A DNA stretch of 40,041 bases from BD2-11 clade cluster bacterium bin43 (lineage in GTDB: Bacteria > Gemmatimonadota > Gemmatimonadetes > Longimicrobiales > Gaopeijiaceae): positions 1-40,041 of the forward strand of contig MPMR01000033.1 in the NCBI GenBank assembly GCA_002238605.1, in the 5' to 3' direction. The translations under genes were made by a program, and so were the position numbers. Within the stretch, counting starts at the first letter, position 1; every line of letters begins with the position of its first letter. The notes beneath the pieces were generated by a model. It was not told the DNA's origin. It saw nothing but the letters and a program-made list of their open reading frames with translations, and did no database searches. Shown here piece after piece: positions 1 through 40,041 of the stretch.

Positions 1-630
1 CCGGCCTGCTCGCTTCGTCCGGGTCGCTCGTTGCCTCTCTCCAGCGTTGGAGAGGGCACAGAAGAAATCATATCAGACACCATCAACCCCAAAAACTAAT
101 CGTCCGTGAAAGCGGGGCAGGTCCACCAAGACCACCACGCTAGGGAGCCAAGGCGCCTTCGAGCAAGAGGCGAGCCTAGGTTGCCTGATCCACATCAGGT
201 GGAGAGGGCATGCCACGGATGCGAGGCTAGGGCACCCAAGGATGCGCGGAGCTCTACGTGAACCCGCCATCGGAATGCCGTGACCGTGATCCGTATGGCT
301 AAGGGGAGCGCTCCGGGTCCCGTGGCACGGTATCCGAGCGAGATCACCGCATCCCCAACCGACCGTCGCCGTCGAGCGAAGAGAGGCCACGCCATCGCCG
401 TCCCGAGGCGCCATCTCCGGGTCGAGCACCTCTGATGCTCGATAGGACAACGGTACGCCGAGGCTCGCGACACGCTCTCTTCCCGTTGTGTGGAGCAGCG
501 GCAAACGGTCCGCAAGATTCCCGCTATTCGACCCGGTTTTCCCGCTATTCGAGCACGACAGACGCGATCACGGTCTCCCGGCAAGAACGGCAGATCGTGC
601 AGTCCTGTAAGACTTTAGACGATTTCTTGC
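1..630. other. Intergenic stretch, no recognisable gene
   Basis: Reading frames on both strands here give Arg/Ser/Pro-rich translations with no family resemblance, and I see no gene. A strong hairpin lies at 37-54 (CTCTCCA, loop GCGT, TGGAGAG); it has no T-run, so it is a weak terminator candidate for a gene to the left of the window. The right end carries the first copy of a short repeat (535-615) and then the 5' end of a group II intron. Confidence 0.5.
535..615 (+). repeat. Short dispersed repeat, copy 1
   Basis: The best conserved block is 579-615, containing GGCAGATCGTGCAGTC. It matches 1397-1434 with few changes, and a shared GGTTTTCCCG start extends the similarity left to 535 and 1353. 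The two copies flank the truncated group II intron in the same orientation. They could be duplicated target or intergenic sequence, or a small repetitive element of this genome. Confidence 0.55.
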
Positions 631-1215
631 GTGCGCCGTGGAAAGGCGCGCGTTCCTAGTGGGTGCGAATCCCACCCGGCAACTGTCGCTCCAGCCGGTA
701 GCAGCCAGAGCGGTGCATGGAGGTAACGACATGAGCTGAAGCACTCTGGCAGAAGGGCCTTGCACGATACGCGATACCCTAAACGGGCACGAAGCCGGAA
801 ACGGCGGAGACGGCCAAGGGGGGAGCTAAGTCGGTAGGAGGCCGAGCGACCACGCGGGCCGAAACGTGAAGTGAACGCCGAGCAGGCCTCGAAACATCAA
901 ATGCGGGAGCCGACCCTCCGCAAGAAAGGGGAAGGCCGCCGACTGGCCGGAAAGAGAGCGACGGGACACAACCGGGCTGGTTTCCGCCGGGGTAGTGGCG
1001 TCGGCACGTGTGGAGGATGGAATGCGTGGCAACACGGGAAGCCCGGCCGGTGCCGTGCACGCGGCAACCGGAACCCCGCGAGGGGCAGGCCGGGCCGGCA
1101 GGGTGGCGGATGGGCCAGTAGTACTGAAGACGCGGGGTAATGCCCGCCGAGGGAAGGGGCCCTGAGTTGGGAACGGTACGGAAAGGAGGCAGAGACTTGA
1201 TGCGCTCCAGATTCC
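631..1215 (+). ncRNA. Truncated group II intron (5' part of ribozyme)
   Basis: The segment opens with GTGCGCC, matching the GUGYG 5' splice consensus. It then shows the typical bacterial intron landmarks in order: a GGGTGCGAATCCCACCC stem-loop near 660-677, CCGGCAACT at 676-684, a GCAAGAAAGGGG block near 920, GTAGTACTGAAG near 1118-1129, GGTAATGCC near 1136, and a purine-rich ribosome-binding site AAAGGAGGCAGAGACTTGATG-like segment at about 1180-1202, which normally starts the intron-encoded reverse transcriptase. After that start codon the reading frame does not resemble a maturase, and no domain V hairpin is visible, so the IEP and the 3' domains are missing. The right boundary is approximate. 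This is a dead intron remnant that cannot splice or move unaided. Similarity to group II introns is from recognised sequence landmarks, not from a covariance search. Confidence 0.75.
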
Positions 1216-1352
1216 TGCTCCGCTTGCGTGAAGGGCGTGTACCCCTCCACCGGAGTCAGCCTTCCAGCAAAACGCGATTCTCGGACGCCGACTGGCAAAA
1301 CGGTCCGAGACAAGGCATTCGACCATGCTTGGGAGTCCCGCCAATTGACTCT

Positions 1353-1434
1353 GGTTTTCCCGTTTTCGCGGCACGGTCCAGCAGGGTTCAGTACAACGGC
1401 AAGAGTGGCAGATCGTGCAGTCCCAGTTAGACTT
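1353..1434 (+). repeat. Short dispersed repeat, copy 2
   Basis: This is the second copy of the repeat at 535-615, downstream of the intron remnant and just before the TonB-receptor remnant. The shared core is GGCAGATCGTGCAGTC followed by a GACTT end. Confidence 0.55.
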
Positions 1435-1469
1435 ACGTTATCTCCTGCCGTGATTATGACCTCAGGTGA

Positions 1470-2438
1470 TCCGCCGAGCAGGCCTATTGGTATCAGTATG
1501 AGTGGCATTTCCCGCAGCACGTCTTCAAGTGGTACCTGGAAGAGACGCTGTATGTCGGCTCTTTCGCCCTCAGCGGCGGCGTCAAGAAGTTCCACATCAA
1601 CGTCTCGCGCGAGGACCAGTTCGGCGTCGATCGAGCGCTCGACGTCGACTCCGACTCAGGGCTGCTCTTCTCCGGCGGTGTCACCTGGGAGACGCCGGTC
1701 CAGGGCCTCGACGTCTTCGCAGGCTATGCCCAGAACTTCAAGGCGATCAGCAGCACGCTGCTCGAGGTCCCGGGCCGGAGCCTGGATCTGCTCGAGCCCG
1801 AGACGGCCTCCAACGTCGATGTCGGGGTGCAGTATGCCGGGGAGCGACTCGCGTTCAGTGCCGCCTGGTATTCCATCGACTTCCAGAACCGGATCTTCTA
1901 CCTCGGCCCGCAGACGCCCGCCGGTCCCAACTACCTCGTTCCGGGGGGCGGCGCCTACTTCAACGCAGGCGGCATCGAGACCAGCGGCGTCGAGGTCGCC
2001 GCGACGGTGCCGCTGTCCGAACGAACCTCGTTCTACACGGCGCTCACCTTCAACAACTCGGATTACCTGGGGACCGGTGATCCGCTCGTCGACGAGAACC
2101 AGGGCATCGTGGCCGGGACCGACGTGACCGGCGTGCCGAGTCGGCTGTGGGTCATCTCGCTCGACCGGAGCGGACCACTGGGCGGAGGAATGTCCGCCAA
2201 GTACACGTCATCGCGGCGCGTGAGTCTGACCGCGGACTGGCACACGGACGCCTACTGGATCGTGGACGCCTACGTCACGTTGCGGGGCGAGGCCCTGAGC
2301 GACCTCCTGCGCTCGACGGAGTTCTCGCTGGTGGCGAACAACCTGGGCGACGCCGCATACCTGTCGGCGATCACCGAGAACGCGGCCTGGCTGGGCGCGC
2401 CACGGACGGTATCGATGAGCGCGACAGTGTCGTTCTGA
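1470..2438 (+). pseudogene. TonB-dependent receptor, C-terminal beta-barrel remnant
   Basis: The frame is open from 1470 (in-frame TGA at 1467) to TGA at 2436, about 322 codons. It encodes alternating aromatic/polar beta-strands typical of an outer-membrane TonB-dependent receptor barrel, such as DLLEPETASNVDVGVQYAG, AAWYSIDFQNRIFYLG, GIETSGVEVAATVPLSERT and FSLVANNLGDAAYLS, ending in the usual C-terminal aromatic residue (SATVSF). The signal peptide, plug domain and first half of the barrel are absent, and no start codon with a plausible ribosome-binding site precedes it. Full-length receptors have 650-1000 residues, so this is a 5'-truncated remnant. The missing part was lost where the repeat and intron debris now sit. 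The first ATG in frame (1827) would give only 203 residues and is unlikely to be a real start. Confidence 0.8.
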
Positions 2439-2444
2439 GGGGCT

Positions 2445-2652
2445 GGCTTCCGTTTCGGGGGGCCGCGTCCGTTCCGAGGGGACTGGCTTCCGTTTCGGGG
2501 GGCCGGCTTCCGTTCCGAGGGGCTGGGGCTACCGTTCCGAGTGGCCGGCTACCGTTCCGAGTGGCCGGCTTCCGTTTCGGGGGGCCGCGTCTCCGTTCCG
2601 AGGGGCTGGGGCTACCGTTCCGAGTGGCCGGTTTCCCTTTCGGGGGGCCGGC
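2445..2652. repeat. Degenerate tandem array of a 20-bp unit
   Basis: About ten units of roughly 20 bp follow directly after the receptor remnant. Three variants alternate: GGCTTCCGTTTCGGGGGGCC, GGCTACCGTTCCGAGTGGCC and a GCGTCCGTTCCGAGGGG type, some with 2-3 bp insertions. All share the core CCGTTYCG. The order of variants repeats in part, which suggests duplication of multi-unit blocks. Both strands have long open frames through it, but these are simple products of the repeat. Confidence 0.85.
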
Positions 2653-2684
2653 TGATCTCGGCCGGGTCAGCACCCTCGGCGCCA

Positions 2685-2721
2685 TTCCGCATTTGCGCGT
2701 CCCATCTTGACATTGGCAGGT
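2685..2721. repeat. 37-bp direct repeat, copy 1
   Basis: This contains GCATTTGCGCGTCCC and matches 2766-2802 at 32 of 37 positions in the same orientation, with starts 81 bp apart. It lies in the non-coding leader region before the HNH gene. Confidence 0.75.
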
Positions 2722-2765
2722 CTGGATTTCGGCCGCTGCGTGGAATCGGAAACTAGGTGACTCGA

Positions 2766-2802
2766 TTTCGCATTTGCGCGTCCCGTTTTGCCATTGACAG
2801 GT
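2766..2802. repeat. 37-bp direct repeat, copy 2
   Basis: This is the second copy of the repeat at 2685-2721. The stretch 2653-2991 has no gene; it holds these repeats and presumably the promoter of the HNH gene. A TATATTT-like sequence lies near 2966-2972, but I see no clear -35 element. Confidence 0.75.
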
Positions 2803-2991
2803 TTCGAACCCGCCTTTCTGCAGTATCCAATATTCCGCGTTCCATAGTCCGCCAGGGGCTCTGACCGGCCCTCTGGGGGCGTTCGCGGGCAGCGTCCTTC
2901 TGCGATGGCCTCCAGGTCCCGCGTCGGCCGCTACAGGCCATCCTGAGAGGCCGTTTTCAGTGGCGTTATATTTACAGGTAAGTCATCAACA

Positions 2992-4698
2992 ATGAACCAT
3001 ATTTGTGGAAGACCGATGATCGCACCTGCAGACTATGGCTGCGCCACGCGCGAAGCGCCCTCTTCCAAAGAGGACGACGAACTCCGGAAGCTCGGCGAAC
3101 GCATCGCGGAGCTGGCGGCCCGCATCAACTCCGCAGAAGCGCGGATGATGAAACTCATCGCCGAATTCGACCGCCGGGGCGGCTGGAAGGACGGCGGCTT
3201 CTCGTCCTGCGCCGAATGGCTGGCGTGGCGGCTCGGCATGACCATCGGCCCGGCTCGTGAGCGCGTCCGGACGGCCCGTGCGCTGGAAAACCTGCCGGAG
3301 ACGGCGGATGCCCTGGCGGCCGGCAGCATCTCGTACACCAAGGTGCGGGCGCTTACCCGGGTTGCGACCCCCGAGCGCGAGGCGGAACTGCTGGAGTTCG
3401 CACGCGCGGCCTCGGCGGCGAGGCTGGAGCAGAGGGTGCGCATGTGGAAGAAGCTGTCCCGCGACGAAGAGTTGACCGCGGAGGAGGCCCGCCATCGCAG
3501 CCGAACCTTCTCGGTGTTCGTGGACGGCGACGGGATGTACGTGGTGAAGGGCCGGCTCGAGCCGGAGGTCGGGGCGGTGCTCATGCGGGCGGTGGAGGCC
3601 GCATCCGATGCGCTCTTCCGGCGTGAGGGCGATGCGGGTGCGGGTCGTCACAAAGGCGACTCGGGTGACGGTCGTCACGAGGACGATGCGGGTGCGGGTC
3701 GTCGCGCCGGTGACGGCAATCCGCGCTCCGAACCGAAGCAGCGCCGGGCGGATGCGGTGGGTCTGCTGGCGGAGCGGGCGCTCGCGGCGGGGTTCGGAGC
3801 TGATGGGTGCAATGAGGAGCGGCAGACTCACCCTCATGAGGAGCCGCAGACTCACCTCCGCGGGGAACCGGCGTCCCGATCCGACACCGAGATGCCGGCC
3901 CAACCCCGGGCCGAGTCCGGGACACGCGTCGAGTCCGGCACCCGGGCCGAGCGCTACCAGGTCATGATTCATTGCGATGCCGCGACTCTCGCGGAGGAAG
4001 GTGAGCCCGGGCGCTCCGATCTGGACGGGATCCGCGTTGCCGCGGAAACGTCGCGGCGCATGGCGTGCGATGCCGCGGTGGTCGCGATGGTCCACGCGAA
4101 GAACGGCTCGGTGCTGAACGTGGGCCGCAGGACGCGCACGATTCCGCCCCACATCCGGCGGGCGCTGGAGGAACGCGACCGCGGATGCCGCTTTCCAGGG
4201 TGCGGCTGCAGGTTCACCGAGGCCCATCACGTGAAACACTGGGCCGACGGCGGTGAGACGAGCCTCGGGAACACCCTGTTACTCTGCCGGAGGCACCACC
4301 GGGCCGTCCACGAGGGGCGAGTGAAGGTGTCCGTGAACGGGGACGGAACCGTGCTCTTCTTCACGCCGAAGGGGAGAATGCTTGTCGACGCGCCGACGAG
4401 GCCCAAAGCGGCTCGTGGCCGCGCGAGAAGAGAGATGATCGCCCGGAACACCCGGCCCGGGGGTGGCCTCGCCGGCGAGTCAGCCTCGGGCCCGCTGCTC
4501 CCGGTCCCATCGGTTCATGGTGCCGCCCCGGACGAGACCGCGGCCTCGCCCCTACCGCCGGTCCCATCGGTGTATCGGGGCGCCCCTGGGAAGGGCGATG
4601 GCATCACGCTCTCGAACGGAGCTGCGCTTTACCGCGATTCGGAGATCCCATGGGAGATCGAGGCCGCCGCGCGAGAGGCCATGGAGGAGTCTCCGTAA
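2992..4698 (+). CDS. DUF222 / 13E12-type HNH endonuclease
   Basis: Predicted nuclease of 568 residues. The N-terminal half is the helical DUF222 (13E12 repeat) domain: residues about 28-160, with the family-typical GGWKDGGFSSCAEWLAWRLG segment and ARERVRTARALENLP. The C-terminal HNH domain spans about 385-445, with paired cysteines in GCRFPGCGC, then HHVKHW and LCRRHHRAVH. Between them (about 205-325) lies a low-complexity insert rich in Gly, Asp, Arg and Glu with short internal repeats. After the HNH there is a Pro-rich tail in which a PVPSV block occurs twice. The family is widespread and often multi-copy; its in vivo role is unknown. The ATG at 2992 follows an A-rich stretch without a strong ribosome-binding site; an in-frame ATG at 3016 is a possible alternative. 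It stands alone on its strand, with repeats upstream. Confidence 0.9.
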   Translation: MNHICGRPMIAPADYGCATREAPSSKEDDELRKLGERIAELAARINSAEARMMKLIAEFDRRGGWKDGGFSSCAEWLAWRLGMTIGPARERVRTARALENLPETADALAAGSISYTKVRALTRVATPEREAELLEFARAASAARLEQRVRMWKKLSRDEELTAEEARHRSRTFSVFVDGDGMYVVKGRLEPEVGAVLMRAVEAASDALFRREGDAGAGRHKGDSGDGRHEDDAGAGRRAGDGNPRSEPKQRRADAVGLLAERALAAGFGADGCNEERQTHPHEEPQTHLRGEPASRSDTEMPAQPRAESGTRVESGTRAERYQVMIHCDAATLAEEGEPGRSDLDGIRVAAETSRRMACDAAVVAMVHAKNGSVLNVGRRTRTIPPHIRRALEERDRGCRFPGCGCRFTEAHHVKHWADGGETSLGNTLLLCRRHHRAVHEGRVKVSVNGDGTVLFFTPKGRMLVDAPTRPKAARGRARREMIARNTRPGGGLAGESASGPLLPVPSVHGAAPDETAASPLPPVPSVYRGAPGKGDGITLSNGAALYRDSEIPWEIEAAAREAMEESP

Positions 4699-4723
4699 GG
4701 TGCCGTGGCATGCCGCGCGCGCG

Positions 4724-4752
4724 TTGCGTACCTGCGGCCCTGGTCGCATAAT
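4724..4752 (+). promoter_or_regulatory. Sigma-70-like promoter of the PSD1-DUF1501 operon
   Basis: TTGCGT at 4724-4729 and CATAAT at 4747-4752 are separated by exactly 17 bp, about 90 bp upstream of the PSD1 start. Each hexamer matches the consensus at four or five positions. This is assigned by inspection only. Confidence 0.5.
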
Positions 4753-4841
4753 GACAGACTGGTATCCCGTTTCGTCGGGTACGCATCAGTACGCACCAGG
4801 ATTTGTCAGGGCACGCACCAGGAGTCGACGGAGTCCGCGCG

Positions 4842-7800
4842 ATGAGGCCCATCTTCAGCCTCGCCCCCTCAATGTTGTCGGGCGCGCTCCTGCCCTTCCG
4901 CGGGCCGGGCGCGCTGCTGCTCTCCATGCTGGGCGCGGTGCTGTTGGCCGGCCTGGGCGCGCTGCTGCCTGCCGGTCCCGCCTCCGCGCAGACCCCCGAA
5001 GAGTTCTTCGAGACCCGGGTGCGTCCGGTGCTCGCCGAGAGCTGCATGGACTGCCACGGGCGACTCCGCCGCGGGAATCTGCGCCTCAACTCCAGGGAGG
5101 CGATGCTGCGCGGGGGCGACTCCGGTCCGGCGATCATCCCCGGGGATCCGTCCGGGAGCCTGCTCATCCAGACGGTGCGCCACCAGATCGAGGGGCAGGA
5201 GATGCCTCGCGACGAAGATCCGCTCACACCGCAGCAGATCGAGGGGCTCATCGAGTGGATTCGCATGGATGCGCCCTGGCCAGCGGTGGCGGAAGGCGCT
5301 GAAGGGACGGGAGGCGCGGCGGGAGCCGCGGGGGGGCTTCTCGCCCTCGCCGACGAGGGACTCTCGCCCGGGGCCCGCCTCTTCGTCGACAAGGTGCGGC
5401 CGGTTCTCGAGCGCAGCTGCTTCTCGTGCCACACCGACGACGAACGGAGCGGTCTCCGGCTCGATTCCCGCGAGCGGATGCTCCAGGGGGGCAGCCGCGG
5501 CCCCGCGATCATCCCGGGGAACGCGGAAGAGAGCCTCATCATCGCCGCGCTCCGGCATGTGGACGATGATCTGCAGATGCCGCGCAACGCGGACCAGCTC
5601 CCCGAAGCCGAAATCGAGGGCTTCATCGACTGGATCCAGGCCGGCGCGGAGTGGGCCGAGATCACCGCGCCGCTGGCGATCCCGAGGCGGGGGGTCACGG
5701 CCGAGGAGCGCAACTTCTGGTCGTTCCGGCCGCTGGCCGATCCCGCCGTCCCCGAGGCCGCCGCCGCCGCACCCGACCCCAACCGCGCCGTATCCGGCCC
5801 CGCCGGACCCGACCTCGACGCCGCCGTTGCCGCACCCGACCCCGCCGCCGCACCGGAGCCGAACCACGCCGCCGCCGCCGCCGCACCCGCCCCCGCCGAC
5901 CGGGCCCACGACGACATCGACCGTTTCGTGCTCGCGAAGCTCGACGAGCAGGGACTCGAGCCGCTCGGGGCGGCCGATCGCCGACAGCTCCTCCGGCGCG
6001 CCACCTTCGACCTGACCGGCCTGCCCCCGACTCCCGATGAGGCCGAGGCTTTCGTCAACGACACCTCGGCGGACGCCTTCGAGAAGGTCGTCGAGCGGCT
6101 GCTGGCCTCCCCCCACTACGGCGAGCGCTGGGGGCGGCACTGGCTGGACGTGGCCCGCTTCGGCGAAGACGACACCCGCGGGCTGGCGCCGGGCGGTTCG
6201 GGACGCGAGCGGTATCCCAACGCCTACATCCAGCGCGACTGGGTGGTGGAGGCCTTCAACCGCGACATGCCCTACGACCTCTTCGTCAAGGCGCAGATCG
6301 CCGGGGACCTGCTGGAGGAGGCCGAACGCGAGCGCGCCATCCCCGCCCTGGGCTTCCTGGGCGGCGGCCCCTGGTACTACGACATCGCCGATCCCGCGGT
6401 GGCGCGCGCGGACGAGAGGCACGACCGCGTCGACGTGACCACGCGCGGCTTCCTGGGCCTCACCGTGGGTTGCGCCCGCTGCCACGACCACAAGTACGAC
6501 CCGATCGGCACGCACGACTACTACGCGCTCGCCGGCATCTTCAACAATGCCAACTATCACGAGTATCCGATCGCGGAAGAGGACGAAGCCGAGGCCTACG
6601 AGAAGGAAAAGGAGTTCATCGACGGCCTCAGGAAGAGTCTGAACGAGTACCTGAGCACCGAGGGCGACCAGCTGGCACGCGTCCTCTCGCTCCAGGTGTC
6701 GCGCTACATGATGGCCGCGTGGCAGGTCACCGGCAGGCCGCAGCTTCCGCCCGAGCAGGCCGCGTCGCAGGCCAAGGTCGACCTCGAAACGCTGCAGCGC
6801 TGGATCCGCTTCCTGGGCAAGGAGCCGAAGCACTACCCGTACCTCATCGACTGGCAGGAGATGATCGCGCGCGGGGACGCCGAGGAGGAGGAAGCCCGGG
6901 GGCTGGCCGACGCCTTCCAGCGCCTGGTGCTCGAGGTGGTCGCGGAGCAGGAGAAGCTGGAGGAGCGCAACGGCCGCATCATCGCCAAGGGCACGCCGCT
7001 CGAGGAAGTGAAGTCGACGCCGATGCCCAACGGCTTCGAGAGCTTCTTCGACCAGCACCAGCTCGAGCTCGAGACCATGGAGCGGGAGCGCTTCAACCTC
7101 TACTCGGACATCTTCCGCAGCGACCTCGACAACGAGCTGGACACCTTCTTCCCGGCGCCGGGGCTGTTCCGGTTCCGCGGATGGGGGCTGGAGCGGCAGC
7201 TCGGGCGCGTGGCGATGGACCACATCTCGGCCATGCGCGAGCGCATCGAGGAACTGGAGGAGGAGCTCCCGGACCTGCCCTTCGCGATGGGCGTGGCCGA
7301 CAAGGAGCCCGAGGACCTGACCGACATCGCGCTGCACATCCGCGGCAGCCCCACGAACCTGGGCGAAGCGGTGCCACGCGGCTTTCTGACCGTGCTGGAC
7401 GAGGAGGGCGCCGAGCCGTACACGGAGGGAAGCGGACGCCTGCAGCTCGCCGAGGCCATCGCCGGGCACCCGATCACCGCGCGCGTCGTCGTGAACCGCG
7501 TCTGGCGCTGGCACATGGGCACGGGCATCGTCGACACCCCCAGCAACTTCGGGACGATGGGCGAGCGGCCCACGAACCCCGAGCTGCTCGAGTACCTGGC
7601 TTCGCGCTTCGTCGAAGGCGGGATGTCGATCAAGCAGCTGCACCGCGACATCATGCTGTCAGCGACCTATCAGCGCGCGAGCGGCCAGCACGCGGGCAAC
7701 GAGGAGATCGACGGGGCGAACCGCTACTACTGGCGCGCGGACCGGCGCCGGCTCGACGCGGAGAGCATCCGCGACGCAATCCTCTCCGTGTCCGGCGATC

Positions 7801-8624
7801 TGGACGCGACGGTGGGAGGCCCCTCGAAGAGCCTGCGCGACGAGGAGAACAACCGCCGCACCATCTACGGGGAGGTGAGCCGCTTCCAGGTCGACGAGTT
7901 CCTGCAGACCTTCGACTTCCCGAACCCGAGCCTGTCCGCGGAGCGCCGCTACACCACCAACGTGCCGGGCCAGAGCCTGTACTTCATGAACAGCCCCTTC
8001 GTGCGCAGGCAGGCGGAGCTGTTCGTGAAGAGGCTGCTGGAGGAGACGGCTGCCGAGGAGTTGGTTGCGGAGGATGGCGGGGACGGAAGCGGTGGCGTCG
8101 GCACCGGGAACGGAGCAGGCGGCAACGGCGGTTCAGCCAACGGGCTGGCTGGTGCCGGCAACGGGAACGGGGACCACGACAACGGCGCTGCAGAGGGCGC
8201 CGTGACCGACGGTATCTCCGTCGTTTTCCGCAATCGAGAGATGATCGAGGCCGCATATCCACTGCTCTACGCACGGGACGTCACCGAGGCCGAGATCGCG
8301 GCGGGCCTGGAGTTCCTGGAGGAACGCCGTGCCGCGTTCCTGGCGGAAGAGCTGGCGAAACTCGAAGATGAGTCCGGGGATGAAGCCGAAGCGGATGCCT
8401 CGGCGGAGGAGGCGAGGGCTGGAGAGGAGGCGAGAGCTGAAGGGGATGCGAGGGCTGGAGAGGAGGCGAGAGCTGAAGAGGATGCGAGGGCTGGAGAGGA
8501 TGACGCCGCCGAGGAGGGCGCGGACCCCGAGCCCGACACACCCGAGTACCGAGCCTCCATGCAGGCGTGGGTCCAGTACGCGCGCGCCCTGTTCAGCGTC
8601 GCGGAATTCAGGTTTGTGGACTGA
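4842..8624 (+). CDS. Secreted PSCyt1/PSCyt2/PSD1 multi-domain protein (DUF1549/DUF1553)
   Basis: This 1260-residue exported protein has Planctomycete-type cytochrome architecture. A hydrophobic signal segment ends near PAGPASAQ. Two PSCyt1 repeats follow, each with a heme-binding CxxCH (CMDCH near residue 68, CFSCH near 197) and a ...GPAIIPG(D/N) block. Next come DUF1549, starting at AHDDIDRFVLAKLDEQGLEP and containing a third CxxCH (GCARCHDHKYDP), and DUF1553 (ITARVVVNRVWRWHMGTGIV, NFGTMGERPTNPELLEYLA). These pairs are thought to act in periplasmic breakdown of complex substrates, but the exact reaction is unknown. Low-complexity linkers occur after the PSCyt1 pair (Pro/Ala/Asp), near 1085-1130 (Gly/Asn) and near 1190-1230 (repeats of EARAGE type). 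I prefer the ATG at 4842, with CGGAG eight bases upstream, over the TTG at 4803. It is followed at once by the DUF1501 gene. Confidence 0.9.
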   Translation: MRPIFSLAPSMLSGALLPFRGPGALLLSMLGAVLLAGLGALLPAGPASAQTPEEFFETRVRPVLAESCMDCHGRLRRGNLRLNSREAMLRGGDSGPAIIPGDPSGSLLIQTVRHQIEGQEMPRDEDPLTPQQIEGLIEWIRMDAPWPAVAEGAEGTGGAAGAAGGLLALADEGLSPGARLFVDKVRPVLERSCFSCHTDDERSGLRLDSRERMLQGGSRGPAIIPGNAEESLIIAALRHVDDDLQMPRNADQLPEAEIEGFIDWIQAGAEWAEITAPLAIPRRGVTAEERNFWSFRPLADPAVPEAAAAAPDPNRAVSGPAGPDLDAAVAAPDPAAAPEPNHAAAAAAPAPADRAHDDIDRFVLAKLDEQGLEPLGAADRRQLLRRATFDLTGLPPTPDEAEAFVNDTSADAFEKVVERLLASPHYGERWGRHWLDVARFGEDDTRGLAPGGSGRERYPNAYIQRDWVVEAFNRDMPYDLFVKAQIAGDLLEEAERERAIPALGFLGGGPWYYDIADPAVARADERHDRVDVTTRGFLGLTVGCARCHDHKYDPIGTHDYYALAGIFNNANYHEYPIAEEDEAEAYEKEKEFIDGLRKSLNEYLSTEGDQLARVLSLQVSRYMMAAWQVTGRPQLPPEQAASQAKVDLETLQRWIRFLGKEPKHYPYLIDWQEMIARGDAEEEEARGLADAFQRLVLEVVAEQEKLEERNGRIIAKGTPLEEVKSTPMPNGFESFFDQHQLELETMERERFNLYSDIFRSDLDNELDTFFPAPGLFRFRGWGLERQLGRVAMDHISAMRERIEELEEELPDLPFAMGVADKEPEDLTDIALHIRGSPTNLGEAVPRGFLTVLDEEGAEPYTEGSGRLQLAEAIAGHPITARVVVNRVWRWHMGTGIVDTPSNFGTMGERPTNPELLEYLASRFVEGGMSIKQLHRDIMLSATYQRASGQHAGNEEIDGANRYYWRADRRRLDAESIRDAILSVSGDLDATVGGPSKSLRDEENNRRTIYGEVSRFQVDEFLQTFDFPNPSLSAERRYTTNVPGQSLYFMNSPFVRRQAELFVKRLLEETAAEELVAEDGGDGSGGVGTGNGAGGNGGSANGLAGAGNGNGDHDNGAAEGAVTDGISVVFRNREMIEAAYPLLYARDVTEAEIAAGLEFLEERRAAFLAEELAKLEDESGDEAEADASAEEARAGEEARAEGDARAGEEARAEEDARAGEDDAAEEGADPEPDTPEYRASMQAWVQYARALFSVAEFRFVD

Positions 8625-8646
8625 TATGGCAGGTTTGTGGACTGAT
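8609..8646 (+). repeat. 17-bp tandem duplication at the PSD1/DUF1501 junction
   Basis: CAGGTTTGTGGACTGAT occurs at 8609-8625 and again at 8630-8646. The first copy encodes the last residues and the stop codon of the PSD1 protein. The second supplies the sequence around the DUF1501 start codon. Confidence 0.9.
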
Positions 8647-10132
8647 GTCTGACAACCATCACGGTGACCATCAGGGCTGCGGCATGATCCACGGGGAGCC
8701 GCGCACGCGGCGCGAGGCCCTGAAGACCATGGGCGCGGGCTTCGGCATGATGGCGTTCGCGAGCCTGATGGGGACGTCGATGCTCGAGGCCTCCAGCGGG
8801 CTCGTGTCGCCGATGGGCACGCCGCTGCCCAGGCCCGATTTCGAGCCGCGCGCGAAGAACGTCATCTTCCTGTTCATGAACGGGGGCGTCTCGCAGGTCG
8901 ACACCTTCGATCCCAAGCCGGAGCTCGAGAAATATCACGGGCAGCCGCTGCCGACCGGCGAGATCAAGACCGAGCGGCGCACCGGCGCGCTCATGAAGTC
9001 GCCCTTCAGCTTCAAGCGCTACGGGGAGTCGGGGACCGCCGTCAGCGAGCTCTTCCCGCACGTGGGCGAGTGCGCGGACGACATCTGCGTGATCCGCTCG
9101 ATGCACACCGAGATCCCGAATCACGAGCCCTCGCTGCTCATGATGAACACGGGGCACATCCAGCCGGGCCGGCCCTCGCTGGGCTCGTGGCTCACGTACG
9201 GGCTGGGGACCGAGAACCGGAACCTGCCCGGATTCGTGGTGCTTTGCCCGGATCAGCCCACCGTCGTGGGCCCGCCGCTGTGGAGCAACGCCTTCCTCCC
9301 GCCCATCCACCAGGGCACCTACATCTCCGACAAGGTGCCGAGGATCGAGGACGACTTCGACCCGGAGCGCCTCATCCCCAACATCCGCGGCGAGGACATG
9401 AACGGCGACGGCCAGCGCCGCGAGGTGGACCTGATCGAGAAGCTGAACCGGCTGCACATGCAGCGCCTGGAGGAGGAGGATCCGCAGATCGAGGGCGCGA
9501 TCCAGGTGATGGAGACCGCCTACCGAATGCAGACCGAGGCCCCGGACGTGTTCGACATCCGCGGCGAAAGCGAGGCGACCCAGAAGCTGTACGGCCCGGG
9601 CAGCACCGCGCGCGGGTGCCTGATGGCGGTGCGGCTGATCGAGCGGGGCGTGCGCATCGTGCAGGTCTACTACGCGAAGGGCGATCCCTGGGATGCCCAT
9701 ACCGACATCTTCCAGCACCGCAAGAACGCCCGCGACTCCGACCAGCCCTTCGCCGCCGTGATCAAGGACCTCAAGTCACGGGGCCTGTTCGACGAGACCC
9801 TGGTGGTGTGCGGCACCGAGTTCGGGCGCACGCCCGTGCTTGAGACGGGGGGCGGGGGCGCGGGAGGCCGCGTGGTCAACGGCCGTGACCACAACCCGTT
9901 CGGCTTCAGCATCTGGCTGGCCGGCGGCGGCATCAAGGGCGGCATGACCTACGGCGCCACCGACGACTTCGGCTTCAAGGCCGTCGAGAACCCGGTCCAC
10001 ATCCACGACCTGCACGCGACCATCCTCTACCTGATGGGCATCGACCACGAGAAGCTGACCTACAACTACAGCGGTCGTGATTTTCGGCTGACGGACGTGG
10101 CCGGCGAGGTGATTCACGACATTATCGCGTGA
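8645..10132 (+). CDS. DUF1501 family exported protein (sulfatase-like fold)
   Basis: This 495-residue protein is the usual partner of PSD1-type proteins. The N-terminus carries a twin-arginine-like export signal, RTRREALKTMGAGFGMMAF. Family landmarks follow: NVIFLFMNGGVSQVDTFDPKPELEKYHG, SPFSFKRYGESG, a DDICVIRSMHTEIPNHEPS block, and near the C-terminus ETLVVCGTEFGRTP, GRDHNPFGFSIWLAGGGIKGG and HIHDLHATILYLMGID. These Asp, Glu and His clusters correspond to the alkaline-phosphatase-like metal site of the fold. The ATG at 8645 is chosen because it precedes the export signal; an in-frame upstream ATG at 8567 would lie inside the PSD1 gene. The ribosome-binding site is poor, and a tandem duplication covers this spot, so translation may depend on coupling to the upstream gene. 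It is probably co-transcribed with PSD1. Confidence 0.9.
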   Translation: MSDNHHGDHQGCGMIHGEPRTRREALKTMGAGFGMMAFASLMGTSMLEASSGLVSPMGTPLPRPDFEPRAKNVIFLFMNGGVSQVDTFDPKPELEKYHGQPLPTGEIKTERRTGALMKSPFSFKRYGESGTAVSELFPHVGECADDICVIRSMHTEIPNHEPSLLMMNTGHIQPGRPSLGSWLTYGLGTENRNLPGFVVLCPDQPTVVGPPLWSNAFLPPIHQGTYISDKVPRIEDDFDPERLIPNIRGEDMNGDGQRREVDLIEKLNRLHMQRLEEEDPQIEGAIQVMETAYRMQTEAPDVFDIRGESEATQKLYGPGSTARGCLMAVRLIERGVRIVQVYYAKGDPWDAHTDIFQHRKNARDSDQPFAAVIKDLKSRGLFDETLVVCGTEFGRTPVLETGGGGAGGRVVNGRDHNPFGFSIWLAGGGIKGGMTYGATDDFGFKAVENPVHIHDLHATILYLMGIDHEKLTYNYSGRDFRLTDVAGEVIHDIIA

Positions 10133-10150
10133 ACGGGGAGCCCTGATCGC

Positions 10151-10543
10151 GTGACCAGGAACTTCCTGCTGGCAACGGGGGCGGGCGCGGTCACGCTCTT
10201 CGTGGTGGGCGGCGTCTTCTACGGGTTCCTGGAAGACTTCTTCGCCAACGAGGTTTCGAGGGCGATGCCCGTCTGGTGGGCGCTGGGCCTGGCCGAACTC
10301 CTGTACGCGGCGGTCCTCACCCTCGTGCTGAGTTGGAGGGGTGTCATCAGCGGCTGGGAGGGGTTCCAGGCCGGGGCCGTGTTCGGGGCTCTGCTGGGCC
10401 TGGGCATGGCGCTGATGGGCTACGCCACGCTGGACGACGTTCAGACACTCGCCACGGTCGGCGGGCACACCCTGATCGGGGTTGTCAACAACGGGTCGGC
10501 CGGGGCGCTGATTGCGGTGGTGCTGAACAGGGGCGGAGGCTGA
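10151..10543 (+). CDS. Small integral membrane protein, unknown function
   Basis: This 130-residue protein starts at GTG, 18 bp after the DUF1501 stop, so it is probably the third gene of that operon. Four hydrophobic segments are visible: residues about 5-25, 42-62, 75-92 and 103-125. Polar loops include FYGFLEDFFANEVSRAMP and a NNGSAG turn near the end. I do not recognise a named family. The spacing suggests it works at the membrane with, or is merely transcribed with, the PSD1/DUF1501 pair. Confidence 0.7.
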   Translation: MTRNFLLATGAGAVTLFVVGGVFYGFLEDFFANEVSRAMPVWWALGLAELLYAAVLTLVLSWRGVISGWEGFQAGAVFGALLGLGMALMGYATLDDVQTLATVGGHTLIGVVNNGSAGALIAVVLNRGGG

Positions 10544-10591
10544 GGCCATCACCTGAAACGGCGGTTCCCGACCGCCGGCAGCCCGCAGTCG

Positions 10592-11218
10592 TTATCCGGC
10601 AATCGGGATGCGAACGGATCCGACGAGCGAGATGGTCCGGTTGCGGCCCTCCGGTGCCTCGTCGCTGGCGAAGATCTCGGTCAATCCCTCGGTGAACAGC
10701 ACCGTGACGCCGAGGGGGCCGACGATGTAGCCGGCCCCCGCGGTGATCCCGATATCGGTGTTCGTGTCGATACGCATATCGTCGCAGCTCTGCTCCCTCG
10801 ACAGGTCGACCCCCTCGACCGAGACGTCGATGGCCACGTTGCATCGCCTGTCCCGCGCAACGCTCGCGCCGGCGAGGAAATGGAAGTCGCCGCCGATCTC
10901 GAGCAGACCGCGCAGCACGAGATAGTCGATCTCGATGTTCAACTGACCGGTCGCATCGCCTTCGCTGAGCTCCGCCCCGGCGCCCTTCTCGATGTAGCCG
11001 GCTTCCACCCGCAGGCCGACCAGGTCGATCACCCGCAGGGAGAATCCTCCCGCGGCATTCCGTCCGATGCGGCTCTCCGTGGCCTCCTCATCCGTCGCGA
11101 GGCCCATGGTCGCTCCGGCTCCCAGGATCAGATCGTTGGTTCTCTGCTGTGCCTGGGTGTCGGCGGCAGGGATCGCCAGCAGCAATGCGCAGAGAACGGG
11201 TGCGAGCGGCTGGCGCAT
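10592..11218 (-). CDS. Outer-membrane beta-barrel-like protein
   Basis: Predicted exported protein of 208 residues with a signal peptide ending at ADTQA-Q. The mature part has alternating short strands and turns (LILGAGATMGLAT, GGFSLRVIDLVGLRVEAGY, INTDIGITAGAGYIVGP-like repeats) and ends with SLVGSVRIPIAG, as in small 8-stranded porin or OmpX/opacity-like barrels. Two cysteines in RRCNVAIDV and REQSCDDM could form a disulfide. The ATG at 11218 has GGGAG eight bases upstream and is better than the longer frame from 11248. It is the last gene of the minus-strand run that includes the M56 and BlaI genes, 57 bp after the lipoprotein gene. Its exact role is unknown. Confidence 0.7.
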   Translation of the reverse strand: MRQPLAPVLCALLLAIPAADTQAQQRTNDLILGAGATMGLATDEEATESRIGRNAAGGFSLRVIDLVGLRVEAGYIEKGAGAELSEGDATGQLNIEIDYLVLRGLLEIGGDFHFLAGASVARDRRCNVAIDVSVEGVDLSREQSCDDMRIDTNTDIGITAGAGYIVGPLGVTVLFTEGLTEIFASDEAPEGRNRTISLVGSVRIPIAG

Positions 11219-11275
11219 GATGGGGACTCCCTTCTCGGACGGGGTCAATGGCAGCGGCTGACCGCCGGCGATGGC

Positions 11276-11659
11276 CTACCCCGACGATGAACCGAGCTCG
11301 ACATGCACGCTGTACCAGTCGAAACTCTGACCGGAAGCGTCCAGCGTGACAGACTGCTTCGCCCCGGCCGCGAGGTCAACCCTGGGCGTCGGACCGAGTT
11401 CGGTTCCGTTGGAGAGGTGGATTTCGACGCGCACGGCAGTGACCGTCGCGCTGGTCGTGTTGGTTACGGTGCCGGTGAACCGCCGGCCTGATGCATCGTA
11501 GCTGATGACCAGGTCCACGCCGCTGCGGGTATCGGTCGCGGTCTCGTCGGCGTTCCAACGCGTACCCGACTCGCCCGGTTCGGTGGGGCTGTCGACGCAG
11601 GCGGCCACCATGGCCAGGAGGGCCAGGGTCGCTGCACGGGATGCTGTATGTCTAGTCAT
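11276..11659 (-). CDS. Lipoprotein with an FxLYD-like beta domain
   Basis: This 127-residue lipoprotein has a lipobox MVAAC. A single beta-sandwich-like domain follows: LVISYDASGRRFTGTVTNTT, VTAVRVEIHLSNGTELGPT, DLAAGAKQSVTLDA. The same domain occurs in the protein at 13298-14074 (VEVHLDNGTELGPTRRIDV), so the two are paralogues. The pattern resembles FxLYD-type domains of secreted proteins; that name is inference. The ATG at 11659 has AAGGAG at optimal spacing. The start overlaps the end of the M56 gene by 8 bp (ATGACTAG), so the two are translationally coupled. Confidence 0.75.
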   Translation of the reverse strand: MTRHTASRAATLALLAMVAACVDSPTEPGESGTRWNADETATDTRSGVDLVISYDASGRRFTGTVTNTTSATVTAVRVEIHLSNGTELGPTPRVDLAAGAKQSVTLDASGQSFDWYSVHVELGSSSG

Positions 11660-12815
11660 GAGTCTCTCCTTCATTGTTGTCGTTGTCGTTGTCGTGCTCG
11701 AGGCTCGTGGGAGACCTGTGCTCCCGCGGCTGCTCGTGTTCCCCCTGTCGCGCGCCCTCGACGGCGCGCTGGTCCTCGTGGGGCCCTTCCGGTTCGGGTG
11801 CCACCGCCGGGGCGAACAACGGGGCGAGAACCAGAACGCCCACCGCGCTCATGCGGCGCCAGGGGGACGATGGCGCCTGGGGTGAACCCTGTCCGGACAT
11901 GAGCCTCCGAACGCGCTGCTCCAGCTGTGAGCGATGCCTGCCGATGCACGGAACCGGAGTGCGCCGGTCCCTGCCGATCACCCATCCGGCCACCTCGGTC
12001 AAGCAGCTCGCCATCGCGAAACGGTCATCGACCTGACTGGCGGCCCAGTCGTCGCACAGCTCCTCGGCGGCGCATCGAATCTCGCGCGCGGCAAGCCGGA
12101 AAAGCGGCTGGAAGAAGAAGACGGCCTGGAAGACGTTCAGAACCGCCAACCGGATCGGGTCTCCGCGCAGATGGTGCGCGACTTCGTGACCGAGAAGCGC
12201 ACGGAGCTCTTCTTCGTCCAGTTCATGGAGTGCGCGCACGGGGACGCAGATCTCGCGAGCTGTCCCAACGCCCAGGGCAATGGCCGAGCCCAGGTCGTCG
12301 CTCTCGGTCAGACGAGGCACCGGTGCCAGGGACGCCCTGCGGCTGAGTGATGCCAGCGCGCCCGAGGCCCGCGGGTCCGCTACCGGCTCACGCTCGCCGA
12401 GTCGGCGCCGCAGTTTCCCCAATCGCAGGATGTAGAGGGCGAGCAAGCCCCCGGCGAACACGACCCATAGCGTGCCGGCGGAGTTCAACCAGCCCGCAGG
12501 AAGCGCAATCCCGGGGTTTTGGGCTTCTTCGCCCGATGGCGAAAAGACGGAGGCCACGCCGTCCCGATGGCCTGGTTCGCCCTGGGCGTGGCGCTCCTCG
12601 CCGGCGATGAAGGTGGGCACGGGGAGCCGCCAGACGGCGGAGCCCGACGAGGTCACGGAGTGGACCGTCGGAGTGATCAGGCTGGCGGCGAGCACCGTGT
12701 GCCAGATTGTTTCCCGCAGGCGTGCATGCGCCCCGGGGAAGAGACGCAGGCCCAGCCAGGCAACGCCGCACCACAGAGTGCTGTGGACCAGGAAGGTGAA
12801 AAGCCACGCCGTCAT
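11652..12815 (-). CDS. M56 family membrane metallopeptidase (BlaR1/MecR1-type)
   Basis: Predicted membrane zinc protease of 387 residues that senses an envelope signal and inactivates its cognate BlaI repressor. Membrane segments lie at about 4-22, 38-52, 112-130 and 325-345. The catalytic motif HEVAHH is at 210-215, with the third ligand region EELCDDWA at 251-258, which is the M56 signature. BlaR1 and MecR1 carry an extracellular penicillin-binding domain after this point; here only a short membrane anchor and a charged tail (DNDNDNNEGE) remain. The stimulus is therefore probably not a beta-lactam bound covalently. The ATG overlaps the blaI stop by 4 bp, the standard arrangement. It forms one operon with BlaI upstream and the lipoprotein downstream. 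Confidence 0.9.
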   Translation of the reverse strand: MTAWLFTFLVHSTLWCGVAWLGLRLFPGAHARLRETIWHTVLAASLITPTVHSVTSSGSAVWRLPVPTFIAGEERHAQGEPGHRDGVASVFSPSGEEAQNPGIALPAGWLNSAGTLWVVFAGGLLALYILRLGKLRRRLGEREPVADPRASGALASLSRRASLAPVPRLTESDDLGSAIALGVGTAREICVPVRALHELDEEELRALLGHEVAHHLRGDPIRLAVLNVFQAVFFFQPLFRLAAREIRCAAEELCDDWAASQVDDRFAMASCLTEVAGWVIGRDRRTPVPCIGRHRSQLEQRVRRLMSGQGSPQAPSSPWRRMSAVGVLVLAPLFAPAVAPEPEGPHEDQRAVEGARQGEHEQPREHRSPTSLEHDNDNDNNEGETHD

Positions 12816-13210
12816 TTCGATTCCCCCTTCCGGTCCCCTTTCCGCTTGCTGGACACGATCGTCTTGAGGCCCTCCAGGTCGTCCGGGTCGATCTCGCCGG
12901 ATCGGACCAGGTGGTTGACCAATGCCGTGCTGTCACCGGAGAACAACCGCGTCACCAGGCTGGCCACCATCGTCTTGCGGACATCCGCCTCGGCGATCGC
13001 GGGCCGGTACATGAACTGTCGTCCGTTCGTTCGGTGCTCCACGCATCCGTACTCCTCCAGCTTGCGCAGCATCGTCTTGATGGTCGTGACGGCGAGGCGC
13101 CGCTCTTCAAAGAGCGCCTCGTGAACCTCGATGGCCGGGGCCTCGCCGCGCTCCCAGAGCACGCGCATGATGGCGAGTTGCAGGTCTCCCAGTTGCCGCT
13201 TCCGCTTCAT
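12812..13210 (-). CDS. BlaI/MecI/CopY family transcriptional repressor
   Basis: This 132-residue winged-helix repressor is the partner of the M56 protease. Family hallmarks: QLGDLQLAIMRVLWERGEA at the N-terminus, EVHEALFEERRLAVTTIKTMLRKLEEYG (recognition helix), HRTNGRQFMYRP wing, then a C-terminal dimerisation helix region (VASLVTRLFSGDSTALVNHLV). BlaI proteins dimerise on palindromic operators and are cleaved after signalling by the M56 protease. The ATG at 13210 has GGAG eight bases upstream; the longer frame to 13273 would begin inside the operator and is rejected. The dyad at 13254-13273, 44 bp upstream, suggests autoregulation. Confidence 0.92.
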   Translation of the reverse strand: MKRKRQLGDLQLAIMRVLWERGEAPAIEVHEALFEERRLAVTTIKTMLRKLEEYGCVEHRTNGRQFMYRPAIAEADVRKTMVASLVTRLFSGDSTALVNHLVRSGEIDPDDLEGLKTIVSSKRKGDRKGESK

Positions 13211-13253
13211 CACGGGCTCTCCGTCGATATGACCGGGGACGATTACTCGGGTG

Positions 13254-13273
13254 GTTACTACCGGAGTAGTCAC
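13254..13273. promoter_or_regulatory. BlaI-type operator upstream of blaI
   Basis: GTTACTACCGGAGTAGTCAC is a near-perfect palindrome (18 of 20 positions pair) with core ACTACCGGAGTAGT at 13257-13270. Its size and position match Bla/Mec boxes. Related 14-bp cores occur upstream of the 14074 gene and of tonB. Confidence 0.75.
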
Positions 13274-13297
13274 TAACGGGTTCCTCCAACCGCTCCC

Positions 13298-14074
13298 TTA
13301 CCTGGACCTGGCCGCGAGGGCGACCTCAAACGCACGCATCTCGCCACGCAGGATCTGGAGCTGGTTGTACACCGGCCGGAAGGCGGCGCCGCGCGGGCGG
13401 GCGGTCTCGCCACCTCCGTGTTCGCCGGGCCCTTCGCGTCCGCCATGCTCGTTGGCGCCTTCGCCGCGCTCTTCGCCCCCTTCTGCTCCGCCCTCTCCCT
13501 CACCCTCCTCCCCGCCTGCGCCGTGCCCCGCCTCGATGCCGGCTTCGGGGTGACTGACCCACGCGCTGAAGTCGTTCCCGAAGGCTCCCAGTTCGACGGG
13601 CACGGTCTCGCCGGGACCGACATCGATGCGCCTCGTCGGGCCGAGTTCCGTGCCGTTGTCCAGGTGGACCTCCACGCGCACCTGCGCGAGAGGCCGTGCG
13701 GTGCTGTTCGTCACCGAGCCGACGAAGACCTGCGTCGCCGGGTCGAACTGCAGAACCAGACGAGCCCCGTTCGCGAAGAGCTTGTCCAGTTTCGTCATCT
13801 TCGACAGATACGCACCCTCGCCACCCTCGTTGCTCACGCGCCGCGCTCGTTGCGGGTCGCGGTAAACGGAGAGCCCCGCCCTCACGCGCATCTCGCGGAG
13901 GTCGGCACGGGCCTGCTTCACGAGATCGTAGAGGTTGTCCGCATTCGCACGCTCCTGCGCCGGCTGTTGCTCTTGCAAGCCGGGTGCCGGAGCTTTCTCG
14001 CCGTCCACGTGCGCGGACAGGCCGGCCCCGGCCATGCCGAGCACCATCAGGGACATCAGTGTGATCTTCATCAT
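13298..14074 (-). CDS. Secreted protein with FxLYD-like domain and Gly/Glu-rich linker
   Basis: This 258-residue protein has a signal peptide (MKITLMSLMVLGMAGAGLSA). Residues about 40-95 form a charged helical region (NLYDLVKQARADLREMRVRAG). Residues about 100-170 form a beta domain (LVLQFDPATQVFVGSVTNST, VRVEVHLDNGTELGPTRRID) that is clearly paralogous to the lipoprotein at 11276-11659. A 50-residue Gly/Glu/His low-complexity stretch (near 180-225) precedes a short C-terminal helix (YNQLQILRGEMRAFEVAL). The ATG has GGAGGAG at good spacing. Two BlaI-type boxes lie 55-84 bp upstream, so it is probably repressed by the neighbouring BlaI. Function unknown; presumably an envelope protein. Confidence 0.75.
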   Translation of the reverse strand: MMKITLMSLMVLGMAGAGLSAHVDGEKAPAPGLQEQQPAQERANADNLYDLVKQARADLREMRVRAGLSVYRDPQRARRVSNEGGEGAYLSKMTKLDKLFANGARLVLQFDPATQVFVGSVTNSTARPLAQVRVEVHLDNGTELGPTRRIDVGPGETVPVELGAFGNDFSAWVSHPEAGIEAGHGAGGEEGEGEGGAEGGEERGEGANEHGGREGPGEHGGGETARPRGAAFRPVYNQLQILRGEMRAFEVALAARSR

Positions 14075-14128
14075 CGGTCTCCTCCGGAGTTGGGTAGCGA
14101 CCCCGGGGCGACACCCGCCGCCGGTCCG

Positions 14129-14158
14129 ACTACCGCACTAGTTGACGACCGTAGTAGT
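14129..14158. promoter_or_regulatory. Tandem BlaI-type operator boxes upstream of the 14074 gene
   Basis: Two 14-bp cores, ACTACCGCACTAGT (14129-14142) and ACGACCGTAGTAGT (14145-14158), each differ from the blaI operator core ACTACCGGAGTAGT at two positions. Their starts are 16 bp apart. The placement just upstream of the 14074 gene fits repression by BlaI. Confidence 0.7.
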
Positions 14159-14344
14159 CACCACGGAGCGCGAAGGTTCCCCGATGGAGAAGGGTCAACC
14201 GGGTTACGAGGGTGCCGCGATGGGAAGGGTTACCGGGTTACGGAGGTGCAAGTCCGTGCGAAGCATGACTTGCTGACGTGAGAGCCGCCTCTCATCTTGG
14301 GAGCGCGCACAATAGTTGTCCGGCACGTGACGAGGAGACAAGGC

Positions 14345-14728
14345 ATGTCAGGGTGGTTCGGCGAGTGGTGGCCGCTGTTGGCAACGCTCCTGATCCTGGT
14401 CGTCGGTTTGAGTTGGCTGGTCCTTCGACTGGCCGGAAGCTCACACTCCGGCCGCAGGACCGCATTCGAGACGGTCTTCCGGAAGGGGATGGTGCAGCCG
14501 ATCATCACCCACATCATGGCGTGGACGTTCGCCCTGATGGCCTCCAGCCTGATCATCTTCTTTCTCTATGTGAGAGAATTTGATCGGGCCGAAGACGTTT
14601 TCTCCTACGTCGTTGCCGTGATCGGCCCCATAATCGGGTTCTGGTTCGGATCCAGAGGCCGAGAGGGCGGCACGGAGACCGGTGAGACCGGTGGCACGAC
14701 GGAGAACCGCGGTCCCTCGCAGCCGTAG
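14345..14728 (+). CDS. Small membrane protein, unknown function
   Basis: This 127-residue protein has three hydrophobic segments: residues about 8-30, 55-75 and 84-103. It ends in a Gly/Thr-rich hydrophilic tail. The ATG at 14345 has GAGGAG nine bases upstream and is preferred to the TTG at 14297. The upstream 100 bp contain a short near-duplicate (AAGGGT..CCGGGTTACG) around 14188-14240. No family recognised. Confidence 0.65.
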   Translation: MSGWFGEWWPLLATLLILVVGLSWLVLRLAGSSHSGRRTAFETVFRKGMVQPIITHIMAWTFALMASSLIIFFLYVREFDRAEDVFSYVVAVIGPIIGFWFGSRGREGGTETGETGGTTENRGPSQP

Positions 14729-14754
14729 GCCGAGTGCCGGCGCGTCCGAAGCGG

Positions 14755-15441
14755 CTACCGCGTCTGGAACATGATGGGAAGCGAGATCCACACCGGGACC
14801 ACCTTGTCCAGGTTGAGCGCCGGGGTGAACCTGAACACGTTTGCCACGCGCAACGCCGCGTCGTCGAGCGAAGCGTGTCCGGAGCTCTCCGCGACGAGGG
14901 TGTTCTGAACGATCCCTTCCTCGTCGATGAAGAAGTGCACCGTCACCCTCCCGCCGATGCCGTTGTCCCGCAGGATCGGGGGATACTCCCGCTCCAGCGC
15001 ACGCTCCACTTCACGTTGGTTGGTGAGGTCGGGACGGACAGTGTAGGGCGTGAACGACGGTGCCGCGGAGATGTCGACCGCCTCCTCGTCGGGAGGAGGA
15101 GGCAGCTCCTCGACCGGATTGTCCTCGAAGGTGGTGGGCGCGATGGTGATGTCCTCGCTGATGTCGGCCGCGGCGATCACGGGGGTCGCGGGCCGGCTGA
15201 TCGCCTGGGGCGGCGGGGGAATCTCGATCTCGGGCGGGAGTTCGATCGCCACGAGCTCCTCGGAGTCGAAGGAGACGTCCTCCGCGGTCATGCTCGGCCA
15301 GAACATGAACACCACGAAGTGAACCACGGTCGCGGCCAGAACCGATCCCCAGAACCAGGTGTCGAACGACTTCTTGAAGCGGTCGTTCGCCGTCTCCAGG
15401 GGCGCGCCTTCCTGCACCTGTACGGATTCGTTGTCGCTCAT
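14755..15441 (-). CDS. tonB: TonB family energy transducer
   Basis: This 228-residue inner-membrane protein couples the proton motive force to outer-membrane receptors, or acts as a TonB-like domain partner. One membrane anchor lies at about 31-50 (WGSVLAATVVHFVVFMF). A Pro/Glu-rich periplasmic spacer covers about 65-125 (IELPPEIEIPPPPQ, EELPPPPDEE). The C-terminal TonB domain covers about 140-225 (YPPILRDNGIGGRVTVHFFI, SSGHASLDDAALRVANVFRFTPA). ExbB and ExbD are not adjacent. The ATG has GAGGAG. A TTGACA promoter overlapped by a perfect palindrome of the BlaI-box type lies about 60 bp upstream, so expression is probably controlled by the BlaI at 12812-13210. Confidence 0.88.
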   Translation of the reverse strand: MSDNESVQVQEGAPLETANDRFKKSFDTWFWGSVLAATVVHFVVFMFWPSMTAEDVSFDSEELVAIELPPEIEIPPPPQAISRPATPVIAAADISEDITIAPTTFEDNPVEELPPPPDEEAVDISAAPSFTPYTVRPDLTNQREVERALEREYPPILRDNGIGGRVTVHFFIDEEGIVQNTLVAESSGHASLDDAALRVANVFRFTPALNLDKVVPVWISLPIMFQTR

Positions 15442-15480
15442 CGTCTCTCCTCGTCATGCGGTCGAAGAACACCAGTTGGT

Positions 15481-15525
15481 ACGATGGGGAGCAGAAACGG
15501 ATCTGTCAACTAAGTTTTTAGTTGA
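15481..15525 (-). promoter_or_regulatory. tonB promoter with overlapping palindromic operator
   Basis: On the minus strand a consensus -35 TTGACA (15504-15509) is followed after 17 bp by CATCGT (15481-15486). A perfect inverted repeat, TCAACTAA (15506-15513) and TTAGTTGA (15518-15525) with a 4-bp centre, overlaps the -35 hexamer. Its 14-bp core ACTAAGTTTTTAGT has the same ACTA-N6-TAGT form and length as the boxes at blaI and the 14074 gene. Confidence 0.7.
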
Positions 15526-15569
15526 TGATGGGAAGGGACTCCGGAGGCGTTTCCCGTCCATTGCCATAA

Positions 15570-15761
15570 CGTCCCTCGGTCCTGGACTACGGCCTGGGCC
15601 CGAAACAGGCGGGACGGATTGCGGGCGCGGCAGGGAAGGCCGTTTCCGAGTGGCGAGAGGTCGCCGCACGACTCGGTGGGAGCCGACGGGAAATCGATCG
15701 CATGGAGTCGGCGTTCGAGCACGAGGACCTCGCGCGGGCTCGCGAGCTCGGGGCTGGGTGA
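15570..15761 (+). pseudogene. HipA-like toxin kinase, C-terminal remnant
   Basis: About 63 codons remain open from the stop at 15567 to TGA at 15759. The translation includes DYGLGPKQAGRIAGAAGKAV, VSEWREVAARLGGSRREIDR and MESAFEHEDLARA. This matches the end of HipA-type serine kinases, which typically finish with a WR..A...G....EI..M..AFEH pattern. No start codon, kinase core or HipB partner is present, so this is a dead fragment of a type II toxin-antitoxin locus. Confidence 0.6.
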
Positions 15762-15839
15762 CCGCCACGATTCGGTCCTACGACGAGGAGGGCGCTCAAT
15801 AGGACTGACGATTGTGGTTCATGAGGCCGGGAAAGGCGG

Positions 15840-17141
15840 CTATGGCCCGACCTCGTATACCTCGATGAACTCGCGACCGAGTTCATCCTTGCGCAGCACC
15901 ACGATGCGGTCATCGGCGATGTCCAGCAACTCATGGACCGGGCTCGGGATGGTGACTTCCCATTCAACGAGCGCGCGGCCGGTGATCGAGCCTTCACGGA
16001 TCTGCAGCCAATCCGGACGGAAGACGGGAAGACGAATGGAGCCGACCGGCGTTCCGTCCGGGCGGAGCATCGTCCAAAGCCGCTGCTCGGCCGATAGCTT
16101 CGCGTATTCTCCGATCCAGATCCTGCCACTGGCATCCACCTTGATGGACCCGAACGCCGGATACGTATCCCGTATATCTGATTGCGCCAATCTCCTCCTC
16201 CGGTCCGCCCGAACGATCTCCGGGAACATGTCCAGGTACAGATTGGTCCATTCCTCGCGTTCGCCCGGGGTAACCCTCCTCATGGAAGAACCGCCGCGGA
16301 TCCTGGTACGCACGGTCGTGCCCTCGTACAGCGTCACGTCCAACGAGTCGTTCGTACCGACGACTGTATGGTCTCCCCGTCCGTCGTACAGTGCCGTACG
16401 CCCGAATCCGACGGCGTTCCACTGATTCGATGCGACGTAGCGCTCCTTGCCCGCCCACTCCCCCAATGTTTCGAGTGATCCTTCCCTGCCGGCACAGGCC
16501 ACCAGGAACAGCGGACCGCGTTGCACGCCCGGCGGGAGATCGGGGCGGGTCTCGAGGACGCCGAGAAAGGCTTGCGCGTTCACATCCGCAAGGGGAACGA
16601 CTTCTCCCGTTGCGACCGTGCATCGGCTTCGCTGGACCCCGATGACGCCGCCCTCCCGATCGAGGAACGTGAACCGCCGCAAGGCTCGGTCATAGACGAA
16701 CAGCGATCCATCGCTGGTGAGCCCAATCCGCGAGATCTCGGTGTACTCGCCGGGGCCCTCTCCCTCCCGGCCCGCCTGTGCCCGCAGGCTCCCGTCCGGA
16801 CGCAGGAAGCTGAGGTTGGGCGCAGCCTTGTCGGCAATAACCAGCGACGCATCAGGTAGCAGGACCGCGCCCACCACCTCGACCAGGTCAAGATCGTCGG
16901 CCGTGGAGTGAAGCAGCGTCAGGCTGAGTTCAGGAAGGTCGAGGGCATGCAGGTTCGGGATTCCGGCAACGCTCACTCCTCCAGAATCGACTACGCTTAC
17001 CGGCCGGGCATCTGCGCCGGGATCAAGTCGTTGACCGGGCTCCGGCAGCTCCTCGCAACCGAGGGCCGGGAGCAGCGCCAGCAGGCAGGAGACGGATCCA
17101 GCCAATCGCATTGGGAACCCGCGTCTTAAGAAGGACCTCAT
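15840..17141 (-). CDS. 6-bladed beta-propeller lipoprotein
   Basis: This 433-residue exported protein has a lipobox (LLALLPALGC) preceded by a hydrophobic signal that begins at an internal Met (17111), which could also be the start. The mature part has repeated beta-propeller blades: LVEVVGAVLLPDASLVIADK, NLSFLRPDGSLRAQAGREGE, GEGPGEYTEISRIGLTSDGS, IKVDASGRIWIGEY, and DDRIVVLRKDELGREFIEVY at the end. The GREGEGPGE motif is typical of NHL/6-bladed propeller proteins of Gemmatimonadota and Bacteroidota. The ATG at 17141 lies 10 bp after the permease stop, with a GGGGG purine run upstream, so it is the second gene of a permease operon. A role in ligand binding at the envelope is inference. Confidence 0.75.
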   Translation of the reverse strand: MRSFLRRGFPMRLAGSVSCLLALLPALGCEELPEPGQRLDPGADARPVSVVDSGGVSVAGIPNLHALDLPELSLTLLHSTADDLDLVEVVGAVLLPDASLVIADKAAPNLSFLRPDGSLRAQAGREGEGPGEYTEISRIGLTSDGSLFVYDRALRRFTFLDREGGVIGVQRSRCTVATGEVVPLADVNAQAFLGVLETRPDLPPGVQRGPLFLVACAGREGSLETLGEWAGKERYVASNQWNAVGFGRTALYDGRGDHTVVGTNDSLDVTLYEGTTVRTRIRGGSSMRRVTPGEREEWTNLYLDMFPEIVRADRRRRLAQSDIRDTYPAFGSIKVDASGRIWIGEYAKLSAEQRLWTMLRPDGTPVGSIRLPVFRPDWLQIREGSITGRALVEWEVTIPSPVHELLDIADDRIVVLRKDELGREFIEVYEVGP

Positions 17142-17151
17142 TGCCGCCCCC

Positions 17152-18897
17152 CTACGCGCCCGGCGCCTCCACCCGCACCGTGAGGATATCGGTGTCGTGG
17201 TACTTCTGGTGCCGGACCGAGCCGGCCAGGTGCCGCAGCAGCCGCAACGAGAAGTCGTGCTGGGCCTCGATCTCGACCGATTGTTCCGCGGCCAGCGCCA
17301 TCCGGTCCTCCAGGTTCCCTCCTCCTGACACGGCAAGGAACTCCAGTTCCGCCGCCCCGCGCTCGGAACGCACGCTGAGTCGCAACCGCCGCGCCGGGCC
17401 GTCGGCGTCGCCCTCGTCGCCCATCAGGCTCACCAGCGCCTCTTCCGAAGCCAGATGTACCCGCTGGAGCATGTCGCCGCCCCATCCCGCACCCGCCGCG
17501 GCACTCTCGATGAACGCCCTGATCCCGGGCAGCGCGTCCACCTCGAGCGTCGTCACCAGACGCTTGCGGCGCGGGCCGGAGAGCTCGACGAACACCGACA
17601 GCGCGAGCGCCGCCAGCCCGCCCGAAGTCATGCCGTTCCCCAGCATCTCGGCGAAGAAGGGGTTCATCCGGTCGACGAACAGGCCGCCGCTCTGGAAGCC
17701 GTAGCCGACCCAGAACGAGACCCCGACGATGGCCGCCTTCTGATAGTTGATGCCGTCCGCTACGACGATGCGCATGCCCAGAACGAACAGGATCGCGATC
17801 AGCACGATCAGGTAGGTGCCGATGATCGCGTCGGGGACCGAGAGGATCACCGCCACGAACTTGGGCAGGAGGGCCAGCGCGCAGAACCCGACGCCGATGG
17901 CGACGCCGACCCGCCGCGCGGCCACCCCCGTGATCTCCACGATCGCAACGGTGCTCGAATAGGTCGTGTTGGGAACCGTGGCGAGCATTCCCGAAAGGAG
18001 GTTGCCCAGGCCGTCCGCCATGACCGCCCCCTGCACCCCGCGAAAGTCCGTGGCCCGCTCTTTCCGCCACGACACGCGCTGCACGGCCACCGCATCGCCG
18101 ATGGTCTCGATCGCCCCCACCAGCGTGACGAACACGAACGCCGGAAGCAGCGCCCAGAAGACGGGCCCGAAGCTGAAGTCGAATCCGGGCCAGCCCTCCA
18201 GCGGCAGTCCGAACCACGGGGCCGCGGCCACCGCATCCCACGAGAACGCGCCGAAGAAGCCGGCGACCGCGCTCCCGGCCAGGATCCCGATTACGGGACC
18301 CCACAGCCGCATCGCGCCGGTAGCGCGCAGCACGATCACCATGGTGACGCCAAGGGTAACCGCGGCCGTGACCGGCCCGGCCGCCGGCGCCACCCCTTCG
18401 GGCACCCGCGCGATCAAGTCGAGGATCAGCGGCATCACCGTCACCGCGATCAGCATGATCACCGTCCCCGCGACGGTCGGCGTGATGATCCGCCGCAGCA
18501 GCGACAGCCGCGACGCCAGCAGGAACTGAAACACCGCCGAGACCGCCACCAACGTTGCCAGCAGCGCCGGCCCCCCCTGCACGAGCGCCGTCACCGACAC
18601 CGCGATGAACGCCCCCGACGTGCCCATCAACAGGATGTATCCCGCCCCGAGGCGTCCCACGCGCCTGGCCTGGACGATGGTCGCGATGCCGCTCACCAGC
18701 AGCGCGGCGCACGCCGCCCACGACAGAAAGAGCTCGCTCTGGCCGGCCGCCCGCACCACGATCGCGACGGTCAGAACCACCGGCCCCAGGGTGAGCAGAC
18801 AGTACTGCAGAGCCAATCCGATGGTGACAGGCCAGCCGGGATTCTCGTCGGGTTGGAATCGAACACCGGGACCGGATCGGCTGGTGGGCAGCGCCAT
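17152..18897 (-). CDS. NCS2/xanthine-uracil-type permease with extra C-terminal domain
   Basis: This 581-residue membrane transporter belongs to the nucleobase-ascorbate (SLC23/NCS2) type. The first 440 or so residues form about 12-14 membrane segments, with family landmarks PGWPVTIGLALQYCLLTLGP, IITPTVAGTVIMLIAVTVMP, FVTLVGAIETIGDAVAVQRV and a degenerate NAT-signature region ATVPNTTYSSTVAIVEITGV. Known NCS2 proteins end near 430-460 residues. The additional 130 residues (VDALPGIRAFIESAAAGAGW, HLASEEALVSLMGD, RLRLSVRSERGAAELEFLAV, EIEAQHDFSLRLLRHL) are soluble and loosely resemble an RsbW/HATPase_c-like fold with an E-EAL helix; this is a weak inference. The ATG at 18897 has GGGAG upstream. 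It is followed by the propeller lipoprotein in the same operon. Substrate unknown; purines or pyrimidines are likely. Confidence 0.85.
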   Translation of the reverse strand: MALPTSRSGPGVRFQPDENPGWPVTIGLALQYCLLTLGPVVLTVAIVVRAAGQSELFLSWAACAALLVSGIATIVQARRVGRLGAGYILLMGTSGAFIAVSVTALVQGGPALLATLVAVSAVFQFLLASRLSLLRRIITPTVAGTVIMLIAVTVMPLILDLIARVPEGVAPAAGPVTAAVTLGVTMVIVLRATGAMRLWGPVIGILAGSAVAGFFGAFSWDAVAAAPWFGLPLEGWPGFDFSFGPVFWALLPAFVFVTLVGAIETIGDAVAVQRVSWRKERATDFRGVQGAVMADGLGNLLSGMLATVPNTTYSSTVAIVEITGVAARRVGVAIGVGFCALALLPKFVAVILSVPDAIIGTYLIVLIAILFVLGMRIVVADGINYQKAAIVGVSFWVGYGFQSGGLFVDRMNPFFAEMLGNGMTSGGLAALALSVFVELSGPRRKRLVTTLEVDALPGIRAFIESAAAGAGWGGDMLQRVHLASEEALVSLMGDEGDADGPARRLRLSVRSERGAAELEFLAVSGGGNLEDRMALAAEQSVEIEAQHDFSLRLLRHLAGSVRHQKYHDTDILTVRVEAPGA

Positions 18898-18939
18898 GTG
18901 GCTCCCTTTTCTGCGGTTCGTGGATCGAGGGATTCTGAA

Positions 18940-18976
18940 TCTGGGAGAGACGGCTGCTCTCCGCGAGGATTCCGAT
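18940..18976 (+). repeat. 37-bp dispersed repeat, copy A
   Basis: This contains TCTCCGCGAG and matches 21582-21618 at about 30 of 37 positions. It lies in the 342-bp divergent gap between the permease and propeller genes (18898-19239), where I see no gene. The same gap holds a TATAAT at 19193-19198, a likely -10 for the propeller gene, although no well-spaced -35 is evident. Confidence 0.6.
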
Positions 18977-19239
18977 GGCTGGGGGTCAGTTCTCAGCAGA
19001 CATCCGCGCACTCGCCGCGCACCACGCCGTAGAGCATCACCCAGAGCATCTCGCCTGGGTAGTTCTGCTCATCCTCGCGGACGGACCAAGACGCAGCTTC
19101 CCGGCTGCTGGCGCAAGTCGGGGCGCCGCCAAGCTTCGTTGCGCCTGGAGGCGCATTGCTCAACCTTGCGGGCCGCCGAAACGTTGCGCAAGTATAATGG
19201 GCGCAGAAATTTAGCCACGATATTGAGGGAGCATCCCCA

Positions 19240-20430
19240 ATGCCGAGTACCCGGCTGTGCCAACTAGCGGTGTGGACCCTCTTCGCTCTCTCCTCCCCGG
19301 CCCTCCAGGCTCAGGAAGTGATCGAGCTTCCCGCCGAAGACCGAATCCTCGAGGCGGAGTTCGAGGAGGTCTACCGGGTGGGGTCCCTTGATGGTGACGC
19401 GTGGGAGCAGTTCAGCCGGGTCTTCGCGGTCGGCTTCGGCCAGTCCGGCGACCTGTATGTGATGGACGACCAGGGCGGACGGATTGTGGTTGTGAGCAGG
19501 GAGGGTGAGTTCGTCCGCGAATTCGGGCGGATTGGCGATGGGCCCGGGGAGTTTGCCGCCAATACCAACACGGCCGTCGGATTCGCGGTGCTCCGCGACG
19601 GGCGCACGGTGGTGTTCGATCCGGGTCATAGTGCATTTGACTTGTTCAGACCGGACGGCGAGTTCGAGCGCTCGGTGCGCATGCCCGGCAACTCACTCTA
19701 CACGATCCGGACCCTGTTGCCCGCCAGGGACGGCCAGAACGTCATCACGCCACGCGTATCAGCCTTCGGCAGGGCAGGCCCCGCCGGCGGCCCCGAGCCA
19801 CCGTTCCGCCCCGTCTACCGATTGGTCCTTACCGGCGATGAGGCTGTGCAGGACACGGTGATCCGGGCCTGGCGGCCATCGGGAGATCCGGACGGCTTCA
19901 GACCGGAGCTGGCGGCCGGGGCGCTGCCGGACGGTCGCCTGGTCTACACCGACTCTTCCGCCTATGCGATCAAAGTGGCTGCGGGAAACGGGGACCTTGC
20001 CCGGGTGCTCACCCGGCCGTTTCGACCTGAACCTGTCACCGGCCGCATCAGGGATCGGGAGATCGAACGCCAGTTGGAGGAAGACGAGGAGCGCCCCGCC
20101 AGATCGAATGCCCGGTTCGCCGCCGCGCTGGCCGACATGAGACGCGAGCGGATCCAGAACATGGAGTTCTACCCCGAAGTCCCGGTGGTCCGCGACCTGA
20201 AAACCAGCTGGGAGGGGACCATCTGGGTGCTTCGGCGCGGGGAGGAACCTGCCAGCGATGGCCCGATCGATGTGCTCGCCCCCGACGGCCGCTACATCGG
20301 GACGTACGCTGCCAGCGCGACCGAGTTGCCCGACGCGTTCGGGCCGGACGGGCTCGCGGCGTTCATCGAGCGTGACGAATTCGACGTGACGAGCGTGGTG
20401 GTGCGGCGACTGTCGGGCGATGTGAGGTAG
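19240..20430 (+). CDS. Secreted 6-bladed beta-propeller protein
   Basis: This 396-residue protein has a signal peptide ending SPALQA-Q. Propeller blades are seen as [60 protein letters not shown] and [17 protein letters not shown]. It is the same superfamily as the lipoprotein at 15840-17141 but only distantly similar and lacks a lipobox. A helical insert ([20 protein letters not shown]) interrupts the C-terminal half. The ATG has GGGAG eight bases upstream, and TATAAT lies 42 bp before it. It is transcribed divergently from the permease operon. Such proteins are abundant in Gemmatimonadota; function unknown. Confidence 0.75.
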
Positions 20431-20560
20431 GGCTCACCTGCCCAACTTCCTGGCCGGCCAGGCCCCGGGTCTCTCAAGCCCAACCCTCACCAGATCGAGG
20501 ATCCTGGAGGGCCGAACCACTTCGCTGGCGGCCCCCTTCCACAATCCCCCTCCCGGTCTC

Positions 20561-21529
20561 CTATTCCACGACCGTATGCCGGCCGGGCAGGTTGGCGGGG
20601 GCGTACTCCAGCGCTGGATCGTCCATGCGCGCCAGCACGCTCCTGTGGATGAGCGCACCCGGCGGGATGGTTCGCGGCGCCGGCCTCCACAGCTTCCACA
20701 GGCCGGTTCTTGAAACGTGGAGGCGCCCGGCGGGGTCGGGTGAGAGCCTGCGGCGCCAGTGCGGTCTCAGGCGCAGGCCCCGGGCCTCGGCCCTGTTCAG
20801 CATCCATTCCAGCGCGATGTCGGAGAGGCCGGCATCCGTATACCAGCCGCCGACATCGGAGTGGACGCCGGCGAACCAGACCTGCTCGATCGTCTGGTGA
20901 GCGGCCTTGACGTCCTCGCTCCACATGTTGGCCGGGAACTTCTTGCGCTGCTCGTCGATTGAGACCGCGTGGTAGCCGTACTTCACGTCCTGGTTCAGCG
21001 TTGAATCGAAGAACTTCCGGCCCCAGAACCAGCCCATCGAGCCGACCGTGTCCCACACGCCGATGAGGTGCGGACGGCAGTCGTGGCAATAGGTCCGCTT
21101 GAAGCCGGGCGCCATGTCGTGACGCGCGCGGTCGTTGTAGATCCGGGACGCGTACGGCACCAGGTTGAGGCTGCCCTTCTGCAGCAGGCCGCAAAGGTTC
21201 AGCATCCCGGCCAGCGCGCGCACGGTGAACGCGCCGCGGCTGAAGCCGAACAGATACAGCCTGTCACCCGGCTCGTACCGGTCCATCAGGAACCGGTAGG
21301 CATCCTCTATGTTCTGCTGGAGCCCGGCACCGAACGCCTTCCCCAGCGTCCGGCCCACCCGCCGTCCGAGCGTCCTGCCGAGAAAGCTGAAGGTTCCGAC
21401 GCCCGGATCGTAGAAGGCGACCTGGTCCCCGTCGCGAGCGATCGCCTCGTACAGCTTCACGACGTTGGTGTTGTTCGAGCCGTATTCGTTGCCCGTGCCG
21501 TCACAGCACACGACGATGTTCTTCGACAT
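20561..21529 (-). CDS. DUF2235 alpha/beta hydrolase (Tle1-like)
   Basis: This 322-residue soluble hydrolase has the DUF2235 catalytic fold found alone in many bacteria and in type VI phospholipase effectors (Tle1). It opens with KNIVVCCDGTGNEY, the family start. The nucleophile elbow GFSRGA gives Ser at residue 97. GVWDTVG supplies the acid at about 160, and FAGVHSDVGGWY supplies the His at about 223. No signal peptide and no VgrG or immunity gene is adjacent, so a housekeeping lipase or esterase is as likely as an effector. The C-terminal 90 residues are Arg/Pro-rich and less conserved. The ATG has only a weak ribosome-binding site (GGAA). Confidence 0.88.
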   Translation of the reverse strand: MSKNIVVCCDGTGNEYGSNNTNVVKLYEAIARDGDQVAFYDPGVGTFSFLGRTLGRRVGRTLGKAFGAGLQQNIEDAYRFLMDRYEPGDRLYLFGFSRGAFTVRALAGMLNLCGLLQKGSLNLVPYASRIYNDRARHDMAPGFKRTYCHDCRPHLIGVWDTVGSMGWFWGRKFFDSTLNQDVKYGYHAVSIDEQRKKFPANMWSEDVKAAHQTIEQVWFAGVHSDVGGWYTDAGLSDIALEWMLNRAEARGLRLRPHWRRRLSPDPAGRLHVSRTGLWKLWRPAPRTIPPGALIHRSVLARMDDPALEYAPANLPGRHTVVE

Positions 21530-21581
21530 GTGTGTATTCCGTTGGTGATGGTTGCCGTCGAGAGTCGGGTTCGGTCATAAG

Positions 21582-21618
21582 TCTGGCAGAGAAGGCTTGT
21601 CTCCGCGAGACTTCCGAT
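21582..21618 (+). repeat. 37-bp dispersed repeat, copy B
   Basis: This is the partner of the repeat at 18940-18976. It sits in the 125-bp divergent gap between the DUF2235 and VOC genes. In the plus frame both copies read as L-E-A-LRE-SD-W-like peptides, so they may be remnants of one coding or mobile sequence. Confidence 0.6.
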
Positions 21619-21654
21619 TCGTGGATCGTGAGTCCATCATCGAAGGGAGGCAGC

Positions 21655-22017
21655 GTGCAACGCGTTCAGGGATTCGGCGGGTTCTTCTTCCGGGCAAAGG
21701 ACCCGGAAGGACTTGCGAAATGGTATGACGATCACCTCGGCATCAATCCCGCCCCGAAGAACATGGAGATGCCGCCCTGGGTGACCGAGTCCGGGGTCAC
21801 GGTCTTCGGACCCTTCGCCGCCGACACGGACTACTTCGCGGCGGACAAGACGTTCATGCTGAACTTCCGCGTGGCCGATCTGGACGCGATGATCGCACAA
21901 CTGAAGTCCGCGGACATCGAGGTCAGCCACGAAAGCGAGATGGAGGGCATCGGCCGCTTCGCCCGCATCCACGACCCCGAAGGCAATGCGATCGAGCTTT
22001 GGGAGCCGGTGGGGTGA
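21655..22017 (+). CDS. VOC (glyoxalase/bleomycin-resistance fold) protein
   Basis: This 120-residue single-domain protein has a betaalphabetabetabeta repeat: VQGFGGFFFRAKDPEGLAKW with YDDHLGI, then FMLNFRVADLDAMIAQLKSA, and the typical ending RFARIHDPEGNAIELWEPVG. The Glu near the end is the usual metal ligand. The substrate cannot be told. The GTG start at 21655 has GGGAGG seven bases upstream; the longer frame from 21532 would run into the divergent gene. A 42-bp piece of this gene (21759-21800) recurs at 24268-24309. Confidence 0.85.
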   Translation: MQRVQGFGGFFFRAKDPEGLAKWYDDHLGINPAPKNMEMPPWVTESGVTVFGPFAADTDYFAADKTFMLNFRVADLDAMIAQLKSADIEVSHESEMEGIGRFARIHDPEGNAIELWEPVG

Positions 22018-22033
22018 ATGAAGATGGTCTCCG

Positions 22034-22909
22034 ATGAGTGAAGTCGTGGCGGCAACACCGCGTTTGCTCAATCGCCAACGCCTCCTTCTTTCTCTCCTGC
22101 GCGCCTTTGGGGGAGAGATGCGGCACCGCGACTTCCAGCGCCTCCTGTTCGACTACAGCCGCCGGTGTCGTGAGCGAGGCGTTGACCCACCGTATGACTT
22201 TGTCGCCCGGGAGTACGGTCCTCGTTCCTATACTGCCGCAGCGGACCGGGACAGGCTCGCGCGACACGGGCTTCTCACCTCCGGCGTTTGGCGTCTCACC
22301 CAGGAAGGGCATCGGCTCGCGGGTAAGCTCGAGAACCGCGATGTGGCCGTTTTCGCGGCTCGTCCAGGAAGGCGAAATGACGCTTCCGAGGCCGGTGTGG
22401 AGAACCAGACCTCAGTCGGCGATCACGACCCCGGCGAAGCACCCGAAGACAACGGCAGCCCGAACGGCGGCCTTCTCGCAACGATCGGCTACGAGCGACG
22501 AAGCTACGAGGCCTACTTCAACCAGCTGCTCGGGGTGGGAATCTCGCGTCTCTGCGATGTGCGCCGGAACCCATTCAGTCGCAAATGGGGATTCTCAAAG
22601 CGACTTCTCTCCCACGGCTGTGAAGAGCTCGGCATCCGGTATGAGCCCTTTCCGGAACTGGGTATCGCGTTCAGCCACCGTGCCGGTCTCAGCGACCGGG
22701 CGTCCTACAACCGCCTCTTTGCCCGCTACGAAGCCTCGACTTTGCCGCGCTGTCGGGACGCCGTGGCCCGAATCGCCGGATGGATCGACGCGGGAGAGCG
22801 GGTGGCGATCACCTGCTATGAACGCGATTCACGGGACTGTCATCGTTCCCGCCTCGCCACAGCGATCGTCAAGACCGCCTCAGGGCCCCTGTTGCCGAGA
22901 CACCTGTAG
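22034..22909 (+). CDS. DUF488 protein with N-terminal winged-helix-like domain
   Basis: This 291-residue protein has an N-terminal third (RQRLLLSLLRAFGGEMRHRD, DFQRLLFDYSRRC, PRSYTAAADRDRLARHGLL) that looks like a helix-turn-helix or wing module. The last 150 residues are DUF488: LATIGYERRSYEAYFNQLLG, CDVRRNPFSRKWGFSKRLL, FPELGI, and the terminal CYERDSRDCHRSRLA with conserved Cys/His. DUF488 is widespread and without proven biochemical activity; fusions of this form are often seen near mobile or defence genes. It begins 17 bp after the VOC gene with a weak ribosome-binding site. An overlapping frame from 22038 (293 codons) is a shadow. Confidence 0.8.
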   Translation: MSEVVAATPRLLNRQRLLLSLLRAFGGEMRHRDFQRLLFDYSRRCRERGVDPPYDFVAREYGPRSYTAAADRDRLARHGLLTSGVWRLTQEGHRLAGKLENRDVAVFAARPGRRNDASEAGVENQTSVGDHDPGEAPEDNGSPNGGLLATIGYERRSYEAYFNQLLGVGISRLCDVRRNPFSRKWGFSKRLLSHGCEELGIRYEPFPELGIAFSHRAGLSDRASYNRLFARYEASTLPRCRDAVARIAGWIDAGERVAITCYERDSRDCHRSRLATAIVKTASGPLLPRHL

Positions 22910-22957
22910 GACGGCATAGCCTGCCCAGTCAGGTCCAAGACGGTCAACGACACGCCA

Positions 22958-23075
22958 TCACCAGATCCTGCCGATTCCGCAGGCGTCCAATGCCGCATCC
23001 GCGGTTACGACCACCACGTCGCGCGCCAGAGCCTGCGCGGCAAGCATCGGATCGTGAATCGGTGCCGTAGTCGAG
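22958..23075 (-). pseudogene. PIN-domain (VapC-like) toxin, C-terminal remnant
   Basis: On the minus strand about 38 codons end at TGA 22958-22960, reading PIHDPMLAAQALARDVVVVT then ADAALDACGIGRIW. This is the usual last third of a PIN ribonuclease, with HD...AAQAL and T.D..... The N-terminal acidic residues and the antitoxin are missing. The rest of 22910-23188 shows nothing recognisable. Confidence 0.55.
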
Positions 23076-23188
23076 TCCTCGCGAGGCCGTTACTCCTCGG
23101 CGGAAGGACGGTGAGAGTTCCTGGAAAACCTGAAGATCACTGAGTTGATCGGCCGTGGGACCACTTCACCCTCCAGCCGACTGATCGC

Positions 23189-23923
23189 TCAGAAGACGAA
23201 ACCGCCGTCACCCCAGCACAATACCTCGGTTGCGGTCTTGCCCACGTAACTGCCGGTGGGATACCTGTCCGTGGCCCGGTAGACGTTTTCTCCAGCGATA
23301 GGATTGTAGGCGTGCATAACGACCTCCGTGGCAGTTCCTTTCTCCACAACCGTCGGTGCCCATCTGTCAGGAACCGGGGCGTGCCACGTCCAATTCCCGA
23401 CGGGTGCGTCCCCGGTCTCCGGTCGCTCGCTACCCGAGACATCCGGGTCGTCGGCCTGCCGTGGAGGCTCTGAGAGAATCGTATGAACGCTCCAGTCCAA
23501 GCCGTGCCAATATGCCCCGAATTCAACTGCCTCGCGCGACAAAATCGAAGCAGACAGGTAGGACCAGGGACTCCCGTCACCCTCTATTGCCTCCATGAGC
23601 GGGACAGCTCCCGGAGGACGCTTCATCCACTCTCCTTCGAGATTGGGATGCCCGCCTGACGTAACGGGCAGGGAATCGGTTGGGACCGCCCATATCCTGC
23701 CGTTGCCGCCGTGGAATTCCTGATAGACGCATGCGTGCAGGACGAATCCTGGCTTGAGCCAAAGGGTGTCGAAGACACCTAACAGGTCGTTGGCGGGACC
23801 GTCGGCCATCGACGCGCGCTCGCCGAGCCACCAGCCGGAGCCTTTGCCGGGGATTTCCCTGGCCTTTACGGCAGCCTGACGAAGGCGATTGACCCGCGTG
23901 ATAGAAAAGAAAGTGGTCTTCAT
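23189..23923 (-). CDS. Hypothetical protein
   Basis: This 244-residue protein has no recognised family, signal peptide or membrane segment. It is rich in Trp and Gly, and several segments look like folded domain strands (GKGSGWWLGERASM, LWLKPGFVLHACVYQEFHGG, EFGAYWHGLDWSVHTIL, NWTWHAPVPDRWAPTVVEKG). The codon pattern is that of a real gene, but the ribosome-binding site before the ATG at 23923 is poor. The gene sits between toxin and transposase debris and may be an accessory gene. Confidence 0.55.
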   Translation of the reverse strand: MKTTFFSITRVNRLRQAAVKAREIPGKGSGWWLGERASMADGPANDLLGVFDTLWLKPGFVLHACVYQEFHGGNGRIWAVPTDSLPVTSGGHPNLEGEWMKRPPGAVPLMEAIEGDGSPWSYLSASILSREAVEFGAYWHGLDWSVHTILSEPPRQADDPDVSGSERPETGDAPVGNWTWHAPVPDRWAPTVVEKGTATEVVMHAYNPIAGENVYRATDRYPTGSYVGKTATEVLCWGDGGFVF

Positions 23924-24126
23924 CGGCTTGGTGACTCCTCACCTCGCTTGGCCCCGAAGGAGCCGCATACCTCCCCGACTGGCCGCGCTTGGCGTCCGTG
24001 AGGCTGGCGACCACGAGGACGACGAACCTGCCCGCGACGGCTCCTCCCCCTGACCCCTCAGCCGCTCCCCGCGTTTCAAGCTCATCTCTGGGGTAAGAAG
24101 TCTCGGATCTCGCTTGCTCGCACCGA

Positions 24127-24235
24127 ACCAGCGTATCGCTTGCGTGCTCGTAGCGTCGGTTGACGAACTGGAAGAATAGCATGGCGCCGCTGCGAGTGAC
24201 CGTTAGATAGCCGATCTCGCTAGCGATCGGGAGCC
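24127..24235 (-). pseudogene. IstB (IS21 helper ATPase) fragment
   Basis: In one minus-strand frame the translation reads ASEIGYLTVTRSGAMLFFQF followed by VNRRYEHASDTLV. This corresponds to the Walker B/sensor region of IstB (typically DEIGYLP....A.LLFQLV..RYE..S...TSN). Both ends run into unrelated sequence. It is paralogous to the fragment at 27172-27402. Confidence 0.65.
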
Positions 24236-24265
24236 GCACCGGTCGCATGCCCGTCGTGATCGTAG
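24235..24265. repeat. 31-bp duplication, copy 1
   Basis: This segment, ending in GCCCGTCGTGATCGTAG, matches 24458-24488 at 28 of 31 positions in the same orientation. The second copy lies within the gene remnant at 24310-24660. Confidence 0.8.
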
Positions 24266-24267
24266 AC

Positions 24268-24309
24268 GAACATGGAGATGCCGCCCTGGGTGACCGATTC
24301 CGGGGTAAC
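24268..24309 (+). repeat. 42-bp fragment of the VOC gene
   Basis: This segment, containing ACATGGAGATGCCGCC, matches 21759-21800 of the VOC gene at 40 of 42 positions in the same orientation. It starts three bases after the 31-bp duplication at 24235-24265. No other part of a VOC gene is present. Confidence 0.85.
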
Positions 24310-24660
24310 CTATGCTGGTGGCCGGGACGGGATAGCGCGCTTGGCCCAACCGCAGTTGGAGGTTGATGTGGTTCCCGATCTCCCGCCTCGCGGCCGAACT
24401 CACCGGGTCCGAGCTCAGCTGCCGGGCGTAGGCCACCGTGGCGATGAGCCATCCCGTCGCGCCGGTTGCGTGCCCGTCGTGATCGTAGCGGAAGAAGTCG
24501 TCCGAGCCCGCCGGCCCCGAACGACGCAGCGCCGCGTTAAGCAGCCTGGTGGTCTCCTCGTGGCCATGGGTGACTCGGTAAAGCGCGCGTGGGAGACGGA
24601 GGCCTCCCACTCGGTGGCGGAACCGGCTCCCGATGTCCATCTCCGCGTCATCTGGCCCGA
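24310..24660 (-). pseudogene. Remnant of an unrecognised gene
   Basis: A minus-strand frame gives plausible protein sequence (RALYRVTHGHEETTRLLNAA, FFRYDHDGHATGATGWLIAT, ARREIGNHINLQLRL). It lacks its own start and runs into the VOC fragment at the other end. It may be the continuation, after a frameshift, of the signal-peptide gene at 24648-25160. No function is assigned. Confidence 0.4.
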
Positions 24661-25160
24661 CCGGGAGTCGGGGAAGCCGGCGACAGCCCTCCTCCGGCGA
24701 TCTCCCAGAGGTTCCAGCTGAGCATCGCCTCGTGAAGGAGCGTGTGCGGATGCCGCTTGTCGATGAAGCCTTCTCCCCAGCCGCCGTAGGTGAGTTCACC
24801 GCTTCCCAGGGTCACCCCCTCGAAGTTGAGCGTCGTGCGGAGGACAAGCCGGCGGGACGGGCTCTCCAGGTTCGCCATCAGGGCGGGCTGGGTCAGATAC
24901 CACTCGGTGCGGCGAAGCTCGCCGCCGTCCCCGTTGTCCGGGCCCCCGGTGGTGACCACAGGAAAGACCTGGCCCATCCCGACGACGTGCCAGTCGCCCA
25001 GCGGGAGCCGGAACATCCGGTGGTGCATCCGGTGTTCCGCTTCGGGCTCCATCGCGTCGTCCATCTGTTGCGCGGGCGCCTGTCGCGGGAGCAGGAACAG
25101 GAAAAAGAGAGCCGTCGCGGCGACGGCGCGGGCGGTCGCCACGCGTCGGTGCATGTGCAT
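24648..25160 (-). pseudogene. Exported protein, 3'-truncated or frameshifted
   Basis: The frame has 170 codons. A signal peptide is clear (VAATALFFLFLLPRQAPAQQ), followed by LPLGDWHVVGMGQVFPVVTT, RRTEWYLTQPALMANLESPS, TLNFEGVTLGSGELTYGGWG and FIDKRHPHTLLHEAMLSWNL. These look like the first strands of an outer-membrane barrel-like protein. The end (GGGLSPASPTPGRAR) departs from this style, and the downstream frame at 24310-24660 may hold the lost remainder. It starts 61 bp after the His-rich gene and probably shares its operon. Met- and His-rich residues just after the signal (MDDAMEPEAEHRMHHRM) hint at metal handling, which is inference. Confidence 0.55.
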
Positions 25161-25221
25161 GAGTACCTCGCCATTGGGACAAACATCCGAGAGAGACGCC
25201 CGGGACGGGCGCTACCGAGGC

Positions 25222-25590
25222 TCAGATGTCGTGGCGAGGCGGCGGCGGATCGACGCTCGATGCGATGAAGGAGGGGACCTGCTGGACGAACGGGCCGGCC
25301 TGGAAGGCGACCCCGGGGAACGATCGGATGTCAGCCGGCCGCATGGGTTCACCTGAGGTGACGGCGCAGACCAGCATCATCGCGCACTCTCCACACTCGG
25401 GATCTTCGTGCTGATGGGAGTGGGGGGATTCCCCGGGCGTGGGGTGCGAGGTTTCGTGGTGGTGGGCTATCGGGGCTTCGGCGGGTCCCTGGGTCATCGA
25501 ACCGTTCGTCGCGCAGCGGATCACGGCGACGTGGGACCACGAGAGGGCCAGGAAGGCGAGGAGGGCGAGAGGCGGTTCATGGGGCAACAT
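25222..25590 (-). CDS. Small secreted His/Cys-rich protein
   Basis: This 122-residue protein has an N-terminal hydrophobic segment (LALLAFLALSWSHVAVIRC). A His-rich stretch (HHHETSHPTPGESPHSHQHE) is followed by CGECAMMLVCAV and a hydrophobic C-terminal half. Size and layout resemble small DUF2946-type proteins that accompany copper or heavy-metal genes, but that assignment is tentative. It lies upstream of the truncated exported protein. The start codon lacks a strong ribosome-binding site. Confidence 0.5.
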   Translation of the reverse strand: MLPHEPPLALLAFLALSWSHVAVIRCATNGSMTQGPAEAPIAHHHETSHPTPGESPHSHQHEDPECGECAMMLVCAVTSGEPMRPADIRSFPGVAFQAGPFVQQVPSFIASSVDPPPPRHDI

Positions 25591-25822
25591 GCCTGTGACG
25601 GGCGGGTGGGGACAAGGGATAGTTGACAGGTCTCCGCCCTGAGTCGTTTCTTAACCGGCCCTGAGTACCTCCTAGCGCTTCACCGTCAGGCACGATTAGG
25701 GGTTCAGGGGGGTCACGGATAAGCCGAAGCCTTCGGAACTGGCACACAACCGGCGAAGAACATCGTCGACGAGGTGTGTAGGGCCGAGCGGCGCTAACAC
25801 CAAGGGGGGACGGGTTGCTGTG

Positions 25823-26617
25823 ATGTGGGAAGAGCGGAGAATCCTCATTTGGGGTAAGACATATCCCGAACTAAGCTTCACGCACCGAGAGACAGTCTGC
25901 ACCGGGGGCTGCTTCACGGACGGCTCCCCCGTTCGCATCTACCCAGTTCCCTTCCGGCTCATTGAACAGCAGAGACGCTACAGGCTCTACAATTGGATCA
26001 GGGCTCCCGTAGCACCTAGCACGAGCGACACGCGGCCGGAAAGCTACAAGATCAACCCCAACGGAATCGAAGTCTTGGCGCACCTGGATACCGCGCACGG
26101 CTGGGAAGCTCGGCGGGAGGTCATCTTCAAGGATTCCTCGTGGTACTATGAATGCCTAGGGGATCTAAAGGAGGCACAAATGCACGAGCGAACCTCGCTT
26201 GGCGTGATCCCGGTCCGCGAAGTTACCAAAGTGCAGTTGACCCACCGGTCAGAATCCGACAGGCTAGTGCATAAGGAAAAGCTCCGGGAGATCAAGTCCA
26301 CGCTCGACTTGTTCGACTCCGATCCGGCCCCGGACTTGGAGTTCTTTCCTTATCGCGTGCGCGTTTGGTGGCGGTGCAAGTCTCCCCTGTGCCCGGGACA
26401 CAGCTCTCACATTTACGACTGGGGTCTCGGTGAGCTTGGAAGACGCGTCGGCGAGCGGACCATGCTCGCGAAAATGGAAGAGATTTCAAACCTCGACACA
26501 TACGACTTGCACTTCTTCGCAGGCAACCTCAAGGCCCACCCCCACATCTTCATCGTCGTCGGAGTCTGGTATCCAAAAAAGAAGCACATGCAGCAATCGT
26601 CCATGTTCACACCCTAG
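25823..26617 (+). CDS. Conserved uncharacterised protein with a CxxxxC-PGH motif
   Basis: This soluble protein has 264 residues. The N-terminus (ILIWGKTYPELSFTHRETVC, TGGCFTDGSPVRIYPVPFRL) and the central VWWRCKSPLCPGHSSHIYDW, a possible zinc site (Cys-x4-Cys-P-G-H), look conserved and recall a family of accessory-genome proteins of unknown function. I cannot name it. ATG at 25823 and GTG at 25820 are adjacent; a GGGGGGA run lies 13-19 bases upstream. GC content is lower than in the host-like genes to the left, and it abuts IS debris, which suggests acquisition. An IS3 end begins 42 bp after its stop. Confidence 0.6.
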   Translation: MWEERRILIWGKTYPELSFTHRETVCTGGCFTDGSPVRIYPVPFRLIEQQRRYRLYNWIRAPVAPSTSDTRPESYKINPNGIEVLAHLDTAHGWEARREVIFKDSSWYYECLGDLKEAQMHERTSLGVIPVREVTKVQLTHRSESDRLVHKEKLREIKSTLDLFDSDPAPDLEFFPYRVRVWWRCKSPLCPGHSSHIYDWGLGELGRRVGERTMLAKMEEISNLDTYDLHFFAGNLKAHPHIFIVVGVWYPKKKHMQQSSMFTP

Positions 26618-26658
26618 CGCGCGTGAGGTGAGGAGCCCCGGTTTTCTCAAGGTGAACA

Positions 26659-27165
26659 AGTGAAGTGACCCCCCAAAGTTGGACACCTGACCTCTGAGTG
26701 TGTTGTGCTGTTCAGCCCTCGCGGTAGAGTTCCTGACTGATTGCCAAGGGTGGCCGGTCTCCGAGGGAGGAGTGACGGCGCACCCGATTGAAAATACCTG
26801 ATCCGATCTCGGACGACTGCGTTGAGTTCCTCCGGTGATTCGGCGTCGAGGAGCAGAGAACGGTTCTCCACCTTGAAGCGACCGAAGAAGCTCTCCATCT
26901 CGGGGTTGTCTCCGGGCCCGCGAAGGGCGTAGGAGAGCCGCGCGCCCGCCGAGAGCAGCTGGCCGGTCCACGGGTACCCGGGCGGTAAGCGCGAGTTCGG
27001 AGTTCGCCCGTTTCCCGACCGCGAAGCCGGCAACGTACTTCGTCCTGTGATCGAGGAGCGGGATCAGCCATGCCTTCCGGGCGCCGCCAGCGAAGCGGAG
27101 TTCAGTGAAGTCCGTGTAGAAGCTCTCGAGCGGTCCGATCTCCGCCTTGCTACGTGTCGACAACA
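26659..27165 (-). mobile_element. IS3-family remnant, copy A
   Basis: The terminal sequence AGTGAAGTGACCCCC at 26659, followed by AAAGTTGGACACCTGACC, recurs at 39913 with about 90% identity over the next 120 bp. This is the typical outer end of an IS3-type element (TGACCCCC..AGTTGGACACC). The right side stops near 27165, where an IS21 istB fragment begins, so most of the element is lost. Confidence 0.8.
26712..27160 (-). pseudogene. IS3-family transposase (OrfB/rve), frameshifted C-terminal part
   Basis: Recognisable pieces lie in three frames: FYTDFTELRFAGGARKAWLI and LLDHRTKYVAGFAVGKR (first catalytic Asp of the DDE fold), then ALRGPGDNPEMESFFGRFK and VENRSLLLDAESPEELNAVV (catalytic Glu region), then RVRRHSSLGDRPPLAISQ. 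A shift occurs in an A-run near 26789-26792, where RYFNRVRRH is split. The segment carrying the second Asp is missing. The gene is dead. Confidence 0.85.
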
Positions 27166-27171
27166 GGTTTG

Positions 27172-27402
27172 CACGCGGGCCCGCGGTGCTCTTCTTCCAA
27201 CTCGTCAACCGACGCTACGGCCACGCCTCCACGGTGCTGACGTCGAACAAGGGCTTCGAGGAGTGGGGCAGGATCCTCGGCGACGAGGTCATGGCCGCCG
27301 CGCTCCTGGACCGACTGCTCCATCGGCGCCACATCGTCAACATCCGGGGCAACAGCTACCGGATGCGCCGTCACGCCGAGCTCTCCAAAGCCATCCACCC
27401 GA
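27172..27402 (+). pseudogene. IstB (IS21 helper ATPase), C-terminal fragment
   Basis: The translation VLFFQLVNRRYGHASTVLTS, NKGFEEWGRILGDEVMAAAL, LDRLLHRRHIVNIRGNSYRM is the end of an IS21 IstB ATPase. The Walker A part and istA are absent. It joins the IS3 remnant at about 27165-27172 on opposite strands, which indicates successive insertions or deletions. The frame runs on without a stop toward the transposon. Confidence 0.8.
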
Positions 27403-27469
27403 TGGGAGGCCGAACAAATAGCGGACTCATTGCCGGGAAGGCCACGCCGTGGAAGGCCCTCCGGCACAT

Positions 27470-27520
27470 GGGAAGCTGCCCCGCTCCGGTCGCTACGCTC
27501 TCTCCGCAGGGCAGCTTCCC
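27470..27520. repeat. 12-bp inverted repeat at the transposon target
   Basis: GGGAAGCTGCCC (27470-27481) and GGGCAGCTTCCC (27509-27520) are perfect inverted copies with a 27-bp loop. The 8-bp target duplicated by the IS1595 transposon (27515-27522) overlaps the right arm. Confidence 0.85.
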
Positions 27521-27522
27521 AA

Positions 27523-27552
27523 GGAGATTACATCGAATCGTAACCAAATCCA
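27523..27552 (+). repeat. Left terminal inverted repeat of the IS1595 transposon
   Basis: It is identical over 30 bases to the reverse complement of 32542-32571. The outer end is GGAGATTAC and the inner end ACCAAATCCA. The 8-bp target copy CTTCCCAA lies directly outside it. Confidence 0.95.
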
Positions 27553-27594
27553 GGCGTCAAAACGATGAGGGATTATACCCGGTGAGCTCACAAA

Positions 27595-27903
27595 CTACAG
27601 CTTACCCCTGTTGAATTCATCCAGGAGAGCCTCGGTCTGCACGTTCGTCAGCCGGGGAACAAACCGCACCGTCGATTCATACTTTGTCGGCCGCCTGAAG
27701 CTCGGCCTAGTAGCCAAGCCGAGCTTCAGGAGTTCCCCGTCAATGAACCTCTCGACAAGGTAGCGACGCCTCTTGAAGCCGAACAGGAGGAGAAGCTGTC
27801 TCACCGTGATCCCGATGTCTTCCCCGCCGTCCCGAACGAGTTCGGCGATCTCCCGCAGCTTCTCGTGGTCGATCTGCCCTTCATCAGGTGCGACGAGCAT
27901 CAT
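27595..27903 (-). CDS. Transposon cargo: small helical protein, unknown
   Basis: This 102-residue protein is the last gene of the six-gene minus-strand operon in the transposon. It looks all-helical, with a possible winged-helix core (LREIAELVRDGGEDIGITVR, QLLLLFGFKRRRYLVERFID), so DNA or RNA binding is possible but unproven. The start overlaps the end of the preceding 59-residue gene by 20 bp, in a different frame. No known family recognised. Confidence 0.65.
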   Translation of the reverse strand: MMLVAPDEGQIDHEKLREIAELVRDGGEDIGITVRQLLLLFGFKRRRYLVERFIDGELLKLGLATRPSFRRPTKYESTVRFVPRLTNVQTEALLDEFNRGKL

Positions 27904-28063
27904 GCCTCTTCTGCGCGAACCGCCAGTCTTCCCGCTTCCGTGGCGGTGTATTCAGGAACGCCTTCATGATGTTCTCGGGCGTGTCGGGGATCGGTTCCGG
28001 TAGAGGGTGCTCCACCGGACGACCTCTCTTCCGCTGTCTATCGCGCTTGCGCTTCTTGCTCAT
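27884..28063 (-). CDS. Transposon cargo: 59-residue basic protein
   Basis: The start codon overlaps the stop of the upstream gene in ATGA (28060-28063), a sign of translational coupling. The product opens with a very basic segment (MSKKRKRDRQRKRGRP), continues HPLPEPIPDTPENIMKAFLN, and ends with PPRKREDWRFAQKRHD. It could bind nucleic acid or an acidic partner. It is too short for most gene finders. Confidence 0.6.
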   Translation of the reverse strand: MSKKRKRDRQRKRGRPVEHPLPEPIPDTPENIMKAFLNTPPRKREDWRFAQKRHDARRT

Positions 28064-28482
28064 TTGGGTCTTGCCCCTTTGCTGGGTGATTCAGTTTCAC
28101 CAGCAACTTCTTCTGGTGTCAGTTCGCGCGGAACACCGGGAACGGTGTGGGGCGGGACACGATAGTCGAAGTATTCCTGCATCGTCGTCCAAAGCTTGCC
28201 TTGGCCCTTCTTCAGGTATCGGGATATGCGTCTACATAGATCAGCCTGTTTGCGGTGCGATTCGGCCTGTTCCCGGTGAAACCGAGTGTGTCCTTCGTGT
28301 CGTGCTCCACCCTGATGTTCGTAAAACGTGGCTTGGTCCTCGTGAGAAACAGCCTGTTGCTCGTGCAATCCCCTTTTTCGTTCGTGGAACCCAGCTAGCC
28401 CCTCGCACCAGATAGCCTGCGACTTCGCATATTGTGCTAGCGTAACGGTCAGTTGTCGAACATCCCATTCTGGTTGGCTCAT
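28060..28482 (-). CDS. Transposon cargo: heptad-repeat (His/Gln/Glu) coiled-coil protein
   Basis: This 140-residue protein has residues about 32-80 made of seven-residue units such as GFHERKR, GLHEQQA, VSHEDQA, TFYEHQG, TRFHREQ and AESHRKQ, encoded by degenerate 21-bp tandem repeats. A His followed by an acidic or basic residue recurs at the same heptad position, which should give a polar coiled coil, possibly multimeric or metal-sensitive. Before it lies a short helix (VRQLTVTLAQYAKSQAIW); after it come a basic helix and a Pro-rich tail. GGGAG lies upstream of the ATG. It is the fourth gene of the operon. No known family recognised. Confidence 0.65.
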   Translation of the reverse strand: MSQPEWDVRQLTVTLAQYAKSQAIWCEGLAGFHERKRGLHEQQAVSHEDQATFYEHQGGARHEGHTRFHREQAESHRKQADLCRRISRYLKKGQGKLWTTMQEYFDYRVPPHTVPGVPRELTPEEVAGETESPSKGARPK

Positions 28483-28529
28483 GGGCTTATAAGTCTCCCG
28501 CCGAAGCGTTGTTGCGGAGCCAGCGGATA

Positions 28530-28700
28530 TCAGCCTTCAGGCTGGTCAACCCGACGGTCGACATCGGCAAGTCTCGTGTCGATCACCGCGATGTCGGTGC
28601 GCACCTTGCCGATCTCCGATGCGACCAACCATGCGGCCCCGCCTACGGCCAACACGACCGTCAGGGTTAGGCCGATGGCCCACTTGATCGCTTCGTTCAT
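28530..28700 (-). CDS. Transposon cargo: 56-residue membrane-anchored coiled-coil protein
   Basis: An N-terminal membrane helix (AIKWAIGLTLTVVLAVGGAA) is followed by an amphipathic heptad segment (EIGKVRTDIAVIDTRLADVD). TTGGAGAC lies about eight bases before the ATG. The layout is the same as in the 81-residue protein encoded next to it, so the two may pair through their coils. Confidence 0.6.
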   Translation of the reverse strand: MNEAIKWAIGLTLTVVLAVGGAAWLVASEIGKVRTDIAVIDTRLADVDRRVDQPEG

Positions 28701-28723
28701 GGGCTGTCTCCAAGGTTTGAGTT

Positions 28724-28969
28724 CTAGGATCCGGCGATCAGGTCCCGGCCTTTGAGTTCGCCGCGAAGCTCCGAGACCTCGCGGGCAAGCTCGATGATCG
28801 CTCTCAAGTTCGTCTCAACATCCGCCTCAACGCGGGCGATGTCGGCACCGAGAGCCTCCTCAACGCGGGCGATGTCGCCCCGAAGCACGGTGAAGCCCCA
28901 CCCATAGAGCCCAGCCATCGCAACCAGCATGATGATGAACTGGCCCCACTCCTTCATCCAAGTGCTCAT
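28724..28969 (-). CDS. Transposon cargo: 81-residue membrane-anchored coiled-coil protein
   Basis: A single membrane segment (WGQFIIMLVAMAGLYGWGFT) is followed by a long coil containing a 14-residue duplication (DIARVEEALGA then DIARVEADVET), visible also at DNA level as two CAACGCGGGCGATGTCG copies. It starts 13 bp after the stop of the 200-residue gene, with AAGGG upstream. The predicted topology places the coil on one side of the membrane. No family recognised. Confidence 0.65.
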   Translation of the reverse strand: MSTWMKEWGQFIIMLVAMAGLYGWGFTVLRGDIARVEEALGADIARVEADVETNLRAIIELAREVSELRGELKGRDLIAGS

Positions 28970-28982
28970 CCCCTTACCCTTT

Positions 28983-29585
28983 TTACCCTTTTTTCGGTGG
29001 TGGAGGTGGTGGGCTTTTCATGGGAACGCCACCAGATCTGTCTGGAGTGGGAGAGGGTGGGGTGTGGATAGGTGGCCGACGAGGAGGCCGTTCTTGGCTC
29101 AACAGCTTTTCGTAGAAGGATTGAGCCTCGATCTCGGCTTTGTCTCGGAGGCTGGTGTCGAGAGTTTCAACAGGAATCTCGGAGAACCGGCTTACCTTCT
29201 GAAAAGATTCACACTCAGCAGGCACCCGATACTCTCCTTGGGTTTCCCACAGAAGGCGCATCGAATCAAACTCTTGGTTGGTTCCCATAACGGCTAACCG
29301 GGCATCGGCGATCCGGTCTGGCAACCTAAGCACGTCACGCAACGTTATGACGGATGCCGCCGCGACAACGAGACCGGCAGACGCAACCACAGGTACAACT
29401 GACGACGCAAGCGAAGTCAGCGCCCCAGCGAGTGCCAGCGTCCAAGCCAACAGCACGAGGCGGTTGTTGTTCCGTCGGAGCCTGTCGGAGATGGTCATGA
29501 GGTATCGGCGGTTCAGATCCGCTTCAAACATCGCCTTCCATACGAGGTCACTCGGAGGATGGGCGGTAGTGATGAGATCAGGCAT
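28983..29585 (-). CDS. Transposon cargo: two-helix membrane protein with Pro-rich tail
   Basis: This 200-residue protein is the first gene of the operon. A soluble N-terminal helix (FEADLNRRYLMTISDRLRRN) leads into two close membrane segments (LVLLAWTLALAGALTSLASS and VVPVVASAGLVVAAASV). A cytoplasmic helical region (LPDRIADARLAVMGTNQEFD) and a Pro-rich C-terminus (PPRRPPIHTPPSPTPDRS, ending PPPPPPKKG) follow. The two-helix bundle flanked by helices is loosely like SLATT-type effector domains of nucleotide-signalled defence systems, but no nucleotide synthase is present and the similarity is only of layout. GGAG lies seven bases before the ATG. Confidence 0.65.
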   Translation of the reverse strand: MPDLITTAHPPSDLVWKAMFEADLNRRYLMTISDRLRRNNNRLVLLAWTLALAGALTSLASSVVPVVASAGLVVAAASVITLRDVLRLPDRIADARLAVMGTNQEFDSMRLLWETQGEYRVPAECESFQKVSRFSEIPVETLDTSLRDKAEIEAQSFYEKLLSQERPPRRPPIHTPPSPTPDRSGGVPMKSPPPPPPKKG

Positions 29586-29911
29586 CGCTTATCTCCGTGT
29601 TCGAGGGTAACCCCAAGGTAACCCCGTTGCGCTGCGCTACGCTACGCGCGTAGGCGCCGAGGAGTTCGTCACCTACGGCGCTTGCGTGACCCGTTCCAGG
29701 AGGCTTAGGCTTCTCCCGTTGTACGGCCACCACAGCAGAGAGCCAAGTCGGGCTCCCTGCTGAATACAAGAGCCCGCTACACGAGCAAAGGGTAGCTCCC
29801 CGCGCTCAGGGCGAACAGGCAGGACTCCTTGCGGGAATCTCTCTGCGTGGTGGCCAATGGCCCGGCACCCGTATGCCCGGGCCAAGCGTCACGCTGGAGG
29901 GAGGCAGTACC

Positions 29912-29983
29912 ATGACGACGACGCCCACCACCGACCTGCCAAGGGTCGTTCTCCGATGTACCCCAGCCGAGGTCGCTCGCTAA
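29912..29983 (+). CDS. Possible 23-residue leader peptide or mini-gene
   Basis: ATG at 29912 is preceded by GGAGGGAGG ending seven bases before it, one of the strongest ribosome-binding sites in the window. The product is MTTTPTTDLPRVVLRCTPAE followed by VAR and a TAA stop. A hairpin with a short T-rich tail (30074-30093) follows, so attenuation of the lipoprotein gene is conceivable. There is no independent support. Confidence 0.35.
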   Translation: MTTTPTTDLPRVVLRCTPAEVAR

Positions 29984-30073
29984 CGCAGGCCTGCGACCTA
30001 GCCGATCCCGGCACGATCCCAAGCCCACACAAATCGTCCTGAGCACCACGCAGTTCGACCTCTCGCGAGGTTG

Positions 30074-30093
30074 GGGGGCGTAGGTGCCCCCTT
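30074..30093 (+). terminator. Terminator- or attenuator-like hairpin
   Basis: GGGGGC (30074-30079), loop GTAGGT, GCCCCC (30086-30091), then TTCTCGTT. The short T-tail makes termination uncertain. It lies 75 bp upstream of the lipoprotein gene. Confidence 0.35.
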
Positions 30094-30165
30094 CTCGTTC
30101 ATCGAAGGGATGACCGGAGCCACCTGATGGCTCGCGGGTGATCCCGTTGTACCGGGAGACTGCCC

Positions 30166-30870
30166 ATGCGTGGTGTGCCTTACCCCGTCGTAGCAATCAT
30201 CGCTCTCTGCATGTCCCTGTCCGCCTGTGACATCCTCTCTCCGCCGGATGGTGAGCTCGTGCTGATGGTCACCACCGGCCGCTTCGACATCCTCGCCGAT
30301 ACCGTCAGGATCCAGCCCGGCCAGCAACTCCGCCTCCACCGCTATCAGATCGGCATGAGCCGGTGGCAGCGGCAGGACAAGAGTCAGCCGCCGATCGAGG
30401 TCGACGAGAACGGCGTCGTCTTCGCTCACTACTACGAGCGCTGGCCCGACATCTTCGTGTGTGTCCGCGGCGAGCCGGATCCGCGCGACATGTACCTCTG
30501 GGGCGATCCCACGCCATGCGACCACCACGTCTCCGCGATCGAGGACCCGATCATGCTGCTCACATCCGAGCTGCGCGAGGTCGCGAAGCAGATCATGCCG
30601 TGCGCGGAGGAGATCAATCCCGAGAACTCCCTCCATCAGGGCGCGTTCCGCGAGTGCGCGACCGCGACCTACAAGCGCGTCGAGATGGGTCCGGGGCTCA
30701 TCTCACGGGGGGCGACGCCGGAATGTACGGAGGTTGGATGCCTGCGGGTGGAGCCGGGCTTTTGCGGGTGGACGTGGGCGGGCGTAGTGAAGTTGGACGG
30801 GTACAAGCAGCGGTGGCCGGATCCGCCGTTCGCCGGCCAGGATCGCATCGAGGTCGAGGTCGGATGTTGA
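30166..30870 (+). CDS. Transposon cargo: lipoprotein, unknown
   Basis: This 234-residue exported lipoprotein has a lipobox in IIALCMSLSACD. The mature part has a beta-rich first half (GELVLMVTTGRFDILADTVR, IQPGQQLRLHRYQIGMSRWQ) and many paired cysteines later (IFVCVRGEPD, DPTPCDHHV, KQIMPCAEE, FRECATATY, TPECTEVGCLRVEPGFCGW). These suggest a disulfide-stabilised domain outside the cytoplasm. CGGGAGA lies upstream of the ATG. The stop overlaps the start region of the next gene. No family recognised; exported cargo on an IS1595 element is unusual. Confidence 0.7.
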   Translation: MRGVPYPVVAIIALCMSLSACDILSPPDGELVLMVTTGRFDILADTVRIQPGQQLRLHRYQIGMSRWQRQDKSQPPIEVDENGVVFAHYYERWPDIFVCVRGEPDPRDMYLWGDPTPCDHHVSAIEDPIMLLTSELREVAKQIMPCAEEINPENSLHQGAFRECATATYKRVEMGPGLISRGATPECTEVGCLRVEPGFCGWTWAGVVKLDGYKQRWPDPPFAGQDRIEVEVGC

Positions 30871-31157
30871 TGGCGATTCCGGTGGACTGGCGATTGGTGG
30901 TGTGGGAAACCGCAGCCGTCATGGGAACCATGATCGGCGTTTCGAGCCTTGTGGTCGTGCCCATCGTCTTCCTGGAAGATGCGTTCGGAACCCTAGCCGG
31001 CCTCCTGTGGCCAGCAATGCTGATAGCTGGCGGGTTCGCCTACGCCTACGCTCGGGAGCGCGGGAAACGCGAGATCGTACAGGATCGTGTGCGAGAACTT
31101 GAGCGACAGCTAGAACTAGCTGATCGACCAGTAGCGACCCGAGAAGTGGGCCGCTAA
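30864..31157 (+). CDS. Transposon cargo: two-helix membrane protein with C-terminal coil
   Basis: This 97-residue protein starts at ATG 30864 (or 30870), overlapping the lipoprotein stop, with GAGG upstream. Two membrane segments (about 22-43 and 49-66; MIGVSSLVVVPIVFLEDAFG and LLWPAMLIAGGFAYAYA) are followed by a charged coil (REIVQDRVRELERQLELADR). Coupling to the lipoprotein suggests an envelope complex. No family recognised. Confidence 0.65.
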   Translation: MLMAIPVDWRLVVWETAAVMGTMIGVSSLVVVPIVFLEDAFGTLAGLLWPAMLIAGGFAYAYARERGKREIVQDRVRELERQLELADRPVATREVGR

Positions 31158-31176
31158 GCTCCGGGGGACAAGCGAA

Positions 31177-31209
31177 GGCCCGTGACGGGGTGCGATCCCG
31201 TCACGGGCC
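31177..31209 (+). promoter_or_regulatory. Perfect 13-bp hairpin before a small cargo gene
   Basis: GGCCCGTGACGGG (31177-31189), loop GTGCGAT, CCCGTCACGGGCC (31197-31209). It is followed not by a T-run but, 23 bp later, by AGGAGG and the ATG at 31244. It may be a terminator for the lipoprotein cluster, an RNA-stability element or a translation control site. Confidence 0.7.
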
Positions 31210-31243
31210 GAACATCACCCCCTTCTGCACAGGAGGCGATGCC

Positions 31244-31420
31244 ATGAGCATCAGGAAGTTGATCCGCGATCTTCGGACGGAGGAAGACCCAGCGCGGCGC
31301 GAAGAGCTTTGTAATCAACTTGCAGATCAGTATCAGTTGACCCTAGCACTGCGATTTCAGCAGCAGAAAGAACTTGAATCCTATCGAGCCCGGATCGAAG
31401 CTCTCGAAGCTCTTTCTTGA
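31244..31420 (+). CDS. Transposon cargo: 58-residue helical protein
   Basis: The product (MSIRKLIRDLRTEEDPARRE, then EELCNQLADQYQLTLALRFQ, then QQKELESYRARIEALEAL) is predicted to be a single coiled-coil-like helix bundle. AGGAGG lies seven bases before the ATG, an ideal ribosome-binding site. A 75-codon frame on the other strand (31251-31478) overlaps almost entirely. I prefer the plus strand because of the ribosome-binding site. Confidence 0.5.
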   Translation: MSIRKLIRDLRTEEDPARREELCNQLADQYQLTLALRFQQQKELESYRARIEALEALS

Positions 31421-31512
31421 GGTAAGCCCGAACATCGTCGGGGACTTGGCTGAAATCCGGGGTGTCCATGGGTTCCAAACTAGCCCTGCCGCGTCAAGCA
31501 GACAATCGCCCA

Positions 31513-32484
31513 TCAGTCCGCCATCGCCGACCGCCCGGTGTTGGCGACCAGTTCCCGGTATCGCAACCGCTTGCCCTCTAGGCCCAGGATAATCGCCCGC
31601 ATCTGGTCCAACGTGTCCAGCGGGCGGATGTTGTGGCGCCCCGCGAACTCATTCACATAGCGCTGTAGGTGCTTCGGGCTCATCCGGTGGTAGGTACCCA
31701 TGTATCCGCGCTTGAGCATCGACCAGAAGCTCTCCACGCCGTTCGTATGTGCCTTTCCACGAACATACTCACCGACCGAGTGCTTCACCGTCTCGTGCGG
31801 ATTGGGCAGCCCCTTGTACGCGCCGGTGTCGTCCGTATAGACCTGCACATCGTCGTCCGCGACGTGCTCCGCGACGAAGATCTGCAACGTGTCCTTGTCG
31901 GTGTGCTCGACCACCTGCGCCGAAACCCGTTTGGTCGCCCGGTCCTTCGCCCCGACCACGGCCGTCTTGCCCACCGGCCCCCGACCGGCCTTGAGCTTCT
32001 TCTTCTCGTGCTTGTTCTTCTCCAAGCCGCCGATATAGCATTCGTCTACTTCCACCGGCCCGTCGAACATCGCCCGTTCATCCTCCCACGCCTCCCGAAG
32101 CCGGTGTGCCAAGAACCACGCGGCTTTCTGGCCGATGCCTAGGTCCCGGTGCAGCTTCATGCTCGCTTGCCCTTTCAGGCCCGTGGCGAGCAGGTAGGTG
32201 GCGATGGCCCACGTCTGGTAGCCGAGATTGCTGCCGGCCATCGCCGTGCCGGTCTTTACGCTGAAGAACTTCCGGCACTCCTTCGCGCGGCAACGGTATG
32301 GCTGGCTGGGGTGCTTCGCGCCGACCTGCACATTCATGTTGCCGCAGTGCGGGCAGGCAGGCTCGTCGCCCCAGCGGCACTCCGCGATCCACCGTTCTGC
32401 GGCGGCATCATCAAAGAACTTGCGGAACAGTTCCGCTAAAGAGAGCCCCCTCCTGAAACTCTTGCCCGGACCCGACTTGGCCAT
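31513..32484 (-). CDS. IS1595-family transposase
   Basis: This intact 323-residue transposase mobilises the element. An N-terminal zinc ribbon is visible (CPHCGNMNVQV ... YRCRAKECRKFF), followed by SVKTGTAMAGSNLGYQTWAI and the helix-turn-helix-like LHRDLGIGQKAAWFLAHRLR. Catalytic landmarks are VEVDECYIGG (first Asp near 147), VYTDDTGAYKGL (second Asp near 218), and the HTNGVESFWSMLKRGYMGTY block with Asn/Glu near 248-251, as in IS1595-type ISXO2-like DDE domains. The end (LRYRELVANTGRSAMAD) is complete. The ATG at 32484 has GAGGGG seven bases upstream; a TTG two codons earlier is possible. The ribosome-binding site lies inside an inverted repeat. Confidence 0.95.
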   Translation of the reverse strand: MAKSGPGKSFRRGLSLAELFRKFFDDAAAERWIAECRWGDEPACPHCGNMNVQVGAKHPSQPYRCRAKECRKFFSVKTGTAMAGSNLGYQTWAIATYLLATGLKGQASMKLHRDLGIGQKAAWFLAHRLREAWEDERAMFDGPVEVDECYIGGLEKNKHEKKKLKAGRGPVGKTAVVGAKDRATKRVSAQVVEHTDKDTLQIFVAEHVADDDVQVYTDDTGAYKGLPNPHETVKHSVGEYVRGKAHTNGVESFWSMLKRGYMGTYHRMSPKHLQRYVNEFAGRHNIRPLDTLDQMRAIILGLEGKRLRYRELVANTGRSAMAD

Positions 32485-32487
32485 CGT

Positions 32488-32558
32488 CAACCCCTCGTTG
32501 ATTTACTTACTAATCGTAACATGGAGGGGTTGAGAAATCAATGGATTTGGTTACGATT
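32488..32558 (-). promoter_or_regulatory. Inverted repeats covering the transposase ribosome-binding site
   Basis: CAACCCCTC (32488-32496) pairs with GAGGGGTTG (32524-32532); in the minus-strand transcript this masks the transposase ribosome-binding site. Two further complementary pairs cross it: TTGATTT (32498-32504) with AAATCAA (32535-32541), and AATCGTAAC (32512-32520) with GTTACGATT (32550-32558), the latter inside the terminal repeat. Mutually exclusive structures could limit transposase made from read-through transcripts. Confidence 0.6.
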
Positions 32559-32571
32559 CGATGTAATCTCC
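32542..32571 (-). repeat. Right terminal inverted repeat of the IS1595 transposon
   Basis: This is a perfect inverted copy of 27523-27552. The second 8-bp target copy CTTCCCAA follows at 32572-32579. The remaining 213 bp to 32792 hold no convincing gene. Confidence 0.95.
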
Positions 32572-32819
32572 CTTCCCAACCCTGCCATCTTCGGTGGCCA
32601 TTGACACTCCGACCCAGACGCTTTCGCTCGGAATGGGTAGACGACTTGTCGGTATAGGCACCCAGCGGATCGGGCCTGCGGATGGCGAGCCGATCAAACC
32701 GCGATACCTTTGACCACCTACGAAGAGGCGAAGCGCGAATGCCTCCGGCAGCAGTAGCGGCCTGAGAAGCGGGCTGCTAGCTTTGGCCCCCCATGCGTCC
32801 ACTCAACCTTAGAAGTTCA

Positions 32820-33785
32820 ATGCTAATTCAGGATACCAACAGCAGTCTTGACCCGCAGCAGGTTTTTGACGCCTGCCAGAAGCTCACCGACATGTCACCG
32901 GAAAAGTACTCTCAGGTAAAGCATGGAACCCTAGAGGTGAACCTCCGTGACGAAGTTCCGTTGCTTCGTAGGCTTGCCGAGATGTTCTCCCATATCACAC
33001 TTGAAGACATCCAAGTGTTGTCGGGCAACGACAGAGCGCGGTTAGCGCAGGAGATCAATCGTTCGCATGACGCACTCACACTCCTCGTCCGGGCATCACC
33101 AGAGAGCCTAGCGAAACCCCACCAGATCATTCAGAGGATCAAGCAAGAGTACGGATCAATACGAAAGAGCGCGATGGAGTTCACGTCGCATCCTAGCTCC
33201 TCTGGTCACCATGAGTCCCTTCTGCTTGACGCGGGCCACATCGTGAACCAAATGACGGCGTTGGCGGAAGATGCCAAGAGGGTCCACAAGAAGACCGTCG
33301 AAGCGAGCCAGAGGACGGTTGTGGCGGAGAGCGCGAACGCTTTTGACAAGGCGTCCAAGCGACACGCCAAGGAGAGATGGGTGTGGCTTGCCGTTGCGAC
33401 AGGCGTGGCTCTTGCCACGGTGATCATGGGGTGGACCCTGATCGCTCGGCCAGTTTCCGGCGATATAGGTGAAGCGGCAGGCTTCATAGCCGCACGGCTG
33501 ATTACTTTCGGCATCCTCAGCTACGCACTTGTCTGGGCGAGCCGGAACTATCGGGCAGCGGCCCACAATCAGATCGTCAACGAACACCGCCACGATGCCC
33601 TGCAAACCTTCGAGGTCTTCACCGACCCCGCAACCGATGAGGCCACTAGGAACACCGTGCTCATCCAAGCAACCAAGTGCATATACGCGCACCGGCCGTC
33701 AGGATTCGGACAGAATCAGCAGGACGGGGAGCCGTCCTCTCACGTGTTGGAACTAACCCGCCATATCGCCAGCGGCAAAGGGTGA
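32820..33785 (+). CDS. Membrane-anchored coiled-coil protein, unknown
   Basis: About 321 residues from ATG 32820 (ATG 32793 would add nine). A long helical N-terminal region (LDPQQVFDACQKLTDMSPEK, VPLLRRLAEMFSHITLEDIQ) and a coil near AEDAKRVHKKTVEASQRTVV precede two membrane segments (WVWLAVATGVALATVIMGWT and GFIAARLITFGILSYALVWA). The C-terminal ANYRAAAHNQIVNEH-like region with HDALQTFEVFTD and LIQATKCIYAHRPSGF is a pattern I have seen in uncharacterised membrane proteins, but I cannot name a family. Its GC content is well below that of the host-like genes. It lies just outside the transposon and may belong to an older island. Confidence 0.65.
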   Translation: MLIQDTNSSLDPQQVFDACQKLTDMSPEKYSQVKHGTLEVNLRDEVPLLRRLAEMFSHITLEDIQVLSGNDRARLAQEINRSHDALTLLVRASPESLAKPHQIIQRIKQEYGSIRKSAMEFTSHPSSSGHHESLLLDAGHIVNQMTALAEDAKRVHKKTVEASQRTVVAESANAFDKASKRHAKERWVWLAVATGVALATVIMGWTLIARPVSGDIGEAAGFIAARLITFGILSYALVWASRNYRAAAHNQIVNEHRHDALQTFEVFTDPATDEATRNTVLIQATKCIYAHRPSGFGQNQQDGEPSSHVLELTRHIASGKG

Positions 33786-33809
33786 CGGACCGCACCACAA
33801 GGGAGACAC

Positions 33810-33959
33810 ATGCCCGTATCTGAAGCGAAGACCTGCGATGTCTGCGGCAAGGACTATTGGGTCGATCCGCAGAAAATGCCGCAAACCCATGCGAACGGAG
33901 TTTTCGATCCGCTCTGCCTGATCGCGAAGTTCCTCCACACAATCGCCAAGAGAATCTAG
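33810..33959 (+). CDS. 49-residue CxxC mini-protein
   Basis: ATG at 33810 has GGGAGAC upstream, and TAG is at 33957. The product (EAKTCDVCGKDYWVDPQKMP then QTHANGVFDPLCLIAKFLHT) has one CxxC knuckle and a later Cys, suggesting a small zinc-binding or redox fold. It starts 24 bp after the membrane protein gene, so the two may be co-transcribed. Confidence 0.6.
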   Translation: MPVSEAKTCDVCGKDYWVDPQKMPQTHANGVFDPLCLIAKFLHTIAKRI

Positions 33960-34018
33960 TTTAGTGTCGCATAAGTGGCGCATGGTTAACACATGGAGAA
34001 GCCGCTATCGTCCATGAC

Positions 34019-34738
34019 ATGCCTGCTCTACGAAGGATTCGATTGCGACCCGGGGACCGTAAGGAGCTCGAGGGATGGGTTCGAGCCCGCACGACCTCGC
34101 AGCGGCGCGTGGAGCGCGCCCGGATCATCCTGGGTTCGGCCGGAGATTGCCAGGCCGGGCCTTGGCCCGCGAGATCGGCGTCTCGCTGCCCACCGTGCAG
34201 CGATGGCTGGACCGATACGACGAGGGAGGGGCTGGCGGGACTTGAGGATCCGCCCCGCCCCGGTCGGCCGCGAAGCAGGATCACGCCCAAAGTCAAGGCC
34301 GAGGTCGTGCGCCGCACGCTCGAGGAGAAGCCGCTGCGCGGAACGCACTGGAGCACCCGCCTGATGGCCGAGTGCATAGGGCTGCATCACAGCCAGGTGG
34401 GGCGGATCTGGAACGCCCACGGACTGAAGCTCCACAGGGTGCGCTACTTCAAGCTCTCCACCGATCCCCGCTTCGTCGAGAAGCTCCGCGAAGTGGTGGG
34501 GCTCTAGCGTGGCACCGCCGGAGTGGGCGATCGTCTTCTCCTTCGACGAGAAGAGCCAGATCCAGGCCCTGGACCGGACACAGCCGGGGTTGCCGCTCAA
34601 GAAGGGACGGGCGGGCACCATGACGCACGACTACAAGCGCCACGGAACCACGACGCTGTTCGCGGCGCTGGACGTCGCCACCGGAGAGGTCATCCACCAG
34701 TGTCTGCCCCGTCACCGGCACCAGGAGATTCTCCGCTT
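34019..34738 (+). pseudogene. IS630-family transposase, multiply broken
   Basis: The N-terminal helix-turn-helix region is split between frames: RKELEGWVRARTTSQRRVER, then GRALAREIGVSLPTVQRWLD in another frame, then GLAGLEDPPRPGRPRSRITP back in the first. A stop at 34505-34507 and a one-base shift separate [10 protein letters not shown] from [20 protein letters not shown] (first catalytic Asp of the DDE domain). [20 protein letters not shown] and the end [19 protein letters not shown] follow, then unrelated sequence. The 3' half is missing. The 34739-34904 gap has no gene and contains the upstream region of the next gene. Confidence 0.85.
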
Positions 34739-34904
34739 CTCCCCCCCAGGCCGCCTCCTGCACAAAAAACCGCAATCATCCGGCTCTCGCCGCTTGTACA
34801 ATCGGCTCCCTGGCGGGCCACTTGTTCCACGGCCTGCTAGGATGGCGCCACCCGGCCCGACGCCATCCAACGCCCTCACCATCTCAACATACGGAGTGGC
34901 ACTA

Positions 34905-36464
34905 ATGCCAAAAGCACTTCCCATTACCCTCTACCGGGTTCGAAAAGGTCACACGACAACAGAAACCATCATCAAACGGCGGCCAAACCGTAAGCTTGCA
35001 ACATTTCCGATCCCAGACGGCGGACTACTCTACATCGAGGAAAGCCGTGTAACCAAACCCACCTGGTTTGATTTTTTCGAGGGTAAACTGTCTGAGGATG
35101 ATGTGAAGTTGTTTCGCGCACATAGCTCCGCTGTTCTATTGGTAGAACACGATGACCGCCTGTTCGCTGTTACCTTTGGACACGGGAGCTCCATGCTACA
35201 GCGGAGCGCCATTGAAGAGAAGTTCGGGCTGCGGGCTGCACTTAACAGGATTGATCGAGACCGAATCATTTCGATGAAACGGAAGACTATCTCTGCCACG
35301 CCAATAGCTACCCAATCACAAGCCAGCCGGGAGTCCAACTATCAACAATTCGGATTCAATGAGTATCGCGATCTCATGAAATCAGTGACCGGAAAGATAG
35401 GAGACGGTTCCGGCTTCCGGGTTACCGGGCAAGACTCCTTGGGAATACGAGATCGGACTATGCTTGATGATTTGTCTGACCTAATCGCACGGTGGCATGA
35501 ATACAGCCAGGACACAAGGTATCAAGAGGACTTCGGGTTCATCGATCACATACACGAAGTAACACGTGCGGAGGTAAGGGATCGGTTATGGGAAGAATTG
35601 CTGGCAAGGATCTACCAGGGAGACTTGGATGGGATATGGCTGACTCCAAGGGACATCGTGGATTGGTCAGATGTAGGTGATTTTAGTTACAACCATTTCG
35701 GACCATTTGTCGATTTGCGGATTGAAGACTACCTTCAATGCCTACGTACCAGCACACCCAAACTCAGCACACTCAAGCGATACACCGTGAACTACCACTC
35801 AATCCGAAATGACGTTGCCGTGCCATGCGGCAATGTTCACCAATGCCTCTATGGGAAGATCGAGGACGGCGAAGACGTGTACATTCTGAGTGACGGTAAA
35901 TGGAGTCAGGTATCGAAGGGTTACGTCAACGACTTACGTGACTTCCTTAGTGCCGAGGTGAGAATCAATGACGACCTCAATCTCCCGCCTTACTTAGTCA
36001 CGTACGATGAAAAGGACTTCAATAAGGAGGCGGGCAAGAACGACGACTTTGTATTCTTCGACCGAGAGTACCCTCATGTCACAGATTGGGCCGAGAGATT
36101 CGAGCTTTGCGACCTATACCATATCCCCACACGAGCCTTCGTTCATGTGAAAAAATGGAGAGATCGTTCAAGCTCCCTCAGCCACTTATTCGCCCAGGGC
36201 GCACACGCTGTAAATCGTATCGCTGACGATCCACGGGTTTTGGCCACGCTGCACGAAAAGCGACCGGGAATCGGGCTGGACCCGGACTCATTTGTCGCAA
36301 GCAATCACGAAATCGCATATGTGATCTTGGCCGGCAAGAAGGAGTGGCCGTTCTTCACTCAAGTCAATCTGCGACTCCACGTCAAGGAGTTGAAACGGAT
36401 GGGGTATCGTCAAGTTACCGTAACCCCTATTCCGGTCTCAAGCCAGAACACATCCAGTTCCTGA
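34905..36464 (+). CDS. TIGR04141 / DUF6119 family protein
   Basis: This 519-residue soluble protein belongs to the sporadically distributed TIGR04141 (DUF6119) family, often found on mobile islands near restriction-modification or other defence genes; its activity is not established. Family landmarks: [20 protein letters not shown], then [40 protein letters not shown], a [20 protein letters not shown] block, [20 protein letters not shown], and in the C-terminal part [40 protein letters not shown] and [20 protein letters not shown]. The ATG at 34905 has GGAG nine bases upstream; the longer frame from 34509 joins the transposase debris by chance. Base composition is clearly more AT-rich than the host-like genes at the left of the window. 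Confidence 0.88.
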
Positions 36465-36507
36465 GAGACAACGGCGCGAGTTCATGCGGCCGCGAGGACC
36501 GGCGCCG

Positions 36508-37035
36508 CTAGAAACCGATTCTATCCATGGGATGTGGTAGGTCTCTTGGCCTTTCGCGCAGACGTGTTGCAGCATCGTGCCCAGGGCCGGTGACTCTGAT
36601 CTGTGGTCCTTGATCGAAAACCTTTGTCCACCAACCGCGTGTCATTCCTTCTTGCCACAAATAGATCACCCCGTTGTGGTCGCTAGAGTAGGAGGCAGCA
36701 ATGAATCGCGGTTCTCCAAGATTGACAATTTCTTCTGGTTTCGCCAGCCCGTGCGTCGCTTCCAACAGCAACCTTTCGATTCGCTGAGACATGGACGGAT
36801 CAGGGGGATCGGTGTCGGCCTCCACCTTTGGCAGGTCAACTCCAGCTCGGTTCTCGTCGCGAACCCAGCCCGCGAGCCTGCGACGCAAATGGGGACTCCT
36901 TTCGCACGCTTCTGCTGTCCCCGTAATCCGAAAACGCCCGCACCGCTCACACTCAATGTCACTGTAATCACCGCGTAGGGGTGCCAGCCGTGCTTTGGTT
37001 GAGCACAGTGGACAAAGATGATCGCTGCCATACAT
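36508..37035 (-). CDS. Zinc-ribbon protein, unknown
   Basis: This 175-residue protein has an N-terminal zinc ribbon (HLCPLCSTKARLAPLRGDYS then IECERCGRFRIT), a helical middle (EACERSPHLRRRLAGWVRDE) and a C-terminal domain starting SMSQRIERLLLEATHGLAKP. The end (GHDAATRLRERPRDLPHPMD) looks out of style and may result from a frameshift, so the protein may be truncated. It is transcribed toward the TIGR04141 gene (convergent). The family is unnamed, but such proteins occur in accessory islands. Confidence 0.55.
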   Translation of the reverse strand: MYGSDHLCPLCSTKARLAPLRGDYSDIECERCGRFRITGTAEACERSPHLRRRLAGWVRDENRAGVDLPKVEADTDPPDPSMSQRIERLLLEATHGLAKPEEIVNLGEPRFIAASYSSDHNGVIYLWQEGMTRGWWTKVFDQGPQIRVTGPGHDAATRLRERPRDLPHPMDRIGF

Positions 37036-37046
37036 ATCTGTGGTCC

Positions 37047-37301
37047 CTATTTTGAGGGGTGGAGTTGTTTCTTCGCCACCGTAGGCGAATTCCGGAATCC
37101 GGCCGTCAACAGTGACGCTCGGGCGTGCCCCCGTTCGTCGTCAGCCTTCCGCAGATGCTCCGCTTCGTCATAGCTCTCATTGTACGCTAGCAGGGCAAGG
37201 GAGTGCGGGGCAACCCCAGCCTCGAAAGCAGCTCCCGGCAGCCTTCCGGCAATGGTCAGGATGCAGGTAGTACACCTCTCGGATTCGGGGAATTGCCCCA
37301 C
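37047..37301 (-). CDS. Possible small protein downstream of mod
   Basis: This possible 84-residue product from a GTG at 37301 includes VGQFPESERCTTCILTIAGR, VAPHSLALLAYNESYDEAEH and LRKADDERGHARASLLTAGF, which look like real protein, but the ribosome-binding site is unclear. It lies 80 bp after the mod stop in the same orientation. The rest of 37036-37381 shows nothing else apart from a CCCCA/TGGGG hairpin at 37296-37308. Confidence 0.3.
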   Translation of the reverse strand: MGQFPESERCTTCILTIAGRLPGAAFEAGVAPHSLALLAYNESYDEAEHLRKADDERGHARASLLTAGFRNSPTVAKKQLHPSK

Positions 37302-37381
37302 TATGGGGACATGGCCGAACCACTCGGCAGCGGCCGGGCGCTGCGCGTTGCCGGATTGAGGACATTGCGTAGCGGGCCCCG

Positions 37382-39940
37382 CTACACCCGGAACACCTTC
37401 ATGACCTCGTCGCCGAGATGGTTGATGACCTTTACGGCGATGCGGCCAGACTGCGGCTTCGCAAAGGGTCGGGAGATGGATCTGCGGAGTGATTCCCAAG
37501 CCTCCCGCGCGATCTCGGCCTTGAGCGATGTCTTCAGGCTCTTGTAGGGATCTCGGGCACCGAGGAAGTAGGCGTGGCGGACGAAGAAGCTCTCTTCGTT
37601 GTAGTCGGTGTCGATGAACCAGCAGGCGATGCCGTCCCGGTTGTCGCTGCGCACCTCGCCCTTGGCCGGGTCGAAGATATCGACCCCGAGCACCTCGACA
37701 GAGATGAGGCCGTCGCCCTCGTCGTGGATGTTGATGTCGGGCTCCCCGAAGATGACGAAGAGGTTGCCCTTGTCGGTCTGCTTGAGGTCGGTCGCCATAT
37801 GGAGATCGGCGTTCATGCGGGCCTTGAGCACGGGCATCCGTCCGAGCTTGGAGAAGTCGGAGGCACCGGCGTCGTAGGCGAATGCGCAGGCGATGAGCGC
37901 GTCGAAGCCGAAATCGAGCGCTTCCTTGGCCGCCGCCGCCAAGTCCGGGCGCGAGACGGTGCCAAATTCGGGGCCGATCATGATCCCGGCGCGGCGCACG
38001 CGGTTCGACCGCTCGTAGCGGCCTTCGGCGCAGATGTACTCGCCACCGGGCCATCCCGAGAGGGAGGAGAAGTTGATCCGGTCGCCCTTGCGCACCTGCT
38101 GGACACCGGCCGTGCGCAGGTTGTCGAGGATGTCGGTGGCGAAATCGCGGGTGGGGCTGTAGTCGACGGTCGAGGGCTCGGCCACCTTCAGCATCAGCTC
38201 GTCGTTCTCGTCCACCGCGAGCAGTCGGTGCGGCGACACGCTTTCGACCGTGAAAGGTCCGGCCACGCGCACGACCTTTCTGTCCTCGTACGGCTGGTCG
38301 TAGAGATATTCGATTGGGGCGTTGGCGGCGATCGATGCGTCAATGTCCTTCTGCCGCTCAATGCGGGCGTGCCACCACTTCGCGTGGAGGCGCTTGGCTT
38401 GGGCCGGCCAGTCATCGGCGGTCTCCCTGGGAATCTGCCACTCCTGCCAGGACTCGCCGAGTGCCGCGTTCAGGTCGTGGCGGAGAGGTTCGAGCGTTTC
38501 TTGGTACCGCTCCCAGATGATGTCGATCTCAGCGTTGTTGGCGATCTGCTTGAGGGTGATATGTGGGATGCGCTTGTAGACGAATCCATGCCGGACGCGA
38601 CCGTGCGTGGTTTCTGTGGACGGGGCCTTGCCGATGATCTGGGTTTCCTTCTGCTGGCCTTCCGGGCTGTCGGCGAGCAGGTAGTAGGGGTAGCGGGTAC
38701 CCATGATGCGGGCGCGGGCGAGCGCGAGTGCGACGCGCGATGTGTCGATGGTGATCCAGCGGCGACCCCACTGCTCGGCGACGTAGGCGGTGGTCCCAGC
38801 ACCGCAAGTCGGATCGAGAACGAGGTCGCCGGGGTCGGTGGTCATGAGAATGCAGCGTTGGATGACAGTAGTTGACGTTTGGACGACGTAGATCTTGGGA
38901 TCAGAACGACTGGTCACTCCACCTGAGACATCGGTCCAGGAATTATCGAGTCGAATAGCGGGAAAATCATCAAAGTACTTCCTGTAGCTGATGTTCTTAC
39001 CAGTTTTCAATACGCGATCGCCTCGGATTACCCGTCGCATTCCGATCTCGGAAGTCCGCCACCCGCCGACGGATGGCTGGTACTGATTGGACTGGAACGC
39101 GACCGTGAACCGCGTTGTTGATGATCCTGTGCGAGAAGTGAGCCCTTGGTCACGGTATACCCGCGCTTGGGGCGGCAGGGGTTCCGCGCTACGTAGTTCC
39201 GCGGGCGTGACTCGGCGCTCGGAAAGGTCCGGCAACCGAACGCGCTTGTAACGGGTCGCACCTGCCTTCCAGGGCTCAAGTCGCTTGTAGTGGCGCCGGA
39301 ACTTGGTTTGCGTTCGGTCCTTAGCGTACCAGAGGAGATAGTTTATGGTGTTGTCTAGGTACTGAGATCCTAGTCCTATAGAAGTCTTGTAGCCAATCGT
39401 GCTTATCGAATTATCGTGTCCGAAGACTTCGTCAAGAAGAGCTCTAACGCGATGCACGTTCTCTTCCCCGATCTGCACGAACACCGACCCGCTCTCGGTC
39501 AGCAGATCCCGCGCCACCGTCAGGCGGTCGCGCAGATAGGCCAAGTACGAGTGAATCCCGTCCCGCCACGTGTCCCGAAACGCCTTCACCTGCTCGGGCT
39601 CGCGCGAAATGTGCTCCTTCTTCCCGTCCCTGACGTTTCGGCTGGTCGTCGACCACTGGAAGTTGGAGTTGAACTTGATGCCATAGGGTGGGTCTATGTA
39701 CATGCACTGCACCTTCCCGCGCAGAGCCTCCCGTTCGGCCAGCGACGCCATCACGTGCAGGCTGTCGCCCAGAATCATCCGATTGGCCCAGTTGGCGTCG
39801 TGCTGGTAGAACTCCGTGCGTGCGTCCCCGTCGGGTACACCGTTGAAGTCGGCGAAAAGGTCGATCGTCCCGTCACCGCCGTCGCCATCCTCCTTCGAGT
39901 AGCGCACCAGCGAGTGAAGTGACCCCCAAAAGTTGGACAC
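37382..39940 (-). CDS. Type III-like Mod DNA methyltransferase, 5' end replaced by IS3
   Basis: Site-specific adenine or cytosine N-methyltransferase of the beta class. The DPPYG motif (IV; YIDPPYGIKF, residue about 83) precedes the AdoMet-binding motif I (DLVLDPTCGAGTTAYVAEQW, about 370), the order typical of Mod subunits. Other landmarks are ILGDSLHVMASL and SVFVQIGEENVHRVRALLDE. The C-terminal half includes the target-recognition and Res-contact regions and is complete to AVKVINHLGDEVMKVFRV. The frame begins in the IS3 end at 39940; its first eight or nine codons (GTGTCCAACTTTTGG...) come from the IS, so the native start and about 50-100 N-terminal residues are lost. All visible catalytic motifs remain. 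No res gene is nearby, so this is an orphan. Confidence 0.88.
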   Translation of the reverse strand: MSNFWGSLHSLVRYSKEDGDGGDGTIDLFADFNGVPDGDARTEFYQHDANWANRMILGDSLHVMASLAEREALRGKVQCMYIDPPYGIKFNSNFQWSTTSRNVRDGKKEHISREPEQVKAFRDTWRDGIHSYLAYLRDRLTVARDLLTESGSVFVQIGEENVHRVRALLDEVFGHDNSISTIGYKTSIGLGSQYLDNTINYLLWYAKDRTQTKFRRHYKRLEPWKAGATRYKRVRLPDLSERRVTPAELRSAEPLPPQARVYRDQGLTSRTGSSTTRFTVAFQSNQYQPSVGGWRTSEIGMRRVIRGDRVLKTGKNISYRKYFDDFPAIRLDNSWTDVSGGVTSRSDPKIYVVQTSTTVIQRCILMTTDPGDLVLDPTCGAGTTAYVAEQWGRRWITIDTSRVALALARARIMGTRYPYYLLADSPEGQQKETQIIGKAPSTETTHGRVRHGFVYKRIPHITLKQIANNAEIDIIWERYQETLEPLRHDLNAALGESWQEWQIPRETADDWPAQAKRLHAKWWHARIERQKDIDASIAANAPIEYLYDQPYEDRKVVRVAGPFTVESVSPHRLLAVDENDELMLKVAEPSTVDYSPTRDFATDILDNLRTAGVQQVRKGDRINFSSLSGWPGGEYICAEGRYERSNRVRRAGIMIGPEFGTVSRPDLAAAAKEALDFGFDALIACAFAYDAGASDFSKLGRMPVLKARMNADLHMATDLKQTDKGNLFVIFGEPDINIHDEGDGLISVEVLGVDIFDPAKGEVRSDNRDGIACWFIDTDYNEESFFVRHAYFLGARDPYKSLKTSLKAEIAREAWESLRRSISRPFAKPQSGRIAVKVINHLGDEVMKVFRV

Positions 39941-40041
39941 CTGACCTCTGGGTTGATTGTGCTGTTCAGCCCTCGCGGTAGAGTTCCTGAATGATAGCCA
40001 AGGGTGGCCGGTCTCCGAGAGAGGAGTGACGGCGCACCCGA
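39913..40041 (-). mobile_element. IS3-family element, copy B (one end, runs off the window)
   Basis: This starts with AGTGAAGTGACCCCC and matches copy A (26659 onward) in the same orientation with about ten differences over 120 bp. The minus-strand transposase enters from the right edge of the window. Confidence 0.85.
39966..40041 (-). CDS. IS3-family transposase, C-terminal end (partial)
   Basis: Only the last 24 codons are in the window, reading RVRRHSSLGDRPPLAIIQEL then YREG and a TGA stop at 39966-39968. Unlike copy A, no frameshift is visible in this short piece. Confidence 0.8.
   Translation of the reverse strand, partial: RVRRHSSLGDRPPLAIIQELYREG

Follow-up and report, generated by a model that had tools for sequence, protein, structure and literature searches.

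The BlaI/BlaR1 pair is the textbook antibiotic-resistance switch. However, blaI and M56 genes also occur without a beta-lactam sensor, in systems for which we know of no role. Such a pair lies in the window analyzed here, a stretch of 40,041 nt from the 4.47 Mb genome of an uncultured marine bacterium, together with a secreted-protein gene (gene A) and tonB. A first-pass annotation had pointed out four dyads of the form ACTA-N6-TAGT, exact or with one mismatch (13257-13270, 14129-14142, 14145-14158 and 15509-15522), all of which proved to be real and conserved, and had assigned them to a single BlaI. Does one repressor therefore control all these genes? We estimate at about 0.83 the probability that there are two separate BlaI-type circuits, the window BlaI acting on blaI-M56 and gene A (circuit 1) and a paralogue, the product of blaI2, acting on tonB (circuit 2).

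The blaI-M56 module and its tandem operators

The genes and operators of the locus are listed in Table 1. The window BlaI matches MecI/BlaI structures and forms its own clade among the four BlaI clades of the genus. Its top NCBIfam score was obtained with the CopY/TcrY copper repressor, yet its 72.8 bits fall short of the cut-off of 121.95; the protein carries a single Cys, the CopY Cys motif is absent, and this identity was rejected. A start at GTG 13273, upstream and beyond the operator, was likewise discarded in favor of ATG 13210.

Table 1. Genes, operators and promoter element of the two circuits in the window.
Feature	Position	Strand	Evidence
Small outer-membrane beta-barrel protein	10592..11248	-	OMP_b-brl E=0.0018 (below cut-off); synteny
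Lipoprotein with FxLYD-like domain	11276..11659	-	Paralogue of gene A domain; overlaps M56 stop codon
M56 (BlaR1-type) membrane metalloprotease, 387 aa	11652..12815	-	Pfam Peptidase_M56, E=1.4e-13
blaI (blaI1), circuit-1 repressor, 132 aa	12812..13210	-	Pfam Penicillinase_R, E=1.3e-28
Degenerate partner (fifth) dyad of blaI operator	13242..13255	.	ATTACTCGGGTGGT; 15 bp offset
Circuit-1 operator before blaI	13257..13270	.	ACTACCGGAGTAGT; conserved
Gene A, secreted protein, 258 aa	13298..14074	-	ORF; orthologues in 16 further loci
Circuit-1 operator before gene A, dyad 1 of pair	14129..14142	.	ACTACCGCACTAGT, exact ACTA-N6-TAGT
Circuit-1 operator before gene A, dyad 2	14145..14158	.	ACGACCGTAGTAGT, one mismatch; 16 bp offset
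tonB (circuit 2), 228 aa	14755..15441	-	TonB_C E=5e-17, 62.6 bits vs cut-off 24.6
TTGACA (-35-like) box of tonB promoter	15504..15509	-	Overlaps operator; conserved
Circuit-2 operator before tonB	15506..15525	.	Perfect 8+4+8 dyad TCAACTAA-GTTT-TTAGTTGA

The M56 protease displays, by motif and hydropathy, HEVAH at residue 210 and a C-terminal tail rich in His/Glu/Asp, and ends 47 residues past its last hydrophobic segment. It reaches 37 bits against the NCBIfam blaR1_generic model (cut-off 400) and, in agreement with the first-pass annotation, no C-terminal extracytoplasmic penicillin-binding domain was matched in Pfam or NCBIfam; a role of the circuit outside antibiotic resistance is therefore likely. 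Furthermore, neither a beta-lactamase nor a resistant PBP was found among the dyad targets, which comprise blaI-M56, the genes for the FxLYD-like proteins, tonB and the gene of a propeller lipoprotein. A fused M56-lipoprotein frame in one genome (G009) was considered as evidence for a sensor domain and set aside, because it stems from the loss, in a single MAG, of a few bases, among them the ribosome-binding site.

The gene A product consists of a signal peptide, a helix, an FxLYD-like beta-sandwich domain (approximately residues 95-182), a His/Glu-rich stretch and a second helix. Its match to the NCBIfam FxLYD model (NF038353) is sub-threshold (E=0.0046, 16.8 bits vs a cut-off of 23) and its structure model is a beta-sandwich of low confidence (mean pLDDT 47.5). 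The lipoprotein, in which a VAAC lipobox can be read, is 42% identical to gene A and scores 21 bits against the same model and cut-off (E=2.3e-4). The barrel gene is probably the last gene of the blaI operon.

A dyad pair precedes gene A in all 17 loci compared, and its second member, imperfect in the window, is exact in other genera (e.g. G018, L211-L222). The operator before blaI is the sole ACTAC-N4-GTAGT of the genome, and the counterpart of its degenerate partner is better formed in relatives (ATTACCGAGGTAGT or the reverse ACTACCTCGGTAAT). The tandem pattern, with a spacing of 15-16 bp, was detected in 21 of the 154 genomes of the order (reversed control: 3 matches in all), and the circuit-1 genes are present, in whole or in part, at each of the 28 tandem-dyad loci fetched. 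The same tandem dyads recur in Planctomycetota/Phycisphaerae relatives of this circuit, and the positions next to blaI are kept across phyla.

Placement of the dyads in the genome

Scanning the whole genome for ACTA-N6-TAGT, as the first-pass annotation had suggested, returned 7 exact matches, against 14 in the reversed control and approximately 12 predicted by base composition. Genome-wide, the bare 14-mer shows no excess, and its count was dropped as a measure of enrichment since it does not exceed that of the control. It is the placement of the dyads, not their number, that is non-random: the seven are situated before blaI1, gene A, tonB and blaI2 (two dyads), in the promoter of the propeller lipoprotein gene and at what remains of a deleted copy of the lipoprotein gene, i.e. 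exclusively at BlaI/M56 and envelope genes, and all can be assigned to BlaI-type circuits. Within the window, 6 matches with at most one mismatch were counted versus a shuffle mean of 1.8, with 2 of 100 shuffles reaching 6. Across relatives the half-site columns are 0.97, 1.00 and 0.98 identical, the other upstream columns 0.70, 0.79 and 0.73.

Additionally, the first-pass annotation had correctly placed the tonB dyad over a TTGACA promoter box. The operator, which includes the 14-mer 15509-15522 (ACTAAGTTTTTAGT), is kept in every inspected orthologue of the window tonB; the tonB of G001 (contig C401) was left out of this count and taken to be another tonB paralogue, because the sequence upstream of it appears to be coding and has no dyad. 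A conserved CATCGT lies about 17 nt downstream of the TTGACA box. A scan with the sigma-70 consensus found no full promoter, and the box is defined by conservation and by counts of the dyad-TTGACA composite. This composite, ACTA-N6-TAGTTGACA, has 4 exact matches in the genome where approximately 0.002 are expected from base composition, and 15 in 58 genomes of the family where the reversed control has none.

The probable repressor of tonB

The composite also stands 5' of the beta-propeller lipoprotein gene and of blaI2, a paralogous gene located on another contig, C24 (Penicillinase_R E=1.5e-30), whose best structure match is 2g9w, which we take to be BlaI (Rv1846c) of Mycobacterium tuberculosis. 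The M56 partner encoded with blaI2 carries two fused TonB C-terminal domains (in L048, blaI2 is followed by M56-TonB_C-TonB_C), and blaI2 with an M56-TonB fusion also occurs in other genera of the family. The family-wide composites precede blaI2-M56-TonB (7), M56-TonB (2), tonB (3) and a propeller lipoprotein gene (1), the remaining two being found at a propeller relic and in the interval that separates a secreted-protein gene from a DUF5916 gene. The DUF5916 family is also present beside blaI2.

Inverted-repeat dyads are conserved across genomes 5' of both blaI1 and blaI2, and a distinct dyad type stands in front of the blaI gene of each of the four clades. When operator matrices including flanks were compared, the tonB sites favored blaI2 over BlaI1 by 12-20 bits, and by 10-18 bits with the 14-mer alone, albeit with 1 of 19 blaI2 sites misassigned by a small margin when only the 14-mer core was used. 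Part of this difference between operator classes could stem from the AT-rich promoter context.

Since the ACTA/TAGT half-site is common and the recognition helices are alike (LAVTTIKTML vs LAYTTVLTVL), cross-binding between the BlaI proteins is possible, and blaI2 might be the main tonB repressor while the window BlaI binds the same dyad weakly, so that the circuits cross-talk. The window tonB site does score 7 bits on the BlaI1 matrix, but this is far under the genuine BlaI1 sites (17-28 bits), and we consider such an overlap unlikely.

A single regulon, in which the window BlaI would occupy each of the four dyads and blaI-M56, gene A and tonB would be released jointly by the M56 signal, could account for the half-sites common to all and for the proximity of tonB, approximately 1-5 kb from the module in most genomes having both. 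However, in G007 (98% complete) the gene A operators, gene A, blaI1, the M56 gene and the lipoprotein gene are cleanly deleted between intact neighbors, whereas tonB with its perfect dyad is retained, as is the barrel gene. A second genome (G004, 89% complete) also keeps the tonB dyad where blaI1 was not found, which lends weak support as a natural deletion because its contig ends 1.5 kb past tonB. Moreover, the tandem layout is never seen at tonB. The matrix scores, the G007 deletion and the distribution of the composite lead us to reject the single-regulon reading for tonB, which makes it highly improbable: the operator type common to blaI-M56 and gene A stands, but the sequence, promoter layout and phylogenetic distribution of the tonB site point to the paralogue.

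That the dyads are chance palindromes or belong to an unrelated regulator, as the unremarkable count of the bare 14-mer might suggest, can practically be dismissed given positions kept across genera (across phyla beside blaI for circuit 1), composite and tandem patterns far above controls, and the use of paired dyads with GTCTAT/GACTAT half-sites by Clostridium thermocellum BlaI proteins (PMC8457756).

Probable envelope-directed BlaI/M56 circuits

In the two-circuit reading, the window BlaI would repress both the blaI-M56-FxLYD-like lipoprotein operon, probably including the barrel gene, and the adjacent gene A through tandem dyads, 15-16 bp apart. An envelope signal would activate the M56 protease, which lacks a beta-lactam sensor, and the active protease would inactivate BlaI by cleavage, opening both circuit-1 promoters. 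TonB, for its part, would be repressed by the blaI2 product. At blaI2, tonB and the propeller lipoprotein gene alike, the circuit-2 operator overlaps the -35 box, so that a bound repressor would block RNA polymerase.

As in the BlaI/BlaR1 and MecI/MecR1 systems of Staphylococcus aureus, a BlaI-family repressor is co-encoded with an M56 membrane metalloprotease and a dyad precedes its own operon. Unlike in these systems, the penicillin-binding sensor domain is missing, the regulon contains no gene for a beta-lactamase or PBP2a, and the targets are envelope proteins. BlaR1 cleaves BlaI directly (PMC9834060); the Asn-Phe of the MecI cleavage site aligns to His-Leu in BlaI1, and a BlaR1-like cleavage is therefore not certain. 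Circuit 1 is very similar to BlaI_0696 and BlaI_1845 of C. thermocellum, which have very small regulons with autoregulation and, according to DAP-seq and EMSA, bind paired GTCTAT/GACTAT inverted repeats as four protomers (PMC8457756). That system, however, belongs to a Firmicute, is devoid of FxLYD-like secreted proteins or TonB, and its M56 partners are annotated as BlaR1. In M. tuberculosis, BlaI (Rv1846c) negatively regulates Rv1303, which is co-transcribed with ATP synthase genes (PMC12565901); BlaI thus reaches beyond beta-lactam genes there as well, albeit in another phylum and with other targets, whereas four paralogues, each with its own operator type, are present here. Circuit 2 corresponds exactly to the arrangement of a BlaI encoded with an M56-TonB C-terminal domain fusion, and no paper describing the function of such fusions was found in the literature searched.

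The BlaI regulons can here be deduced from sequence with hardly any false positives, and their targets (TonB, lipoprotein, secreted proteins) point to envelope functions. One genome holds paralogous BlaI proteins each with its own operator class and promoter layout, and testable target lists become available for penicillin-sensor-less M56 systems in Gemmatimonadota and Planctomycetota. As a tentative and rather doubtful extension, circuit 2 may sense supply for outer-membrane transport. The TonB domains that its M56 carries in the periplasm would sample TonB-dependent receptors, whose occupancy would set protease activity, hence the level of BlaI2 and, through it, how much TonB and surface lipoprotein is made. 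The secreted FxLYD-like proteins of circuit 1 might, in parallel, be both output and feedback signal to its M56, which has no beta-lactam sensor. If this is true, BlaI/M56 would serve generally as an envelope-sensing module with an exchangeable periplasmic domain.

Predicted operators of the window and their placement in the genome

Direct reading of the window bore out the four dyads of the first-pass annotation (putative BlaI operators, 14-mers of the ACTA-N6-TAGT type, at 13257-13270, 14129-14142, 14145-14158 and 15509-15522). At 15 bp from the blaI dyad there is a fifth, degenerate one, better formed in relatives. The dyad before tonB overlaps TTGACA and is perfectly palindromic (8+4+8). 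Dyads with at most one mismatch are in modest excess in the window (6 versus 1.8 in shuffles, with at least 6 in 2/100 shuffles); genome-wide, the bare 14-mer showed no excess (7 versus 14 for the reversed motif searched the same way). It is the placement of these seven exact sites, not their number, that is striking. Within the 4.47-Mb genome, three are found in the window (contig C13; blaI1, gene A and tonB), two precede a second blaI, one precedes a gene for a beta-propeller lipoprotein, and one stands ahead of the remaining leader and tail of a deleted copy of the same gene. The whole-genome scan proposed earlier thus returned sites at BlaI/M56 and envelope genes, a placement that supports a real BlaI-associated motif.

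The deleted copy (L051:5539-5998, equal to G000:C5:117538-117997) has lost about 1.1 kb of central sequence and retains the operator-bearing promoter, the leader peptide and the C-terminal end; its tail shares 81% DNA identity with the intact copy on contig C37. A 34-bp imperfect tandem repeat (2.2 copies, 14171-14249) lies immediately upstream of the gene A operators.

Genes of the BlaI module and its surroundings in the window
Feature	Position	Strand	Basis or remark
Small outer-membrane barrel gene	10592-11248	-	gene call, domain search
Lipoprotein gene, FxLYD-like domain in common with gene A	11276-11659	-	gene call, domain search
M56 protease gene	11652-12815	-	gene call, domain search
blaI (blaI1)	12812-13210	-	gene call, domain search
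Gene A, secreted protein	13298-14074	-	gene call
tonB	14755-15441	-	upstream of module

Assignment of the tonB operator

Control of tonB by blaI1, as first proposed, is most likely wrong: site sequence, composite layout and distribution point to blaI2, the paralogue on contig C24. Operator matrices were derived from the blaI1/gene A sites and from the blaI2 sites, leaving the tonB sites out, and the tonB and propeller-lipoprotein sites all went to the blaI2 matrix by 8.6-25 bits (tonB sites alone, 12-20 bits, or 10-18 bits with only the 14-mer core scored). In this genome there are exactly four copies of the composite ACTA-N6-TAGTTGACA, upstream of tonB, blaI2, the propeller lipoprotein gene and its relic, and across 58 family genomes there are 15 (control, 0). 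Seven of the 15 precede blaI2-M56-TonB, two M56-TonB and three tonB; two belong to the propeller lipoprotein gene and the relic of it, and the remaining one separates a secreted-protein gene from one of the DUF5916 family, members of which also occur next to blaI2. Seven genomes of the genus carry a tonB of the window type, all with the dyad (one with one mismatch), and in two of them, G007 and G004, no blaI1 was found. G007 (98% complete) displays a clean 2.9-kb loss, between neighbours of about 92% DNA identity, of a segment that held the gene A operators, gene A, blaI1, M56 and the lipoprotein gene; it keeps the barrel gene and tonB with a perfect dyad.

The predicted operators argue for two BlaI circuits rather than one (probability about 0.83), tonB being most likely the entry point to the second, a circuit with M56-TonB fusions. 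Gene A keeps its proposed place in the predicted regulon of the window BlaI. Its dyad pair is present in all 17 loci compared and also in G018, whose gene A has 53% identity.

BlaI paralogues and spread of the window module

The genome encodes four BlaI proteins, belonging to four clades within the genus, and every clade is marked by a distinct dyad type upstream of its blaI gene. In the window clade this is ACTAC-N4-GTAGT in tandem pairs; paired operators for four protomers have a precedent in C. thermocellum BlaI (PMC8457756). In the blaI2 clade, ACTA-N6-TAGT dyads are paired at a spacing of about 38-47 bp and the outer one overlaps TTGACA; blaI2 is followed by an M56 gene with two TonB C-terminal domains. 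Pairs of ACGAAG-N2-CTTCGT, again overlapping TTGACA, mark the C7 clade, and TGTTGA-N4-TCAACA-type dyads are found upstream of blaI in the C42 clade (L005, L079, L095, L096). Upstream of C7-type blaI genes (L004, L085-L094), about 49 bp separates the two dyads; the first overlaps TTGACA and the second comes just after TACACT, 17 nt downstream of TTGACA.

The blaI dyad pair of the window circuit is retained in most loci compared. In G003, G010, L212 and L213 the inner operator is missing and hardly any space separates gene A from blaI, as expected if the entire operon is then served by the operator of gene A. A tandem-dyad search of 154 genomes of the order (described in PMC10469786) matched 21 genomes, versus 3 matches for the reversed control, and 28/28 fetched loci lay at this gene set. 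Carriers among relatives are mainly Gemmatimonadota MAGs, including one Candidatus Palauibacter. A Planctomycetota MAG carries blaI (57% identity), M56 and an FxLYD-like lipoprotein behind tandem dyads of the same type (L242:3302-5384), and a Phycisphaerae contig has the gene A-blaI order with tandem dyads; the module is thus old or mobile, its putative operator travelling with it.

In the planctomycete module, a third, degenerate dyad copy lies 16 bp further on. In G009 (L043:5695-7230), loss of a short stretch including the ribosome-binding site made the M56 and lipoprotein genes a single 511-aa reading frame. In G105 (L316:1482-2129), the start of blaI runs in frame into the central part of M56 behind a persisting tandem operator, reflecting either repressor loss by deletion or misassembly. 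Elsewhere in the window (4803-10132), a planctomycete-type PSCyt1/PSCyt2/PSD1 protein is followed by a DUF1501 protein. The Gemmatimonadota blaI cluster also occurs, at about 79% identity, in L207 (VYDD01000109.1) and L209 (JAPPJO010000165.1), MAG records whose Gammaproteobacteria titles look wrong.

Signal, cleavage and regulon

HEVAH and at least four hydrophobic segments are present in the window M56, which, as noted at first pass, has no penicillin-binding domain by domain searches and hydropathy, a short His/Glu/Asp-rich tail standing in its place (11652-11796). The second half of gene A (13298-13560) is likewise His/Glu/Asp-rich; relatives and the planctomycete lipoprotein conserve such stretches, which possibly bind metal. 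S. aureus BlaR1 cleaves BlaI directly (PMC9834060); the window system differs from BlaR1/MecI in the missing sensor domain and in BlaI1, where His-Leu aligns with the Asn-Phe cleavage position of MecI, a conservative change at P1'. The window M56 would be activated by a signal from the envelope that is not a beta-lactam. M. tuberculosis BlaI, with targets beyond beta-lactam genes (PMC12565901), is a precedent for such targets. The original view of a BlaI regulon with a likely role outside antibiotic resistance was right. Because gene A and the co-encoded lipoprotein share a domain, the arrangement suggests possible feedback or periplasmic sensing.
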